Below are positions 1-64,000 of a DNA stretch of 64,000 nucleotides, piece by piece. The translations under genes and the position numbers were made by a program. The first letter of the stretch is position 1. Each line of letters starts with the position of its first letter. This DNA is from Sulfurihydrogenibium azorense Az-Fu1 (GTDB lineage Bacteria > Aquificota > Aquificia > Aquificales > Hydrogenothermaceae). The stretch lies in contig NC_012438.1 in NCBI RefSeq assembly GCF_000021545.1, positions 1,424,003 to 1,488,002 of the forward strand, given 5' to 3'. The notes beneath the pieces are model-generated. The model ran no database searches and was not told the origin of the DNA. It saw only the letters and a list, made by a program, of their open reading frames with translations.

Positions 1-632
1 AAGAGACTATGGACATAGTTGAGATGGTTTTAGGTGGCCTTGTAAATAAAAGTATCGTTCAACTTATAAACAGCTACTCAGGAGGACATGTAAAGGCAGT
101 TGGTATTACAGGGAAAGATGGTGGTCTTATAAAAGCGAAAAAGTTAGACGCTGAAGAGTACTTTAAATCAATGGGAGACTTTAGACCTACAGAATTACTA
201 GACCTTGGACATGTTGGAGAGGTTGAAGAGGTTGACCCTTCACTTTTGATAAATCTTGATGAAGATAACTACATTCCAGTGATAGCTCCTATAGGATATG
301 ATGATGAAGGTAACGCATACAACATAAACGCTGATTTAGTAGCATCTGCAATAGCTGTATCTTTAAAAGCTGAAAAAGTTATATTCCTAACAGACATAGA
401 AGGTTTAAAAGACTCAGAAGGTAAAACTTTATCTTCAGTATCAACTAAAGAGATTGAAGAGATGATAAAGACAGGAGTAATAAAAGGTGGAATGATTCCA
501 AAGGTAAAAGCTTGTACCTATGCTGTTGAAAACGGTGTAAACAAAGCACACATATTAGATGGTAGAATACCACATTGTATACTATTAGAGATATTCACCC
601 AAGAAGGTATTGGAACAGAAGTTTATAAATAA
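1..632 (+). CDS. argB: Acetylglutamate kinase, C-terminal part (gene starts before the window)
   Basis: The reading frame is open from the first bases (codons GAG ACT precede the first ATG at 9), so the gene begins upstream of the window. The visible 209 or so residues match the C-terminal two thirds of N-acetyl-L-glutamate kinase, the second enzyme of arginine synthesis, which phosphorylates acetylglutamate with ATP in the cytoplasm. Landmarks are GLVNKSIVQLIN near the start, KAVGITGKDGGLI, the nucleotide-binding segment KVIFLTDIEGL, and GGMIPKVKACTYAVENGV, followed by the usual ending HCILLEIFTQEGIGTEV. The ATG at 9 lies inside a conserved block and is not a start. The gene is followed by a palindrome shared with the convergent HU gene. 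Confidence 0.93.
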   Translation, partial: ETMDIVEMVLGGLVNKSIVQLINSYSGGHVKAVGITGKDGGLIKAKKLDAEEYFKSMGDFRPTELLDLGHVGEVEEVDPSLLINLDEDNYIPVIAPIGYDDEGNAYNINADLVASAIAVSLKAEKVIFLTDIEGLKDSEGKTLSSVSTKEIEEMIKTGVIKGGMIPKVKACTYAVENGVNKAHILDGRIPHCILLEIFTQEGIGTEVYK

Positions 633-634
633 TA

Positions 635-658
635 TAAAAACGGGGCTTTAAAGCCCCG
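635..658 (-). terminator. Rho-independent terminator of the HU gene, possibly bidirectional
   Basis: A perfect 18-bp palindrome (CGGGGCTTT/AAAGCCCCG, 641-658) lies between the convergent argB and HU genes. On the minus strand it is followed directly by a run of five T residues (636-640), the classical layout for termination of the leftward HU transcript. On the plus strand the sequence after the stem is TAATATC, so termination of argB here would be weaker. Confidence 0.8.
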
Positions 659-672
659 TAATATCTAAGAAA

Positions 673-957
673 TTACTTTTTCTTAGCGTTTAAAGCTTCT
701 TTTAAAGATTTAGCAGCTGTAAATGCTACCACTTTTCTTGCAGGGATTTTAATCTCTTTTCCTGTTCTTGGGTTTCTACCTTTTCTTGCTTTTCTTTCTC
801 TAACGTTGAAAACGCCAAGACCAGGAATAGCTGTTCTTTCCCCCTTAGAAAGAGCTTCTACAACAGCTTCAATAGCTGCGTTTACAGCTCTTTCCGCTTC
901 AGCCTTTTTAAGGCCTGCCTTTTCAGCTACCTTTGCGATTAATTCTGACTTAGTCAT
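673..957 (-). CDS. hup: HU-family DNA-binding protein
   Basis: This 94-residue basic protein is a standard-length HU, the dimeric histone-like protein that bends and compacts DNA. It has the N-terminal helical part (MTKSELIAKVAEKAGL, with the Ala-rich helix after it), the GLGVFNVRERKARKGRNPRTG segment leading into the DNA-binding beta arm (cut short here to its core GRNPRTGKEIKIPA), and the closing helix rich in Lys and Ala. The ATG at 957 is preceded by a strong ribosome site (AGGAGGG at about 962-968). It is monocistronic, with its own promoter and terminator, and it diverges from ileS. A second, more divergent HU/IHF-like gene lies at 3894. HU versus IHF cannot be separated with certainty, but the sequence is HU-like. 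Confidence 0.95.
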   Translation of the reverse strand: MTKSELIAKVAEKAGLKKAEAERAVNAAIEAVVEALSKGERTAIPGLGVFNVRERKARKGRNPRTGKEIKIPARKVVAFTAAKSLKEALNAKKK

Positions 958-987
958 GAAAAACCCTCCTAAATAAAGTGATATCTA

Positions 988-1017
988 AGTTTAACTCCTA
1001 ATTTATTGATTTGTCAA
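988..1017 (-). promoter_or_regulatory. Probable promoter of the HU gene
   Basis: On the minus strand a perfect -35 hexamer TTGACA (1012-1017) is followed after 18 bp by TAAACT (988-993), which matches the -10 consensus at four of six positions. The start of transcription would fall about 25 bases upstream of the HU start codon. Confidence 0.5.
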
Positions 1018-1080
1018 GAGGTTTTTTATCTTTAAAAGTGGTATAATAATACTTTCCAAACTTGAAGGAGGTTTAAATAG

Positions 1081-3897
1081 TTGGAAATTAAAGATACTTT
1101 AAACTTACCTCAGACAGACTTTCCTATGAAGGCAAACTTACCAAATAAAGAACCAGAGATACTATCCCTTTGGGATAAGATAAACCTATATGGAAAGTTA
1201 AGAGAAGAAAGAAAAGGAAAAGAGAAGTATATACTTCATGATGGACCACCTTACGCAAACGGTCATATTCACATAGGACACGCATTAAACAAGATTTTAA
1301 AAGATATTCTTGTTAAGTATCAGTCTATGAAAGGTAAAGACGCTCCATTCGTTCCAGGGTGGGATTGCCACGGACTACCTATAGAGCAGCAAGTTGAAAA
1401 ACAGCTAAAAGAAAAGAAAATAAAAAAAGAAGATATTCCAAAGTCAGAATTTAGAAAACTTTGTAGAGAATACGCAAAAACATTTGTAGAAATACAAAAA
1501 CAAGAGTTTAAAAGACTGGGAATCATAGGAAACTGGGAAAACCCGTACCTTACTATGAAACCATCTTACCAAGCTCAAGAGATTTTAGAGCTTGGAAGAA
1601 TATTTGAAAAAGGTGTAGCATACAGAGGAAAAAAACCTGTTTACTGGTGTATTTACGATAAAACTGCAGAAGCTGAGGCAGAGGTTGAGTACCAAGAAAA
1701 GAAAGACCCTTCCATCTACGTAAAGTTTAAACTTGTAGATGAAGACGCCTACCCTGTTATCTGGACAACTACTCCTTGGACGCTTCCAGCAAACCTTGGA
1801 ATAATGGTTCACCCTGAGTATGATTATGTTTACTACAAAACAGAAAAAGGTACTTTAATCATTGCAAAAGAGTTGTTAGAAAGTTTTAAAGAAAAGACAA
1901 ATTTAGAAGGTGAAGTTATAAAAGAAGTTAAAGGAAAAGACCTTGAATTTAAAGAGTACTACCATCCGTTTATTGATAGAGTTTCAAAAATATACCTCTC
2001 TGAGTTTGTAGAGTTGTCAGCTGGTACTGGACTTGTTCATATGGCTCCAGGACATGGTCAGGAAGACTATATAATAGGTCAAAGGTATAAAGTAGAACCT
2101 TTTGCTCCTGTTGATGATGAAGGAAGATTTACAAAAGAAGCTCCATCTTGGCTTGAAGGAGTAAGGGTTTTTGATGCAAATGAAATTATAATAAACAAAC
2201 TTGAAGAAGTAGGAGCTCTAATACACAAAGAAGTTATAAACCACTCCTACCCACACTGCTGGAGATGTAAAAATCCTGTAATATTCAGAGCTACTCCCCA
2301 GTGGTTTATCTCAATGGATGCTATATTAGAAGGTGGAAACACCCTTAGAGGAGAAGCATTAAAAGAGATTGAAAGAGTTAAATGGATACCTTCTTACGGT
2401 CAAAACAGAATAAAAAGTATGGTAGAGAATAGACCTGACTGGTGTATATCAAGACAGAGAAGTTGGGGAGTACCTATTACAGTCTTTTACTGTCAGGACT
2501 GTGGTGAGATAGTTAAAGATATGGAGGTTTTCCAGCATGTTGCAAACTTAGTCAAAAACAATGAGTACGGAGCTGATGTATGGTTTGAGAAAGATGTAAA
2601 AGAATTATTACCAGAAGGGTATAGATGTAAAAAGTGTGGCAGTCAAAACTTTAAAAAGGAAGAAGACATTCTTGATGTTTGGTTTGATTCTGGCGTGTCT
2701 CACGCTGCAGTTTTAAAGTACGGAGAGTGGGAAGAGTTAAGGTGGCCTGCTGATATGTACTTAGAAGGGTCAGACCAGCACAGGGGATGGTTCCAGTCTT
2801 CACTTTTAGAGTCTGTGGCTTCTTATAACAGAGCTCCTTACGACAGTGTTTTAACCCACGGATTTACCCTTGATGAAAAAGGCAGAAAAATGTCTAAATC
2901 TGCAGGGAACGTTGTAGCTCCAGAGAAAGTTATAAACGAGTACGGAGCTGATATCTTAAGACTGTGGGTCGTTACAGAAGATTACACAGAAGATATAAAA
3001 ATAGGTTTTAACCTAATAAAAAGGATAGCCGAAGACTATAGAAAAATAAGAAACACATTTAGATTCTTCTTAGGAAACCTCTACGACTTTAACCCTTCCC
3101 AAGACAAGGTAGAATACAAAGATATGCTTGAGCTTGATAGATGGATACTATCTAAACTGCAAGGTCTTATACAGCTTTCTGACAAAGCCTATGAAGAGGG
3201 AAAATTCCACAAGATATACCACAGTGTTAAAAACTTCTTTATAGTTGACCTTTCTGCTATTTACTTAGACATACTAAAAGACCGTTTATACATATACGCA
3301 CCTAAATCTTTAGAAAGAAAGTCTGCACAAACAGCTCTTTGGGAGCTTCTTTTATCACTAAATAAACTACTTGCACCTATAATATCTTTTACAACTGAAG
3401 AAGTATGGCAGTATACAAGGAAGATAGATCCTTCTTTAAAAGAAAGTATACATCTTGAACTACTGCCTTCTGTAAACTCAGAGTATATAGACAAAGATTT
3501 AGAAAATGTCTATGAAAAACTTCTACAGATAAGAGACGATGTACTAAAGGCAGTTGAAGAGGCACGAAAAAAAGATTTAGTTAGACACCCTTACGAGGCA
3601 AGAGTTATCTTAAAACTTCCACAAGACTATAAACAACTTATTGAAGAAAGGGTAGACTGGATTAAGTTTTTCTTTACTGTAAGTCAGGTAGAGTTATCAG
3701 AAAATCCACAGGCAGAGGTAGTGATAGAAGGAGAGTCTGTAAAAGGCTCTACAGTTGCAGTCGGTAGGGCAAAAGGTGAAAAATGTCCAAGATGTTGGAT
3801 ATACGATGAATCTGTTGGAAGAAACGGGCAGAAAGTCTGTGATAGATGTAAAGAACAACTAATAAAAATGAATATTAATATGGAGGAGCTTGTATGA
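1081..3897 (+). CDS. ileS: Isoleucyl-tRNA synthetase
   Basis: This 938-residue class I aminoacyl-tRNA synthetase charges tRNA-Ile and edits misactivated valine. The HIGH motif appears as HIHIGHALNK (about residues 61-70), the KMSKS loop as DEKGRKMSKSAGN (about 597-610), the editing domain includes WTTTPWTLPANLGI, and the C-terminal zinc ribbon has two CxxC pairs (KCPRCW and CDRCK), as in bacterial IleRS. Length is normal. The start is TTG at 1081, supported by AAGGAGG at 1065-1071; a TATAAT hexamer at 1042-1047 could be its -10 box, but no convincing -35 is seen. It overlaps the next gene by four bases (ATGA), so the two are translationally coupled. No T-box leader is visible. Confidence 0.97.
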   Translation: MEIKDTLNLPQTDFPMKANLPNKEPEILSLWDKINLYGKLREERKGKEKYILHDGPPYANGHIHIGHALNKILKDILVKYQSMKGKDAPFVPGWDCHGLPIEQQVEKQLKEKKIKKEDIPKSEFRKLCREYAKTFVEIQKQEFKRLGIIGNWENPYLTMKPSYQAQEILELGRIFEKGVAYRGKKPVYWCIYDKTAEAEAEVEYQEKKDPSIYVKFKLVDEDAYPVIWTTTPWTLPANLGIMVHPEYDYVYYKTEKGTLIIAKELLESFKEKTNLEGEVIKEVKGKDLEFKEYYHPFIDRVSKIYLSEFVELSAGTGLVHMAPGHGQEDYIIGQRYKVEPFAPVDDEGRFTKEAPSWLEGVRVFDANEIIINKLEEVGALIHKEVINHSYPHCWRCKNPVIFRATPQWFISMDAILEGGNTLRGEALKEIERVKWIPSYGQNRIKSMVENRPDWCISRQRSWGVPITVFYCQDCGEIVKDMEVFQHVANLVKNNEYGADVWFEKDVKELLPEGYRCKKCGSQNFKKEEDILDVWFDSGVSHAAVLKYGEWEELRWPADMYLEGSDQHRGWFQSSLLESVASYNRAPYDSVLTHGFTLDEKGRKMSKSAGNVVAPEKVINEYGADILRLWVVTEDYTEDIKIGFNLIKRIAEDYRKIRNTFRFFLGNLYDFNPSQDKVEYKDMLELDRWILSKLQGLIQLSDKAYEEGKFHKIYHSVKNFFIVDLSAIYLDILKDRLYIYAPKSLERKSAQTALWELLLSLNKLLAPIISFTTEEVWQYTRKIDPSLKESIHLELLPSVNSEYIDKDLENVYEKLLQIRDDVLKAVEEARKKDLVRHPYEARVILKLPQDYKQLIEERVDWIKFFFTVSQVELSENPQAEVVIEGESVKGSTVAVGRAKGEKCPRCWIYDESVGRNGQKVCDRCKEQLIKMNINMEELV

Positions 3898-4166
3898 AAA
3901 AGTCTGATATTGTAAAGATATTAAAAGAAAAGTATACAAATATAGACTCTAAAGAGATAAAAAAAGTAGTTGACGCTATATTTGATAAAATGATAGAAGG
4001 ACTAGCATCTGGAGAAAAGATAGAAATAAGAAAACTTGGAACATTTAAAGTGTTAAAAAGGAAAAAACCCCTAAAAGGTAAGAAAAGGGTAAGTTATTCT
4101 AAAACAGTTCACTTTAAACCGGGAAAGATACTTAAAAGAGCATTTAAAAATATGGAGCTTAAATAA
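3894..4166 (+). CDS. Second HU/IHF-like DNA-binding protein
   Basis: A 90-residue basic protein of the bacterial HU/IHF fold, clearly different from the HU at 673-957. It keeps the N-terminal helices (MKKSDIVKILKEKY), the core GEKIEIRKLGTFKVLKRKK, and a C-terminal helix, but the beta-arm region reads LKGKKRVSYSKTVHFKPGK. It lacks the usual R-NPxT-G arm tip of HU and IHF, so its DNA contact may differ. Its ATG overlaps the ileS stop by four bases, and its stop codon shares one base with the hemE start, so it is embedded in the ileS-hemE operon. It may be an IHF-alpha-like subunit or a specialised nucleoid protein; the sequence does not decide. Confidence 0.85.
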   Translation: MKKSDIVKILKEKYTNIDSKEIKKVVDAIFDKMIEGLASGEKIEIRKLGTFKVLKRKKPLKGKKRVSYSKTVHFKPGKILKRAFKNMELK

Positions 4167-5215
4167 TGAATTTAAAAAATGACCTATTTTTAAAAGCTTG
4201 TAAAAACCAAAAGATAGAAAGAACACCTATCTGGCTTATGAGACAGGCAGGTAGGTATATGAAAGAGTATAGAGAGCTAAGAGAAAAAGCAGGAAGTTTT
4301 AAAAACTTCTACAAAAACGTAGACCTTGCAGTAGAGGCTTCACTACTACCTAAAAAAATTCTTGATGTTGACGCAATAATAATTTTTTCAGACATACTTA
4401 CTCCACTGGAATCAATAGGTATGAAGTTTGACTTTAAAGAAGGAGAAGGACCTGTATTTGAAAATCCTATTAAATCTGTGGAAGATGTAGAAAATCTAAA
4501 ACCTTTTAACACAGAAGATGTACATTACGTAGGAGAGATAATAAAAGGAGTAAATCAAACCTTAAACAGAGAACTGCCCGTTATAGGCTTTGCAGGAGCT
4601 CCTTTTACTTTAGCCGCATACATGATAGAAGGAAGAGGTAGCCGAGATTTTAAAAAGGCAAAAAAGTTTATGTACGACAATCCACAAGAGTTTAAAAAAC
4701 TTTTAGATATAATAGCTGATGTTATTATTGATTACTTAAACTTCCAAATAAAGTCTGGAGCTGATGCTGTTCAGATATTTGATAGTTGGGCGGGACATCT
4801 CTCGCCGAAAGATTACAAAGAGTTTGCTTTACCACCTATAAAGAAAATAATCAAGAATCTCAAAAAAGACTATCAACCTGTTATTCACTTTTCAAAAGGA
4901 GTAGCAGGAGTTATAGACTTTATAGGTGAATCTGGAGCTGATGTTTACAGTGTGGACTGGATGGTAGATATAAAAGATGTAAAAAATAAAATATATCCTA
5001 ATGCAGCTGTTCAAGGAAACCTAGACCCTACAATTTTATATGCAGAAAAAAATGCTATTAAAAAAGAGGCTGAGTATATATTAGAAAGCTGGGGAAAAGA
5101 TTCGGGACATATATTTAACCTTGGACACGGGCTAAATCCAGATATGGATGTTGAGAAAGTAAAGTACTTGGTTGATACAGTAAAAGAGTTATCTTTTAAA
5201 ATAAGGAATAGTTAA
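4166..5215 (+). CDS. hemE: Uroporphyrinogen decarboxylase
   Basis: A 349-residue cytosolic enzyme that removes four acetate carboxyls from uroporphyrinogen III to give coproporphyrinogen III in heme synthesis. The family signature near the N terminus (PIWLMRQAGRYMKEYRE) is intact, and the catalytic aspartate region IIFSDILTPLE, the GFAGAPFTLAAYMIEG block and the C-terminal NLGHGLNPD signature are all present. Length is normal. The start codon ATG at 4166 shares its A with the preceding gene's TAA stop, indicating coupled translation. No other heme gene lies beside it; the neighbours are general housekeeping genes. Confidence 0.97.
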   Translation: MNLKNDLFLKACKNQKIERTPIWLMRQAGRYMKEYRELREKAGSFKNFYKNVDLAVEASLLPKKILDVDAIIIFSDILTPLESIGMKFDFKEGEGPVFENPIKSVEDVENLKPFNTEDVHYVGEIIKGVNQTLNRELPVIGFAGAPFTLAAYMIEGRGSRDFKKAKKFMYDNPQEFKKLLDIIADVIIDYLNFQIKSGADAVQIFDSWAGHLSPKDYKEFALPPIKKIIKNLKKDYQPVIHFSKGVAGVIDFIGESGADVYSVDWMVDIKDVKNKIYPNAAVQGNLDPTILYAEKNAIKKEAEYILESWGKDSGHIFNLGHGLNPDMDVEKVKYLVDTVKELSFKIRNS

Positions 5216-5232
5216 AAACGGAGCTGATTTTA

Positions 5233-5691
5233 ATGTCTGTTAAAGTTGTTGCAACAAACAAAAAAGCATTTCATGATTACAACATACTTGAGAAGTACGA
5301 AGCTGGTATTGTGCTTACAGGTTCAGAGGTAAAGTCTTTACGGGAAGGAGCTTGTAATTTAAAAGATAGTTTTGTTATAATTGAAGATGGGGAGGCATGG
5401 CTTTACAACTGCTACATTGCACCTTACAAACCTGCCCACAAACTTGGACACGACCCTTATAGAAAAAGAAAACTTTTACTTCATAAAAGGGAGATACTAA
5501 GACTTATGGGAAAAGTAAAAGAAAAAGGTCTTACAATTGTCCCTTTACAAGTTTACTTTAAAAACGGAAAAGCTAAAGTAGAGATAGCCCTTGCCAAAGG
5601 TAAAGTTAAGTACGAAAAGAGAGAAGATATAAAAGAAAAAGAAACAAGAAGAGAGATAGAGAAACAGTTTAAAGGAAAACTAAAACTATAA
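5233..5691 (+). CDS. smpB: SsrA-binding protein SmpB
   Basis: A 152-residue RNA-binding protein that partners tmRNA in rescue of stalled ribosomes. Recognisable blocks are NKKAFHDYNILEKYEAGIVL, the GSEVKSLREG segment, the glycine-histidine region HKLGHDPYRKRKLLLHKREI, and GLTIVPLQVYFKNGKAKVEI followed by the Lys/Arg-rich C-terminal tail that is disordered in free SmpB. Length is typical. It sits 17 bases after hemE in the ileS operon. The tmRNA gene is not found in this window. Confidence 0.97.
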   Translation: MSVKVVATNKKAFHDYNILEKYEAGIVLTGSEVKSLREGACNLKDSFVIIEDGEAWLYNCYIAPYKPAHKLGHDPYRKRKLLLHKREILRLMGKVKEKGLTIVPLQVYFKNGKAKVEIALAKGKVKYEKREDIKEKETRREIEKQFKGKLKL

Positions 5692-5705
5692 CCTGAGGTG
5701 TAGGA

Positions 5706-7322
5706 TTGAAAAAGTATATATTCATAACAGGTGGTGTTTTATCTTCCTTAGGAAAAGGTGTTACATCAGCTGCAATAGGTTCAATCTTAGAGAGTATGGG
5801 TTATAAAATAACCCTTATGAAACTTGACCCTTACTTAAACATAGATCCGGGAACGATGAATCCTTACCAACACGGAGAAGTTTTTGTGACAGAAGATGGA
5901 GCTGAGACAGACCTTGACCTTGGCCACTACGAAAGATTTACAAACGCAGTAATGACAAAACATAACAACACTACCTCAGGAAAGCTATACCATAACCTTC
6001 TTGAAAAAGAAAGAAGGGGAGCTTTTTTAGGAGCTACAGTTCAGGTTATACCTCACTTTACAAACGAGATTAAAAAATCCATAGAAAAAGTTGCGGAAAA
6101 CCATGATATAACCTTAGTTGAGATAGGTGGAACGGTAGGAGACATAGAGAGTCTGCCATTTTTAGAAGCAATCAGACAGATGGGAATAGAAAACAAGAAA
6201 GAAGATGTGATGTATATACACCTAACCTATGTACCTTACATCAAAGTTGCAGGAGAACTAAAAACAAAACCAAGTCAACACTCTGTAAAGGAATTAAGGG
6301 CTATTGGTATCCAGCCTGACATCTTAATAGGAAGGTCAGAGTTTCCACTTCCAAAAGACATCAAAAGAAAATTATCTCTATTTACCAACGTTGATGAAGA
6401 CTCTGTATTCTCAGCTCCAGATTTAGATATAATATACGAAATACCCCTCTACTTTAAAAAAGAAGGTCTTGATAAGGCAATAGCAAAACATCTTAACCTT
6501 GAGTATAGAGAACCTGACTTATCAAAATGGAAAAAGATAGTTACAGCTCTATCAAAATTAGAGAAAGAAGTTGATATAGGTATAGTTGGAAAGTATGTAG
6601 AACTAAAAGATGCCTACAAAAGTATAAACGAATCTTTAATACATGCCCAAATTCCAAACAAAGTAAAAATCAACATCCATTGGATAAACTCAGAGAAGAT
6701 AAACCAAGAAAATTATCAAGAAATGTTAAAAGGCCTTGATGGAATACTAGTCCCCGGTGGATTTGGAGACAGAGGGATAGAAGGAAAGATACTAACTGCC
6801 AAGTATGCAAGAGAAAATAACATTCCATACTTTGGAATATGTCTTGGTATGCAAATAGCAGTTATAGAGTTTGCAAGGTCTGTAGCTGGTCTTGAAGGAG
6901 CAAACTCAACAGAGTTTAATCCATTTACACCCCATCCAGTTATAGATATAATGCCTGACCAAAAGAATGTAGACAAAAAAGGTGGAACTATGAGACTTGG
7001 AGCTTACAAATGTACTTTAAAACCGGGTACAAAAGCATACCAGATATACGGACAAAACGAGATATCAGAAAGGCACAGACACAGGTACGAGTTTAACCCC
7101 AAGTATGTTCCTATTTTAGAAGAAAAAGGTTTAGTTGTTTCTGGAGTGTATAAAGCAAGAAATTTACCAGAAATAGTAGAAATACCTAACCACAGATGGT
7201 TTATAGCTTGTCAGTTTCATCCAGAGTTTAAAAGTAAACCATTTGCCCCCCATCCTTTATTTGTAAGTTTTGTAGAAGCTTCTTACAAAAACAGGCTTGA
7301 TAAATCTAAAAATCAAACATAG
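5706..7322 (+). CDS. pyrG: CTP synthase
   Basis: A 538-residue two-domain enzyme that converts UTP to CTP using glutamine and ATP. The N-terminal synthetase (amidoligase) domain starts with FITGGVLSSLGKG and contains LDPYLNIDPGTMNPYQHGEV. The C-terminal class I glutamine amidotransferase domain has the oxyanion region GGFGDRG, the nucleophile in YFGICLGMQ and the His/Glu pair in CQFHPEFKS. The start is TTG at 5706, with a GAGGTG ribosome site just upstream; no upstream ATG fits the conserved beginning. It is 14 bases after smpB, in the same operon. Confidence 0.97.
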   Translation: MKKYIFITGGVLSSLGKGVTSAAIGSILESMGYKITLMKLDPYLNIDPGTMNPYQHGEVFVTEDGAETDLDLGHYERFTNAVMTKHNNTTSGKLYHNLLEKERRGAFLGATVQVIPHFTNEIKKSIEKVAENHDITLVEIGGTVGDIESLPFLEAIRQMGIENKKEDVMYIHLTYVPYIKVAGELKTKPSQHSVKELRAIGIQPDILIGRSEFPLPKDIKRKLSLFTNVDEDSVFSAPDLDIIYEIPLYFKKEGLDKAIAKHLNLEYREPDLSKWKKIVTALSKLEKEVDIGIVGKYVELKDAYKSINESLIHAQIPNKVKINIHWINSEKINQENYQEMLKGLDGILVPGGFGDRGIEGKILTAKYARENNIPYFGICLGMQIAVIEFARSVAGLEGANSTEFNPFTPHPVIDIMPDQKNVDKKGGTMRLGAYKCTLKPGTKAYQIYGQNEISERHRHRYEFNPKYVPILEEKGLVVSGVYKARNLPEIVEIPNHRWFIACQFHPEFKSKPFAPHPLFVSFVEASYKNRLDKSKNQT

Positions 7323-7353
7323 TTTTATATAAATCCTAAAGAGGGGGTAAAAG

Positions 7354-9252
7354 ATGGAAAATTTAGAGCAAGTTCACCTTCAGGTAAAAGAAATTTTCTA
7401 TCCACCAGAAGATATTAAAAAAGAGTGTATCGTTCAAGATTACGAAAGTATGTATAAAAAATCTATAGAAAACCCAGAAGAATTCTGGTCAGAAGTTGCA
7501 TCACAGCTTCACTGGTTTCAAAAGTGGGACAAGGTCTTAGAGTGGAACTTCCCTTATGCAAAGTGGTTTGTAAATGGAAAAACAAACATAACTTATAATT
7601 GTTTAGATGCTAACATTGAAAAAGGTAGAAGAAATAAAGTAGCTTACATATCAGTAGATGAAGAAGGAAATGAGAAAAAACTCACTTACGGAGAATTACT
7701 CGAACAAGTAAACAGACTTGCAAACGGATTAAAGTCGTTAGGTGTATCAAAAGGAGATAGGGTCTCTATATATATGCCAAACACGGTAGAAGCTGTAATT
7801 TCTATGCTTGCCTGTGCAAGAATAGGAGCTATACACAGTGTAGTTTTCGCTGGATTTAGTGAAGGAGCCTTAAAGTTAAGAATAAACGACGCAAAGGCAA
7901 AAGTTGTTATAACTGCAACCTACACAAAGAGAAGGGGCAAAAAGATTCCTCTACTTCCAATTGTGAAAGAAGCCATATATGACTTAGATTTTGTCAAGAA
8001 TGTAATAGTTTGGGATAGAGATAGAGAGTTAGAAGAATCTGAGTTTAGTAAGAAGTTTGTAAGTTTTGAGGAGTTGATAAAAACATCTTCTCCCTACTTC
8101 AATCCTGAGGTTATGGATTCAGAAGACCCTCTGTTTATACTTTACACATCGGGAACAACAGGAAAGCCAAAAGGTGTGCTACACACAGTCGGTGGATATA
8201 TGGTAAACACTTACCTAACTACTAAAACAGTGTTTAACATAAAAGAAGATACTGTTTACTGGTGTACTGCAGATATAGGCTGGATAACAGGTCATAGCTA
8301 TATAGTCTATGGACCACTTTTAAATGGGACAACTATTGTAATGATGGAAGGAGTGCCTGTATACCCTCATCCTGGAATATGGTGGGAGTATGTAGACAAA
8401 TACAGAGTTAACGTATTCTACACAGCTCCTACAGCTATAAGGATGCTTATGAGATTTGGAGACGAGATACCTGCGAAGTACGATTTATCATCTTTAAAAA
8501 TTTTAGGGTCTGTAGGAGAGCCAATAAATCCAGAAGCTTGGCTTTGGTACTACAAAAACATAGGTAGAGGAAAAGCTGTAGTTGTAGATACTTGGTGGCA
8601 AACAGAAACAGGAGCTCATATGATAACTACTTTACCTTGTTATCCTGCAAAACCAGGAAAAGCAGGAAAACCTCTATTTGGTGTTGTTCCTGACATTGTA
8701 GATAAAGAAGGAAACTCACTGCCACCTAACACGATAGGACACCTTGTTATAAAGAAGCCTTGGCCTTCTATGCTTAGAACTTGTTGGGGAGAGCCTGAAA
8801 GGTATGAAAAGTACTGGAAAGAAATCCCCGGAAACGTTTACTCAGCTGGAGACCTTGCTACAATAGATGAAGATGGTTATATAATGATACTTGGAAGAGC
8901 TGATGATGTTTTAAGTGTTGCAGGACACAGAATAGGTAATGCGGAAGTTGAGTCAGCTATAATAGAACATCCAGCAGTAGCAGAAGCTGCTGTAATAGGA
9001 AAACCAAACGAGATAAAAGGAGAGTCTATAAAAGCGTTTGTTGTTTTAAAAGAAGGTTATACTCCTTCTGCTGAACTTGTAGAAGAAATAAAAGAAACAG
9101 TTAAAGAAGTACTTGGAGCTATAGCAGTTCCAGACGAGATAGAGTTTGTAGATAAACTACCAAAGACAAGAAGCGGCAAAATAATGAGAAGAGTGTTAAG
9201 AGCCAAAGAGTTAGGACAAGAACTTGGAGACATCTCAACTTTAGAAGATTAA
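7354..9252 (+). CDS. acs: Acetyl-CoA synthetase (AMP-forming)
   Basis: A 632-residue adenylate-forming enzyme that makes acetyl-CoA from acetate, ATP and CoA. It has the Acs N-terminal region, the P-loop-like signature [16 protein letters not shown], the motif [12 protein letters not shown], the hinge region [15 protein letters not shown], and the C-terminal [12 protein letters not shown] whose Lys is the residue controlled by acetylation in this family. Length is as expected. A strong GAGGGGG ribosome site precedes ATG 7354. In an autotroph using the reductive TCA cycle the enzyme would scavenge acetate; that role is inferred from the likely taxon. Confidence 0.96.
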
Positions 9253-9263
9253 AGGAGGAGTAA

Positions 9264-10610
9264 GTGGAAGTAAGGGAAGAATTAACACCTAAACAGATAG
9301 TAGAAGAGTTAGATAAGTATATAGTTGGACAATATGAAGCAAAAAAGGCTGTAGCTATAGCTCTTAGAAATAGATGGAGAAGACAAAACCTACCAGAAGA
9401 TCTGAGAGATGAAGTAATACCAAAAAACATACTGATGATAGGTCCTACAGGTGTAGGTAAAACTGAGATAGCTAGGAGACTAGCAGCTTTAGTAAAAGCA
9501 CCTTTTATAAAAGTTGAAGCAACAAAGTTCACAGAAGTAGGATACGTAGGAAGAGATGTAGAGTCAATCATTAGAGAGCTTACTGACGTTGCCTTTAAAA
9601 TGGTAAAAGCAGAAAAAATGGAAGAAGTAAGAGAAAAAGCTAGAAAGATAGCTGAAGAAAAAGTTTTAGACTACTTAGTACCAAAAAGACCAAGAAGATA
9701 CGGTAGCTTAACAGAAGAAGAGGAAGAATCTCCTGCAAGAGAAAAATTTAGGCAAATGTTAAAGGAAGGATTATTAGATGATAGAGTTGTTGAGATAGAC
9801 GTAACGGAAAAAGCTCAAGCCGTAATTGGTGGGGTTGTTGTTCCAGGGTTAGAAGATATAGAAAGTCAGTTAAAAGAGATATTCTCTTCACTAGGTCCCT
9901 CTAGAAGTAAAAAGAGAAAACTTACTGTAAAAGAGGCATTAAAAGTAATAGAAAACGAAGAAGCAGAAAAACTGATAGATATGGATGAAGTCCAATCTTT
10001 AGCTATAAAGAGAGTGGAAAACTTTGGAATTGTTTTTATAGACGAGATAGATAAAGTAGCTTCAAAATCAAGTAGTAGGTCTGGACCTGACGTATCAAGG
10101 GAAGGTGTTCAAAGAGACTTACTACCCATAGTTGAAGGAACTGTTGTATCTACAAAGTACGGACCTGTAAGAACAGACCATATACTTTTTATAGCAGCTG
10201 GTGCATTTCATCTCTCAAAACCTTCTGACTTAATTCCAGAGCTCCAAGGTAGATTTCCCATAAGAGTTGAACTAAAACCTCTGACTAAAGAAGACTTTGT
10301 AAGGATACTAACTGAGCCTAAAAATGCACTTATAAAACAGTATAAAGCCCTTATGTTAACAGAAGGAGTAGAGTTAGAATTTACACAAGATGCTATAGAA
10401 GAGATAGCAAGACTTGCCCAAGAAGTAAACGAAAAGACAGAAAACATAGGTGCAAGAAGACTACATACAATCTTAGAAAAAATAATGGAAGATTACTCAT
10501 TTAACGCTCCGGACTTAAAAGGTCAAAAAGTGATTATTGACGCAAACATTGTAAGAGAAAAACTTGGAGATATAATATCTAACGAAGATTTAAGTAGATA
10601 TATTTTATAA
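9264..10610 (+). CDS. hslU: ATP-dependent protease ATPase subunit HslU (ClpY)
   Basis: A 448-residue AAA+ unfoldase, the hexameric partner of the HslV peptidase. It starts with the typical [17 protein letters not shown], has Walker [15 protein letters not shown], the pore segment [11 protein letters not shown], Walker [10 protein letters not shown], the inserted I domain (about residues 110-240), sensor block [12 protein letters not shown] and a C-terminal tail ending LSRYIL, the tail type that docks into HslV. The start is GTG at 9264 with AAAGGAGG upstream. Unusually, no hslV gene is next to it or anywhere in this window. Confidence 0.96.
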
Positions 10611-10628
10611 AAAAAGAGAGGAGAGAAT

Positions 10629-10928
10629 ATGGAAAAGTTAGAAGAAGTTCCAATAACCTTTGAAGAATTACTTAAAGATATTGAAATAAGTACGGCAGCT
10701 TCAGCTTACGTATTGATAGAGGCAAATCCTTCTGAGATCCCTGCTATTTTAAAAGCTTTGGCAAGTGTCCCTAACGTAAAGTCTGCAGACGTAGTAACAG
10801 GAATATACGACATTATTGTTTATTTAGTTGGACAAGACCAAAACGAAATAGGAAAAGTTGTAATAAGGGACATAAACTCTATACCAGGAGTAAAAAAAGC
10901 TACAACATGTATGGTAGTGAAGCTGTAA
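10629..10928 (+). CDS. Stand-alone Lrp/AsnC ligand-binding (RAM) domain protein
   Basis: A 99-residue protein whose residues about 24-99 match the alpha-beta RAM domain that senses amino acids in Lrp/AsnC regulators (AYVLIEANPSEIPAILKAL, VKSADVVTGIYDIIVYLVG, IPGVKKATTCMVV). The helix-turn-helix half of those regulators is missing, replaced by about 20 residues of acidic leader. Such SraA/RAM-only proteins form ring oligomers and may modulate full-length Lrp proteins, but no function can be assigned. It follows hslU by 18 bases, with AGAGGAGAG as ribosome site, and converges on uvrA with only 13 bases between the stops. Confidence 0.85.
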   Translation: MEKLEEVPITFEELLKDIEISTAASAYVLIEANPSEIPAILKALASVPNVKSADVVTGIYDIIVYLVGQDQNEIGKVVIRDINSIPGVKKATTCMVVKL

Positions 10929-10941
10929 AAAGATAGATAAT

Positions 10942-13701
10942 CTAAACTAAATACTTTTTTAAAAACCTTCCAGTGTAAGAGTTTTCGTTAGATGCTACCA
11001 TTTCTGGAGTCCCTTGGGCTACTATCTGCCCTCCTTTTTCTCCTCCTTCAGGGCCAAGGTCTATTATCCAGTCTGCACATTTTATAACATCTAAGTTATG
11101 TTCTATGACAACTACAGTGTTTCCTTTATCTACAAGTTTATTTAGTACTTGAATTAGTTTTGCAACATCATGGGAATGAAGTCCTGTAGTAGGTTCATCT
11201 AAAAGGTATAGAGTTCTTCCTGTGTCCCTTTTTGATAACTCTCTTGACAGTTTTATCCTTTGAGCTTCTCCACCACTTAAAGTGGTAGCAGGCTGACCTA
11301 ACTTTATATAATCAAGTCCTACATCATGAAGAACTTTAAGCTTATTCCTAATGGTAGGTACATTTTCAAAAAACTCTAAAGCTTCGGCTACTGTCATATC
11401 TAAAACGTCTGCTATATTTTTTCCTTTGTATAGAATAGACAAAGTTTCTTTGTTGTACCTTTTTCCTCCGCACACTTCACAAGTTACGTATATATCTGGT
11501 AAAAAGTGCATCTCGATTTTTACTACACCTTCTCCCTGACAAGCTTCACATCTACCACCTTTAACATTAAAAGAAAATCTGCCTGCAGTGTATCCCCTTG
11601 CCTTTGCTTCTATGGTTGATGCAAAAAGTTCCCTTATATAGTCAAACACCTTTGTGTATGTAGCTGGGTTTGACCTTGGTGTCCTTCCTATTGGAGATTG
11701 GTCAACGTTTATAACCTTATCTATATGTTCCCATCCTTCTATTTTGTCGTGAAGTCCTACTTCTTCATTTGTTTCATAAAATCTATTTTTTGCTGCTTGC
11801 CAAAGTATATCGTATATAAGCGTTGATTTTCCACTTCCAGATACACCTGTTATAGCCACAAAGACACCTAAAGGTATTTTAACATCTATATTTTTAAGGT
11901 TATGGTGTCTTGCACCGTAAATCGTTAAGTATTTGTCTTTTATCCTTCTTCTTTCTTTAGGTAAAGGTATTTTAAGTTTTCCACTTAAGTACTTTCCTGT
12001 TAGAGAGTTTGGATTTTGCTTTATCTCCTCTACAGTTCCTACAGCTGTAATCTGTCCTCCATAAACACCACTACCAGGTCCTATATCAACTATATAGTCA
12101 GCTTCTTCTATTGTTTCAGGGTCGTGTTCTACAACTATAACAGTATTTCCTAAGTCTCTAAGTTCTTTCAAAGTGTTAATAAGCTTTTCTGTGTCCCTTG
12201 GATGAAGTCCTATTGAAGGTTCATCTAAGACGTATAAAACACCTGACAGTTTTGACCCTATCTGGGTTGCAAGTCTTATTCTCTGGGCTTCTCCTCCACT
12301 TAAAGTGGTAGCAGACCTTTCTAAAGTAAGGTAATCAAGACCAACATCTATTAAAAACTTTAACCTCTCTTTAATTTCTTTTATAACTTTTTCTGCTACA
12401 ACTTTATCTTTTTCTGACATAGGAGATTTTTCAAACTCTTCAAAAAATCTGTAAGCCAGACTTATATCCATCTGGACAACTTCGTATATATTCTTTCCTC
12501 CAACTAAAACCGTTAGAGCTTCTTTTCTCAGCCTTGAGCCTTTACACTCAAGACATTTTATCTCTTTAATGTACTTTCCGATTTCTTCTCTGTACTTTTC
12601 TACATCTGTTTCTAAAAACTTTTTTTCAAGGTGTGGAATTATACCTTCAAAATACTCATCTCCGTAAAGTATCTCGTGTTTTATGTGTGGTGGAAGGTCT
12701 TTAAATTTCTTGTATCTGTTTACTCTATGAAGGTCTAAAATTTCTCCTACCATTGCCTTGATGTATTTAAAAGATAGACTATCAGATATTCTGAAAGCCT
12801 CTATTGCAGACCTGTTTTCATCAATTAAAGCAGACTCGTCTATCTTGTGTATAACACCAAGACCTTTACAGACAGGGCAAGCTCCATAAGGACTGTTAAA
12901 TGAAAATAATCTCGGAGATAGTTCTGGGATTGAGAAGTTGTGTACTGGGCAGGCAAATTTTTCACTGTAGATTATATCTTCTTGACGGTCTACTATGTTT
13001 ATTACAACAAGCCCATCAGATAGTTTTAAAGCTTGTTCTACAGAATCGTTTACCCTTGTTCTTATACCTTCTTTTACAGTTATTCTATCTACAACTATCT
13101 CTATAGTATGTTTTTTATTCTTTTCAAGTTTTGGTATCTCTTCTGTAAGGTAAATCTCTCCATCTATTCTAACTCTTGGATATCCAAGCCTTTTTATCCT
13201 TTCTAAGACTTCTTTATGCTCTCCTTTCTGTCCTCTAACGATAGGTGCAAGAATTTGAATTTTTGTTCCTTCTGGGAGCTTCATTATACTTTCTGATATC
13301 TCTTGAGGAGATTGGGAGGATATCTCCGTTCCACACTCTGGACAGTGAGCCTTTCCAACTCTGGCAAACAATAGTCTTAAATAATCATAAATTTCTGTTA
13401 TCGTTCCGACTGTAGACCTTGGATTCTTTGATGTAGTTTTTTGGTCTATAGCAATAGCAGGAGATAAACCTTCTATACTGTCTACATCAGGTTTTTCCAT
13501 AATACCTAAAAATTGTCTTGCGTAAGCAGACAGACTTTCTACGTACCTTCTTTGTCCTTCTGCGTAAATTGTATCAAAAGCAAGGGAAGACTTTCCAGAC
13601 CCTGAAGGTCCAGTTATTACAATAAGTTTGTTTTTTGGTAATTCTAAATCTATATTCTTAAGGTTATGTTGTCTTGCTCCGTGAATAACTATCTTGTCCA
13701 T
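10942..13701 (-). CDS. uvrA: Excinuclease ABC subunit A
   Basis: A 919-residue DNA damage-recognition ATPase of nucleotide excision repair. It contains two ABC modules: Walker [15 protein letters not shown] near residue 35 and [10 protein letters not shown] in the second half, with signature sequences [14 protein letters not shown] and [15 protein letters not shown]. Zinc fingers are visible as CPxC/CxxC pairs, including [19 protein letters not shown] followed by CEVCGGKR. Length is normal. It is the last gene of the long leftward run and its start overlaps the end of recN by 13 bases, so two DNA-repair genes are coupled. uvrB and uvrC are not in the window. Confidence 0.98.
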
Positions 13702-15287
13702 ACTTCTCCTTGTTTTAAAAGTTCTTTTGCAAGGTTTATAGAGTCTTCGTTTACTATTCCACTTAACATTCTTGCAATCTCTTTAATTCTTTCATCTTGG
13801 GTTAACTGTTTTATAACTGCTCTTGTCTTTCCGTTTTCTTCTTGTTTATCTATATAAAAATGTTTATCTCCTATAACTGCAATCTGTGGAAGATGAGTTA
13901 TTAGAATAATTTGAAAGTCTTTAGAGAGCTGTTTTAACTTCTTTGCCATAGATACAGCTGTTATACCACCTATACCTGTATCTATCTCGTCAAAAATCAT
14001 AGTGTTAACAGACTTTTTAGATATTAGTTTTAATACTAAAGAAAGTCTTGATATCTCTCCTCCTGAAGCTATCTCATCTAAAGGTTTTGGCTCAAACCCT
14101 TTATTACCAGAAAATAAAAACTGGACTTTATCTATTCCGTATCTGTCTAACTCTTTTTCTTGTATTAACACTTTAAAGTCAGCTGATTTAAAGGCAAGGT
14201 CTTTTAGATGGTTTAACACCTCTTCCTCAAACTCTTTAACTTTACTTTTTCTTATATTAGATAGTTCATTGGCTTTTTCAACTACAAGGCTGTGGAGTTG
14301 TTTTAACTGACTTTCTAAAATAGGTGTTTTATCTTCAAGGTGTAGTAGTGTCTCCAACTCATTTTGTAGATTTTCAAGAAGGTTGATTAATCCTTTTTCA
14401 TCGTAGCCGTACTTTCTTTCTAAGTGATTGATTAAGTTTAACCTTTCTTCTATCTGATGGAGTTTTTCTTGGTTAAAGTCTAAATCAAAGTCTTCAAGGT
14501 CGTAGTAGGTTTCTTCAATCAAGGTTTTTGCGTTTTCTAAATTGTCTAACACTTTAGACAGTCTTTCTTCAAAATCTGATACTTTTGATATACTTTTTAC
14601 AGCTGTAGATAGATTTTGAAGTATACCGTTTTCTTGGGATATTAAAGCTTTTGTAAACTCTACACTTTCTTTTATTGTTTGTATGTTTGAGTAGTAGTTA
14701 TACTCTTGTTCGAGTTTTTGTTTTTCTCCTTCTTTCAGGTTTGCACTTTGTAGCTCGTTTATCTGAAACTGTAAAAAGTCTATCTTTTGAAGCCTGTCTG
14801 ACTGTTTTAGGATAATGTCTTCATACTCTTTTTTTAGTTTTTGATACTGAATATACAGCTGCTGAAACTCTTGTAGTTTGTCTTCTATCTTTAGATATTT
14901 ATCGTAAACTTCCCTGTGGTAATCTTTATCAAACAGTCTTTGGCTGTAATGTTGTCCATGGACTTCTATAAGGTCTCTACTTACCTCTTGTATAAGGGAT
15001 TTTCCTACTTTTCTACCGTTTAGGTAGTAAAGACTCTTTCCGTTTTTTATCTGTCTTGCAATAACTAAAATACCATCTTCTGAATAGTCGTTATCAACTT
15101 CAAAGGTTAACTCTACGTAGTCTTCTTCTTCGTAATTTCCTTTTTCTCCTAAGACAAACGTTATAGCATCTATTACTAAGGACTTTCCTACTCCCGTTTC
15201 TCCTGTAAATACATTCATTTTAGGGTGTAGGTCTATCTCAACATCTTTAATGTATAGAAACTTTTTTATCCTTACAGAAGACAGCAT
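13689..15287 (-). CDS. recN: DNA repair protein RecN
   Basis: A 532-residue SMC-like ATPase acting in double-strand break repair. The N terminus [20 protein letters not shown] and Walker [17 protein letters not shown] are typical, the middle (about residues 140-340) is long alpha-helical coiled coil, and the C-terminal head carries the signature [18 protein letters not shown] and Walker [13 protein letters not shown], then [10 protein letters not shown]. Length is slightly short of the usual 550 or so. It starts 3 bases after the EAL-domain gene stop and overlaps uvrA, all in one leftward transcription unit. Confidence 0.97.
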
Positions 15288-15290
15288 CCT

Positions 15291-16784
15291 TTACTCACTT
15301 GCAACATCTTGATTAAAGTTTGTAAGTTCGTAATGAAGAGCTTCAATTCTGTAGATAGGTTTTTCTGAGTCTTCATCACTTTCTTTAAAGTCTGTATATG
15401 CAATTTTAGGTTCTAGTTCTATAAACTTTTTTTCTATCTGAAATGTAGTGTTTGAAAGATGTTTTTTCAAGCTATCTATTAATTTTTGATTTTTCTTTAT
15501 ATTCCCATCTAATATAATTCCTATGGTAAAATTATCTACAAGAGCACCAACAGTATCCTTTGGTAGATAGTAGTTTAGTTTATTTATTAAGTAGTCTAAT
15601 GTCAGTTTATAGTAATAAACACCTTTATTAAAAAAAACATTACGAAGAGAAGGGAAATACAGGTAAACTATAGTAGTTGGAAGCTTTTTATTAAACCTGT
15701 ATTTTAACGTAGACATAAACTCTTTTTTAGATATAAAATCTTCATGGGGAATAGTTTTAAAATTTTCAAGAAGGTACTTTAAATCAAGGTTGTATTTTTT
15801 TAAACTATCTCTTACAATCATAATCTCATTAAGAGTTTCTATCTTATTTCTTTCATTTTTAAGCTTATTTAAAAGATTTTCAAGGGTCTGTAAAGATGCA
15901 AGAATGAAATTTAACTTCTTTAACGTTTTTTGAGCTACTTCATCCAAATTGTGGCAGATATTTAAACTTTCTTTTTTATGTACCATATCTAAAATCTGTT
16001 CAAACTCTTCTTTATTTTCTATAGGAATATTGTAAAAATGGGCTATTATTACTGCTTTAAAAGTATTTAGTAAGTCTTCAATACTATCGTAACTTGATAT
16101 TTTTAAAGTTTTTTTGAATAAATAGGAAAGTAGTTCAGAATCCTGTAGTATTAAGTTTATATCTTCTAAATTCTCTTTTGAAACAATAGTTTTAAAATCC
16201 TTAAAATACCACCCTTGAAAATATCTAACACCTGATGAGATAAGTTTTCTCACTTCTTCTTCAGTTTCTACTTTTTCTGCAAGAATTTTTATATTTGCTT
16301 TTTTTATAAGGTTTGATTCTACTAAACTTTTAACAATTTCTGTAAAATTTTTCCAAACCACCCTGTCTATCTTTATACTTTCTATAAAATCTATATTTTT
16401 TATAACCCTATCAAGGTTTGCACTCTCTGTTCCAAAGTCATCTATAGACATTTTTATAGCATTTTGATGGAGTTTCTCTATAAACGAGTCTACTTTAGAA
16501 TGGGATTCTTCTAATATTTCTATAACTAAGTTATCTTTTAATGGATGTTTCTTTATAGCTTCTATTATTTTATCTATATACTTTTCCAAAGTCTTTGTAC
16601 CTATGTTGATATGGTATACATACTTTTTATCTTCATTTTTTAGTAAATCCAAATGGTGGATAAATGTCTTGTAGTCTATCTCCGGATTTGAAAGAAGGTA
16701 AGGGAAGTCTGCTAATACCTCAAAACCTTCAACTAAAAACTTATCTTTTTCTAAATCATAGTAGTATATAGGTTCTTTTCTCAT
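15291..16784 (-). CDS. EAL-domain protein with a C-terminal degenerate GGDEF-like domain
   Basis: This 497-residue protein begins with an EAL phosphodiesterase-type domain (about residues 1-205). Residues that bind metal and c-di-GMP in active EAL enzymes have counterparts: E22 (motif EVL), N60, E89 (VIEILEES), D115/D116 (SIDDFG), K138 (IKIDR), E170 (ILAEKVE) and Q190 (YFQGW). It may therefore hydrolyse c-di-GMP. A helical middle region follows, and residues about 355-475 look like a GGDEF fold in which the signature is VDNFT (416-420), so cyclase activity is not expected. The order EAL first, GGDEF-like last, is the reverse of the usual fusion. No membrane segment or signal peptide is seen. 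It lies in the leuD-to-uvrA run. Confidence 0.75.
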   Translation of the reverse strand: MRKEPIYYYDLEKDKFLVEGFEVLADFPYLLSNPEIDYKTFIHHLDLLKNEDKKYVYHINIGTKTLEKYIDKIIEAIKKHPLKDNLVIEILEESHSKVDSFIEKLHQNAIKMSIDDFGTESANLDRVIKNIDFIESIKIDRVVWKNFTEIVKSLVESNLIKKANIKILAEKVETEEEVRKLISSGVRYFQGWYFKDFKTIVSKENLEDINLILQDSELLSYLFKKTLKISSYDSIEDLLNTFKAVIIAHFYNIPIENKEEFEQILDMVHKKESLNICHNLDEVAQKTLKKLNFILASLQTLENLLNKLKNERNKIETLNEIMIVRDSLKKYNLDLKYLLENFKTIPHEDFISKKEFMSTLKYRFNKKLPTTIVYLYFPSLRNVFFNKGVYYYKLTLDYLINKLNYYLPKDTVGALVDNFTIGIILDGNIKKNQKLIDSLKKHLSNTTFQIEKKFIELEPKIAYTDFKESDEDSEKPIYRIEALHYELTNFNQDVASE

Positions 16785-16807
16785 TTAGTTTTCCTCCACC
16801 CTGTTGA

Positions 16808-17383
16808 TTACTTTCCACTTTTATAAAAACATATAACTCTTTGTATTACAGTAATATTTGAGAAAAATGCAATTATTCCAACACCGTAGATTAAAAATCC
16901 AGTTAGCAGGGAGAGTATTAAAACAAAAGACCTTTCTGGTCTTTCCATTATGCCAACTTTACACTCTACTCCTAAACTTTCTGACCTTGCCCTTGTATAA
17001 CTTGTCATGTAAGAGCCTATTAACGCCAAAGATGAGGAAATGAAAAATAAATCATCATTCTTAAAGTAGTACATTAAAGATAGAATAGGTATTATATCAG
17101 AGTACCTATCTATAACAGAGTCTAAAAATGCACCCATTAATGTCTGCTGGTTGTACTTCCTTGCCAAGTACCCATCAAGAGCATCACATAAATTTCCTAC
17201 CAGTATAAAAATACCAGCCACTAAAAACATACCTTTAATAATAAAGAAACTTCCTACAAAAACAAAGACCAAACCCACTACTGTCAAAATATTTGGTGAT
17301 ACATTTATCTTATAAAGAAAGTCTACTATAGGTGTTGTTTTTTCTTCCCAAATTGGTTTTATATTTTTAATTATTTGACTCAT
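16808..17383 (-). CDS. CDP-alcohol phosphatidyltransferase family membrane protein
   Basis: A 191-residue integral membrane enzyme of the CDP-alcohol phosphatidyltransferase family, which joins CDP-diacylglycerol or a related donor to an alcohol head group. The defining motif D-x2-DG-x2-AR-x8-G-x3-D-x3-D is complete (DALDGYLARKYNQQ, then GAFLDSVID, about residues 87-112). Several hydrophobic helices follow. The substrate could be glycerol 3-phosphate (PgsA-like), serine or inositol phosphate; the short length does not decide. Its start lies inside the end of trpF (17-base overlap). Confidence 0.85.
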   Translation of the reverse strand: MSQIIKNIKPIWEEKTTPIVDFLYKINVSPNILTVVGLVFVFVGSFFIIKGMFLVAGIFILVGNLCDALDGYLARKYNQQTLMGAFLDSVIDRYSDIIPILSLMYYFKNDDLFFISSSLALIGSYMTSYTRARSESLGVECKVGIMERPERSFVLILSLLTGFLIYGVGIIAFFSNITVIQRVICFYKSGK

Positions 17384-17993
17384 AACTTTTTACAATCTCT
17401 ATAAACTGTTTTACCTTGCTAATATCTTTTATTCCAGGTTTAATCTCAAGTTTTGATGAAGCATCTACTCCGTAAGGCTTTATCTGGCTTAAAACTTCCT
17501 TTATGTTATCCAGCCCAAGCCCTCCAGATACAATAATTTTATCATAAAGTTTTAAAACTTTTTTTAAAAGCTGTATGTCTATTGTCTCTCCTGTTCCACC
17601 GTACATACCTTCTTTGTAAGTGTCTAAAAGCAAGCAGTAATCATCTTTCATATACTCTTCCATCTGTTTAATTTGAGACTCTTCTTTAATACGAAACACT
17701 TTTATAACTCTGTCTTTTGGAAAGTTTTTTACAAAGCTGTAATCTTCATCCCCGTGAAACTGGATTATATCTGCTATGTAAAGCAGCTCTTCTACTGTTT
17801 TTTCATCTTGGTTTACCACTACAACTACTAACTTTGTACTTTCATTCAGTGATTGTTTTATCTCTATTATTTTATCTAAATCTACGTATCTGGGGCTTTT
17901 TGGGTAAAAGATGGTGCCTAAGTAGTTGGCACCGAGCTGAGATATCTCCTTAGCCTGCTGAGGCTGGGTTATTCCACATATCTTTACTATCAT
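17367..17993 (-). CDS. trpF: Phosphoribosylanthranilate isomerase
   Basis: A 208-residue TIM-barrel enzyme of tryptophan synthesis that isomerises N-(5-phosphoribosyl)anthranilate to the carboxyphenylamino-deoxyribulose phosphate. The N terminus MIVKICGITQPQQAKE carries the catalytic Cys in KICGIT, GTIFYPKSPRYV and IIQFHGDE are family blocks, and the catalytic Asp region reads LLDTYKEGMYGGTGETID. The C-terminal phosphate site is VSGGLGLDN and GVDASSKLE. Length is normal. It overlaps the transketolase C-subunit gene (4 bases) and the phosphatidyltransferase gene; no other trp biosynthesis gene is near. Confidence 0.96.
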   Translation of the reverse strand: MIVKICGITQPQQAKEISQLGANYLGTIFYPKSPRYVDLDKIIEIKQSLNESTKLVVVVVNQDEKTVEELLYIADIIQFHGDEDYSFVKNFPKDRVIKVFRIKEESQIKQMEEYMKDDYCLLLDTYKEGMYGGTGETIDIQLLKKVLKLYDKIIVSGGLGLDNIKEVLSQIKPYGVDASSKLEIKPGIKDISKVKQFIEIVKSYESNN

Positions 17994-18952
17994 TTTGTTT
18001 TTTTAGAAAGAGCTAACCTTACTTTATTTTTTAAACCTTCTACTGATAATCCCATCTCTTCCATTACTTCCCAAGCTGGACCAGATATACCAAATCTATC
18101 TTCTACACCGTGTCTTACTAAGATGGTAGGACATTCTTCTCCTAAGACTTCTGCTACTGCACTACCAAGACCGCCTATTATAGAGTGCTCTTCTGAAGTT
18201 ACTACAGCTTTTGTTTTCTTCGCTGTCTGGACTATCAACTCTCTATCTATAGGCTTTATAGATGCCATGTTTATAACTTCAACGTCTATCCCTTCACTTT
18301 CCAGCTCGTAAGCTGCTTGAAGTGCTATTGATACCATAACACCACAAGCTATTACAGAAACATCTTCTCCTTCTTTTAACACATAACCTTTCCCTAATTC
18401 AAATTCGTAATCTTGAGGCATTATCACTGGAAATTTTTCTCTACTCATTCTTATGTAAAAAGGTTCTTTTATCCAGTGGACTTTCTTTAAAACCTTTTCC
18501 ATCTCTACGCTGTCTGCTGGTACTATTACATTCATATTAGGAAGAGTTCTCATCAGGGAAATATCTTCATTCATCTGATGGGAAGCTCCGTCTTGGCCTA
18601 CAGAAACACCTCCATGGGATGCAACTAACTTTACATTGAGTTTGTTGTAGGCTATCTGTTGTCTAATTATCTCCCACGGTCTTCCTGATAAAAATATTGC
18701 AAAGGATGAAGCATAGACAGTTCTTCCGGTGTATGCTAAACCTGCTGCTATACCTATTAAGTTTTGCTCTGCTATCCCAACATTAAAAAATCTTTCTGGA
18801 AAAGCTTCATGAAATTTATGTGTTCTTGTAGATTCTGACAAATCTGCATCTAAAACGACCATGTTAGGATCTATTTTACCAAGTTCAACTAAAACTTCTC
18901 CGTAAGTGTCCCTTAAAGCTTTTTTTGGTAAAGAAGATATATCAACTGTCAT
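17990..18952 (-). CDS. Transketolase, C-terminal subunit
   Basis: About 320 residues corresponding to the pyrimidine-binding and C-terminal domains of transketolase, which moves two-carbon units between sugar phosphates. Visible blocks are RDTYGEVLVELG, VVLDADLSESTRTHKF, FNVGIAEQNLIGIAAGLA with the catalytic Glu, and SHGGVSVGQDGASHQ. An upstream GTG at 18964 is possible, but the ribosome site AGGAGG sits directly on it; the ATG at 18952 (or the TTG before it) has proper spacing, so 18952 is preferred. It follows the N-subunit gene closely and the two subunits should assemble into one enzyme. Confidence 0.93.
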   Translation of the reverse strand: MTVDISSLPKKALRDTYGEVLVELGKIDPNMVVLDADLSESTRTHKFHEAFPERFFNVGIAEQNLIGIAAGLAYTGRTVYASSFAIFLSGRPWEIIRQQIAYNKLNVKLVASHGGVSVGQDGASHQMNEDISLMRTLPNMNVIVPADSVEMEKVLKKVHWIKEPFYIRMSREKFPVIMPQDYEFELGKGYVLKEGEDVSVIACGVMVSIALQAAYELESEGIDVEVINMASIKPIDRELIVQTAKKTKAVVTSEEHSIIGGLGSAVAEVLGEECPTILVRHGVEDRFGISGPAWEVMEEMGLSVEGLKNKVRLALSKKTK

Positions 18953-18956
18953 CAAA

Positions 18957-19817
18957 TTAAACACCTCCTGCTGTTAGTTCTAACAAGGCTTTTTCGTACT
19001 GCTCTTTATTAGGTGCAACTCCGTGCCATTTAAAGTTATTTTCCATAAATGACACTCCTTTTCCTTTTACTGTATGGGCTACTATTACGGTTGGTTTTCC
19101 TTTTGTATTTCTTGCTTCTTCTAAAGCATCTATTATCTGCTGGTAATCGTGTCCATCTATTTCAATAGCGTGCCATCCAAAGGCTTTATACTTGTCTGCT
19201 AGTGGGTGCACATTTACAATTTGTCTAACATCTCCGTCTATCTGTAGGTTGTTGTTGTCTACTATTGCACATAGGTTATCTAACTTGTGATGTCCTGCAA
19301 ACATCGCAGCTTCCCACACCATTCCTTCTTGGATTTCTCCGTCTCCTAACATAACATAAACTCTGTAATCTTTATTCGCAAGTTTTCCTGATAAGGCTTG
19401 ACCTATTGCTACAGAAAGTCCTTGTCCTAGTGAACCTGTTGAAGCTTCAGCTCCTGGAACACCGTGTTTATTTCCCTGCCAAGCAGGATGTCCTTGTAGT
19501 CTACTGTATCCGTCAGGTGCAAACCCTTTTGTTTTTCTGTATGTATTTAACTCTTCTTTTGTTATGTATCCTACTTTTGCTAAAACTGAGTACAAGGCAG
19601 GAGATGCATGTCCTTTTGAGAGGATAAATCTGTCTCTATCTTCCCACCAAGGATTTTTAGGGTCGTACCTTAAAAATCCTCCAAAGTATAAAACTGTAAG
19701 TATATCTATCGCAGACAGAGAACCTCCAGGATGTCCTGATTGAGCGTTGTAAACCATCGTTATAATATCAATTCTAAGTTCTCTGGCAATCTCTTTTAGC
19801 TTATTTATATCTCTCAA
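18957..19817 (-). CDS. Transketolase, N-terminal (thiamine-diphosphate binding) subunit
   Basis: A 286-residue protein equal to the PP domain of transketolase. It contains AQSGHPGGSLSAIDIL, ILSKGHASPALY, GSLGQGLSVAIGQAL and the thiamine diphosphate/Mg site GDGEIQEGMVWEA followed by NNNLQIDG. The split arrangement with the C-subunit next door is common in archaea and some deep-branching bacteria. The start is TTG at 19817, with AGGAGGTG eight bases upstream and no nearby ATG in frame. It begins 14 bases after the lipoprotein gene. Confidence 0.94.
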   Translation of the reverse strand: MRDINKLKEIARELRIDIITMVYNAQSGHPGGSLSAIDILTVLYFGGFLRYDPKNPWWEDRDRFILSKGHASPALYSVLAKVGYITKEELNTYRKTKGFAPDGYSRLQGHPAWQGNKHGVPGAEASTGSLGQGLSVAIGQALSGKLANKDYRVYVMLGDGEIQEGMVWEAAMFAGHHKLDNLCAIVDNNNLQIDGDVRQIVNVHPLADKYKAFGWHAIEIDGHDYQQIIDALEEARNTKGKPTVIVAHTVKGKGVSFMENNFKWHGVAPNKEQYEKALLELTAGGV

Positions 19818-19831
19818 CTTAAATACACCTC

Positions 19832-20452
19832 CTAATTTTTCTCAAAGTTTAGGTTTGATACAGTTATCTTAACTAAACTTTTACCATTGTTGATGATGTT
19901 TATCTCGTTGTTAAGTCCATACTCTACTGTATAGTCTTTATAGATAATCCTTTTTAACTCATTTTCCTCGTAAACAAGTGTGTACTGTGGTCTTATAACT
20001 TTTAACTGGTTTGATTGGCACTCAATTTTTTCATTTGGTTGTAAGTTAAACTTTTTAGATATAAGACCTTTAAGTAGGTTTATATCAGTTAAGACTGTAG
20101 CTTGAGGCATATACATAGAAACTAAAGAGAGTATCTCACTACTATCACAGGAACTAAATCCAGCTGCTTTAACGCATAAAGTACCATTTTGCCTCTCAAC
20201 ATTTAAAAGAGATTTTCCAAAAGGAGAGGATAAAACTAATTTTTCATAATCTTTAAACTCCCCTTTTACAAGAACAGGCATTCCTGAAACCATAGCAGCC
20301 GCTGAAAAACTAAATTTATCCGGAATAGAGTTATCTTTTTGTTTTATCTCTCTAAATTTATTTTCACAGTAAAAAGGTTGAAAAGTCGTAGGAGAGCAAG
20401 AATAAATAAGTGCTACAAACAAGATTAAAACAGGTAGTAAAAACTTTTTCAT
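19832..20452 (-). CDS. Outer-membrane-type lipoprotein, LolB-like
   Basis: A 206-residue protein with a clear lipoprotein signal: MKKFLLPVLILFVALIYSC, the Cys at residue 19 being the probable lipidated residue. The mature part is mostly beta-strand-like, with a segment FSAAAMVSGMPVLVKGEF, then LVLSSPFGKSLLNVE, resembling the LolB barrel pattern in which a leading strand is followed by a SPFG/GPLG turn. LolB receives lipoproteins at the outer membrane. The position directly after a TPR gene also fits, since TPR-lolB pairs are common in Gram-negative bacteria. The match is by pattern only; a general periplasmic lipoprotein remains possible. Confidence 0.6.
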   Translation of the reverse strand: MKKFLLPVLILFVALIYSCSPTTFQPFYCENKFREIKQKDNSIPDKFSFSAAAMVSGMPVLVKGEFKDYEKLVLSSPFGKSLLNVERQNGTLCVKAAGFSSCDSSEILSLVSMYMPQATVLTDINLLKGLISKKFNLQPNEKIECQSNQLKVIRPQYTLVYEENELKRIIYKDYTVEYGLNNEINIINNGKSLVKITVSNLNFEKN

Positions 20453-20462
20453 TATTTCTCAC

Positions 20463-22133
20463 CTACTTAAGTTTTTTTAATATTCTATCTTTTTGCCCCG
20501 GCTCTCCTTCCCCTTTTTCTTCAATTAATTTTAGTGCTTTTTTGTAGTATTCTACAGCTTCTTTACTTTTACCTAACTTTGTTAAAACATCGGCAAAATG
20601 TTCGTTTATTACAGGGTCATCATCTACCTTCTTTAAGACTTTTTCGAGTATCTCGTAGGCTTTTTTATAATCACCTTTTTTATAGTATCCCCATGCCAAA
20701 CTGTCTAAGTAGGCAGGATTGTCTGGAGCAAGGCTTAGTGCTTTATTAACTAACTCTATACCTTTATCAACGTTTATATCCCTGTCTATGTATGTGTATC
20801 CAAGGTAGTTAAGAGCATCGGGGTAGTTTGGACGAAGTTCTAATGCTTTTAGTAGTGCCTTTTCTGCTTCTTTCCAGTTTTTTAACTTATCAAGGTAAAT
20901 AGCTTTTAAAAAATAGACTGTTGCATCGTCAGGCTTTATTTTTTCTGCTTCTTGAACTAGCTCTAATGCCCTTTGAGTGTTTCCTCTTTTGTCTTCTATG
21001 TCAGCCATCGCAAGTAAGATGCGGTAGTCATTTGGATTTTGTGTATAGAGTTTGTTGTAAACATCAAGGGCTTTGTCGTACTCTTTTAAATTCACGTAAA
21101 CCTGTGTAAGTCTATCTACTAACTCTTGGTTGTCAGGTTGTTGTTGGTAGAGCTCCTCGTATATCTCTTTTGCTTTTTTATAGTCGTTTAAAGACTCGTA
21201 AGCCATTCCAAGCATAAACTTTGCAAAAAGGTTATCAGGATTTTCCTTTACAGTTTTTTGCAAATCTTCTAAAATCTCTTTAGCTTTATCGTACTTTATG
21301 TAAAGTAAAAACTTCTTTAAAAGTGCATCGTTGTCTTTTGGGTTTAAAGTAATTATTTTATCTATCGTTTTTGAAGCATTTTCAAAATCGTCAATATCTA
21401 CATAAACTTGAAAAAGTCTGTTTAATGCATCTAAATTTTGAGGATTGTCTTGTAAGACTGATTTATACAGTTTTATTGCTTCATCGTACCTTTTTTGTTG
21501 TTTGTATAATTCTCCAAGTATCTGCCAAGCTGGTTTAAAGTTTTTATCTATTTTTAAAGTCTGTTTTAAGTATTCTTCTGCCTTTTGAAGGTTGTTTTCA
21601 AACAGGTATATTCTTGCAAGTTTAAAGTAAACGTTTGGGTCATCTTTTTTGATAGTAGATAACTTTTCTAAAAGCTGTCTTGCTTTATCTATCTGTTTGT
21701 TTTCTAAATAGTAATCAACTAACGTTGATATTACTTTTTCGTTGTTAGGAAACCTTTTGTATGCTTCTTCAAGGGTAGATATAGCTTTTTCTGGCTGTTT
21801 TATCACAGAGTAAAAAAATGCTGTAAAAAGGTAGGTCTCAGGGTCGTTTTTAAACTTTTCGTTGTACTTTTTAAGTATATCAAAAGCCTCTTCTTTCCTA
21901 CCTAAAGAGTAAGCCAAAAAGATAGTTTCTCTGTATACAGCTGGAGTGTCAGGCATTAGACTAAGAGCTTTTTTACAAAAATCGTAAGCTGTCTTTGCAT
22001 CTTGATTGTCTTTTGCTATCTTACAAACACCGTAGTAAAAAAGGGGATTTTCAGATTGAAGTTTTAAAGGTGATGCTACAGCTGACCCACTTAAAATTGC
22101 CAATGTAGATAAATACTTTAATAATTTATTCAT
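20463..22133 (-). CDS. Exported TPR-repeat protein
   Basis: A 556-residue protein with an N-terminal signal peptide (MNKLLKYLSTLAILSGSAVA, cleavage likely after about residue 20) followed by roughly fifteen tetratricopeptide repeats covering the rest of the chain; the recurring spacing of 34 residues and motifs such as AEEYLKQTLKIDKNFKPAW and DALNYLGYTYIDRD are diagnostic. The last repeat is followed by a Lys/Glu-rich tail. TPR solenoids are protein scaffolds; the signal peptide and the following lipoprotein gene point to envelope assembly or lipoprotein handling. The start overlaps the universal stress gene by 8 bases. Confidence 0.88.
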   Translation of the reverse strand: MNKLLKYLSTLAILSGSAVASPLKLQSENPLFYYGVCKIAKDNQDAKTAYDFCKKALSLMPDTPAVYRETIFLAYSLGRKEEAFDILKKYNEKFKNDPETYLFTAFFYSVIKQPEKAISTLEEAYKRFPNNEKVISTLVDYYLENKQIDKARQLLEKLSTIKKDDPNVYFKLARIYLFENNLQKAEEYLKQTLKIDKNFKPAWQILGELYKQQKRYDEAIKLYKSVLQDNPQNLDALNRLFQVYVDIDDFENASKTIDKIITLNPKDNDALLKKFLLYIKYDKAKEILEDLQKTVKENPDNLFAKFMLGMAYESLNDYKKAKEIYEELYQQQPDNQELVDRLTQVYVNLKEYDKALDVYNKLYTQNPNDYRILLAMADIEDKRGNTQRALELVQEAEKIKPDDATVYFLKAIYLDKLKNWKEAEKALLKALELRPNYPDALNYLGYTYIDRDINVDKGIELVNKALSLAPDNPAYLDSLAWGYYKKGDYKKAYEILEKVLKKVDDDPVINEHFADVLTKLGKSKEAVEYYKKALKLIEEKGEGEPGQKDRILKKLK

Positions 22134-22980
22134 AATTACCTCTATAAATTAAAACAGAAACGGCGGATTCTTTTAAAATCTTATAGGATGTTGAACCTAT
22201 GAATGTTCTTTTTCCTTCTTTTACTTGTCTTTTTCCTACTAATATTAAATCTGCCTTTTCTTCCACTGCCTTCTTTATAATCACCTTATCAGGGTTCCCT
22301 TCTTCCATGTAGAGCTTTATGTCTTCATATATATTTTTCAACTCTGACAATTTTTCAAGCTTGTGTTGTCTTACTTTTTCAAGGACTGATTTTAGATGGG
22401 AAAAATTACTGTCGTTATCTGCGTGTACAACGACTAACTGACTACCAAAATGTTTTGCCAAATTGACGGCAAACTGTAAACCTTCTTGGGAAGATGGTAA
22501 AAAGTCGTAAGCAACTACAATTTTATCAAAGTTTAAATTTCCTTTTATAACCAAAACTGGGTGCTTTGACTTTGATGCAACCCTTAAAGACACACTACCT
22601 ATAGCCTTAAGTTCTATGTCAGATTTTTGGTGGGATGGCATGATTATAAGGTCAGGATGGACTGTTTCACAAAAGTCAAGTATACTTTCTACAGTATCTC
22701 CTTCTAAAATCCTGTAATCTACTTCTATATCTTTACTTTTAAGATACTCTTTATAACTTTCAAGGGTTTCTATGGCTTTACTTTTGAGTTTTTCATTTAA
22801 GGATAAAACCGCGTTTCTTTCTTCTTCAGGAAGTTCCTGCAAAAAAGGTATATTTGGTTTTTCTATAACTGTTATAATCCATACTTTAGAGTTGAACTCT
22901 TTTGAGATTTTAGACCCTATCTCTAAAGCTTTTTTACCTGTATCTGTTAAATCTACAGGTATAACTAAGTTATGAAGCAT
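22126..22980 (-). CDS. Tandem universal stress protein (two UspA domains)
   Basis: A 284-residue protein built of two UspA folds, about residues 1-145 and 150-284. Each domain begins with a beta strand of the type NLVIPVDLTDTGKKALE or KIVVAYDFLPSSQEG. The second domain ends with the nucleotide-binding pattern G-x2-...-GS (LILVGKRQVKEGKRTFIGST); the first has IGSVS at the equivalent place. Tandem Usp proteins bind ATP or act in stress signalling, but a specific role is not visible. The gene overlaps leuD by 11 bases and the TPR gene by 8. Confidence 0.9.
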   Translation of the reverse strand: MLHNLVIPVDLTDTGKKALEIGSKISKEFNSKVWIITVIEKPNIPFLQELPEEERNAVLSLNEKLKSKAIETLESYKEYLKSKDIEVDYRILEGDTVESILDFCETVHPDLIIMPSHQKSDIELKAIGSVSLRVASKSKHPVLVIKGNLNFDKIVVAYDFLPSSQEGLQFAVNLAKHFGSQLVVVHADNDSNFSHLKSVLEKVRQHKLEKLSELKNIYEDIKLYMEEGNPDKVIIKKAVEEKADLILVGKRQVKEGKRTFIGSTSYKILKESAVSVLIYRGNYE

Positions 22981-23467
22981 TTTTTAATCTTTCCTTTGCG
23001 TACTCCATTAAACCACCTGCTTTTAATATTGCTTGCAAGTTCTCAGGAAGTGGTTTTATTTTGTACTCTTTTCCTTTTGTTAAGTTTCTTATGATTCCTT
23101 CATTTACATCTATCTCAAGTGTATCTCCTTCTTCAGCTTCTTTTGCAGCTTCTGGAGACTCTATTATCAAAAGTCCTAAGTTTATAGCGTTTCTAAAGAA
23201 TATCCTTGCAAAAGACTCTGCAACTACTGCTGATATACCTGCTCCTTTTATAGCCAGTGGCGCATGCTCCCTTGATGAGCCACAACCAAAGTTTTTACCT
23301 GCAACTAAAATATCTCCCTCTTTCACTTTAGATGGGAAAGTAGGATCTGCATCTTCCATAACGTGTTTTGCAAGCTCTTTAGGGTCTGTTGTAACAAGGT
23401 ATCTTGCAGGTATTATCTGGTCTGTATCTACATCATCTTTGAATTTCCAAACTCTTCCTCTTATCAA
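22970..23467 (-). CDS. leuD: 3-isopropylmalate dehydratase small subunit
   Basis: About 165 residues forming the small subunit of isopropylmalate isomerase of leucine synthesis, of the shorter archaeal/thermophile type. Landmarks are GRVWKFKDDVDTDQIIPARYL, the active loop GKNFGCGSSREHAPLAIK and FARIFFRNAINLGLL. The frame can be extended to a TTG at 23482, but that codon sits on the ribosome site (GGAGG at 23476-23480); the TTG at 23467 has an 8-base spacing and gives the family's usual beginning (M-IRGKVWKF style), so 23467 is chosen. The large subunit gene leuC is not in the window. It is the first gene of an eleven-gene leftward run. Confidence 0.93.
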   Translation of the reverse strand: MIRGRVWKFKDDVDTDQIIPARYLVTTDPKELAKHVMEDADPTFPSKVKEGDILVAGKNFGCGSSREHAPLAIKGAGISAVVAESFARIFFRNAINLGLLIIESPEAAKEAEEGDTLEIDVNEGIIRNLTKGKEYKIKPLPENLQAILKAGGLMEYAKERLKNAS

Positions 23468-23497
23468 TTTCAAAACCTCCAAATTTATTGTAAAATT

Positions 23498-23503
23498 ATT
23501 ATA
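23498..23503 (-). promoter_or_regulatory. -10 box of the leuD operon
   Basis: The minus strand carries a perfect TATAAT about 30 bases upstream of the leuD start, in the 63-base gap shared with the divergent trpS gene. No clear -35 is visible. It is the only evident promoter for the following eleven-gene run. Confidence 0.45.
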
Positions 23504-23529
23504 ACAAAAATCGGAGGTTTAAGACATTT

Positions 23530-24705
23530 ATGAGAATAGTTAGTGGTATGCGTCCAACTGGTAAGCTACACCTTGGACATTACTTTGGTGTTATAAAAAA
23601 CTGGATTAACCTTCAAGATAACAACGAATGTTTTTTCTTTGTTGCAGATTGGCATGCTTTAACAAACAAGTATAAAGATACCTCTGATTTAAAAGAAAAC
23701 ATTTATGACCTTGTTATAGACTGGATATCCTGTGGAATAGACCCATCAAAAGCCACTATCTTTGTCCAGTCAGCTGTAAAACAGCATGCAGAACTTACAT
23801 TATTACTTGGAATGATAACACCTAAAAGCTGGCTTGAGTTAAACCCATCTTACAAAGATTTAAAATTTAACTTGTTTTTTCAGTATGTTAGAGATTTTTT
23901 ACTTGGAAAAGGTATAAAGATAGAAGAAGATACCATTAGACAGATAGTACACGACAGTTTTTATCATAAAAAAGAAATAGATTTTGAGTATCTTAAAGAA
24001 AGTTTAATAAAACTGTCTGTAGATGAAAATCTTTCAAATGAGATAGTGTTTAATCTAAAAGAGGGAGATATAGGAAAAGATATAGACACTTATGGATTTT
24101 TTGGTTATCCAGTTTTAATGGCTTCTGACATACTTATCTACAAAGCACAAGCTGTCCCTGTAGGAGAAGACCAGCTACCTCATATAGAGATAACCAGAGA
24201 GATAGCAAGAAGATTTAACAATCTCTACAAACCTGTTTTTGTAGAACCAAAAGCATTACTAACAGAAGCTTCAAAACTGCTTGGAACAGATGGAAGGAAA
24301 ATGTCCAAATCTTACGGAAACACAATAGCTTTAAGTGATGATGAAGAACAAGTAAATAAAAAGGTTTTATCTATGAAAACAGACACCCAGAGAGTTAAAA
24401 AGTCTATCCCTGGTAGGCCTGAAGTTTGCAATGTATTTAGTTATCACAAATTCTTTACAGACCAAGAAACTGTAAAACAGATAGATTTAAAATGTAGAAA
24501 TGCAGAGATAGGATGTATAGAGTGTAAAAAGATACTTGCAGAAAACCTAAACAAATTTTTGTTGCCCATCAGAGAAAAAAGAAAAGAGTTAGAAAAAGAC
24601 AGACAGCTACTTGATAAAATAATCCGTGAAGGAAACGAGAAAGCAAAAGAAGTGGCTAGTAAAACAATGGAAGAAGTAAAAGAAGCTATGGGACTGATGT
24701 TTTAA
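23530..24705 (+). CDS. trpS: Tryptophanyl-tRNA synthetase, iron-sulfur type with an inserted segment
   Basis: A 391-residue class Ic synthetase that charges tRNA-Trp. HIGH is present as HLGH (residues 14-17) and KMSKS at 257-261. Two things are unusual. First, residues about 111-185 form an insertion of about 70 residues between NPSYKD and GFFGYPVLMASDIL, which lie close together in ordinary TrpRS (about 330 residues). Second, C300, C322, C329 and C332 make a C-x21-C-x6-C-x2-C pattern, nearly the C-x22-C-x6-C-x2-C site that holds a [4Fe-4S] cluster in Thermotoga maritima TrpRS near the anticodon-binding end. The ATG has GGAGG upstream. It leads the trpS-thiL pair and diverges from leuD. Confidence 0.95.
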   Translation: MRIVSGMRPTGKLHLGHYFGVIKNWINLQDNNECFFFVADWHALTNKYKDTSDLKENIYDLVIDWISCGIDPSKATIFVQSAVKQHAELTLLLGMITPKSWLELNPSYKDLKFNLFFQYVRDFLLGKGIKIEEDTIRQIVHDSFYHKKEIDFEYLKESLIKLSVDENLSNEIVFNLKEGDIGKDIDTYGFFGYPVLMASDILIYKAQAVPVGEDQLPHIEITREIARRFNNLYKPVFVEPKALLTEASKLLGTDGRKMSKSYGNTIALSDDEEQVNKKVLSMKTDTQRVKKSIPGRPEVCNVFSYHKFFTDQETVKQIDLKCRNAEIGCIECKKILAENLNKFLLPIREKRKELEKDRQLLDKIIREGNEKAKEVASKTMEEVKEAMGLMF

Positions 24706-24708
24706 AAA

Positions 24709-25644
24709 ATGAAGATAGAAAACTTAGGCGAGTTTGGGCTTATTGATAAGTTAAACCAGATTTTACCAATAGATGATAAAGATGTTATCGTTGGCTATAG
24801 CGATGACTGTGCTTGTGTTAAGGTAGGAAATGATTTACTACTATTTACAGTTGATATTCAAGTAGAAGGCTCTCACTTTATCAAAGAAAAGATAAATCCA
24901 AAAGATTTAGGTTGGAAGCTTTCTACCTCAAATGTAAGTGATATAGTTTCCTGTGGTGGAAAACCAAGATGGGCTTTAGTATCTTTGGCTTTACCAAAAG
25001 ATTTAGATTATGAGTTTATAAAGGGTGTTTACGAAGGCATAAAAGAAGCTCAGGACTACTACGGATTTTTTACAATAGGTGGAAATGTGTCCTCTTCAAA
25101 ACAGTTAATGATAGATATGTCAATGGTAGGCCAAACAGACATATTTGTAGGAAGGGACAAAGCAAGGGTAGGAGACTTTGTTTATATATCTTCAAACTTG
25201 GGTTTATCAAAGGCAGGATTAGAACTTATCTTGATGGATAAAGACAGTTATGAAGATTTTGAAAAAAAGTTAATAGAAAAACACTACAGACCTAAAGCCA
25301 GAATAGACCTATTAGAAAATGTAAAGAAGTCTTCAAGCTGTATAGATATAAGTGATGGTTTAGTATCAGATTTAGGACATGTATCTAAAAGAAGTAAAGT
25401 CAAAATAGTAATAGAAAAAGAAAAATTACCTATAGACAACAACTTAAAAATCTTTTGTCAAAAGTACAACAAAGACCCTTACCAGTATATTCTTTACAGT
25501 GGAGAAGAGTATGAACTTGCTTTAACTTCCGATAAAGATTTAGATTTAATAAAAATAGGGTATATAGAAGAAGGAGAAGGTGTTTACTTAAAAACTCAAG
25601 AAAAGTTAGAAAAGTTAGACGATAAAGGATTTAGACACTTTTAG
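24709..25644 (+). CDS. thiL: Thiamine-monophosphate kinase
   Basis: A 311-residue enzyme that phosphorylates thiamine monophosphate to the active cofactor thiamine diphosphate. The N-terminal GEFGLIDKLNQIL, the metal-binding DDCACVKV with the following LLLFTVDIQVEGSHF, the SNVSDIVSCGGKPRWALVSL block and SCIDISDGLVSDLGH are characteristic of the PurM/ThiL superfamily. Length is normal. It starts only 3 bases after trpS. The transketolase subunits in this window are among the users of the cofactor. Confidence 0.94.
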   Translation: MKIENLGEFGLIDKLNQILPIDDKDVIVGYSDDCACVKVGNDLLLFTVDIQVEGSHFIKEKINPKDLGWKLSTSNVSDIVSCGGKPRWALVSLALPKDLDYEFIKGVYEGIKEAQDYYGFFTIGGNVSSSKQLMIDMSMVGQTDIFVGRDKARVGDFVYISSNLGLSKAGLELILMDKDSYEDFEKKLIEKHYRPKARIDLLENVKKSSSCIDISDGLVSDLGHVSKRSKVKIVIEKEKLPIDNNLKIFCQKYNKDPYQYILYSGEEYELALTSDKDLDLIKIGYIEEGEGVYLKTQEKLEKLDDKGFRHF

Positions 25645-25683
25645 GCTGTGTTATAATTTTTTAACCAAAATTAGGAGGATTAG

Positions 25684-26940
<1,257 letters not shown>

Positions 26941-26966
26941 AAAAATTTAAATAAAGGAGTGAAGCT

Positions 26967-27191
26967 ATGACAAGGGAAGAAGCAATCCAAAAACTTTTAG
27001 AAACAGACGAAGAGTTTAAACACATGTACGAAGAACACAAAGATTTAGAGTGGAAAGTTTCTAAATTAGAAAAGCACTTCCCACCAGACCCAGAACTTGA
27101 AGCAGAAGAAGAAAGATTAAAAAGAAGAAAACTTTACCTTAAAGATATGATGGAGTTAAAGATAAAAGAATTTTTATCAAAAAATAGTTAA
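26967..27191 (+). CDS. DUF465 (YdcH-like) small coiled-coil protein
   Basis: A 74-residue, charged, all-helical protein. The pattern LLETDEEFKHMYEEHKDLEWKV, then LEAEEERLKRRKLYLKDMM matches the DUF465/YdcH family of short antiparallel helical hairpins, whose function is unknown. It follows ahcY by 26 bases with a good ribosome site (AAAGGAGTG) and ends just before a strong terminator, so it closes the ahcY unit. Confidence 0.8.
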   Translation: MTREEAIQKLLETDEEFKHMYEEHKDLEWKVSKLEKHFPPDPELEAEEERLKRRKLYLKDMMELKIKEFLSKNS

Positions 27192-27200
27192 ACTTTCTAC

Positions 27201-27229
27201 AGCCCTCTACTCATAGAGGGCTTTTTTTT
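27201..27229 (+). terminator. Rho-independent terminator after the ahcY-DUF465 unit
   Basis: A 9-bp perfect stem (AGCCCTCTA, 27201-27209, with TAGAGGGCT, 27214-27222), a 4-base loop and an uninterrupted T run to 27229. Confidence 0.93.
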
Positions 27230-27230
27230 C

Positions 27231-27242
27231 TGATATAAATCA
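27231..27242. promoter_or_regulatory. TGAT-N4-ATCA palindrome (CRP/FNR-type site) upstream of the CDGSH cassette
   Basis: TGATATAAATCA follows the preceding terminator and lies 60 bases upstream of the CDGSH gene. The layout is the core of FNR-family sites (TTGAT-N4-ATCAA). Two more copies of the core occur in this window, at 47246 and 54895, both in promoter regions. A possible -10 (TATTTA, 27273-27278) would place it near -48, so activator geometry here is only approximate. Confidence 0.45.
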
Positions 27243-27301
27243 TACTCTATTTAATAGTTTACTCTCATTCCTTATTTAAAAGACAAAAACTGGATATAGT
27301 T

Positions 27302-27985
27302 ATGAAAATAAAGGTGTTAAAAGATGGTCCTTACATTGTAGAAGGTGGTGTTCCTTTATATAGGGAAGAGATGGTTAGTTATAAAATGATAATACCTCAA
27401 TCTTGGAAAAAAGTAGAAAAGTTTGAAACAAAAGAAACTTATGCTTTGTGTAGATGTGGACTATCAAGAAACAAACCTTTCTGTGATGGTTCACACAGAG
27501 AAGGATTTGATGGTGAAGAAACAGCAGATATAGAGATTAAAGACGAAGAAATAAAGATATTTGAAGGACAAGATTTAGACCTTTTAGATATTAAACATTT
27601 ATGTGCCTCTGCAAGATTTTGTCTAAAAGGAAAAGGAATATGGGATATGATAAAAGAATCCAGTAGTAAAGAGAAATATGAAGAGATTATGCAAATTGTT
27701 TCAAACTGTCCTTCAGGAAGATTAGTTTTAAAGGATAAAAATGGTAATTACATTGAACCTACATTAGAAAAAGAGATAAGTATTTTGGAAGATAATCTTA
27801 AAGGAGTTAGCTCTGCTATATGGGTAAAAGGAGGGATAGCGATAGAGTCCTCAAAAGGGTACACCTACCAAATAAGAAATAGAGTTACACTCTGTAGATG
27901 TGGAAAATCAAAAAATAAACCTTTCTGTGATGGAACTCATTTAAAAATAAACTTTAAAGATGAAAATTATTATAAGGGGAAATAA
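27302..27985 (+). CDS. Double CDGSH iron-sulfur protein with a central Fer4_19-like domain
   Basis: A 227-residue protein with three probable Fe-S modules. The first CDGSH motif is CRCGLSRNKPFCDGSH with ligands C50, C52, C61 and H65; the second is CRCGKSKNKPFCDGTH with C198, C200, C209 and H213. Between them, residues about 85-150 carry C101, C107 and C136-P-S-G, resembling the divergent mono-cluster 4Fe-4S (Fer4_19) domain often linked to CDGSH. CDGSH clusters are [2Fe-2S] with three Cys and one His and serve in redox sensing or cluster transfer. The substrate is unknown. It heads a four-gene cassette; the ribosome site is poor. Confidence 0.87.
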   Translation: MKIKVLKDGPYIVEGGVPLYREEMVSYKMIIPQSWKKVEKFETKETYALCRCGLSRNKPFCDGSHREGFDGEETADIEIKDEEIKIFEGQDLDLLDIKHLCASARFCLKGKGIWDMIKESSSKEKYEEIMQIVSNCPSGRLVLKDKNGNYIEPTLEKEISILEDNLKGVSSAIWVKGGIAIESSKGYTYQIRNRVTLCRCGKSKNKPFCDGTHLKINFKDENYYKGK

Positions 27986-27987
27986 CA

Positions 27988-28434
27988 ATGACAGAGCTAC
28001 ATCCACCTATAGTGCATTTTGCAATAGCTTTAACGATGATGGGAGTGATATTTGAAATTTTAGGATTTATATCTAACAGGGAGAGCCTTAAACATGCAGG
28101 TTTTTGGACTTTTCTTTTTGGAGTTATTGCTGTATGGGGTGCTATGCTAACAGGACACGTAGCAGAAGAAAGTGTTGAAAATTTTCTGACAGAAGATGCT
28201 AAAAAAATACTTGAAACTCACGAAGAACTTGGGAATGTTCTTCCTTTTATATTTACAATTTTGGGTGGATTGAGACTTTATCTCTGGTTTAAAGAAAATA
28301 AGAAACTTTATTACTTATTTTTAATTGCAGGACTAATTTCTATAGGATTAGTTGGTTTTCAAGGAAAATTAGGCGGAACATTGGTTTATGAACATCTTGT
28401 AAAATTAGATAAAATTCAAAAACCTGTTGAATAA
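27988..28434 (+). CDS. DUF2231-type four-helix membrane protein
   Basis: A 148-residue integral membrane protein with about four hydrophobic segments (near residues 8-26, 38-56, 85-103 and 110-127). It begins with ELHPPIVHFAIALTMMGVIFE, typical of DUF2231 proteins, where conserved His residues close to the membrane could bind a metal or heme. A further His lies in TGHVAEESV. It starts 2 bases after the CDGSH gene, so a membrane redox link for that protein is plausible, but this is inference from context. Confidence 0.75.
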   Translation: MTELHPPIVHFAIALTMMGVIFEILGFISNRESLKHAGFWTFLFGVIAVWGAMLTGHVAEESVENFLTEDAKKILETHEELGNVLPFIFTILGGLRLYLWFKENKKLYYLFLIAGLISIGLVGFQGKLGGTLVYEHLVKLDKIQKPVE

Positions 28435-28445
28435 AAAAACTACAG

Positions 28446-28826
28446 ATGAGAATTGAAAACCTCCCATTCCTTGAACATATTGGAGCAAAGGTAGAGGAGT
28501 TATCAAAAGAAAGAGCTGTATTAAGTGTAGAGATAGAAAATTACCATTTACAGCATCTTGGATTTGTACACGGTGGAGTTATATCAAGTTTAGCGGATAA
28601 TACTGGATGGTATGCGGTTATATCAAACTTACCAGAAGAAAAAACCTGCGTAACAATTGAGATAAAAATAAACTATTTAAGACCAGCAAAGAAAGGTACT
28701 TTAAAAGCTATTGGTAAAGTTTTAAAAATCGGTAAAAGTGTTGCTTTTGCAGTAGTAGAGATAACTTTTAACGATGAACTTGTCGCATATGCAACAGGAA
28801 CTTATGCAATATTAGAATTTAAATAA
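28446..28826 (+). CDS. PaaI-type hotdog-fold thioesterase
   Basis: A 126-residue single hotdog domain. The motif HLGFVHGGVISSLADNTGWYA carries the HGG and the acidic residue region used by PaaI/YbgC-like acyl-CoA thioesterases, and INYLRPAKKGTLKAIGKVLKIG is the usual second strand block. It probably hydrolyses an acyl- or aryl-CoA thioester as a tetramer; the substrate cannot be read from sequence. It is 11 bases after the DUF2231 gene with little ribosome site, which suggests translation by coupling. Confidence 0.85.
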   Translation: MRIENLPFLEHIGAKVEELSKERAVLSVEIENYHLQHLGFVHGGVISSLADNTGWYAVISNLPEEKTCVTIEIKINYLRPAKKGTLKAIGKVLKIGKSVAFAVVEITFNDELVAYATGTYAILEFK

Positions 28827-28848
28827 AACTCCTTTGGAGGTTTAAAAC

Positions 28849-29421
28849 ATGGACTACCTTATAATCTACGCCCATCCAAATCCACAGAGTTTTAACTCTG
28901 CTATAAAAAACACTGTTGAAGAAACTCTAAAAAATGCAGGAAAAAGCTTTGAAACTGTAGATCTATATAAAATTAACTTTGACCCTATCTTAAAACCACA
29001 AGACTTTGAAGCTATAATGCAAGGAAAAGTATTAGAAGATGTAAAACAGCAACAAACCCTTGTAAAAGATGCTAATACATTAGTTGTAATTCATCCAATT
29101 TGGTGGTATTCAATGCCAGCCATACTAAAAGGATACATAGATAGAGTTTTTTCTTATGGCTTTGCATACAAAGAAGAAAACGGAGAAATAAAACCTCTTT
29201 TAACAGATAAAAAGGTAATAATCTTTAACACAATGGGAGAAGATGAAAATACAGCTGTATCTACTGGAATGTCAGAATGTTTGAAAAAGACTATAGGAGG
29301 AATATTTACATTCTGTGGAATGGAAGTTATACATCATAAACTCTTTTACGCCGTACCATACGTATCAGATGAGGATAGAAAAAAAATGTTAGAGGAGGTC
29401 AAAGCAGTTTTTAAGGCCTAA
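28849..29421 (+). CDS. Flavodoxin-fold NAD(P)H:quinone oxidoreductase
   Basis: A 190-residue protein of the NQO1/KefF/MdaB flavodoxin-fold family. It begins with YLIIYAHPNPQSFNSAIKN, the FMN/FAD phosphate-binding loop, and contains VIHPIWWYSMPAILKGYIDR and VFSYGFAY, the flavin and active-site block. Such enzymes reduce quinones by two electrons and protect against redox cycling. A strong ribosome site (TTTGGAGG) precedes the ATG. As last gene of the CDGSH cassette it supports an electron-transfer or detoxification role for the unit. Confidence 0.88.
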   Translation: MDYLIIYAHPNPQSFNSAIKNTVEETLKNAGKSFETVDLYKINFDPILKPQDFEAIMQGKVLEDVKQQQTLVKDANTLVVIHPIWWYSMPAILKGYIDRVFSYGFAYKEENGEIKPLLTDKKVIIFNTMGEDENTAVSTGMSECLKKTIGGIFTFCGMEVIHHKLFYAVPYVSDEDRKKMLEEVKAVFKA

Positions 29422-29736
29422 AAAGGGTTAAATTTTTTACATTTCGGTCATTTGTTTTGCTAACTGTATCAAAGATTTTGATTGGAATGTTTAATTTTAT
29501 TTGTAAAATGTCTATAAACTGGCATTTGTCTTTTTCTTTTCATTTCTTCTTTTATCACATTTACAAATATGCGCATTTTTCTCCCACATAGTTCAGATAT
29601 AACTTTTCAAAAATTTGGCACACTTTTCGGGAAATAATGAGAAAGCTCATCACTACTTGATTATTCAATTTTTATATTTTTTGTGTGTCCCAATGCTCAA
29701 AACCGAAAAATTTCAAAAATTAGTAAACATGATTTT
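29422..29736. other. Non-coding, AT-rich accessory stretch
   Basis: No convincing gene was found here on either strand; short frames are broken by stops. It contains CATCACTACTTGA (29648-29660), repeated exactly at 31061-31073 on the far side of the insertion element, with similar AT-rich sequence after each copy. It probably consists of decayed insertion-element or rearrangement debris. Confidence 0.5.
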
Positions 29737-30058
29737 TCAATAACTTAAAGAGATGAGATCTTTAAGATGTTCGGGGAGTTTTTCTTTAGGGTAGGTTCCT
29801 TGTTTTATCTCCTGAAGATTGTGCCACCACATGTTGGGGTATTTTTTTTCTGCCTTGTAATCGTCGGGATGTACCCACTCAAGGACCTTTTTTAAAAACT
29901 GCCTATCTAACTTTTTAACCTCAGGGTGGTCGTCAAGCCCAAGTTCATGTATCTGGTCCCGAAGGTCATAAAACATCCATCCATTATAGGCGAAAACTTG
30001 TGGATATCTGGAGTTTGGGTATGAAAGTAGAGCGTCATACTCTTCTATAAGATCCTTA
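29737..30058 (-). pseudogene. C-terminal gene fragment cut by the IS982-type element
   Basis: An open frame reads leftward from the left end of the insertion element to a TGA at 29737, giving about 107 residues (KDLIEEYDALLSYPNSRYPQ to the end EHLKDLISLSY). The composition (many Tyr, Trp, Pro, charged residues, e.g. YNGWMFYDLRDQIHELG and KYPNMWWHNLQEIKQ) looks like a true protein. The frame continues into the element to an ATG at 30144, but that extension is translated IS sequence. No matching N-terminal part is visible beyond the right end of the element. I do not recognise the family. It is either a truncated remnant or, less likely, a short intact gene starting within. Confidence 0.55.
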
Positions 30059-30096
30059 ACCCTAATTTCCAATTCGAAAAAAAGATGAAATAAAAA

Positions 30097-30136
30097 ACCT
30101 CCAGTGGTATCATAAAGTAAAACTACCACTGGAGGT
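30097..30136 (+). promoter_or_regulatory. Hairpin that sequesters the transposase ribosome site
   Basis: A perfect 13-bp inverted repeat (30097-30109 with 30124-30136, 14-base loop). Its 3' arm contains the GGAGGT ribosome site (30131-30136) six bases before the transposase ATG at 30143, so mRNA reading through from outside would fold and hide the site. Confidence 0.7.
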
Positions 30137-30142
30137 AAAACC

Positions 30143-30968
30143 ATGACATTTAGAAATTATATCATAAACGTTTATATTTTGACAGATGAAATTCTAAAAC
30201 TCATAAAACATAAACACAAAACAAATAATCCTAAATTCTCTGATGCAGAACTTATAACTCTCATCATATTTTCTATGAGCTTTAGAAAAGGTGATTACAA
30301 AATAACACTTAAGGAATTTAAAGAGAATTACAATGACCTTTTCCCTTATGTTCCTCAATTACCAGCAATAGTAAAAAGAGCTAAAAAACTATATAAACTT
30401 GCTCAAGTAATCTCAATCATTCTTACAAATTTATTTTCTGAGAAGATAACCACAGTATACATAGCAGATACAAAACCAATACCTGTTTGTAAAAATCAAA
30501 GAATGAAAAGAAACAAGAAAGTTTCTGGTAAGTTATACAAAGGAAACAATGCAGCAAAAGAATGGTTTGGTTTTAAAATAAGATTAATAGTGGATTATTA
30601 CAAAAGACCGATAGGATATGAGATTATTCCAGCTTCAAAGCATGATATAAACTTTTTAAAGGAAGTAAAAGAGGACAGTGTTTTGATAGATATATTAAAC
30701 AAAGGGACAATAATAGCAGACAAAGCTTTTAATTCAAAGGATTTAAAAGAAGAATTTAAGAGTTTAGGAATAGAGTTAGAGGCTATAAGAAAGAAGGGGA
30801 AAGTACATCACAAACAAAAGGATAAACAAGAGAATAGAGACAGTATTTAGCAAGTTATACTATATGGGAATAGAGGATATCAGGGCAGTATCTTTAGAAG
30901 GATTTAAAGCTAAGATAAACTTCTTCATTTTAGCTTTAAGTTTTGCTACTTGTCTTGGTTTGTTTTAA
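30143..30968 (+). pseudogene. IS982-family transposase, frameshifted
   Basis: The first frame (30143-30850, 235 residues) has an N-terminal helical DNA-binding part and the start of a DDE domain: D109 in YIADTKPIPVCKNQR and D193 in IIADKAFN, with WFGFKIRLIVDYYKRPIGYE between them as in IS982 transposases. It ends early at TAG. The correct C terminus (KRINKRIETVFSKLYYMG and onward to FATCLGLF, stop at 30966-30968) is encoded in another frame, shifted by one base in the A-rich stretch about 30812-30819. The catalytic Glu (in RIETVFS) lies only in the shifted part, so the unshifted product should be inactive. Programmed shifting cannot be excluded but is not usual for IS982. Confidence 0.8.
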
Positions 30969-31209
30969 AATTATTTAAATTGGAAATTAGAGTTGAGGTT
31001 AATTGCATTGTAGCTCACATAATGCAAATATATTTTCTATTATATTCCCACTTTCACCCGCATCACTACTTGAATATTACAATAATATATTTTCTGTTTT
31101 CACGATGCAAAGCTAAATGATACCTAATATCAATTAGTAAAATTTCTTCATTTCTCAAAAATTTAAGTAGTTTCACTTATTCATCTGTCAAGGTCTTTAA
31201 AATTTTAAG

Positions 31210-31297
31210 CGGAGGAGGAGGGATTCGAACCCCCGGAGGGCTGTCAACCCTCAAGTGATTTCAAATCACCCGCTTTCGTCCACTCAGCCACTCCTCC
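31210..31297 (-). tRNA. tRNA-Ser (anticodon UGA)
   Basis: The minus strand folds into a class II tRNA of 88 bases: acceptor GGAGGAG (31291-31297) pairing with CTCCTCC (31211-31217) and discriminator G at 31210; D arm with GTGGCTGAGTGG; anticodon stem GGTGA/TCACT around TTTGAAA, giving UGA (31261-31263); a long variable arm (GAGGGTTGACAGCCCTC); and T arm GGGGG-TTCGAAT-CCCTC. The long variable arm and G discriminator are serine identity features. The CCA end is not encoded. Confidence 0.97.
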
Positions 31298-31311
31298 ATA
31301 GGTAGATTAAT

Positions 31312-31340
31312 AATATACACCAAACCTTATAAAAATTCAA
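31312..31340 (-). promoter_or_regulatory. Promoter of tRNA-Ser
   Basis: On the minus strand TTGAAT (31335-31340) and TATATT (31312-31317) are separated by exactly 17 bp, placing transcription start about 8 bases before the tRNA 5' end. The overlapping plus-strand TATAAT at 31342-31347 is the likely -10 of the divergent gene at 31379. Confidence 0.6.
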
Positions 31341-31378
31341 GTATAATATTAAAAAATTTTTAACCACAAGGAGTTATT

Positions 31379-31678
31379 ATGCTTGGAGAAACTATCTTAA
31401 AATACTGGAAATTTATCCTTGGTGCTGGAATAATAATGGCAATTGGAGGACTGTTTTTACAGTCTACTTCTACAGTTTTAGGAAAGATAGTTGAGTTTTT
31501 TGGTTTTGCGTTAATAGCTATTGTTGCCTACGTCTTAGGATATAAAAACGCAACTGACGAAGCAGAAAAACAGATTAAAGCAGAGCTTGAAAAACTAGCA
31601 AAACAAGATATAAGATACAAATTTGCATCAGAAAGAGCTATAAAAAACCTTAAAGCACCACTTTCTGGAAAAAAATAA
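31379..31678 (+). CDS. Small membrane protein of unknown function
   Basis: A 99-residue protein with two hydrophobic helices (about residues 11-29 and 34-54, FILGAGIIMAIGGLFL and EFFGFALIAIVAYVLGY) followed by a charged cytoplasmic helix rich in Lys, Glu and Ala. It resembles generic bacterial small membrane proteins; I do not recognise a family. It is preceded by CAAGGAG and a TATAAT at 31342-31347, and followed 19 bases later by gatB, so it leads the gatB-purB-miaB-DUF151 run. Confidence 0.75.
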   Translation: MLGETILKYWKFILGAGIIMAIGGLFLQSTSTVLGKIVEFFGFALIAIVAYVLGYKNATDEAEKQIKAELEKLAKQDIRYKFASERAIKNLKAPLSGKK

Positions 31679-31697
31679 TCTATAAAGAGGTAAAGAT

Positions 31698-33146
31698 ATG
31701 GAGTCAGCTGTAGCGTTAGAAAAAGAGTTTGACGTAGTTATAGGTCTTGAAACCCACGTTCAGATGAGCACAAAAACAAAAATGTTCTGTGGATGTGAAG
31801 TAGAGTTTGGAGCTCCACCTAATACAAACGTATGTCCCGTTTGTCTTGCCCATCCAGGTACTTTACCTGTTATAAACAAAACAGCTGTTGAGTATGCCGT
31901 AAAAGCAGCTTTAGCGTTAAATTGTAAAGTCCACAACCTTTCAATAATGGCAAGGAAAAATTACTTTTATCCAGACCTTCCAAAAGGTTATCAAATATCC
32001 CAGTATGACAAACCCTTAGCAACTGACGGCTACATAGAGATAAAAGTAGGAGACAGTTTTAAAAAGATAAGAATCCACAGACTTCATATAGAAGAAGATG
32101 CTGGAAAAACAATACACGAAGGTAGTAAATCCTACGTAGACTTAAACAGAGCAGGAACACCTCTAATGGAAATAGTTACCGAGCCAGATATATCTTCAGC
32201 TGAAGAAGCAAGGAAGTATTTAGAAAAACTTAGAAACATAATGAGATACATAGGCGTATCAGAAGCTGACATGGAAAAAGGACAACTTAGATGTGATGTA
32301 AACATATCACTAAAACCAAAAGGCTCAAGTCAACTGGGAACGAAAGTAGAACTCAAAAACATAAACTCATTTAGATTTATAGTAAAAGCTATTGAGTATG
32401 AGATAGAAAGACAGGCAAAACTTCTAAAAAAAGGAGAAAAGATAATTCAAGAGACGAGACTCTTTGACCCTGATTCTGGAAAAACTTACACAATGAGAAC
32501 AAAAGAAGAAGCTCATGACTATAGATACTTCCCAGACCCAGACCTTTTACCAATACTACTAAAAGACTCACAGATAGAAGAGATAAAAAATTCCCTTCCA
32601 GAACTTCCAGATCAAAAGTATTACAGATATATCCAATCTTTTAACCTTCCACCTTATGATGCAGAAGTATTAACATCAGACAAAAACCTTGCAAACTACT
32701 TTGAAGAAGTAGTAAAACTCTTCCCACAAAATCCAAAATTAGTCTCAAACTGGATACTAAACGAACTACTTGGAAAACTAAACGAAAAAGGTATAGATAT
32801 AGAAAACTCTCCTATTTCAGCCAATAGTTTAGCAGAGCTTGTATCTCTAATAGCAGATGGAACAATATCAGGAAAGATAGCAAAAGAAGTGTTTGATATT
32901 GCCTTTGAAACAGGTAAATCTCCAAAAACAATAGTAGAAGAAAAAGGATTAAAACAGATATCAAACGAAGATGAAATAAGGTCTATAGTAAAAGCAGTTT
33001 TAGAAAGACATCCAGCAGAAGTAGAAAAATACAAATCAGGAAACGAGAAAATATTAGGATTCTTAGTAGGTCAAATAATGAAAGAAACAAAAGGAAAAGC
33101 CAACCCACAACTTGTTAACAAAATACTAAAAGAGGAGCTCTCATGA
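31698..33146 (+). CDS. gatB: Asp-tRNA(Asn)/Glu-tRNA(Gln) amidotransferase subunit B
   Basis: A 482-residue subunit of the GatCAB complex, which phosphorylates and amidates Glu-tRNA-Gln or Asp-tRNA-Asn. The N-terminal domain has VIGLETHVQMSTKTKMFC, the zinc-site Cys residues in FCGCEV and VCPVCLAHPGTLPV, and the signature YFYPDLPKGYQISQYD. The HDYRYFPDPDLLP block closes the catalytic part, and residues about 330-480 are the GatB/Yqey helical tail. Length is normal. Its stop overlaps the purB start by four bases. gatA and gatC are not in the window. Confidence 0.97.
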   Translation: MESAVALEKEFDVVIGLETHVQMSTKTKMFCGCEVEFGAPPNTNVCPVCLAHPGTLPVINKTAVEYAVKAALALNCKVHNLSIMARKNYFYPDLPKGYQISQYDKPLATDGYIEIKVGDSFKKIRIHRLHIEEDAGKTIHEGSKSYVDLNRAGTPLMEIVTEPDISSAEEARKYLEKLRNIMRYIGVSEADMEKGQLRCDVNISLKPKGSSQLGTKVELKNINSFRFIVKAIEYEIERQAKLLKKGEKIIQETRLFDPDSGKTYTMRTKEEAHDYRYFPDPDLLPILLKDSQIEEIKNSLPELPDQKYYRYIQSFNLPPYDAEVLTSDKNLANYFEEVVKLFPQNPKLVSNWILNELLGKLNEKGIDIENSPISANSLAELVSLIADGTISGKIAKEVFDIAFETGKSPKTIVEEKGLKQISNEDEIRSIVKAVLERHPAEVEKYKSGNEKILGFLVGQIMKETKGKANPQLVNKILKEELS

Positions 33147-34453
33147 TAAAGCGTTATACAAGAGAAAAGATGGGATATATATGGAGTGAGAAGAATAAAT
33201 TTCAAAAGTGGCTTGATGTAGAAATAGCAGTTTGTAAAGCTTGGAATAAACTGGGGAAAATCTCAGATGACGCACTAAAAGAAATTATAGAAAAAACCCA
33301 TATAGACGACCAAACCGTTGAAAAGATACACGAACTTGATAAGATATACAACCATGACGTTTTAGCATTCGTTACAGCCGTAGCCCAACAAGTTGGAGAA
33401 AACGGAAGGTATATACACCTTGGACTTACATCGTCAGACGTTATAGATACAGCCTTAGCCCTCATTATGAGAGAAGCTTTAGATTTACTTATAGAAAGTG
33501 TTGACGAACTTTTAGAAATACTAAAAGAAAATGCCTTTAGATACAAAGATACAGTTATGATGGGAAGGACTCACGGAGTCCACGCAGAGCCAATGGTTTT
33601 TGGTTTAAAGTTTGCCCTGTGGTATGAAGAGTTTAAAAGAAATAAAAAGAGACTCCAAAACGCAAAAGAGACAGTATCAGTAGGAACAATTTCTGGAGCT
33701 GTTGGAACTTACTCAAACATCCCCCCACAACTTGAAGAACTTACCCTTGCAGAACTTGGATTAAAGCCTGAGCCTGTAGCAAACCAAGTCATACAAAGAG
33801 ACAGACATGCAGAGTTTATGACTGCTATGGCAATTACCGCTTCATCTTTAGAAAAGATAGCAGTTGAGATAAGACACCTGCAAAGGACAGAAGTGTTAGA
33901 AGCTCAAGAACCATTTAAAAAAGGACAAAGAGGCTCTTCTGCAATGCCTCATAAAAGAAACCCTATAACCTGTGAAAGAATTACAGGACTTGCAAGGGTT
34001 ATAAGAGCAAATGCAATTCCAGCTATGGAAGATATAGCTCTCTGGCATGAAAGGGACATATCCCACTCATCAGTTGAAAGAGTTATTATGCCTGATAGTG
34101 CTATAGCTTTAGACTACATACTACACCTTACAAAAAACGTCTTAAAAGAGTTAGTAGTTTATCCTGAAAACATGAGAAAAAATATGGATAAATCAAAAGG
34201 ACTATACTTCTCATCAAAAGTGTTGGTTGCTTTGGTAGAAAAAGGATTATCAAGAGATGAGGCTTACGATATAGTTCAAAGAAATGCTATGAAAGCTTGG
34301 GATACAGAAGGCCTTATGTTTAAAGATGCTCTACTACAAGACCCAGATGTTACATCACGCTTGACAAAAGAAGAAATAGACAAAATTTTTAATGTTGGTG
34401 AATTTTTAAAGAATATTGACTACATATACAAAAGAGTTTTTGAAAACAGTTAA
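33143..34453 (+). CDS. purB: Adenylosuccinate lyase
   Basis: A 436-residue member of the fumarase/aspartase superfamily that acts twice in purine synthesis, releasing fumarate from SAICAR and from adenylosuccinate. It contains HLGLTSSDVIDTALAL, MMGRTHGVHAEPMVFG with the catalytic His, and the superfamily signature GSSAMPHKRNP, whose Ser is the general base. Length is typical of the shorter bacterial class. The gene is translationally coupled to gatB by an ATGA overlap and lies 10 bases before miaB. Confidence 0.97.
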   Translation: MIKRYTREKMGYIWSEKNKFQKWLDVEIAVCKAWNKLGKISDDALKEIIEKTHIDDQTVEKIHELDKIYNHDVLAFVTAVAQQVGENGRYIHLGLTSSDVIDTALALIMREALDLLIESVDELLEILKENAFRYKDTVMMGRTHGVHAEPMVFGLKFALWYEEFKRNKKRLQNAKETVSVGTISGAVGTYSNIPPQLEELTLAELGLKPEPVANQVIQRDRHAEFMTAMAITASSLEKIAVEIRHLQRTEVLEAQEPFKKGQRGSSAMPHKRNPITCERITGLARVIRANAIPAMEDIALWHERDISHSSVERVIMPDSAIALDYILHLTKNVLKELVVYPENMRKNMDKSKGLYFSSKVLVALVEKGLSRDEAYDIVQRNAMKAWDTEGLMFKDALLQDPDVTSRLTKEEIDKIFNVGEFLKNIDYIYKRVFENS

Positions 34454-34463
34454 GAGGTAGAGA

Positions 34464-35777
34464 ATGAAGTATTATATAAGAACTTTTGGTTGTCAGATGA
34501 ACGTTAACGACTCTGAAAAGATGGCAGGTATATTAAAAACATTAGGTTATGAACCTGCCCAAGACTGGAAAGAAGCAGATGTTATCTTGGTAAACACCTG
34601 TTCTGTAAGAGAAAAACCAGACCAAAAAGTACTATCAGCTTTAGGAGAGTTTAAAAAGATAAAGAAAGACAAACCTAATGCCATTATAGGCGTTTGTGGA
34701 TGCTTAGCCCAAAGGGCAGGCTACGAAATACTACAAAAAGCACCTTTTATAGATATGGTTTTTGGAACAACTAACATACACCATCTACCCCAGCTTTTAG
34801 AAGAGGCAAAATCTGGAAACAAAGCAGTTGAAATACTTGAAGAGATAGACGAAAACGAAAACCTCTTAGACCAGTTCCCAACTGTTAGGGAAAATAAATA
34901 CACCGCTTTTGTAACCGTTATAAGAGGGTGTGATAAAAAGTGTACTTACTGTATCGTTCCTACGACAAGAGGTAAAGAAAGAAGCCGTAGAATAGGGGAT
35001 ATCTTAAGAGAAGTTCAATTTTTGGTAGAAGATGGTGTAAAAGAGATTCACCTAATAGGCCAAAACGTAACAGCATACGGTAAGGACCTTGGAGACGTTA
35101 AATTCTGGGAACTTCTACAGGCAGTAGCCAGTGTACCAGGTGTAGAAAGAATAAGATTTACAACAGGACATCCAAGAGATTTAGATGAAGATACGATAAA
35201 AGTTATGGCAGACCTACCACAAGTGTGTGAAGCTCTACACCTTCCAATACAGGCAGGTTCTGATAAAGTACTACAAGCAATGGATAGAGGTTATACACAA
35301 AAAGAGTACCTTCAAAAAATAGATCTACTTAAAAAGTACATACCAGATATAGCCTTATCCACTGACATAATAGTAGGATTTCCTGGGGAGACATACGAAG
35401 ATTACCTTGAAACAGTCAAAGTTATAAAAGAAGTAGAGTACGATCAAGTGTTTGCATTTAAATACTCACCAAGACCTGGAACCCCAGCAGCTGATATACC
35501 TATGACAGAATCACCAGAAACTATTTCAAAATGGCTAAACGACTTGATAAACATACAAAAAGATATAACTTTTAAAAAGAACTTATCCTACGAAGGAAAA
35601 ACGGTAGAAGTTTTAATAGAAGAAGTTAACGAGGAAGGTAAACTAACAGGTAGAACGAGAACAAACAAGTTAGTTCATGTAGATGGTCCTCAAGAATACG
35701 TAGGATATATAGTTAACGTAAAAATTGAAAAAGTAAATAGATTTTCTTTAGAAGGAAGAATAAACGGAGGCGATTAA
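34464..35777 (+). CDS. miaB: tRNA methylthiotransferase MiaB
   Basis: A 437-residue radical-SAM enzyme that adds the 2-methylthio group to isopentenyl-adenosine 37 of tRNAs. The N-terminal UPF0004 domain has three Cys for the auxiliary cluster (TFGCQMNVND, VNTCSVRE, GVCGCLAQ), the radical-SAM cluster motif is CDKKCTYC, and the C-terminal TRAM domain occupies about residues 370-437. RTGDP-like family blocks include IRFTTGHPRDLDEDTI and LPIQAGSDKVLQAMDRGYT. The assignment as MiaB rather than MtaB or RimO rests on the N-terminal sequence and the TTRGKERSR block. Confidence 0.95.
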   Translation: MKYYIRTFGCQMNVNDSEKMAGILKTLGYEPAQDWKEADVILVNTCSVREKPDQKVLSALGEFKKIKKDKPNAIIGVCGCLAQRAGYEILQKAPFIDMVFGTTNIHHLPQLLEEAKSGNKAVEILEEIDENENLLDQFPTVRENKYTAFVTVIRGCDKKCTYCIVPTTRGKERSRRIGDILREVQFLVEDGVKEIHLIGQNVTAYGKDLGDVKFWELLQAVASVPGVERIRFTTGHPRDLDEDTIKVMADLPQVCEALHLPIQAGSDKVLQAMDRGYTQKEYLQKIDLLKKYIPDIALSTDIIVGFPGETYEDYLETVKVIKEVEYDQVFAFKYSPRPGTPAADIPMTESPETISKWLNDLINIQKDITFKKNLSYEGKTVEVLIEEVNEEGKLTGRTRTNKLVHVDGPQEYVGYIVNVKIEKVNRFSLEGRINGGD

Positions 35778-35778
35778 G

Positions 35779-36267
35779 ATGATGGTAGAAATGGACGTGC
35801 AAGGAATCACTCTAGACCCAATTTCAAACATGCCGATACTGGTTTTAAAAAGCAAAGAAACCAACGATATTCTCCCTATTTGGATAGGCGTTTTTGAAGC
35901 AAACTCGATAGCTATGTATTTAGAGTGTATGACTTACCCAAGACCTTTAACCTACGATTTGGTAACAGCCTTAATAGAGTCCTTATCTTCAACTGTGGAA
36001 CAAGTAAACATACACACTGTAAAAGATAACACATTTTACGCTTCTATAATATTAAAAGATGCAAACGGTAATACAGTTGAAGTAGATGCAAGACCTAGTG
36101 ATGCCGTTAATATAGCCTTAAGGTCTGGAAGTCCGATATACGTATCTCAAGAAGTTTTAAATCAAGTTAAAAATGGAAACAAAGAGATAGATTTAGAAGA
36201 AGAAGATATAAAAGAGTGGATAGACTCTTTAAAACCAGAAGATTTTGAAAGGAATATTGAGTTTTAA
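35779..36267 (+). CDS. DUF151 bifunctional nuclease-family protein
   Basis: A 162-residue protein of the DUF151/BFN family. Residues about 5-135 form the conserved domain: [44 protein letters not shown] and [22 protein letters not shown], the last being the family's strongest block. Plant relatives have RNase/DNase activity; the bacterial role is unclear. It begins one base after the miaB stop. Its end overlaps the convergent fabH gene by four bases, so there is no room for a shared terminator. Confidence 0.88.
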
Positions 36268-37196
36268 AATCTTATAACTACAGCTCCCCACGTTAAACCG
36301 CCACCAAAGGCAGTTAAAAGAATGTAATCACCTCTGTTTATTCTTCCCTCTTTGTAAGCCTCGTACATAGCAATAGGTATAGAGGCTGCACTTGTGTTTC
36401 CATACTTATGAATGTTTACATACACTTTTTCTTTTGGAATTTCTAACTTTTCTGCTAAAGCGTCTATTATTCTAACGTTTGCTTGATGAGGTATTACAAG
36501 TTTTATATCATTTTTCGTTAACCCTGCCTTAGCCAAGGCTTTATTACAGGCTTGTTCCATAGATTTTATGGCATGTTTAAAAGTCTCTCTTCCTTGCATT
36601 CTTAGTTTTTCACCAACTTGACAGTGAAGTAGTTGCCAGTGAGACCCTTCCGATTTCATAACTGTAGAGAGTATATCACTACTATCATCAGATTTAGATA
36701 AAACAACCGACCCAGCACCATCTCCAAATAGAACTGCAGTAGTTCTATCAGACCAGTCTATTATTTTAGAAAAAACTTCACTACCGACAACTAAAACATG
36801 GTTTGCCTTTCCAGATTTTATAAAGCTATCGGCTATCGTAAGACCGTATATAAAACCACTACAAGCAGCTGAAAAATCAAAAGCCATAGGATTTTTACAA
36901 CCTAACTTATCAGACAAAAAACAGGCTGTTGATGGAAATATCATATCAGGGGTAGAAGTTGCAACTAAGATAACGTCTATATCTTTTGGAGATATTCCGG
37001 CCATTTCTATAGCTTCTTTTGAAGAGTGTAAAGCTAAATCACTTGCTTTAACCCATTCATCTGCTATATGTCTTTCTTTTATACCTGTTCTTGTAGTAAT
37101 CCATTCGTCTGATGTATCTAATATTTTCTCTAAATCAAAGTTTGTTAAAACCCTTTCCGGAATGTACATACCAAGACCGGTTATTTTACTGCCCAT
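36264..37196 (-). CDS. fabH: 3-oxoacyl-[acyl-carrier-protein] synthase III
   Basis: A 310-residue condensing enzyme that joins acetyl-CoA with malonyl-ACP to start fatty acid synthesis. The catalytic triad is visible: Cys in [14 protein letters not shown], His in [12 protein letters not shown], and Asn in [13 protein letters not shown]. The beginning [18 protein letters not shown] and TGIKERHI are also typical. The ATG at 37196 falls within the end of plsX (11-base overlap). The plsX-fabH order with rpmF and DUF177 upstream is the classical bacterial lipid-translation cluster. Confidence 0.97.
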
Positions 37197-38247
37197 TTAA
37201 AACCCCGTTTAAATCATCTTCCTTAGATTTTCTCAACTCTTCCGGAAGTAAAGTATTTATATTATCTAACAACTTTTTATTAAAGTCGTGATTTACAAAT
37301 TCTGATGCAAATCTTAAAGCATTTTTTATAGCTCTTTCGTCAGCTCTTCCGTGGGTTATTATACATGTTCCCTTAGTTCCTAAAAGAGGAGCTCCACCGT
37401 ACTCTGCAAAATCCGCTTTCTTTTTAAATCTCCTTAAAGCAGGAAGCATAAGAGCAGCTCCTATTTTAGAAACTAAACTTTTTTCTACTTCCTCTTTAAT
37501 CATCTCAAGAATTATCATTCCAAGACTTTCACTTGTTTTTAAAACAACGTTTCCCACAAAACCATCACACACAATAACATCAAAATCTCCTGTAAAGATA
37601 TCTCTCCCTTCAGCATTACCTACAAAGTTTAAGTTAGTCATTTTAAGAAGTGGGTAAGTATCTTTAACAAGTTCGTTTCCTTTTCCTTCTTCTTCTCCTA
37701 TACTGAGTATTCCTACACGAGGATTATCTGAAGTCTTAAGTATCTCTTTAACGTAGGTATGTCCCATTACAGCAAAGTAAAGTAGATGTCTTGGTCTACT
37801 GTCAACGTTTGCACCTACATCTATCAAAACAGTCCTACTACCTTTCTTATTAGGAAAAGCCACTGCAATACCGGGTCTCTCTATCCCTTCTGCAGCTCCA
37901 ACTATAAACTTTCCAACACTCATAGCAGCTCCAGTATTTCCCGCCGAAACGAAAGCAGAAGCCTTTCCTTCTCTAACAAGTTTTCCTGCTATATGCATAG
38001 AAGAGTTTCTTTTTTTCCTTAAAGCTATAGAAGGAGATTCGTGCATCTCTATAACTTCTGGAGCATGGACGATTTCTATGGGTAGATTTTCTATTGATAG
38101 GTTATGTTTTTTTATTTCTTGTTTTAAAATCTCTTCGTTTCCTACTAAGTAAACCCCTATTTTGTATTCTTTTGCAAACTCAATGGCACCTTTTATATTA
38201 CAGAGAGGAGCGTAGTCTCCTCCCATTGCGTCAAGGGCTATGTACAC
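37186..38247 (-). CDS. plsX: Phosphate acyltransferase PlsX
   Basis: A 353-residue enzyme converting acyl-ACP to acyl-phosphate for phospholipid synthesis. The N terminus [13 protein letters not shown] is diagnostic; other blocks are [39 protein letters not shown] and [16 protein letters not shown], with [17 protein letters not shown] near the middle. Length is normal. The start is GTG at 38247, immediately after the TAA of rpmF, so translation is coupled. It precedes fabH, with which it overlaps. Confidence 0.97.
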
Positions 38248-38424
38248 TTATACGACCTCAATTACCTCTTTATTTTTGTAGTATCCACAGTGAGGGCAAA
38301 CTCTGTGAGGAGCTTTTGGTTGTCCACACTCAGGGCACAAAGACAACCCGGGCATAGAAAGTTTCCACTGTGCTCTTCTCATTGCTGTTTTAGCTTTTGA
38401 TTTTTTCCTCTTTGGTACTGCCAT
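38248..38424 (-). CDS. rpmF: Ribosomal protein L32
   Basis: A short gene of 58 codons plus stop. The product starts [20 protein letters not shown], the diagnostic L32 beginning, and has a zinc ribbon formed by CPECG and CPHCGYY, in the middle and near the end respectively. The ATG at 38424 is preceded by AAAGGAGG. It stands between DUF177 and plsX, the conserved position of rpmF in many bacteria, and its TAA abuts the plsX GTG. Confidence 0.96.
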
Positions 38425-38471
38425 ATCTAAAAAACCTCCTTTTTCAAAATTAAAACAAATATTATACCAGA

Positions 38472-38996
38472 TTACTTTAGAAGTTTTTGAAGTTTTGCAA
38501 ATGGAGATTCTTTTCTTTTCATTACGATTTCACAGTCGCAAGACTCTTCATTTTTATTTATACCACAGTAAGAACACAAGCCTTTACAATCTTCACTACA
38601 CAACACTTTCATAGGTGTGTTAACTATGATTTCTTCTCTAACAAACTCGTTTAAGTTAAACTTTTCTTCATCTTCTAAGTATTCAGAGTATAAATCTTCT
38701 TCAGACAGTTCTTGATGTTTAGGTAATTTCTTTGTAAAGAGTATACTTTCTGTAAAATCAAACTTTTGAGGAAATACTGTTAAACATCTATCACAACTCA
38801 TATTTATACTTGTGTTTAAAGTTATAGTAATAACGTACCCATCTTTATCTTTTAAAAGGTGAAGTTTAACATCTATCTCTTTATCTTCAATATAGTAATT
38901 TTCTGGCAGATCTAAATCTTTTAAAGGAATTTTCAGCTCTATCTCTTTAAAAGGTTCTCTTTTTAGTTCTTCTCTAAGATTTAGGTAAATAATCAA
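38472..38996 (-). CDS. DUF177 (YceD-type) large ribosomal RNA accumulation protein
   Basis: About 174 residues of the YceD/DUF177 family, linked in plants and bacteria to 23S rRNA accumulation. Conserved Cys pairs are seen: SCDRCL in the middle, and [13 protein letters not shown] near the end followed by CDC. Upstream in-frame ATG at 39044 would extend the protein by 16 residues, but TTG at 38996 has AGAGGTG nine bases before it and begins at the family's usual position (LIIYLNL), so it is preferred. It heads the rpmF-plsX-fabH cluster and diverges from dcd. Confidence 0.87.
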
Positions 38997-39029
38997 ATTA
39001 AATACACCTCTTTTATAAAAAATTTTTGC

Positions 39030-39040
39030 TATAATATAAT
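39030..39040 (+). promoter_or_regulatory. -10 boxes of dcd, implying a leaderless transcript
   Basis: Two overlapping TATAAT hexamers (39030-39035 and 39035-39040) lie directly before the dcd ATG at 39044. Transcription starting seven bases after the first would begin at about 39042. There is no Shine-Dalgarno sequence before the ATG. No strong -35 is visible. Confidence 0.5.
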
Positions 39041-39043
39041 ACA

Positions 39044-39583
39044 ATGATTTTAAATGACAAGACTATAAGAAAGTATATAAGTGAAGGTTTACTTGTTATA
39101 GACCCTTTAGATGATATCCAAATACAACCGTCTTCCGTTGATTTAAGACTTGGGTATGACTTTCTTATCTATCCAGATGATATTGACATTTTAGATGTAA
39201 GAGACCCTTACTTTTCAAACAGACTAATAAAGGAAGAAGCTTCCAGTGATGGTTTTATTATAAAACCTAAACAGTTTGTTTTAGCAACTACAATAGAGTA
39301 TATAAAACTTCCTGATTTCATAACAGCTTTTGTAGAAGGGAGGTCTTCTTTAGGTAGACTTGGACTTTTTATAGAAAATGCAGGATGGGTAGATGCAGGG
39401 TTTGAAGGAACAATTACCCTTGAGTTTTACAATGCAAACTCTGTCCCTATAAAGATATACCCAGAGATGAGGATTTGTCAGTTAGTCTTTGCTCAAATGG
39501 TAGATAAAGCTGAGAAACCTTACAGAGGAAAGTACCAAGGTCAACGAGGGACAACAGGGTCTAAAATATTTTTAGACAGGTAA
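39044..39583 (+). CDS. dcd: dCTP deaminase
   Basis: A 179-residue trimeric enzyme of the dUTPase superfamily that deaminates dCTP to dUTP for thymidylate synthesis. It begins MILNDKTIRKYISEG, as the family does, then QPSSVDLRLGYDF, the substrate site EGRSSLGRLGLF and DAGFEGTITLEFYN, and ends GQRGTTGSKIF. Whether it is a plain deaminase or the bifunctional dCTP deaminase/dUTPase cannot be read with certainty. The start is supported by family alignment although no ribosome site precedes it. Its stop directly abuts the stop of the convergent response regulator gene. Confidence 0.95.
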   Translation: MILNDKTIRKYISEGLLVIDPLDDIQIQPSSVDLRLGYDFLIYPDDIDILDVRDPYFSNRLIKEEASSDGFIIKPKQFVLATTIEYIKLPDFITAFVEGRSSLGRLGLFIENAGWVDAGFEGTITLEFYNANSVPIKIYPEMRICQLVFAQMVDKAEKPYRGKYQGQRGTTGSKIFLDR

Positions 39584-40990
39584 TCACTCTTTTCTAAACT
39601 CTGAAGGGTCAACTCCATACTTTTTTAGGAGTTTTTGTAAAGACTGTCTTTCTATGTTAGCAAGTTTTGCAGCTTTTGATATATTTCCTTTTGTAAAAGC
39701 AAGAAGATTTTTTAAATACTTAGTAGTAAATGCTTGGTCGTTTAGCTTTTTTGCTAAGTTGTAATCAAAAATCATAGCTTTACTGTTATCCTGTCCTGAT
39801 ATGTAAGAAGGTAAACAGGATACATCTATATACTCTTTTTTTGCAAGAGCGATTATACAAGCTTCCCTAACTACATTTTCAAGTTGTCTAACGTTTCCTT
39901 CCCAGTGATAGTTAACAAGAAGTTGTAGAGCTTCTTCTGTAAATCCTTTTATGTCTGTTTGATACTTTTTATTAAACTCTTCTAAAAAGTGGTAAGCTAA
40001 AACAGGTATATCTTCCTTTCTTTCCCTTAAAGGTGGTATCTCTATCTTTATTCCTTCTAACCTAAAGTAAAGGTCTTCTCTGAATTTTTCTTCTTTTACA
40101 AGTTGCTTTAAGTCTTTGTTGGTAGCTGCTATCACTCTAACATCAACTTTTTTAGAAACTGTATCCCCAATCCTTCTTACTTCTTTTTCTTGTAAAAATC
40201 TCAAAAACTTTGCTTGAAGGTCTAAAGGCATCTCTGATATCTCATCTAAAAAGACAGTCCCTCCATCTGCTAACTCTAATATACCCGGTCTGTCTGTGTC
40301 AGCTCCTGTAAAAACACCTTTTTTTACACCGAAAAACTCTGACTCCATCACATCCTTAGATATAGTTGCACAGTTTATAGGTAAAAATACCTTGTTTCTT
40401 CTATTACTTAACTGGTGTATTGCTTTTGCAAACAGCTCTTTACCTACTCCACTTTCACCGTATATTAAAACTGTAAAGTCAAAGTTGGCAATTTTTTTTA
40501 AATAATCTAAAATTTCTTTCATTAAGGGATTTACAGTTATTATACCTTCAATATCAGAGGAATTTTTTAAAGTTGATAAATAGTTTTTGTAAAAAAATGT
40601 ATTTTTCTTATACTTAGCAAGCTCTATAGCTTCCTTTATCATACTCCAAGTTCTATCGTCGTTAAAATCTATAGGTTTTGATATGTAGTTAAAAGCACCG
40701 TGTTTCATACAGTCTACAGCTGTCTCAACTGTTCCATAAGCTGTTAAAACAATAAAACTAGCTACATTGTTAAATTTTCTTATCTCTTTTAAAAACTGGT
40801 CTCCTGTCATCTGAGGCATCTTAAGGTCTGATATTATAAGGTCGTAATCGTTCTGTTTTACCATCTCTACAGCTTCTTTAGGATTGGGAGAGATATCAAC
40901 TTTATAACCTTCATCTTCAAGAATCTCTTTAAAGGATACTAAAATGTCCTCCTCATCATCAACTATAAGGATATAACCTTTATCCTCCAT
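39584..40990 (-). CDS. NtrC-family sigma-54-dependent response regulator
   Basis: A 468-residue three-domain regulator: a receiver domain (about 1-120; D11, D12, phospho-acceptor D55 in LIISDLKMP, K105), an AAA+ sigma-54 activator domain (about 150-385; Walker A GESGVGKE at 178, Walker B FLDE near 248), and a Fis-type helix-turn-helix (about 430-455, NISKAAKLANIERQSLQKLL). The loop that contacts sigma-54 reads GVFTGA (225-230) instead of the usual GAFTGA. It overlaps the sensor kinase gene by 11 bases, so the two form a two-component pair. Its targets are unknown; the upstream operon genes are candidates. Confidence 0.93.
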   Translation of the reverse strand: MEDKGYILIVDDEEDILVSFKEILEDEGYKVDISPNPKEAVEMVKQNDYDLIISDLKMPQMTGDQFLKEIRKFNNVASFIVLTAYGTVETAVDCMKHGAFNYISKPIDFNDDRTWSMIKEAIELAKYKKNTFFYKNYLSTLKNSSDIEGIITVNPLMKEILDYLKKIANFDFTVLIYGESGVGKELFAKAIHQLSNRRNKVFLPINCATISKDVMESEFFGVKKGVFTGADTDRPGILELADGGTVFLDEISEMPLDLQAKFLRFLQEKEVRRIGDTVSKKVDVRVIAATNKDLKQLVKEEKFREDLYFRLEGIKIEIPPLRERKEDIPVLAYHFLEEFNKKYQTDIKGFTEEALQLLVNYHWEGNVRQLENVVREACIIALAKKEYIDVSCLPSYISGQDNSKAMIFDYNLAKKLNDQAFTTKYLKNLLAFTKGNISKAAKLANIERQSLQKLLKKYGVDPSEFRKE

Positions 40991-42992
40991 CTTCTTCCTC
41001 TTTATTTAAAGGTAGTTCTACTGTAAATTCTGTACCTTTTCCTTCTTCACTTTCAACATATATTTTACCACCATGACTTTCTACAATTCTATAAACAACT
41101 GCAAGTCCAAGACCAGTTCCACTTTCTTTTGTTGTAAAAAACGGTTCAAATATTTTATCCAAGTACTGTGAAGGAATACCAACTCCAGTATCTCTTATTT
41201 TAATCACAGCTAAACCTTTACTCTTATCTTTGTAGGCTTTTATACTTATAGACCCTTTATCTTCAATAGATTCAATAGCGTTTATCAGAATATTAATAAA
41301 AAGCTGGATTAATGCATTTCTATCTCCTTTAATATAGGCATTACTTAATCTTTTAGAAATTGAGATATCAGACCTTTTAGCTTGCAAAAAGGATAATTTT
41401 ATTGCTTCTTCTATCACATCTTTAATATTGATACTTTCAATTTTTGAGTAGTAAGGTTTTGTAAAGTTTAAAAGTCTTTCAACTATGTCGTTTGCTCTGT
41501 AAACACTTTTTTCTATCCTGTCTAAACCTGCTATTATCTCTTCAGCATTTTCTTTGCAAAGTTTATTCACTTTCCTTTTTAAAGAATAAGCACTCTGATT
41601 TATTATAGAAAGGGGATTTTTAACTTCATGGGATATACTGGCAACTAACTTACCTATTACTGCTAATTTTTCAGATTGGAGTATTTGATTTTCCATCTCT
41701 ACTTTTTCTGTAATATCTTCTATAATTACAACTATATTTTCAATACTTTCTTCCTGAGTTAAAATTGGAAAAGCTTTTATTTCCCAGATTTTTTTTGGAT
41801 TTTCTGAAATTGTTATTTTCTTTTCAAAACTCTTTTTAGAGTTTATAACCTCTTTAAATTCATTTTCCAGATTTTTTAATATGGTAAAGTGTTTAAAAAA
41901 GTTTCCAGACTCTTGGTCTTTTCCAAGTAAAACTTTTGCAGATTTATTAATAAACTCTAAGTTAAAATCTTTGTTTAAAACAACTATTCCTAAATCTATA
42001 GACTCTATAGTTTTTTGTACTAAATCTCTCAACTTAATCTTTTCTAAAAGAAAGTTAGTTTTTGCGATAGATGTTGAAATAGTGTTAGCATAGGTAATTA
42101 AAAACTCTACCTCTTCTCGTGTTAGAGAAATTTTAGAGTAAACTCCTATAATACCTAAATTCTGATTTTCACTTACTAAAGGGATTAAAATAACTTTATT
42201 ATCTTCGTAAGATACTACAGAATCTATATCTTGGTCAAAGTATATTCTATAGTTTGGGAAAAAACCTTCTTTTTTTTGAATATTTTCATTTCTAAGTTTT
42301 ATAAAAGTTCCACTATAACCTAAATTCACAAGGCCTTCTACTATTTTATCTGCCATATCATTTAAAGAAAGCTCTTTAACTGTAAATACACTTAACTTAA
42401 AAAGTTCTTTTAGTTTTTTATAAGCTGTTTGAAGCTTAAACTCTAACTTTTCAAACTCTCTTTTTATCTCACTGTCTATCGTTTTAGCAACAGTTATTTT
42501 GAAGTTTTCTTTTTCTTCTTCAACTTTTGATAAAAAATAATGAATGTTGTAAATAGAAATAGCTACTAATGTTAATCCTAAGGATAAAAATTCGTTAAAG
42601 TAGGATATAAAGGATAAAAAAACAGATAGTATATATAAAGTAAATGTTTGTCTGTCTGATGTTAAAGAGAAGGTAAACAGTGGTAAAAAACTCATTGAAA
42701 GTATTAAATTTCTAACATCAGGAAAAAAAATACTTAATCTAGATAGGAATAAGTAGTAAAGGAATAAAATTGCATACTTTCTTTTGTTTGGATTAAAAAA
42801 AGAGACAGTAAGTAAAAATATTATCAAAGGAAATATCGTAAAATGGTATGCTTTGTAGTTAAAGTAAAACTCTAATAATGAAAAGAAAAAAGCAGTAAAT
42901 GAGTAAAAAAAAGATGTATCTTTAATTTCTCTTTTCTTAGTAAGGTAGAGTACTCCAAAGTATGTAATCCAAGCTACTGTTAAAGCATCCAA
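40980..42992 (-). CDS. Membrane sensor histidine kinase with GAF and PAS domains
   Basis: A 670-residue kinase. Residues 1-155 form about five to seven membrane helices without a large periplasmic loop. A GAF-like domain (about 200-312) and a PAS domain (about 325-430, SIDLGIVVLNKDFNLEFINK) follow, then HisKA with H455 in SISHEVKNPLS and a HATPase domain with N box NILINAIESI, G1 DTGVGIP and FEPFFTTKESGTGLGLA. The membrane part suggests sensing in or near the membrane, for example redox or lipid state, but the ligand is unknown. It is co-transcribed with the NtrC-type partner and the nitronate monooxygenase-like gene. Confidence 0.92.
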   Translation of the reverse strand: MDALTVAWITYFGVLYLTKKREIKDTSFFYSFTAFFFSLLEFYFNYKAYHFTIFPLIIFLLTVSFFNPNKRKYAILFLYYLFLSRLSIFFPDVRNLILSMSFLPLFTFSLTSDRQTFTLYILSVFLSFISYFNEFLSLGLTLVAISIYNIHYFLSKVEEEKENFKITVAKTIDSEIKREFEKLEFKLQTAYKKLKELFKLSVFTVKELSLNDMADKIVEGLVNLGYSGTFIKLRNENIQKKEGFFPNYRIYFDQDIDSVVSYEDNKVILIPLVSENQNLGIIGVYSKISLTREEVEFLITYANTISTSIAKTNFLLEKIKLRDLVQKTIESIDLGIVVLNKDFNLEFINKSAKVLLGKDQESGNFFKHFTILKNLENEFKEVINSKKSFEKKITISENPKKIWEIKAFPILTQEESIENIVVIIEDITEKVEMENQILQSEKLAVIGKLVASISHEVKNPLSIINQSAYSLKRKVNKLCKENAEEIIAGLDRIEKSVYRANDIVERLLNFTKPYYSKIESINIKDVIEEAIKLSFLQAKRSDISISKRLSNAYIKGDRNALIQLFINILINAIESIEDKGSISIKAYKDKSKGLAVIKIRDTGVGIPSQYLDKIFEPFFTTKESGTGLGLAVVYRIVESHGGKIYVESEEGKGTEFTVELPLNKEEEDGG

Positions 42993-43004
42993 ACCTTTAC
43001 CATC

Positions 43005-44138
43005 TTAAGTTTTTACTAAATCTACTTCTTGTGGTATCTCTTGCCCTGAAGGAATACCTTCAACTAACTCCCTTATAAGATCTTTTACATGTACAAGCCT
43101 TTTTATCCTATAACCGTTTGATCCAGAAAAGAATAGACCTGTTTCAACTTTTCCAAGGTATGCATCCCCAAGTCTATCTGCTATACAGTAGCCTACTTTT
43201 TTAGCTTCTTCTCCGTGGTTACAAGGGACTACACAGTTTGATATACATTTAACTTCTGGAGCTGTACCATTCTCTATATCTTTAATTAACTTGGTAACTA
43301 TACCCCTTGCAGGATATCCAACAGGAGACTTTAAAAGAACTATATCTTCTTTTTTTGCATTTATTATAACTTTTTTAAACTCCATAGAAGCATCACACTC
43401 ATACGTTCCTACAAATCTTGTTCCCATCTGTACGCCTGCTGCACCTTGAGAAATGTACCACTCAATATCTTCCTTACTCCATATACCACCTGCTACTATA
43501 ACGGGAAAATCACCCCACATATCCCTCTCTTTTAAGACTTCTGGTAGTAAGTTTTCAAGTTGGTATTCTGGTTTAAAACAGTCTTCATAAGGAATACCTT
43601 GGTGTCCACCAGATAACGGCCCTTCTAAAACTACCGCATCAGGTAGTCTATTATACTTTTTCTTCCAGTGTTTACATATAACCCTTAATGCCCTTGCAGA
43701 TGATACTATCGGCACTAAAGCAACATCAGACCCTTCAGCGTACTCTGGTAGTCTAAGAGGAAGTCCTGCACCTGATATTATAATGTTTGCTCCAGCTTCT
43801 ATTGAATCTCTAACAACTCTATCGTAATCTGTAATTGCACAAAGTATGTTAACACCTATTACAGCCTTCTCTCCACCAGCAATCTCTTTAGCATCTTTTA
43901 TTATTCTTGTTAAAGCTTCTTTATTGTGTATGTACTTACTACCTACTGGTCTTCCATCTTTTAGTTTTACGTAGTTAGGATACCTATAACCTGTTCCAAC
44001 AGAAGACACGACACCAAGACAACCGTTTTTACTTACGTTTCCTGCCAAGTTTTCCCAAGATATTCCAACACCCATACCACCTTGGATTATTGGATACTGT
44101 ATTTCATATTTTCCTATTCTTAAAGTTGGTAATGCCAT
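43005..44138 (-). CDS. Nitronate monooxygenase-like FMN enzyme
   Basis: A 377-residue TIM-barrel flavoprotein of the nitronate monooxygenase (2-nitropropane dioxygenase)/FabK superfamily. The N terminus RIGKYEIQYPIIQGGMGVGIS, the FMN site DFPVIVAGGIWSKEDI and GAAGVQMGTRFV are clear. A C-terminal part with several Cys (VKCISNCVVPCNHGEEAKK) is more like the group of longer enzymes of uncertain substrate. It could oxidise nitronates or serve as an enoyl-ACP reductase-related protein; sequence does not decide. It sits 32 bases after the 128-residue unknown gene and 12 bases before the sensor kinase. Confidence 0.85.
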   Translation of the reverse strand: MALPTLRIGKYEIQYPIIQGGMGVGISWENLAGNVSKNGCLGVVSSVGTGYRYPNYVKLKDGRPVGSKYIHNKEALTRIIKDAKEIAGGEKAVIGVNILCAITDYDRVVRDSIEAGANIIISGAGLPLRLPEYAEGSDVALVPIVSSARALRVICKHWKKKYNRLPDAVVLEGPLSGGHQGIPYEDCFKPEYQLENLLPEVLKERDMWGDFPVIVAGGIWSKEDIEWYISQGAAGVQMGTRFVGTYECDASMEFKKVIINAKKEDIVLLKSPVGYPARGIVTKLIKDIENGTAPEVKCISNCVVPCNHGEEAKKVGYCIADRLGDAYLGKVETGLFFSGSNGYRIKRLVHVKDLIRELVEGIPSGQEIPQEVDLVKT

Positions 44139-44170
44139 TTTTTAAACCTCTCTTTTTAGTTAATATATAA

Positions 44171-44557
44171 TTATAACTCTGGTAAAGCTTTTTTGGCTTT
44201 TAGGATATTTAAAATCTGTTTGTAAAACTCTGGTTCTCCAAGCTGAAATGCAAGACTATCTATTACGTACTTGTCTTTCTGCTTATAACCTTTTGCTATG
44301 TAATCTGCAACAAAGACACCAGGCCTTCTTTTATGCTCGTAAGCAAGTTGTCCTATAACTCCAATGTCATTTTTACTAATTTTATAAACAAAATCCATTC
44401 CTAGTATAGTTTTTACTGCAAAGTTTGAGAGTATATGGTCTTCTAAAGCTAGCCTTATAAGGTCTTCCTCATCTTGTTGGGTAGTCTCCTGCTGCAAATT
44501 TTCAACTTTAGTATTGTCTTGTGAGTCTTCAAAGTTAAACTTTACAACCTTAGCCAT
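44171..44557 (-). CDS. Conserved-looking protein of unknown function
   Basis: A 128-residue soluble protein I do not recognise. Residues 1-35 are polar and acidic (probably disordered, EEDLIRLALEDHILSNF begins the fold). The rest is mixed helical with GQLAYEHKRRPGVFVADYI and YVIDSLAFQLGEPEFYKQIL. No Cys, no signal peptide and no membrane segment are present. It lies 11 bases after the MHS-type transporter gene and before the nitronate monooxygenase-like gene in the operon running from tlpA to the response regulator, which makes expression likely. Ribosome site AGGAGC precedes the ATG. Confidence 0.7.
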   Translation of the reverse strand: MAKVVKFNFEDSQDNTKVENLQQETTQQDEEDLIRLALEDHILSNFAVKTILGMDFVYKISKNDIGVIGQLAYEHKRRPGVFVADYIAKGYKQKDKYVIDSLAFQLGEPEFYKQILNILKAKKALPEL

Positions 44558-44568
44558 CTTACAGCTCC

Positions 44569-45834
44569 TTAGTAAAGTGGTTTATTTTTAGTCTCTTTTA
44601 TAAACAATGTAGTGATAAACACGGCAAATGCAACGGCTGTAAGGTAAAATGAAGGAGATAAAGGATTTTGAGTTTTAGATATTAGGTAAGTTGCAACAAT
44701 AGGAACAGTACCACCAAATATACCAAGTGCTATGTTATACCCTACAGAAAATGCAGTATTCCTCACGTCAGCTGGAAAAGTCTCTATCAAGAATGTAGGA
44801 AGTATAGCCATAAACCCTGAAGATATTACGGCAAACAAAACGTGGGCTACTATGATATTTGTAATATCTCCTGTCAGTATTAACTTAAAAAGAAAGACTG
44901 AAGATACAGAGTATAAAAATGTTGATACTAGTAAAAATAGTTTTCTACCTACCTTATCCGAAAGGTAAGCCATCACAGGTATAAGTAAGATTAAAACCGT
45001 CATTGCAAAACTGTTTATAAATAAAGCAGTGGAGGGTTCTATTTTTAATACTTTTTGATAAAAAGTAGGCAGGTACACAAACAGTAGGAAAAATGCAACT
45101 CCTTGCAAGGAGCTGTAAATAATTGATATTAAAAACTCTTTTGGATGATGGATAAAAGTCTTTAAAAGCGGATTTTTTGTTTTATTTTCCTCTTCAATAG
45201 CTAAGAATACAGGTGTTTCTTCTGCCTTTCTTCTAAGGTATATACCTACAAAGGCAAGGACTATACCAAAAAGAAAACCTATCCTCCATCCAAAAGTTTC
45301 TAAACTTTCTTTATCGAAGATAGAAGTAATAAAAGCTCCCATCAAGGACCCAAACATTATACCTATTACAGCTCCAAGGAGATTTATACTTCCATAAAAC
45401 CCTCTCTTCTCAGCAGGAGAATGTTCTACAACAAAAGAAACAGATGTAGTATACTCTCCTCCTGTAGATATTCCTTGAAGTATTCTAAGGATTATAAGGA
45501 GTATAGGAGCTAAAACACCAATATCGTTGTAAGTGGGAAGTAGTCCTATAAAAAACGTGGGGAATGCCATTAAGAATATAGATATAATTAAGGCTTTTTT
45601 TCTTCCGTACTTATCACCTATATAACCAAGTATAACAGACCCTAACGGTCTAAAGAAAAAACCAACTGCAAAAGCTCCAAAAGATGCAAGTAGAGACGCA
45701 AACTCATTATCAGAGGGGAAGAAAAGTTTTGATAAAATAACAGCTAAATAACCATAGAGTGTAAAATCGTACCATTCTAAGATGTTGCCTACCATTCCAG
45801 ATAGGGCAACCTTCTTTGTAGAAACGTTGGCCAT
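44569..45834 (-). CDS. MHS-type major facilitator transporter
   Basis: A 12-helix carrier of about 421 residues in the metabolite:H+ symporter (MHS) branch of the MFS, like ProP and dicarboxylate or shikimate carriers. The N-terminal GNILEWYDFTLYGYLA is the branch hallmark, followed by the loop 2-3 signature GYIGDKYGRKKAL and RILQGISTGGEYTTSVSF. The substrate is not readable. A GTG at 45840 is in frame but coincides with the ribosome site (GAGGTG); the ATG at 45834 is the better start. It is 26 bases after ccdA. Confidence 0.9.
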   Translation of the reverse strand: MANVSTKKVALSGMVGNILEWYDFTLYGYLAVILSKLFFPSDNEFASLLASFGAFAVGFFFRPLGSVILGYIGDKYGRKKALIISIFLMAFPTFFIGLLPTYNDIGVLAPILLIILRILQGISTGGEYTTSVSFVVEHSPAEKRGFYGSINLLGAVIGIMFGSLMGAFITSIFDKESLETFGWRIGFLFGIVLAFVGIYLRRKAEETPVFLAIEEENKTKNPLLKTFIHHPKEFLISIIYSSLQGVAFFLLFVYLPTFYQKVLKIEPSTALFINSFAMTVLILLIPVMAYLSDKVGRKLFLLVSTFLYSVSSVFLFKLILTGDITNIIVAHVLFAVISSGFMAILPTFLIETFPADVRNTAFSVGYNIALGIFGGTVPIVATYLISKTQNPLSPSFYLTAVAFAVFITTLFIKETKNKPLY

Positions 45835-45866
45835 CAACACCTCGGTTTTTTCATACTATTATAGCA

Positions 45867-46715
45867 TTAACCGAGCATCGATGAGATTTTCTCAAAGTTT
45901 CCTGTCATTAAAAGAATACCTATAAGGATAAGAAGTATTCCTCCTGCAACCTCTATAAATAAAAAGTACTTTCTTACCACGGTAAAAAATTTAAAAAACA
46001 GGTTTATAGCAGCTGCAGTGAGTATAAAAGGTATACCAAGTCCCATAGAAAATGCGAACAGAAGAATCATTCCTTGGTTTACAGTCTCTTGCTGGGAAGC
46101 TACAAGTAATATTGCACCTAAAATAGGGCCTATACAAGGAGTCCATCCTAAAGCAAAAGCAAGTCCTACTAAAAAAGCTCCAATCGGACCAGGTGGTTTT
46201 TTCTTTACTTCCGTTGTTTTTTGCTCATACAAGATTTTATAAGCTCCAGAGAAGTAGAATACAACCAAAGATAGTCCAAGTAGAAAAACGAAAAATCCAG
46301 TATTAAAGTACTGTTTTAAAGATATTACTTCGTAAATGTAGTAAACCAAAGACAGCCCACTTACAGATAAAACAAACACTTTAGCTTTAGAAGATTGTAA
46401 AATACCAGTAAAGTGAATACCTAAAAGTATTACCACAATAGCAGCAATCTTTGATATAACAGATTTATACTCCTGTAAAAACTGACCTACAAATGTAGAA
46501 GCAGCTCCAAGTAAAGTAAAAACTAATGAAAACCCTAAAACAAAAGCTACAGCTGATATTACTGTTTGCCAGTCTATCTTTTTTTCTGTATCAGCAGAAG
46601 TTGCAGATACCCCAGAAATATAAGCAATATAACCCGGTATTATAGGAAGAACGCAAGGAGATAGAAAAGCTAAAACACCTCCCAAAAACGCAGCCCATAC
46701 TGTTATGTTTTCCAT
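45867..46715 (-). CDS. ccdA: Cytochrome c biogenesis / thiol-transport protein CcdA
   Basis: A 282-residue membrane protein of the CcdA/DsbD family, which carries reducing equivalents across the inner membrane to extracytoplasmic thioredoxin-like proteins. The two redox Cys lie in the characteristic FLSPCVLPIIPGY and GWTPCIGPILGA, in helices 1 and 4 of the core, and about eight hydrophobic helices are visible (slightly more than the six-helix minimal form). It begins 2 bases after the TlpA-like gene stop; the pair is a standard electron relay for heme attachment or disulfide reduction. Two small cytochromes c are encoded at 53944-54679. Confidence 0.93.
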   Translation of the reverse strand: MENITVWAAFLGGVLAFLSPCVLPIIPGYIAYISGVSATSADTEKKIDWQTVISAVAFVLGFSLVFTLLGAASTFVGQFLQEYKSVISKIAAIVVILLGIHFTGILQSSKAKVFVLSVSGLSLVYYIYEVISLKQYFNTGFFVFLLGLSLVVFYFSGAYKILYEQKTTEVKKKPPGPIGAFLVGLAFALGWTPCIGPILGAILLVASQQETVNQGMILLFAFSMGLGIPFILTAAAINLFFKFFTVVRKYFLFIEVAGGILLILIGILLMTGNFEKISSMLG

Positions 46716-46717
46716 CT

Positions 46718-47191
46718 TTAAGCTCCTTGTCTTTGAAGTTGTTTATCTATTGCTTCTTTTATCTTCTCTATTGGTTGTGGTCCTATAAAGATCTTCCCTA
46801 TGGTGTTATCTTTCCCTAAAACGTAAGTTATAGGAGTACCTATTATTCTATATTTTTCCATAACTTGATAGTTACCTATTAAAACTGGAAAAGAAAAACC
46901 TATTTCTTTTTTACTTTTTTTGATTTTTTGAGGGTCTTCTGTATCTATGACTATAGCATAGAACTTTACTTTATCTTTGTACTGTTGGTATAGCTTTTCT
47001 AACTCCGGAAGCTCTCTTTTGCAAGAATGGCATGTAGTTGCCCAAAAGTTAAGTAAAACTACACTGTCTTTTAAGTCTGAAAGTTTTACAACTTTTCCGT
47101 CTTCATCTTTTAAAGTAAAGTCCGGAGCTCTCATCTCTCCAAAGGAAAATCCAAAGATTACAAGCAGTAAAATTAAAAATTTTCTCATCAA
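46718..47191 (-). CDS. TlpA/ResA-type exported thioredoxin-fold protein
   Basis: A 157-residue exported thiol-disulfide protein. The N-terminal signal (MMRKFLILLLVIFGFSFGEM) is followed by a thioredoxin fold with active site CHSC in FWATTCHSCKRELPELEKL. The pattern APDFTLKDEDGKVVKLSDLK and GTPITYVLGKD, with its cis-Pro, is typical of TlpA/ResA proteins, which reduce apocytochrome c Cys pairs or protect periplasmic thiols. It starts the tlpA-ccdA operon. ATG at 47191 or 47188 could be used; GGAGGA is close upstream. Confidence 0.9.
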   Translation of the reverse strand: MMRKFLILLLVIFGFSFGEMRAPDFTLKDEDGKVVKLSDLKDSVVLLNFWATTCHSCKRELPELEKLYQQYKDKVKFYAIVIDTEDPQKIKKSKKEIGFSFPVLIGNYQVMEKYRIIGTPITYVLGKDNTIGKIFIGPQPIEKIKEAIDKQLQRQGA

Positions 47192-47245
47192 AATCCTCCG
47201 CTATACTATAAGATAAAAGTTAAAATTATTTAACCATAAACGAAA

Positions 47246-47257
47246 TGATTTTTATCA
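47246..47257. promoter_or_regulatory. TGAT-N4-ATCA palindrome in the tlpA-nadA intergenic region
   Basis: TGATTTTTATCA, extended to ATGAT-N4-ATCAT (47245-47258), sits in the 134-base divergent region between tlpA and nadA. The same extended half-sites occur upstream of the peroxiredoxin gene at 54894-54907. It could serve either gene; possible -10 hexamers lie on both sides (TATATT 47286-47291 for nadA; TATCTT on the minus strand 47210-47215 for tlpA). Confidence 0.45.
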
Positions 47258-47325
47258 TCAGTTTTATTATTGAAGAAAAATCAATTATATTATAAATTAT
47301 TAACAACTTTTTACGGAGGCGATTG

Positions 47326-48246
47326 GTGAATAACATTGTTGAAAGAATAAATCAACTTAAGAAAGAAAAGAATGCAGTTATTCTTGCCCATTACTATCAA
47401 AGACCTGAGATACAGGATATTGCAGACTACATAGGAGACTCTTTAGAGTTATCAAGGATAGCTCAAAAATCGGAAGCTGATATTATAGTTTTCTGTGGTG
47501 TCAGATTCATGGCAGAAACAGCAAAGATACTAAACCCTACAAAGAAAGTACTTCATCCTAATCCAGAAAGTGGATGTCCAATGGCAGATATGGCAACTGT
47601 AGAAGGAGTAAAAAAGTTAAAAGAGCAACATCCTGACGCAGTAGTAGTATCTTATATAAACACAAACGCAGATGTAAAAACAGTATCAGATATAATCGTT
47701 ACTTCAAGAAACGCTGTTAAAGTGGTAAAGTCGTTAGACGCAAATAAAATAATATTTGTTCCAGACCAGTTTTTGGGAAGTTATGTGGCAAAACAGGTTC
47801 CAGAAAAAGAGTTTATACTCTGGAAAGGATTTTGCCCTCCCCACTTTAACCTTTCAAAAGATACACTCCTTGCATTAAAAAAACAGTATCCAGATGCTAA
47901 AATAGCAGTTCATCCTGAGTGCAACACAGACACAGTAGAAATAGCAGATTTTGTAGGAAGTACAACTCAAATAATAGAGTACGCAACAACCTGTGAAGCT
48001 GACACTGTAATAATAGGTACAGAAGTAGGTATACACCATTACCTTAAAAAGAAAAATCCCAACAAAACTTACGTTTTTCCTCAAGCTGCAGACTACTGTG
48101 GCTCTGTACACTGCTGTGATATGAAGAAAAATACCCTTGATAAAGTTTTAGAAGTTTTAGAAAAAGAGACTAACGAAGTTATCTTGGATGAAGATACTAT
48201 ACAAAAGGCGAGAGTACCTCTGGAAAAAATGCTGGCTATTGTGTAG
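47326..48246 (+). CDS. nadA: Quinolinate synthase
   Basis: A 306-residue [4Fe-4S] enzyme that condenses iminoaspartate and dihydroxyacetone phosphate into quinolinate for NAD synthesis. Landmarks are KKEKNAVILAHYYQRPEIQD, FCGVRFMAETAKILNP, the HPECNTDTV region and PQAADYCGSVHCCDMKKN, containing the cluster-ligand Cys residues. The frame reaches a TTG at 47323, but the ribosome site GGAGG at 47315-47319 favours GTG at 47326. It converges on an orphan metal-binding protein gene (11-base overlap), and the salvage gene pncB lies beyond. Confidence 0.95.
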   Translation: MNNIVERINQLKKEKNAVILAHYYQRPEIQDIADYIGDSLELSRIAQKSEADIIVFCGVRFMAETAKILNPTKKVLHPNPESGCPMADMATVEGVKKLKEQHPDAVVVSYINTNADVKTVSDIIVTSRNAVKVVKSLDANKIIFVPDQFLGSYVAKQVPEKEFILWKGFCPPHFNLSKDTLLALKKQYPDAKIAVHPECNTDTVEIADFVGSTTQIIEYATTCEADTVIIGTEVGIHHYLKKKNPNKTYVFPQAADYCGSVHCCDMKKNTLDKVLEVLEKETNEVILDEDTIQKARVPLEKMLAIV

Positions 48247-49075
48247 CCAGCTCCTTATAAACTTGGTCTATGTTAAACCTCATCATCTCAATGTAAGAAG
48301 AATTTTCTCCCATCGTATCTAAGAAAACCACTTTTCCACCTACTTGGTCTAACACAACTTTCACTGTTTTAGAATTGTAAAACTGTCTTGATGTAAATAC
48401 TGTTTTTACATTATACTTTTTCATTTTTTGAATTACTTCTAAGATATGTTTAGGAGTAGGCTCCCTTCCGTGTCCCATCTCTATCTCTGCTAAGTACACC
48501 AAACCAAATCTGTTTACAAAGTAAGGAAACTCGTAGTGATATGATACAAAGTATTTATTCTTTAAGGTTGAAAGTTTAGTTTTACCGTAGTTTAAGACTT
48601 CATCACACTGTTTTATAAAGTTTTCAGCATTTTTTTGGTAAAAGTCTTTGTTTTTTGGGTCCTTTTTAGAAAGTAAAGAGGATATTTCCTTAGCTATAAC
48701 TTTTGCGTTTTGAGGGTCTAACCAAACAGCTGGATGAACTTCGTTATGGTCTTCTTCTTTTATAAGATAGATTCCTTTTATATCAATAACTTTTAGTACA
48801 TTACCTTTCGGAAGAGATTTTACTATACTGCTTACATTTGGTTCTCCTGAACCGATGAAAATAAAAACATCTGCTTTATAAACTTTTTTTACATCTTGAG
48901 GTTTGTATTCATAAAGGTGAAAATTTACATTTGGTGGTATTAAGTACTCTACTATTACTTTATCTTTTCCTACTTCTTTTACTATATCAGCAAGGGGTTT
49001 TATTGTTGTTATAACGTTTACTTGGGCAAAAGAAGGAAGTATAAATAAAAATATCAAAGTGTATATAAATCTCAT
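48236..49075 (-). CDS. ZnuA-like metal ABC transporter substrate-binding protein
   Basis: A 279-residue exported protein of the cluster A-1 metal-binding family (ZnuA/TroA/MntC). A signal peptide (MRFIYTLIFLFILPSFA) is followed by VNVITTIKPLADIVKEVG. Candidate metal ligands are His in NFHLYEYKP, His in EVHPAVWLDP, His in SYHYEFPYF and the acidic group in the C-terminal lobe (FLDTMGE); zinc or manganese is likely. No permease or ATPase gene is near, so partners must be elsewhere. It is not lipidated. It lies between nadA (convergent) and pncB (2-base gap, same strand). Confidence 0.88.
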   Translation of the reverse strand: MRFIYTLIFLFILPSFAQVNVITTIKPLADIVKEVGKDKVIVEYLIPPNVNFHLYEYKPQDVKKVYKADVFIFIGSGEPNVSSIVKSLPKGNVLKVIDIKGIYLIKEEDHNEVHPAVWLDPQNAKVIAKEISSLLSKKDPKNKDFYQKNAENFIKQCDEVLNYGKTKLSTLKNKYFVSYHYEFPYFVNRFGLVYLAEIEMGHGREPTPKHILEVIQKMKKYNVKTVFTSRQFYNSKTVKVVLDQVGGKVVFLDTMGENSSYIEMMRFNIDQVYKELATQ

Positions 49076-49077
49076 AA

Positions 49078-50430
49078 CTAGCCTCCGGATTTAATTGATT
49101 TTCTTAAATCTTCTGTGATTTTTATAAGTCTTGGAGATATTTCTGGATTGATTGTCATGTGCTGGGTAATAGATTTAAATGTGTCTGGCAGAGTCTTAAA
49201 GTTTATCAACGTTTTCTCTCTTATCTCATGGAGAGAAGGAGTATTCCTTACAAGCTCCCCATCTTTAATGTAAAGTTTTAACATTTTTACACCATCTTCT
49301 ATATGTTCATCAAAATGGCTTACTATGTCTTTTAGTATCTTTTCATTTTTAAAAACTCTATAGAGCTGCTTTTTATATGGTACTGTCATTTTTTTCGTAC
49401 TTAGTTTCATCTTCGGTTTTCCGTCATACTCAACTAACTTGTAAGCACAGTCTAAATAGGGAAGGTCTGCACTTGTAACAAGTTCTGTTCCTACTCCATA
49501 GCCATCTATTGGGGCTTTTTTATCTACAAGTTCTTTTATCTTGTACTCGTTTATACCACCACTGGCAAATATTATTGCATCTCTAAAACCGTTTATATCT
49601 AAAAGTTTCCTTGCCTCTCTTGATAAGGCTAATAAATCTCCACTGTCTATTCTTATACCTTTTATTCTTATGCCTTTTTTCTTTGCTACTTTTATGGCAT
49701 TTTTTACACCTTCTATAGTATCGTAAGTATCTACTAAGAATATGGTATTTTCAGGGTAAACTGATGCAAAATTTTCAAAAGCTTTTTCTTCACTTTCGTG
49801 AGCCATAACAAACGAATGTGCCATCGTTCCATAAATTGGTATTCCAAAGATTTTTCCAGCTAAGACATTTGAAGTTCCTGAGAAACCCGCTATATAACTG
49901 CTTCTGGCTGCAATCATTCCTGCATCAGTTCCGTGAGCTCTTCTCAGTCCAAAATCTATTAAAATTTTATCTGAAGCTACACTATAACATCTTAAAGCTT
50001 TTGTTCCTACTAAGATAGATATTTGTAATGTATTTATTAAAAATGTTTCTATAATCTGAGCCTGAATTATTGGAGCTTCTACTTGAACTATAGGCTCGTT
50101 TGCAAATACAATTTCTCCTTCATCTACAGCGTAGAGGTTACCTGTGAATTTAAAATCTTTTAAGTAATTTAAAAAATCTTCTTTAAACTTTCCAGTTGAC
50201 CTTAAAAACTCTAAATCTTCTTCCGTGAATTTTATATTTAATAGATAATCTATCAGTAAATCCAGTCCAGTAAAAAGAAAGTAGTTTCTCTTATTAGTTG
50301 GTCTTATAAAGAAGTTAAATACGGCTGTTTTATTTAAACCTTTTTCAAAGTAAACTTGAGCCATAGTAAGCTCGTAAAGGTCTGTAAGTAGAGACATATT
50401 ATCATAGTCAACAAATCTTTTATTTAACAT
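49078..50430 (-). CDS. pncB: Nicotinate phosphoribosyltransferase
   Basis: A 450-residue enzyme of NAD salvage that makes nicotinate mononucleotide from nicotinate and PRPP. The N-terminal SLLTDLYELTMAQVYFEKG, the middle GLRRAHGTDAGMIAARSSYIAGFSGTSN-type segment (cut: GLRRAHGTDAGMIAARSSYI) with the catalytic His, and the phosphate-binding IRIDSGDLLALSREARKLL plus FASGGINEY are characteristic. It starts 2 bases after murC and is followed by the orphan ZnuA-like gene. The window therefore holds both de novo (nadA) and salvage routes to NAD. Confidence 0.94.
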   Translation of the reverse strand: MLNKRFVDYDNMSLLTDLYELTMAQVYFEKGLNKTAVFNFFIRPTNKRNYFLFTGLDLLIDYLLNIKFTEEDLEFLRSTGKFKEDFLNYLKDFKFTGNLYAVDEGEIVFANEPIVQVEAPIIQAQIIETFLINTLQISILVGTKALRCYSVASDKILIDFGLRRAHGTDAGMIAARSSYIAGFSGTSNVLAGKIFGIPIYGTMAHSFVMAHESEEKAFENFASVYPENTIFLVDTYDTIEGVKNAIKVAKKKGIRIKGIRIDSGDLLALSREARKLLDINGFRDAIIFASGGINEYKIKELVDKKAPIDGYGVGTELVTSADLPYLDCAYKLVEYDGKPKMKLSTKKMTVPYKKQLYRVFKNEKILKDIVSHFDEHIEDGVKMLKLYIKDGELVRNTPSLHEIREKTLINFKTLPDTFKSITQHMTINPEISPRLIKITEDLRKSIKSGG

Positions 50431-50432
50431 TC

Positions 50433-51797
50433 TTAACGTCTTTCCTCTAAGTACTTTGATAAATTATCACTCAGCTGTGTTATGTTTCCAGCTCCCATTG
50501 TTAAAACAACATCACCGTTTTTTATTATACTTTTTAACAAACTCTCAGCCTCGTTTACATCTTTTACGTAAAAGACGTTATTCCTTCGTTGTCTTATCTT
50601 GTCTGCTAATAACTGTCCTGATACACCTTCTATAGGGTTTTCTCCTGCTGAGTATATATCTGTTATGATAACAATATCAGGTATATCAAAAGATTCTACA
50701 AATTCGTCAAACAAAGAGTAAACCCTACTGTATCTATGGGGTTGAAAAACGGATATTATACGGTTTTGACCATACATATCTCTGGCAGCTGAAAGGGTTG
50801 CTTTTATCTCGGTAGGATGGTGTGCATAGTCATCTATTACTAAAATTCCATCACTGTATTTAATCTCAAACCTTCTTTTTGCGTTTTTAAAATTTTCTAA
50901 AGACTCTTTTATAACACAGAAAGGAACTCCAAGCTCGTTGCATATAGAAATAGTAGCAAGAGCGTTGTATACGTTATGAATACCCGGAACTGATAGATGT
51001 ATCTCTCCAAAATCGTTAATTTTAAACTTATACCTTCCGTTTACAAGCTTTAAGTCGTACCCTCTAATATCTGCATCTTTAGAAAGTCCAAATTTAATAA
51101 TTTTTCTCTCTATTCTTGGAATTATACTTTTTACATTTTCATCATCAATATTAGCAACTACAAACCCGTAAAAAGGTACTTTGTTGGCAAATTCAACAAA
51201 TGCATTTTTTATATCTTCCAAATCTTTATAAAATCCAAGATGCTCTAAATCTATGTTGTTTATTGAAACAATTGTAGGAGTAAGTTTTAAAAATGACCCA
51301 TCACTTTCGTCAGACTCTGCTACTAAAAACTCTCCTCTCCCTAACTTTGCATTACTTCCGTATGCCTCTAACTTTCCGCCTATAACTACCGTTGGGTCAA
51401 AACCTGTTTTACCTAAAACTGTTCCTACCATTGACGTTGTAGTAGTCTTCCCATGGGAGCCTGCTATAGCAATACCGTACTTAAATCTCATTAACTCTGC
51501 AAGCATCTCTCCCCTTGGAATAGTAGGAATACCCAGCTCCCTTGCCTTTTTTAACTCTGGATTGTCTGGTTTTACAGCAGAAGAGTAAACAACAACATCA
51601 ACATCTTTAACATTATCTTCACTATGTCCTATGTATACTTTTGCTCCAAGCTCTCTTAACCTTTGTGTTGTGTAAGACTCTTTTAAATCACTTCCTGAAA
51701 TTGTATAACCTTGGTTTAAAAGGAGCTCAGCAATTCCATTCATACCAGAACCACCGATACCTATAAAGTGGATCCTTCTGATTTTACCTCTAAACAA
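50433..51797 (-). CDS. murC: UDP-N-acetylmuramate--L-alanine ligase
   Basis: A 454-residue cytoplasmic ATP-dependent ligase that adds L-Ala to UDP-MurNAc in peptidoglycan synthesis. It has the N-terminal nucleotide-binding GIGGSGMNGIAELLLNQG, the ATP loop AIAGSHGKTTTTSMVG, EVDESDGSF-type block AESDESDGSFLKL, and the C-terminal DDYAHHPTEIKATL and FQPHRYSR motifs specific to MurC. The start is TTG at 51797; a G-rich ribosome site lies a few bases upstream. It is separated from other mur/fts genes and is co-transcribed with pncB. Confidence 0.96.
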   Translation of the reverse strand: MFRGKIRRIHFIGIGGSGMNGIAELLLNQGYTISGSDLKESYTTQRLRELGAKVYIGHSEDNVKDVDVVVYSSAVKPDNPELKKARELGIPTIPRGEMLAELMRFKYGIAIAGSHGKTTTTSMVGTVLGKTGFDPTVVIGGKLEAYGSNAKLGRGEFLVAESDESDGSFLKLTPTIVSINNIDLEHLGFYKDLEDIKNAFVEFANKVPFYGFVVANIDDENVKSIIPRIERKIIKFGLSKDADIRGYDLKLVNGRYKFKINDFGEIHLSVPGIHNVYNALATISICNELGVPFCVIKESLENFKNAKRRFEIKYSDGILVIDDYAHHPTEIKATLSAARDMYGQNRIISVFQPHRYSRVYSLFDEFVESFDIPDIVIITDIYSAGENPIEGVSGQLLADKIRQRRNNVFYVKDVNEAESLLKSIIKNGDVVLTMGAGNITQLSDNLSKYLEERR

Positions 51798-51853
51798 TGA
51801 CTCATCCCCTACGAAAAATAGTTAAAATATTATAAAACGTTTTGAGGTGGAAG

Positions 51854-52741
51854 ATGGATAAAGTAAATGTTGGACTTATTCAGATGAGGTGTAGCGATGA
51901 TTTAAATGAAAACTTTGAAAAAACAGTAGAAAAGATAAAGTCTTTAGCAAAAAGTGGAGCTAACATAGTATCTACTCAAGAACTTTTTAAATCAAAGTAC
52001 TTTTGTCAAGTTGAAGATTGGGAGTATTTTAAACTTGCTGAAGTAGTTAACGAAGATAGCCCTACTATAAAAACGCTACAAAAAGTCGCAAAAGATAACA
52101 ACGTTGTAATAGTAGCATCACTGTTTGAAAAAAGGACTGACGGAATTTATCACAACACAGCTGTAGTAATAGATGCAGATGGCAAATACTTAGGAAAGTA
52201 TAGGAAAATGCATATTCCGGATGATCCTCACTTTTACGAAAAGTTTTACTTTACTCCCGGAGATTTAGGGTACAAAACTTTTAAAACAAAGTACGCAGAC
52301 ATAGGGGTTTTAATATGCTGGGACCAGTGGTACCCAGAAGCTGCAAGGTTAACAGCTCTGTCAGGAGCAAAGATAATATTCTACCCTACAGCTATAGGTT
52401 GGCTTCCTTCAGAAAAAGAGCAATTTGGAAAACAACAGTACAACGCATGGGAAACAGTTCAAAGGGGACACGCAGTTGCAAATGGTTGCTATGTAGTAGC
52501 AGTAAATAGAGTAGGATTTGAAGCCAGTCCAGATGGAAACGAAGGAATAGAGTTTTGGGGACAGAGCTTCGTATCAGACCCTTATGGAGAACTTTTATTA
52601 AAAGCGTCGATTGATAAAGAAGAAGAGTTGATTTGTGAAATAGATTTGTCTATAATAGATTCTGTAAGAACTACATGGCCATTTTTTAGAGATAGAAGAA
52701 TAGACAGCTATCAGGATATAACAAAAAGATTTATAGATTAA
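51854..52741 (+). CDS. aguB: N-carbamoylputrescine amidase
   Basis: A 295-residue nitrilase-superfamily enzyme that cleaves N-carbamoylputrescine to putrescine, CO2 and ammonia, in polyamine synthesis from agmatine. The triad is visible: Glu in STQELFKSKYFCQ, Lys in KYRKMHIPDDPHFYEKFYF and Cys in VLICWDQWYPEAARL. The last two blocks are typical of the carbamoylputrescine group. A frame extension to TTG 51842 overlaps the ribosome site GAGGTGG (51844-51850), so ATG 51854 is chosen. Agmatine deiminase is not in the window. The gene diverges from murC. Confidence 0.94.
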   Translation: MDKVNVGLIQMRCSDDLNENFEKTVEKIKSLAKSGANIVSTQELFKSKYFCQVEDWEYFKLAEVVNEDSPTIKTLQKVAKDNNVVIVASLFEKRTDGIYHNTAVVIDADGKYLGKYRKMHIPDDPHFYEKFYFTPGDLGYKTFKTKYADIGVLICWDQWYPEAARLTALSGAKIIFYPTAIGWLPSEKEQFGKQQYNAWETVQRGHAVANGCYVVAVNRVGFEASPDGNEGIEFWGQSFVSDPYGELLLKASIDKEEELICEIDLSIIDSVRTTWPFFRDRRIDSYQDITKRFID

Positions 52742-52757
52742 ACAGGGGGGTTATAAT

Positions 52758-53078
52758 ATGAGCTATATAGTAGTTTTGATAACTACATCTTCCTTTGAAG
52801 AAGCAAAAAAGATAGCAAATTACTTAGTTGAAAATAAGTTGGCAGCATGTGTTAACATTATTGAAAAAGTTAACTCAATATTCTTCTGGAAAGGGAATAT
52901 AGAAAATTACGATGAATCATTAATGATAATAAAGACAAAAAAAGACCTGTTTGAAAAACTAAAAGAGGAAGTAAAAAAACTACACAGTTATACAGTCCCT
53001 GAAATAATAGCCCTTCCAATCATAGATGGGTCAGAGGATTACCTAAACTGGATTGAAGAAACGGTAGGACAAAGATGA
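52758..53078 (+). CDS. cutA: Divalent-cation tolerance protein CutA
   Basis: A 106-residue trimeric PII-like fold protein. The blocks [41 protein letters not shown] and [24 protein letters not shown] are diagnostic. CutA is linked to copper tolerance, though its biochemical role is unsettled. It follows aguB by 16 bases with an AGGGGGG ribosome site and overlaps the stomatin-like gene by four bases. Confidence 0.95.
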
Positions 53079-53947
53079 AAGATTTAATCCCTTTTTTAAT
53101 TTTTGCAGTTATATTTATAGTATCAATCTTAGGATTTGATAACATTGTATCGCTTTTATCAGAGTTTGGAGGTGTGATAGCTATGGTAGGATTTTTACCG
53201 ATTTTAGTTGTACTTTTGATAGTGTTTGTAGCTACATCAGTTAAGATTGTAAACGAGTATGAGAGAGCTGTAATATTTAGACTTGGTAGAGTTTTAGGTA
53301 AGGCTAAAGGTCCCGGTTTATTTATACTTATTCCATTTATAGACAAAATGGTTAAAGTAGATTTAAGAGTAGTTACTATGGACGTTCCTACACAGGATGT
53401 AATTACAAAAGATAACGTATCTGTGCAAGTTGACGCAGTAGTTTACTTTAAAGTTATAGACCCAATAAAAGCAGTAGTTAACGTGGAAAACTACCTCTAT
53501 GCAACATCTCAAATATCTCAAACAACCTTAAGAAGTGTATGTGGTCAGGCAGAGTTTGATGAATTGTTATCCCAAAGGGATAAAATAAACGCAAAATTAC
53601 AAGAGATAATAGACCAAGAAACAGACCAGTGGGGTGTTAAGGTTGTAGCTGTAGAGTTAAAAAGGATAGACATTACCGAGGAGTTAAAAAGAGCGATAGC
53701 CAGACAAGCAGAAGCTGAGAGAGAAAGAAGAGCTAAGGTTATACAGGCCGAAGCAGAGTATCAAGCTGCCCAAAAACTTACAGAGGCTGCTGAACTCCTT
53801 GCAAAACATCCACTGGCAATACAGCTTAGATACTTAGAGACAATATCAACAGTAGGTCAGTATAGCTCAAACACTATACTTTTACCTTTACCAGTAGAAC
53901 TACTTGACATAATCAAGAGTTATAAAACCGATAAAAAGGAGTGTTAG
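53075..53947 (+). CDS. SPFH/stomatin-like (slipin) membrane protein
   Basis: A 290-residue SPFH-family protein. Two hydrophobic segments (about 5-22 and 33-52) precede the SPFH domain, which begins [20 protein letters not shown] and contains [20 protein letters not shown] and [20 protein letters not shown]. The C-terminal half has the coiled-coil [20 protein letters not shown]. Slipins form large rings in membrane microdomains and often act with NfeD proteases, but no NfeD gene is adjacent. It is translationally coupled to cutA, and its end overlaps a convergent cytochrome gene by four bases. Confidence 0.93.
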
Positions 53948-54315
53948 TAAAACTCAGAGCTGTCAGGAGATAGATCTTTGTAAATTTTCTTTTTTTGTTC
54001 TTCTTTTTGAGAATGTATTAAAACATACTCTGCAAGTTTTAATGCATCTTGGTAAGGGATATTATAAGGTGGCATGTATGCAAATCCGGGCCAGTTAGAA
54101 GGGTTTGGCTTTATTATAAGTTTTGCAACTTTTTCTACTGCTGATTTACTTGTACCGTACCTTTGAGATATTTCTTTAAAGGATGGCCCAGTTTTTCTCT
54201 CAAATGGGTCATGGCAAGCATTACAACCATGTTTTATATAAAGATCTTTACCTTCATTAGCATAAATTACAAAAATATACACAAATATTAAAATAAAACC
54301 GTATAAAACTTTCAT
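53944..54315 (-). CDS. Periplasmic c-type cytochrome (single heme)
   Basis: A 123-residue exported protein with signal peptide ([19 protein letters not shown]) and one heme site CNACH in [23 protein letters not shown] is the class I pattern behind the heme, and the distal Met is probably in [12 protein letters not shown]. An unusual Lys/Glu-rich tail ([19 protein letters not shown]) extends beyond the last helix. It is probably a soluble electron carrier. It begins 40 bases after the other cytochrome gene, with a strong terminator in between, and has almost no ribosome site. Confidence 0.9.
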
Positions 54316-54323
54316 ATTAGGAT

Positions 54324-54346
54324 AAAAAAAGGGGGGAATACCCCCT
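54324..54346 (-). terminator. Terminator between two cytochrome c genes
   Basis: On the minus strand GGGGG (54341-54345), a four-base loop and CCCCCC (54331-54336) are followed by seven T residues (54324-54330). It ends the transcript of the upstream cytochrome gene; any read-through would supply the downstream one. Confidence 0.88.
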
Positions 54347-54355
54347 CTTAATTAA

Positions 54356-54679
54356 TTACTTGTGTGAGAGTATAAATTCAGCTAAAGCTTTTAATTCGTC
54401 GTCTTTCATAGCTTTAGTTGTGTTGATTTGTGGCTTCATTACAGCTTCTTTTGCAGGGTCAACTACAGCTTTTCCTTGACCTTTTAAGAACTTGATAAGG
54501 TTAGCTTCTTTACCTGCGTAAGCAGCAGCTATCTTCTTTAAAGATGGTCCTACAGTGTCAGCAGCTGCTTGGTGGCAGGCTGTACAACCTTTTGATTGGA
54601 AAAGAGCTTTTCCATCTGCTGCAAAAGAACCTGCAGCCATTACTGCAACTGAAAGTGTAGATAAAACTAACTTCTTCAT
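54356..54679 (-). CDS. Class I cytochrome c, c-552-like
   Basis: A 107-residue exported monoheme cytochrome. The signal peptide MKKLVLSTLSVAVMAAGSFA is followed by ADGKALFQSKGCTACHQAA with the CTACH heme site, VGPSLKKIAAAYAGK and a C-terminal helix KDDELKALAEFILSHK. The distal Met is likely M82 in EAVMKPQI or M90. It resembles the small c-552/c-555 electron carriers that feed terminal oxidases. It has its own promoter upstream and a terminator right after it, and its maturation would need the CcdA/TlpA-type proteins encoded at 45867-47191. Confidence 0.93.
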   Translation of the reverse strand: MKKLVLSTLSVAVMAAGSFAADGKALFQSKGCTACHQAAADTVGPSLKKIAAAYAGKEANLIKFLKGQGKAVVDPAKEAVMKPQINTTKAMKDDELKALAEFILSHK

Positions 54680-54714
54680 GCTACATACCTCCTGTTAAAA
54701 ATTTTCAGTGATAT

Positions 54715-54743
54715 AAAATATCCTATTCAACTTTAAAAGTCAA
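54715..54743 (-). promoter_or_regulatory. Promoter of the class I cytochrome c gene
   Basis: On the minus strand TTGACT (54738-54743) and TATTTT (54715-54720) are separated by 17 bp; transcription would begin near 54708, about 30 bases before the ATG. A GATAT-AAA-ATATC inverted repeat (54710-54722) covers the -10. Confidence 0.55.
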
Positions 54744-54894
54744 TTACAGCTTTTTAATTTAAATTTCGATTTTATATTAAGCAAACATTATGCCAAAAAA
54801 TTATTCGTTATGAGTAGAAAAAATTTTAAAACAACGTTTCATTTTGCAAAAATTCAAAAAATGTTGCAAAAGTATAAAAAATACTTTAACTTTA

Positions 54895-54906
54895 TGATAG
54901 TAATCA
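54895..54906. promoter_or_regulatory. TGAT-N4-ATCA palindrome upstream of the peroxiredoxin gene
   Basis: TGATAGTAATCA, extended to ATGAT-N4-ATCAT (54894-54907). The likely -10 of the peroxiredoxin gene is TATTAT at 54931-54936, placing transcription start near 54943 and the site centre about 42 bases upstream. That is the class II activator position of CRP/FNR-family regulators. The rest of the 290-base divergent region is AT-rich with no gene seen. Confidence 0.55.
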
Positions 54907-54971
54907 TTTTAAAACCTTATTAAGAATTGTTATTATTAATAGTGTAAAAAACTTTAAAGGGAGGTATTATC

Positions 54972-55577
54972 ATGGAAGAAAAAGTAATCTTGGTAGGTCA
55001 GCAAGTTCCAGACTTTGAAATGGAAACTTATGAACCCGCAACAGGAAAGTTTGGAAAGTTTTCATTAGCAGATGCTAAAAAAGAAAACAAATGGACTATT
55101 TTATTCTTCTATCCTGCAGACTTTACATTTGTATGTCCAACCGAGCTTGCAGACTTAGCTGAAAAGTATGAAGAATTAAAGAAGTTAGGAGCTGAGGTTG
55201 TTTCTGTATCTACAGACACTAAGTTTGTTCACCTTGCATGGCATAGGGATGAAAAACTCTTAGCTAACGTTAAGTATCCAATGGGAGCTGACCCAACAGG
55301 AAAAATCTCAAGAATGTTTGGAGTTTATGACTGTAATACAGGACTTGCTTTAAGAGGAACTTTCATCATAAGCCCTGAAGGTAAACTTGTATCTTCAGAA
55401 GTTAACTTCTACAACGTAGGTAGAAATGCAGATGAGTTAGTAAGAAAGATGAAAGCTAACGCTTACTTAATGTCTCATCCAGAAGAAGCTTGCCCTGCTA
55501 AGTGGGAACCTGGAAAGAAAACTTTAAAACCATCGGAAGAGTTAGTAGGACACGTTTACGAAGCTCTTCAAGACTAA
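54972..55577 (+). CDS. 2-Cys peroxiredoxin (AhpC/Prx type)
   Basis: A 201-residue thiol peroxidase. The peroxidatic Cys is C55 in DFTFVCPTELA, the resolving Cys C174 in EEACPAKWEPG, so it is a typical 2-Cys enzyme; the Thr and Arg of the active site (T52 in TFVCP, R129 in LRGTF) are in place. It reduces hydrogen peroxide and organic peroxides with electrons from thioredoxin or a similar donor. An extra Cys (C121) is in VYDCNTGLA. Strong ribosome site GGGAGGT. It is followed by a terminator-like hairpin, so it is probably expressed alone, under the palindrome at 54895. Confidence 0.95.
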   Translation: MEEKVILVGQQVPDFEMETYEPATGKFGKFSLADAKKENKWTILFFYPADFTFVCPTELADLAEKYEELKKLGAEVVSVSTDTKFVHLAWHRDEKLLANVKYPMGADPTGKISRMFGVYDCNTGLALRGTFIISPEGKLVSSEVNFYNVGRNADELVRKMKANAYLMSHPEEACPAKWEPGKKTLKPSEELVGHVYEALQD

Positions 55578-55585
55578 TAAAATAC

Positions 55586-55607
55586 AAGGGGCTCTTTGCC
55601 CCTTTTA
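55586..55607 (+). terminator. Terminator after the peroxiredoxin gene
   Basis: Stem AAGGGGC (55586-55592) and GCCCCTT (55598-55604) with a five-base loop, followed by TT and then A; the T run is short, so some read-through into the next small gene is likely. Confidence 0.75.
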
Positions 55608-55613
55608 TAAAGC

Positions 55614-55934
55614 ATGATAAAGTATAGACTAACAAGATTTTACCCTCAAAAAATAGAGATAGAGATTTTAGACACTCAAATCATCTCAATGTTTCCTATA
55701 GAAATACAAGAACATCCAACCTTTGGATTTATAAAAAGGGTATGGCAAACTCAAGATACTGTTTACGATGTAGAAAACTATACTGATGAATACAAAGAAA
55801 ATCTATCTTCAACAAAGACTTACATCAAGTTAAAAGATAGTGTAATGAAGCAAATTTTAGAAGGTTTATCTGAGTTTAAAATCATCCTTTACTATCAAGA
55901 TAAAGAAGATATTTACCAAGTTAAAAGAGTTTAA
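55614..55934 (+). CDS. Hypothetical protein
   Basis: A 106-residue soluble protein with alternating strands and helices (MIKYRLTRFYPQKIEIEILD, FGFIKRVWQTQDTVYDVENY, KIILYYQDKEDIYQVKRV). It is rich in Tyr, Ile and Lys, has no Cys, signal peptide or membrane segment. No family is recognised. It starts about ten bases after a terminator stem, whose arm may form part of its leader, and there is no good ribosome site; the frame and codon usage match the neighbours. It ends in a four-base overlap with the convergent transporter gene. Confidence 0.6.
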   Translation: MIKYRLTRFYPQKIEIEILDTQIISMFPIEIQEHPTFGFIKRVWQTQDTVYDVENYTDEYKENLSSTKTYIKLKDSVMKQILEGLSEFKIILYYQDKEDIYQVKRV

Positions 55935-57271
55935 GTAATATCTTCTATTGATTTTCCTTTTGCCTCTACACCAAATTTAGACCATAATAAGAATCCTAAA
56001 AAACCTACAAGCCAAAAGGTTGTTAAACCTATTATAGAGTATTTGTAATTTATTCCAGCTAAAAAAGTGAGTAAAGGAGGAGATAGCATTCCTGATATTC
56101 TTCCTATCACAGAAAGAATTCCTATCGCAGTAGCTCTCAAGTATGAAGGATAAACTTCCATAGCAGATACGTAAGCAACACTGGCAAAAGAGTAAGCAAA
56201 TAAAGAGTATATAAAAACAGTAGTGTAAATATCTTGAGAAAATAAAAACATTGTAGATAAAAGCATTGATATTAAAGCAATAGTTGTCCCAGTTGTTTTT
56301 CTTCCTATCTTATCAGATAAAAATGATACAACCAATCCCCCTATAAATCCTCCAACGCTTGCATAGAGAAGAAGCTTAGGTATTTCAGTTGTAGGAAGGT
56401 TATACTCATTTGTTATAACAAGTGGTAGTATTGTTATAAAACCGTAGTAAGTTGTGAGTATTGTAAAACTCATAGTAGTTCCAAATAAAAATCTTCCTTT
56501 GTATCTTTTAAAGATAATTTTTATAGCATCGTATAAGCTTCCTTCAAATACTGGGACTTCACACTCTTTCTTTATGGGTTTTACTTTGTACTTCTTTTCA
56601 AGACTTTCTACTATCTGATGAGCTTTATCTATGTAGCCTTTCGATATTAGCCATCTTGGAGATTCTGGAATAAAAAATCTAACTACTACTATTAACAAAG
56701 CAAGTACTCCTCCGAATAAAAAAGCAAATCTCCAAGCTTTTTCTTCAGGAAGATGAGAAAGTAGATATATTCCCGTTAGAGATGCCATAATACTACCTAA
56801 ATTCCAAGAAGCTGTTAAAAGGCCGTCAACTCTACCTCTGTATTTGGAAGGTACAAACTCATCTATGGCAGAGTGTATTGCAGAAAACTCTCCACCAAGT
56901 CCAAGACCTGTTATAAATCTAAAAAACAGTACCTGATAGAAAGAGTCAACAAATCCAGTTAAAAATGTTCCTAAAGAGTATAAAAGAAGAGTTATAAAGA
57001 ATATCTTCTTTCTACCGTATCTATCTGCAAGATAACCAAATATAAAAGCACCTACTAAAGCACCTACTAAAAAACTGCTTACAAGCCATGAAGATTCAAA
57101 TGTAGAAAGGTTAAGACTTTTTGACATAGATTTTAGTACAACACTAACAATAACCACTTCAAAAGCATCTAAAATCCACGTTATACCTAAAGCCAGTATA
57201 AACTTAGTATGAAAAGGTGTCCACGGAAGGTTATCTAACCTACAAGTAATGTCAGTTTTTATGTATTTCAA
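55931..57271 (-). CDS. Major facilitator superfamily transporter, sugar-porter-like metabolite:H+ symporter
   Basis: A 446-residue carrier with 12 predicted helices. The beginning RLDNLPWTPFHTKFILALGITWILD is shared with the putative metabolite:H+ symporter group (YaaU/NiaP-like). Both MFS loops are visible: GYLADRYGRKKIFF after helix 2 and LSDKIGRKTTGT after helix 8; also FFIPESPRWLISKG, a sugar-porter motif. The substrate may be an aromatic acid, nicotinate-like compound or sugar; it is not readable from sequence. NAD-synthesis genes occur nearby (47326-50430), but not adjacent. It is monocistronic. Confidence 0.9.
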   Translation of the reverse strand: MKYIKTDITCRLDNLPWTPFHTKFILALGITWILDAFEVVIVSVVLKSMSKSLNLSTFESSWLVSSFLVGALVGAFIFGYLADRYGRKKIFFITLLLYSLGTFLTGFVDSFYQVLFFRFITGLGLGGEFSAIHSAIDEFVPSKYRGRVDGLLTASWNLGSIMASLTGIYLLSHLPEEKAWRFAFLFGGVLALLIVVVRFFIPESPRWLISKGYIDKAHQIVESLEKKYKVKPIKKECEVPVFEGSLYDAIKIIFKRYKGRFLFGTTMSFTILTTYYGFITILPLVITNEYNLPTTEIPKLLLYASVGGFIGGLVVSFLSDKIGRKTTGTTIALISMLLSTMFLFSQDIYTTVFIYSLFAYSFASVAYVSAMEVYPSYLRATAIGILSVIGRISGMLSPPLLTFLAGINYKYSIIGLTTFWLVGFLGFLLWSKFGVEAKGKSIEDIT

Positions 57272-57340
57272 TTTAAGACTATCCTTAAAATTTGTTTTGT
57301 AAAATTTTAACGTTTTTGATGGAAAGATAAATGTTTTAAA

Positions 57341-57523
57341 TCAGGATTTTTTCTTCAACTTACTTCCAAGAAGTAATCTACCCTCTTTTTCTTGCATACA
57401 AGATTTATAGGCACACATTCTACAGAGTATATCGTTTGGATTGTATCCTTTGGAATAACCGGAGGATATAACCTCCTCCGGTAGATTTTCTATCTCTTTT
57501 TCTAAATCTTCTTTTTTTATCAT
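57341..57523 (-). CDS. Small Cys-containing protein coupled to nrdA
   Basis: A 60-residue protein with acidic N-terminal half (MIKKEDLEKEIENLPEEVIS) and a C-terminal basic tail. Three Cys form C34-x2-C37-x4-C42 (ILCRMCAYKSCMQEK), which could bind a metal or an Fe-S cluster or act as a thiol pair. The ATG lies 3 bases after the nrdA stop, with no separate ribosome site, so translation must be coupled. Its coding DNA contains a perfect 9-bp inverted repeat at 57458-57482. No family is recognised; a role with ribonucleotide reductase is inferred only from position. Confidence 0.65.
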   Translation of the reverse strand: MIKKEDLEKEIENLPEEVISSGYSKGYNPNDILCRMCAYKSCMQEKEGRLLLGSKLKKKS

Positions 57524-57526
57524 TAT

Positions 57527-60500
57527 CTATTCACAACTTGGACATATTTTTGCAAGTAATGGGTCTGTTGGACAGCCTTCTATATTGCCGCTTTTTACAG
57601 CATCTACAACTTCATCTCCGTACTTTTCCCTTGCCTGTCTTTCAATCTCCTCAAGCTCTTTTTCTAACTCTTTATCGTTCCTTTTTGCAAGTCCAAAACC
57701 TCTTCTTTCTCCACGTTTATTGACATTCAGTGTGTATTTTTCGCCTTTAACTGTCTTGTCTATAAAGCAGTAGTAAGTGGATTTTAAACCTTTTTCCCAT
57801 GCGTACATATATATATCTTCCATCTTGTCTCTTAAATCTTCTTCAATGTATAAAGATTTAGATACAGCTTGGTCTATGTACTCTTGAAATGCAGCTGCTA
57901 TGTCTATCTGTCTGTAAGGTGATACTTCGTAAGCCGTTTTGTATAGAGATTTGTCTATCTTACCGTCCAACTCTTCTATATACTGAATACTTCCTTGGTG
58001 AGCTTTTATCTTTTCTGCTAACTCTTCAGACCATAATCCTTTTTCTTCTAACTCTTTCATCAGTGGTTTGTTTATCACTATAAACTTTCCTGACAGTGTG
58101 TCCCTTGAGAATATGTTAGAGAAGTAATTATCTATACTTGAAGATGTACCAGCTATTATTGATATGGAAGCTGTTGGTGCAACTGCTAGTAAAACAGCGT
58201 TTCTTCTTGGTGGGTAGTTGTAGTTTGCTTCGTAGTAGTGAGGGAATGCTCCCCTTTCTTTTGCTAACTCCTCAGATTTTGCGTAAGTTACCTCTCTCAT
58301 AAACTTAGCTATCTTTCTTGCTGTTTCAACTGCTTTATCACTGTCGTAAGGAATGCCTAACTTTATTAGTGCTTCGTGGAATCCCATAACACCTATACCG
58401 ATAGGTCTTAAATCCATAGTATTCTTTCTTGATTCTTCTGATGGATAGAAGTTTTTATCAAGGATGTTGTCTAAAGCTACTACCATAGTTTCTAATGTAT
58501 CTTTTAGCTTATCCCAATCAAAATCAGATTTATCTTCTTTTACATGTCTTGCTAAATTAACAGATGCCAAAGTACAAACTGCAGTACTCTCTGGAGAGTT
58601 TGGAATCGAAATCTCTGTACATAAGTTAGAAGAGTTTATAACACTATACTGTGGGCAAGGGTTTTTTTCGTTGTGTCTGTCCTTAAATGTAAGCCAAGGA
58701 TGTCCCGTTTTTGCAAGTTTAAATAGGTACTTTTTATAAAAGTCTCTACTATCTATCTTTTTCCAGAGTTTTAATTCTCCTTTCTCTGCCTTTTCTATAC
58801 AACTTTCATACTCTTTTTTAAACTCTTCTCCCCAAGCTGTAACTAACTTTGGACATTCTGCTGGGTCAAATAGGTAAATAGGTTCTCCTTCTTTTATTCT
58901 TCTCATAAGTTCATCTGGCATCCAGAGAGCAGTATTGAGAGAAGGTGTTCTAAAGTAAGGGTTTCCTGTAGTTTCTCTCAAATCTAAGAATGCTTCTACA
59001 TCTAAATGCCAAGGTTGTAGGTACATAACTTGGGAGCTTCTTCTTCTACCACCTTGCTGAATTGCGTTAACTATAGTATCAAAGATTTTTATAAACGGTA
59101 TTATTCCTGATGATTTTGCGTTAAGGGAGTGTATCTTTGAGCCTGTTGCTCTTATTCTTGTTACGTCTGTTCCTACTCCTCCTGCGTATTTTGCTAAAAA
59201 CGCCGTTTCTTTTGCTTTATCCATAATAGACTCTAAAGAGTCATCGATGACGTTGACATAGCAGTTATGTGCCGCAACTAAGTTAGCTGCAAAGCTATGG
59301 TCTCCTTTTACTTCAAAATCATAAACAGTTCCATCAAAAATTTCTTTTTCCACCTTTGTTATTTTATAAAAAACAACATCCTTGTATTTAAATCTATAAC
59401 TGTTTATTTTAGTTTTATCTGGTTTTGCCGTTATTTTATGAGTATCTTTGTTTATAAGTCTTATTAAATCTTCACTATCATTTATGGATATGTAAACAGA
59501 ATAAGGGTCTTCTGTTGCAAGATGATTTTTTGAGGCTTTTGATATTCTAGGTAAACTTCCTATTCTTAACAAGATGTGGAATATTTGGTAAATAAGAGAT
59601 TTATTTGATAGTGTAAGTCTATATCCATCTTTCACAGCTGTAGCATCTCCTCTAAATAAACCTACTATTAACCCTTTCTGAACCTCAGGATGTGCAAGCA
59701 TTATCTCCGGAGGAAGGATTTTCTTATTAAATCCGGTTCCTACTAAATTTTTAATAAATTGGGATAGATACGTGCTGTTTAGAGTAATTCTTACTGAATT
59801 ATCCTTATTATGTGCTACAGTTGGATTGATATCAAAAAGTTTTTTACTTAAAGAGATAACATCTTCAATAAACTCCTTATCTTTAACTCCAAAAGTAAAC
59901 ACAGTAGAAAGTTTATTTCCAGATTTATTAATATAACCTTCAGCAAGATAATAACCTAAAAATCTCATAAAATCATAATCAATTTTTATCTTACTTTTAA
60001 CTTTGTTTATTTGACCGTTAAATTCTGGAGTTCTCTTTTGTTTATCATGATTTATCTTGTGTATGTATCCATCCTTCTCTACTAAGTAAGGGTTATCAAT
60101 GTAATCTAAGATATTTAGCTCAACTTTTTCACTTATACCTTTTGGGTATGGGATAACTATGTAATCTCCAGCTTCTATATCTTTTGCTTCAACCCATTTT
60201 AAATTTTCTAACAAGTTAGTTTCAACTTCTTCACATATATAAGCGTACTGTCTCTTAACAGGATAACATTTTTCAGTATTTTGATAAGGAGGACAGACTT
60301 TAACAAATTTTCTATCACACTCTACATCTTCTTTTTTTAAAACTAAAAATCTGTGGTCATCTGTTGCTTTTACAGTTTCCTCTCTACCCCATAATCCCCA
60401 AACATAAAGTTTGTAAAGTTCTCTTTGATACTTTCTACTGAATAAACCTGAAACAACTTTATAGTTTCCTTCAGCTGTAAGAACAACATCCCCAATTTTA

Positions 60501-61195
60501 ACATCTTCTATATTCTTTACTCCATCTATTGTTATAACAGGTGTTCCTGCAGGGAAACATGAGCTGTACTGGTTTGTAAGGGTTCCTGAGTTAAAGAGGG
60601 TTGGTGTTGAGTGTAGGTACTCAAGATTTGAAAGTTTGTTGTAAATCTTTATTATCTCATCTTCTGTGTTGCCTATTCCCATAGCAACTCTCATAAAGAA
60701 CCACTGGGGCTTTTCTATTGTCTCAAAGTCTCTATCTTTCATTAGGTATCTATCTTTTAATGTAGAAAGACCAAAGTAATCAAGATTGTAATCCCTTGAG
60801 TAATCTATGGATTTTTCTAATCTATCTATATCAAACTGTAATAACTCTGGTTTTAAAAGTTTCTCTTCTACGGCATAGTTTATATAGTCTTTAAAAGAGT
60901 TAAACCTTCTATCTATTCTTCTGTTTATTATCTTTAAAAGCTGCCTTGTTGCAAGTGTATCGTATATGTAATTTTTTGGTATAAGGTGCTCTATGGCTTT
61001 TAATACAAGGTAATCAAGCTCTTCTGTTGTAACCTTTTCCGGGATTTTTAAATCAAGTTCCTTTGCAACTTTAAACACTATCTCGTAATCATCAGGTAGC
61101 TCCAATCCTTCTAAAAGTGCGAAAATAGCATCTACAAGTTTTTTCATCTGAAACTTTTCTACACTTCCATCCCTCTTAACAACTATTCTTTGCAT
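57527..61195 (-). CDS. nrdA: Ribonucleoside-diphosphate reductase alpha subunit with intein
   Basis: A 1222-residue precursor: 790 residues of class I ribonucleotide reductase large subunit interrupted by a 432-residue intein (residues 213-644). The extein has an N-terminal ATP cone (about 1-90), HSTPTLFNSGTL, the redox-active Cys restored after splicing in QYSS|CYVNV (C645), the radical site SNLCTEISIPNS with Asn, Cys and Glu, the second redox Cys in STAVCTLASVNLA, a Tyr-Tyr pair in STYYCFIDK and the C-terminal dithiol CPSC in KICPSCE. It reduces ribonucleoside diphosphates with NrdB. It is 12 bases downstream of nrdB and is followed by a small Cys protein gene. ATG at 61195 with AAGGAGG upstream. 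Confidence 0.95.
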   Translation of the reverse strand: MQRIVVKRDGSVEKFQMKKLVDAIFALLEGLELPDDYEIVFKVAKELDLKIPEKVTTEELDYLVLKAIEHLIPKNYIYDTLATRQLLKIINRRIDRRFNSFKDYINYAVEEKLLKPELLQFDIDRLEKSIDYSRDYNLDYFGLSTLKDRYLMKDRDFETIEKPQWFFMRVAMGIGNTEDEIIKIYNKLSNLEYLHSTPTLFNSGTLTNQYSSCFPAGTPVITIDGVKNIEDVKIGDVVLTAEGNYKVVSGLFSRKYQRELYKLYVWGLWGREETVKATDDHRFLVLKKEDVECDRKFVKVCPPYQNTEKCYPVKRQYAYICEEVETNLLENLKWVEAKDIEAGDYIVIPYPKGISEKVELNILDYIDNPYLVEKDGYIHKINHDKQKRTPEFNGQINKVKSKIKIDYDFMRFLGYYLAEGYINKSGNKLSTVFTFGVKDKEFIEDVISLSKKLFDINPTVAHNKDNSVRITLNSTYLSQFIKNLVGTGFNKKILPPEIMLAHPEVQKGLIVGLFRGDATAVKDGYRLTLSNKSLIYQIFHILLRIGSLPRISKASKNHLATEDPYSVYISINDSEDLIRLINKDTHKITAKPDKTKINSYRFKYKDVVFYKITKVEKEIFDGTVYDFEVKGDHSFAANLVAAHNCYVNVIDDSLESIMDKAKETAFLAKYAGGVGTDVTRIRATGSKIHSLNAKSSGIIPFIKIFDTIVNAIQQGGRRRSSQVMYLQPWHLDVEAFLDLRETTGNPYFRTPSLNTALWMPDELMRRIKEGEPIYLFDPAECPKLVTAWGEEFKKEYESCIEKAEKGELKLWKKIDSRDFYKKYLFKLAKTGHPWLTFKDRHNEKNPCPQYSVINSSNLCTEISIPNSPESTAVCTLASVNLARHVKEDKSDFDWDKLKDTLETMVVALDNILDKNFYPSEESRKNTMDLRPIGIGVMGFHEALIKLGIPYDSDKAVETARKIAKFMREVTYAKSEELAKERGAFPHYYEANYNYPPRRNAVLLAVAPTASISIIAGTSSSIDNYFSNIFSRDTLSGKFIVINKPLMKELEEKGLWSEELAEKIKAHQGSIQYIEELDGKIDKSLYKTAYEVSPYRQIDIAAAFQEYIDQAVSKSLYIEEDLRDKMEDIYMYAWEKGLKSTYYCFIDKTVKGEKYTLNVNKRGERRGFGLAKRNDKELEKELEEIERQAREKYGDEVVDAVKSGNIEGCPTDPLLAKICPSCE
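59264..60559 (-). mobile_element. Intein in NrdA with LAGLIDADG homing endonuclease
   Basis: The in-frame insertion runs from the Cys of CFPAGTPVITIDG (block A, codon 60557-60559) to the last Asn of AANLVAAHN (blocks F/G, codon 59264-59266), followed by Cys (+1). Block B appears as ATDDHRFLVL with the conserved His. Two LAGLIDADG helices are visible, FLGYYLAEGYI and LIVGLFRGDAT, with acidic residues, so homing activity may persist. All splicing residues (Cys1, block B His, penultimate His, terminal Asn, Cys+1) are present, so splicing is expected. The insertion point is directly before the redox-active Cys of the reductase. Confidence 0.93.
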
Positions 61196-61207
61196 AAAAC
61201 CTCCTCC

Positions 61208-62188
61208 TTAAAAGTTTGTGTACTCTGTAGATGATACTTCAAAGAAGTTTGTTAACTTTTTAACATCTTCCTTTTGTAAGAATTTAAGAGGGTTTTGGTC
61301 TATACCAAACTGAGGGTCAAAGCCAAGTTCTACAAGTCTTCTATCTGCTATGTACTTCATATACCTTTCAAGTTCGTTGTAAGATACTCCAAATATGGTT
61401 GTACCTCCGAACTTTGTTTTTAGGTAGTTAAGTTCAAGCTCTACAGCATCTATAATAGACTGCCTTATGTTTTCAACAAAATTGTAATCATCTACAATCT
61501 CTGGATTCTCCTCTACCATCGTAAGAATGGCTTCTATACCGTTTTGTAGATGTAAAGACTCGTCAATTAGTATAAGCTCTACCCCTGCAACTACGTTTTT
61601 CATCTTTCCTGTGTCTTTCATAGCAAAGAAATGTGCAAAAGCTGAATAGAAAAACAGACCTTCCTGTATGATGTTATTCAAAAGGATAGAGGTAAGTATC
61701 TGTTTTTTTCCTTCTAATGTATCAGGGTCTGCTTTACCGTAAGTTATTCTGTCAACAGCTCTGACTATCAACTCTTGTTTTTCTTTTAAAAGCTTGTCTT
61801 CAAGGGTGATGTTGTAAATTTTTTTCCTATCCATATCGAAAGAGTTAAGGATTATCTCAAAGAAGTCTGAGTGAATGTTTTCCATAAACATCTGAGTTGA
61901 AAAACTCATTTTTGCGTAAGGGTCTGTAAGTACCGGGAAAAATCCATTTCCTAAAACATTTTGAACCAATAACTCTGAAGATGCAAAGTATCCAACTGCA
62001 GAATCAAAAAGGTCTTTTTCTGTAGGAGTTAAAGATTTGTAATCTAACACGTCTTGTTGTATGTTAAGCTCCTCAGGGAACCAAACAGCTTTTTTCTGTT
62101 TTGTATACAGCTCCCTAAAAACTGGATACTTAGGATTTTCTGTAAGTCTGATATTGTCTCTAACTGAAGTTTTACCGATGAGTGCCAT
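61208..62188 (-). CDS. nrdB: Ribonucleoside-diphosphate reductase beta subunit, class Ic-like
   Basis: A 326-residue ferritin-like metal subunit that makes the oxidant for NrdA. Metal ligands by spacing are E72 (in FASSELLVQ), E103 and H106 (MENIHSD), E176 (IIQEGLFF), E210 and H213 (IDESLHLQ). The first ligand is Glu, where class Ia enzymes have Asp (E72 to E103 is 31 residues, as D84 to E115 in E. coli). The position of the radical Tyr, four after H106, is F110. Both changes match the class Ic Mn/Fe type first found in Chlamydia (E89, F127). Length and ending (STEYTNF, interaction tail) are normal. It leads the operon under NrdR boxes. Confidence 0.96.
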   Translation of the reverse strand: MALIGKTSVRDNIRLTENPKYPVFRELYTKQKKAVWFPEELNIQQDVLDYKSLTPTEKDLFDSAVGYFASSELLVQNVLGNGFFPVLTDPYAKMSFSTQMFMENIHSDFFEIILNSFDMDRKKIYNITLEDKLLKEKQELIVRAVDRITYGKADPDTLEGKKQILTSILLNNIIQEGLFFYSAFAHFFAMKDTGKMKNVVAGVELILIDESLHLQNGIEAILTMVEENPEIVDDYNFVENIRQSIIDAVELELNYLKTKFGGTTIFGVSYNELERYMKYIADRRLVELGFDPQFGIDQNPLKFLQKEDVKKLTNFFEVSSTEYTNF

Positions 62189-62197
62189 GATGCACCT

Positions 62198-62213
62198 CCA
62201 CTATATATAGTTT
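62198..62213. promoter_or_regulatory. NrdR box 1 (proximal to nrdB)
   Basis: CCACTATATATAGTTT fits the core CwAtATaTwG exactly at 62201-62210. It lies between the predicted transcription start (near 62216) and the nrdB ribosome site (TGGAGGTG, 62193-62200, which it overlaps by three bases). Confidence 0.8.
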
Positions 62214-62222
62214 GTTTTTATA

Positions 62223-62251
62223 AGTATAACACTACATATAGTGTTTGTCAA
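62223..62251 (-). promoter_or_regulatory. Promoter of the nrdB-nrdA operon
   Basis: On the minus strand the consensus -35 TTGACA (62246-62251) is followed after 17 bp by TATACT (62223-62228), five of six matches. The spacer is occupied by an NrdR box. Confidence 0.8.
62229..62244. promoter_or_regulatory. NrdR box 2 (between -35 and -10)
   Basis: ACACTACATATAGTGT is a near-perfect palindrome matching the NrdR consensus acaCwAtATaTwGtgt at all but one position. It fills the -35/-10 spacer; its centre is 31 bp from that of box 1, about three helical turns, the usual spacing of paired NrdR boxes. Confidence 0.85.
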
Positions 62252-62323
62252 AAAATTTTTTGCCGTTTTAAATCAATCACTTAAAAATTTTTATCTTAAC
62301 TAAGATTTTGATTTTTAAATCTA

Positions 62324-62352
62324 TTGACTGAGTAATTTTTTTCCTTTATCTT
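62324..62352 (+). promoter_or_regulatory. Promoter of the sulfite-exporter-like gene
   Basis: TTGACT (62324-62329) and TATCTT (62347-62352) are separated by 17 bp; transcription would start near 62359, about 26 bases before the TTG start of the following gene. Confidence 0.55.
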
Positions 62353-62384
62353 ATTTATCAAACATAACTGTTTAAGGTGCTTGT

Positions 62385-63020
62385 TTGCTTGAATACTTTA
62401 TGATTCTCTTAGGCGGGTTTTTAGGGTCTTACCACTGTATTGGAATGTGTGGAGCTATTCCTACACTCATTATCTATAAAAATTTTTGGGTAGGTAATAT
62501 CCTTTATAACTTTGGAAGGGTTTTTACTTACGTGTTTCTTGGATTTTTAGCAGGACTGCTTGGAATGTACTTTCACAATTTTGAGTTTCAAGTATTTCAA
62601 AAAGGTTTATCCATATTTTTAGGTATAGGAATGGTTGTGTTTGGACTGCAGGTTGTAGGAAGTATAAAAGAAAAAGGCGTTCCCTTTTTAGATGTGATAT
62701 TTTTTACAATATCTGATATGTTAAACGCATTTAGAAAATCTCCTTTCTTTTTAGGTATGTTTAACGGTTTTCTACCTTGCCCTTTAGTGTACGCTTTTTT
62801 AATGAAGGCTGTTTTAGACAAAGACCCTTTTAAAGGTATGCTTACGATGTTTTTCTTTGGCCTTGGAACGATTCCTGCCATGTTATTTTCTTCAAAATTG
62901 ATAGCTTCCATATCTCCAGCTACCAGAAAAAATTTGTCTAAGTTGGCAGGAGTTATTATCATTATTTTTGGTATTTGGACAATACTAAGGGTTTTTGGAA
63001 TAGGACATCATCACCATTAA
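62385..63020 (+). CDS. Sulfite exporter TauE/SafE (UreH-type) family membrane protein
   Basis: A 211-residue membrane protein with about six helices. The first helix carries GGFLGSYHCIGMCGAIPTL, the HC-x2-MC motif found in UreH/DsbD-like transporters linked to metal or thiol transfer, and a second block reads GMFNGFLPCPLVYAFLM with another Cys-Pro. Members are linked to cytochrome oxidase copper supply or nickel handling. The natural C terminus GIGHHHH could bind metal. Start is TTG at 62385, with AAGGTG five bases upstream. It is followed 11 bases later by the RNase gene. Confidence 0.85.
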   Translation: MLEYFMILLGGFLGSYHCIGMCGAIPTLIIYKNFWVGNILYNFGRVFTYVFLGFLAGLLGMYFHNFEFQVFQKGLSIFLGIGMVVFGLQVVGSIKEKGVPFLDVIFFTISDMLNAFRKSPFFLGMFNGFLPCPLVYAFLMKAVLDKDPFKGMLTMFFFGLGTIPAMLFSSKLIASISPATRKNLSKLAGVIIIIFGIWTILRVFGIGHHHH

Positions 63021-63031
63021 AGGAGTTTTTC

Positions 63032-64000
63032 ATGATAGTTCAATCGTTTGGTGGATCAGAAGGTGTAACAGGGTCGTGTCATTTAGTTAAAGTTGACCAT
63101 ATGAACATACTTATAGACTGTGGAATGTTTCAAGGTTTAGATGAAGACAAAAACTATGAACCTTTTGGATTTAACCCTAAAGAGATTGATTACCTTATCC
63201 TTACCCATGCCCACATAGACCACTGTGGAAGGATTCCTTTACTTGTTAAACAAGGATTTAGAGGAAAAATAATATCTACACGACCTACTTACGCAGTTGC
63301 AAGGATAATGCTCTTAGATGCTGCAAAAGTTATGGGAGAGGAGTATAAAGTTAACTATAAGAAAGCTTTAAGAAAAGGAAAACCAGAAGAAGCCAAACCT
63401 CCTTTGTACGATGAAGATGACGTATTTGAGTCAATGGAGTACTTCAAAGTATTACTTGATTACAACGAAAAGTACAAACTGTCAAAAAATGTTGAAGTAG
63501 TTTTTAGGAATGCAGGACACATACTTGGAAGTGCTTACGTTGAACTTACAGTTAGAGAAAACTTTAACACAAAAAAAATTATATTTTCAGGAGACTTAGG
63601 AACAGATGATAAACTTGTAATAAAGCCAATAGATTACCCTAAAGGAGCTGATGTTTTATTTATAGAATCTACATACGGAAACAGAAACCACAGACCTTTA
63701 GACCAAACTATAGAAGAGTTTAAAGCTGCTATTATAGAAAGTTTTAAAGATGGAGGAAACATAGTAATACCTACATTTGCATTAGAGAGGGCTCAAGAGA
63801 TACTATTTATACTTAGAAAGATGTACGATAACGGAGAACTCCCAAAGTGTAAAATCTTTTTAGATAGTCCTTTGGCAATCTCTGCAACTAAACTTTTTCT
63901 ACAGTTCCCAAACCAGTTAAACGGAGAAGTTTTAAGTTATTTAAAGAGAGGAGCAAATCCGTTTGTATTCCCATGGGTTTACTTTACAGAGTCTGTAGAA
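63032..64000 (+). CDS. Metallo-beta-lactamase/beta-CASP RNA-processing exonuclease (runs past the window end)
   Basis: The frame opens at ATG 63032 (ribosome site AAGGAG) and is uninterrupted for 323 codons to the window end, so the gene is partial. It has the MBL fold of the CPSF73/beta-CASP nucleases: QSFGGSEGVTGSCHLVKVD at the start, the zinc site LTHAHIDHCGRIP (motif 2), NAGHILGSAYVEL (motif 3, His) and IFSGDLGTD (motif 4, Asp), followed by the beta-CASP part beginning with IESTYGNRNH and PTFALERAQEIL. The expected product is an endo- or 5'-exonuclease of mRNA or rRNA, similar to KH-less archaeal-type CPSF proteins rather than RNase J. Confidence 0.93.
   Translation, partial: MIVQSFGGSEGVTGSCHLVKVDHMNILIDCGMFQGLDEDKNYEPFGFNPKEIDYLILTHAHIDHCGRIPLLVKQGFRGKIISTRPTYAVARIMLLDAAKVMGEEYKVNYKKALRKGKPEEAKPPLYDEDDVFESMEYFKVLLDYNEKYKLSKNVEVVFRNAGHILGSAYVELTVRENFNTKKIIFSGDLGTDDKLVIKPIDYPKGADVLFIESTYGNRNHRPLDQTIEEFKAAIIESFKDGGNIVIPTFALERAQEILFILRKMYDNGELPKCKIFLDSPLAISATKLFLQFPNQLNGEVLSYLKRGANPFVFPWVYFTESVE

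Follow-up and report, generated by a model that had tools for sequence, protein, structure and literature searches.

A class I ribonucleotide reductase of Sulfurihydrogenibium azorense with the class Ic residue pair, placed outside the class Ic clade in the best trees

Introduction

Class I ribonucleotide reductases (RNRs) are divided into subclasses that take their names from the radical cofactor. A sequence that has not been characterised is allotted to one of these by the pair of residues at two positions of the radical-generating subunit (NrdB or R2). Tyr/Asp indicates classes Ia and Ib, Phe/Glu class Ic and Tyr/Glu class Id (PMC8463856). Second-sphere residues have been tabulated as well, and are Glu and Asp in class Ic, Cys or Ser in class Id and Asp and Asp in the R2s of the phage Cyano SP group (PMC6370689, Table 4). 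Class Ic proteins (R2c) come mostly from extremophiles and pathogens, and a tyrosine, Y222, has been reported as conserved among them (PMC4118035).

The closest described proteins with a resolved structure are C. trachomatis R2c (1syy, 4d8f, 4m1i) and S. erythraea R2 (6y2n; organism named in PMC7467353), which have Glu as the first of six metal ligands and Phe at the position of the radical tyrosine. Among phages, the Cyano SP R2, proposed as class 'If', combines all-Glu ligands with the lack of a radical Tyr, and class O ferritin-like proteins lack this Tyr as well and end just past the radical-transfer Tyr (PMC6370689, PMC9531940), the class O proteins being a published precedent for such a short C-terminal ending (PMC9531940). 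Aquifex aeolicus, from the same phylum as S. azorense, has a class Ia NrdB (NrdBh, 7ail) of the Asp/Tyr type, for which a tyrosyl radical has been measured (PMC8772380). Here we explore an nrdB-nrdA locus of S. azorense Az-Fu1 that passes the class Ic residue-pair test yet falls outside the class Ic clade in the best trees.

Materials and methods

The window is the whole stretch of 64,000 nucleotides that was analysed; the genome is a single contig of 1.64 Mb and is 99.99% complete. Comparison sequences were taken from PDB matches (C. trachomatis 1syy, S. erythraea 6y2n, E. coli 1piy, F. johnsoniae 6cwo, A. aeolicus 7ail and mouse 1h0n) and aligned with NrdB by MAFFT, with all ligands in register. 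The family dataset comprised 78 members, corresponding to 48 distinct sequences of about 69-98% identity from three phyla. Two maximum likelihood (ML) trees with different sampling, hereafter the first and the larger set, were made for NrdB, and a tree was made for NrdA; alternative groupings were compared by AU tests. NrdB was modelled by AlphaFold2 using 51 aligned sequences. An earlier model, for which 25 close relatives had been aligned, scored poorly (pLDDT 64) and was set aside.

Results

The nrdB gene and its residues

NrdB contains the Pfam domain PF00268 (Ribonuc_red_sm, E 1.7e-63), and its best PDB sequence matches are class Ic R2s (E 3e-36 and 3e-33); identity to the R2c of C. trachomatis and S. 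erythraea is about 28-30%. A prior reading made from the sequence only had placed the gene and its length exactly and had given no strand, which is minus (Table 1).

Table 1. Features of the nrdB-nrdA locus, in window positions.
Feature	Positions	Strand	Description
nrdB	61208..62188	-	326 aa; radical-generating subunit of a class I RNR, without the radical tyrosine
Codon of E72	61973..61975	-	First metal ligand (C. trachomatis E89, E. coli D84)
Codon of M102	61883..61885	-	Second-sphere position, Glu in class Ic
Codon of F110	61859..61861	-	Radical-tyrosine position (C. trachomatis F127, E. coli Y122)
I208-D209-E210	61559..61567	-	Ile (Arg in class Ic and most R2s), conserved Asp, metal-ligand Glu
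Y323-T-N-F-stop	61208..61222	-	Radical-transfer tyrosine followed by only three residues
nrdA	57527..61195	-	1222 aa with intein; Pfam PF02867, PF00317, PF03477
NrdA intein	59264..60559	-	432 aa, residues 213-644, LAGLIDADG_3 domain
60-aa ORF	57341..57523	-	CxxCAYKxC, directly 3' of nrdA; third operon gene, Hydrogenothermaceae
Palindrome ACACTATATGTAGTGT	62229..62244	-	NrdR-box-like, upstream of nrdB
Palindrome AAACTATATATAGTGG	62198..62213	-	NrdR-box-like, start-proximal, upstream of nrdB

The MAFFT alignment equates E72, E103, H106, F110, E176, E210 and H213 with C. trachomatis E89, E120, H123, F127, E193, E227 and H230 and with E. coli D84, E115, H118, Y122, E204, E238 and H241. W36, D209 and Y323 correspond to E. 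coli W48, D237 and Y356, and the equivalents of C. trachomatis W51, D226 and Y338 are conserved. The sequence-only reading had singled out E72 and F110, the latter four residues past H106, and had noted that E. coli shows identical spacings, with D84-E115 matching E72-E103 (31) and E204-E238 matching E176-E210 (34). All of this is borne out, and the alignment that it had proposed as a check shows Phe and no Tyr at the radical position. To judge from these residues, a tyrosyl radical at the usual place in NrdB is impossible. That the two changes are published hallmarks of class Ic, as had also been claimed, agrees with the residue-pair criterion (PMC8463856).

The remainder of the class Ic signature is matched in part. 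F110 fits the class Ic pattern of Phe (or Leu, Ile or Val) at the radical-Tyr position, and NrdB has Glu as first ligand in an EEHEEH set. In the second sphere the Asp is present (D209), whereas the Glu (C. trachomatis E119) is replaced by Met (M102), or by Val in two KSB1 relatives; Met or Val plus Asp, together with Glu ligands and Phe, is a combination absent from the published comparison (PMC6370689, Table 4). Ile stands for C. trachomatis R225, while second-sphere Glu and Arg before the Asp occur in all 11 sampled Ic-clade proteins. Y222 is replaced by Leu (L205, 48/48 family members), which is a weak criterion as 2/11 Ic-clade proteins, both of haloarchaeal type, have Phe there. The tail past the radical-transfer Tyr counts 8-10 residues in Ic-clade proteins, where measurable, and three in the family, the complete members of which always end on EYTNF, EYQNF or EYTNY. 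Finally, nrdB precedes nrdA in all family members for which both genes were available, and the order is nrdA-nrdB in Ic-type loci.

Other known R2s share parts of this picture. Those of the eukaryote-type class Ia (mouse 1h0n and Bacteroidota relatives) resemble NrdB in the MENIHS motif, Met in the second sphere and Leu at the Y222 position, and their Bacteroidota loci have nrdB before nrdA, as in the family; they differ in the Asp ligand, the radical Tyr, the Arg before the Asp and a 20-residue tail. Class Id R2s (F. johnsoniae 6cwo, L. blandensis 6sf4) have all-Glu ligands and lack the Arg, like NrdB, but keep the Tyr and have Cys or Ser in the second sphere.

Several assignments can be discarded. 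Classes Ia and Ib need Asp as first ligand and a radical Tyr where NrdB has E72 and F110, and membership of class Id needs Tyr and a Cys/Ser second sphere where it has F110 and M102, the trees rejecting it as well (see below). Class Ie has lost three carboxylate ligands, whereas NrdB keeps all six. R2lox, which has neither a C-terminal radical-transfer Tyr nor an R1 partner, is dismissed since NrdB has the conserved Y323, an adjacent nrdA (in members with flanking sequence) and N171 five residues before E176, a position that we take to be that of the cross-link Tyr of R2lox. Class O consists of an alpha of about 412 aa and a ferritin-like protein of about 240 aa, and Cyano SP has Asp in the second sphere and a minimal phage alpha; the system studied here, in contrast, combines a NrdB of 326 aa with a full NrdA that has an ATP-cone.

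Distribution and invariance of the family

E72, F110, W36, L205, I208 and D209 show no variation in the 48 distinct family members, and all six ligands as well as the radical path are invariant. Its constancy across all 48 sequences indicates that the Phe/Glu pair is under selection and rules out a pseudogene or sequencing error. The E72/F110 pair is fixed in Hydrogenothermaceae, some Bacteroidota and KSB1 relatives. The nearest named relatives are Sulfurihydrogenibium MAGs (96% identity). Close relatives (88-98%) were found in 34/37 Hydrogenothermaceae genomes, whereas NrdBs of other Aquificota families are only 22-33% identical to the S. azorense protein; that of A. aeolicus, at about 28%, falls in a different branch. 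Outside the phylum the family was found in 12 of the 296 genomes sampled from the Bacteroidota group (Fodinibius, Mariniphaga and others) and in two of the 82 from the KSB1 group, both at about 69-74% identity, below which identity falls sharply to about 31%. Such a distribution suggests horizontal transfer. When viral contigs were searched using the family alignment, only two phage proteins emerged, 26% identical and of the Asp/Tyr type. The open-access literature held nothing relevant on the RNR of Sulfurihydrogenibium or Persephonella. The sequence-only reading had called a class Ic signature in a thermophile notable; the surprise is small, given that R2c proteins are mainly from extremophiles and pathogens (PMC4118035).

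Some further R2s were encountered. One genome of the same taxonomic family (G007:C246; L118, L159) has only an E. coli-like Asp/Tyr nrdA-nrdB pair, on a 6.6-kb contig, which is either a replacement or contamination. Another Phe/Glu R2, distinct from that of the family, occurs in a genus of the Aquificaceae (L066, L067, L068; L124 7945-8916). Its very last residue is the radical-transfer Tyr (FFEAKVDY-stop), Trp takes the Y222 position, and the flanks contain no nrdA for about 7 kb in both directions. A tree in which all Phe/Glu R2s, this second Aquificaceae lineage included, are monophyletic was rejected (p-AU 0.0008). Two loci (L100, L107) encode R2s with the Glu ligand and Leu at the radical-Tyr position, and two viral loci (L204, L205) R2s with the Glu ligand and Ile there. 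A Blattabacterium plasmid R2 (L145 563-1636) has the class Id pair Tyr/Glu and branches just outside the Id clade (96/98).

Phylogeny

In both ML trees the NrdB family forms its own branch with 100/100 support and a length of 1.25-1.43, outside the Ic clade. The deep backbone is weak and the neighbour of the family shifts, being on the Id side in the first tree and the eukaryote-type Ia in the second. Union with the eukaryote-type and the related, neighbouring class Ia group gave p-AU 0.54 (larger set), and union with the whole NrdBz clade, which includes class Ic, gave 0.105 (larger set) and 0.234 (first set). Union with the tyrosine-less Ic proteins alone was rejected (p-AU 0.0037, larger set), and so was union with class Id (0.0145, first set; 0.0078, larger set).

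In the NrdA tree the family again has its own 100/100 branch. Union with NrdAz (p-AU 0.40) or with the eukaryote-type (0.54) was not rejected, and union with Id was (8.6e-5). Forcing the family together with only the class Ic alphas was rejected too, which we do not count as evidence since it mainly reflects that Ic alphas interleave with tyrosyl-radical Ia alphas. The sequence-only reading had named grouping with class Id or with tyrosyl-radical class Ia as outcomes that would speak against it; the former is rejected for both subunits, whereas a tree that unites the family with the eukaryote-type class Ia has a fit close to that of the best one (p-AU 0.54). Based on the tests for both subunits class Id is out, and an independent loss of the radical tyrosine in the NrdB family is favoured, although the family may be the sister of the whole NrdBz clade.

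Structure model

The AlphaFold2 model of NrdB has a pLDDT of 89 and a pTM of 0.88, with low confidence for the last 18 residues. As had been proposed as a check, it was compared with C. trachomatis R2, which is the closest solved fold (Z 34.4, 1.9 A, 278 residues), although the underlying alignment is rich in Ic relatives and may bias the fold likeness toward Ic. S. erythraea R2 (33.8), B. halodurans (31.6) and E. coli (30.8) follow, and A. aeolicus (29.5), class Id (28.1) and human R2 (28.0) score lower.

The operon and other RNR genes

nrdA follows nrdB after 12 nt and encodes one ATP-cone, the catalytic NLCTE, TAVCTL, the tyrosine dyad STYYC and a C-terminal CPSCE. The fold of NrdB together with the Tyr dyad, catalytic Cys and C-terminal Cys pair of NrdA identifies a class I RNR. 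In intein-free relatives NrdA has about 800 aa. The intein, which sits immediately ahead of the active-site Cys in QYSS/C, had been noticed before; it is present as claimed but is sporadic rather than a family feature, occurring also in some Persephonella-group loci and lacking in most relatives. The core of the 60-aa ORF, YNPxDxxCxxCAYKxC...GR, is conserved in most Hydrogenothermaceae, has no Pfam match and was not found in the other phyla; its product may assist the RNR as a small protein that binds metal or thiols. In Mariniphaga (L056 5989-12019) nrdB-nrdA is followed by nrdD-nrdG-like genes, placing aerobic and anaerobic RNRs together.

The palindromes ACACTATATGTAGTGT and AAACTATATATAGTGG, spaced at 31 bp, cover the probable promoter of nrdB (TTGACA ... 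TATACT). A core pattern drawn from both has four matches on the two strands (0.33 expected) and occurs nowhere else in the window, although, written from the sites themselves, it is no independent test. What we take to be the general NrdR-type consensus has six matches in the window against 8.5 expected, the two best places being these palindromes. Comparable pairs with a spacing of 30-31 bp occur upstream of nrdB in almost all of the other Hydrogenothermaceae examined, as well as in one KSB1 relative, and NrdR is encoded in the genome. A text search of the literature found no NrdR-box spacing. Going by the known consensus, the palindromes are putative NrdR boxes.

The genome has one class I beta gene and one class II RNR, with no match to class III NrdD. 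The class II RNR (L146 710-3792; G000:C1 near 99665) has 846 aa and lies beside an apparent cobalamin adenosyltransferase gene. A search for manganese importers of the Nramp type (MntH) gave no match.

Discussion

NrdB and NrdA likely form a working class I RNR with a metal-held oxidant, having probably lost the radical tyrosine independently, near the NrdBz and eukaryote-type enzymes. As the radical tyrosine is Phe and the first ligand Glu, the beta subunit would store the oxidising equivalent at its dinuclear metal site, presumably in a high-valent state. The six-ligand site, as read from the alignment, would take up two metals, which O2, peroxide or superoxide would oxidise to a Mn(IV)/Fe(III) or a Mn(IV)/Mn(III) centre. 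By analogy with known enzymes, this centre would take up an electron along a path through W36, D209, H106 and Y323 to the Tyr-Tyr pair and catalytic Cys of NrdA. With three residues after Y323, NrdB would dock on NrdA in its own way, unlike the usual tail peptide. Mn/Fe is the favoured metal pair because the closest characterised tyrosine-less proteins with the same first sphere use it; the main alternative is Mn2, given the identical ligand set of class Id. A lineage separate from class Ic is supported by the long 100/100 branch in both NrdB trees and in the NrdA tree, by the rejected unions with Ic alone and with Id and by the traits in common with eukaryote-type R2s; the union with the whole NrdBz clade, which was not rejected, the weak backbone and the closeness to class Ic in sequence and fold count against it. 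Against this explanation also counts that EEHEEH ligand sets occur with Mn/Fe, with Mn2 and with metals that are unknown.

Were NrdB instead a true class Ic enzyme with Mn(IV)/Fe(III) by descent, either as a diverged member of the Chlamydia and haloarchaeal clade or as its sister, this would account for the Phe/Glu pair, the best PDB matches by sequence and fold and the unions with the whole NrdBz clade and, for NrdA, with NrdAz, which were not rejected. We hold this to be rather unlikely, considering the rejected union with the tyrosine-less Ic proteins alone, the Met for Glu and Ile for Arg replacements, the short tail and the gene order. The class Ic reading stands in part, for the residue pair and the closest solved sequence and fold; a place of the family within Chlamydia-type class Ic is improbable.

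An Id-like mechanism, in which superoxide or peroxide yields a Mn2(IV,III) centre and no protein radical is formed, is unlikely. The all-Glu ligand set is common to both and Id proteins too are without Arg at the R236 position, but they retain Tyr at the radical position and Cys or Ser in the second sphere, and Id unions are rejected for both subunits. Id alphas are also without the ATP-cone present in NrdA (PMC8463856). The lack of a match to an Nramp-type Mn importer in the genome weighs little, as other importers exist.

Very unlikely is a diiron enzyme, with the radical on an alternative Tyr or Trp or with a high-valent Fe2 centre. Y181, five residues past ligand E176, does not vary across the family alignment and would be a candidate, but the corresponding Tyr of Ic and Ia proteins is not their radical, and no R2 is known in which a different tyrosine is the stable radical. 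That NrdB is a non-catalytic, degenerate beta like yeast Rnr4, with the class II enzyme doing the work, is highly improbable in view of its being the sole class I beta, the invariant ligands and radical path, the complete catalytic motifs of NrdA and the conserved NrdR-like boxes.

That the family is a further class I RNR subclass is a tentative and somewhat doubtful reading. Such a subclass would have lost the Tyr independently of Chlamydia-type enzymes, would be peculiar in its second sphere, in the way it is activated and in how its tail docks, and might use a metal pair so far unseen as RNR oxidant in such a setting. If this reading is true, Phe/Glu would be a convergent solution and the 'class Ic signature' alone would not identify class Ic. 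The three-residue tail challenges the idea that a class I beta needs a ten-residue peptide for binding alpha. The family tests whether Glu and Phe alone force a Mn/Fe oxidant, and its thermophilic source makes proteins that are stable enough for EPR and crystallography likely.
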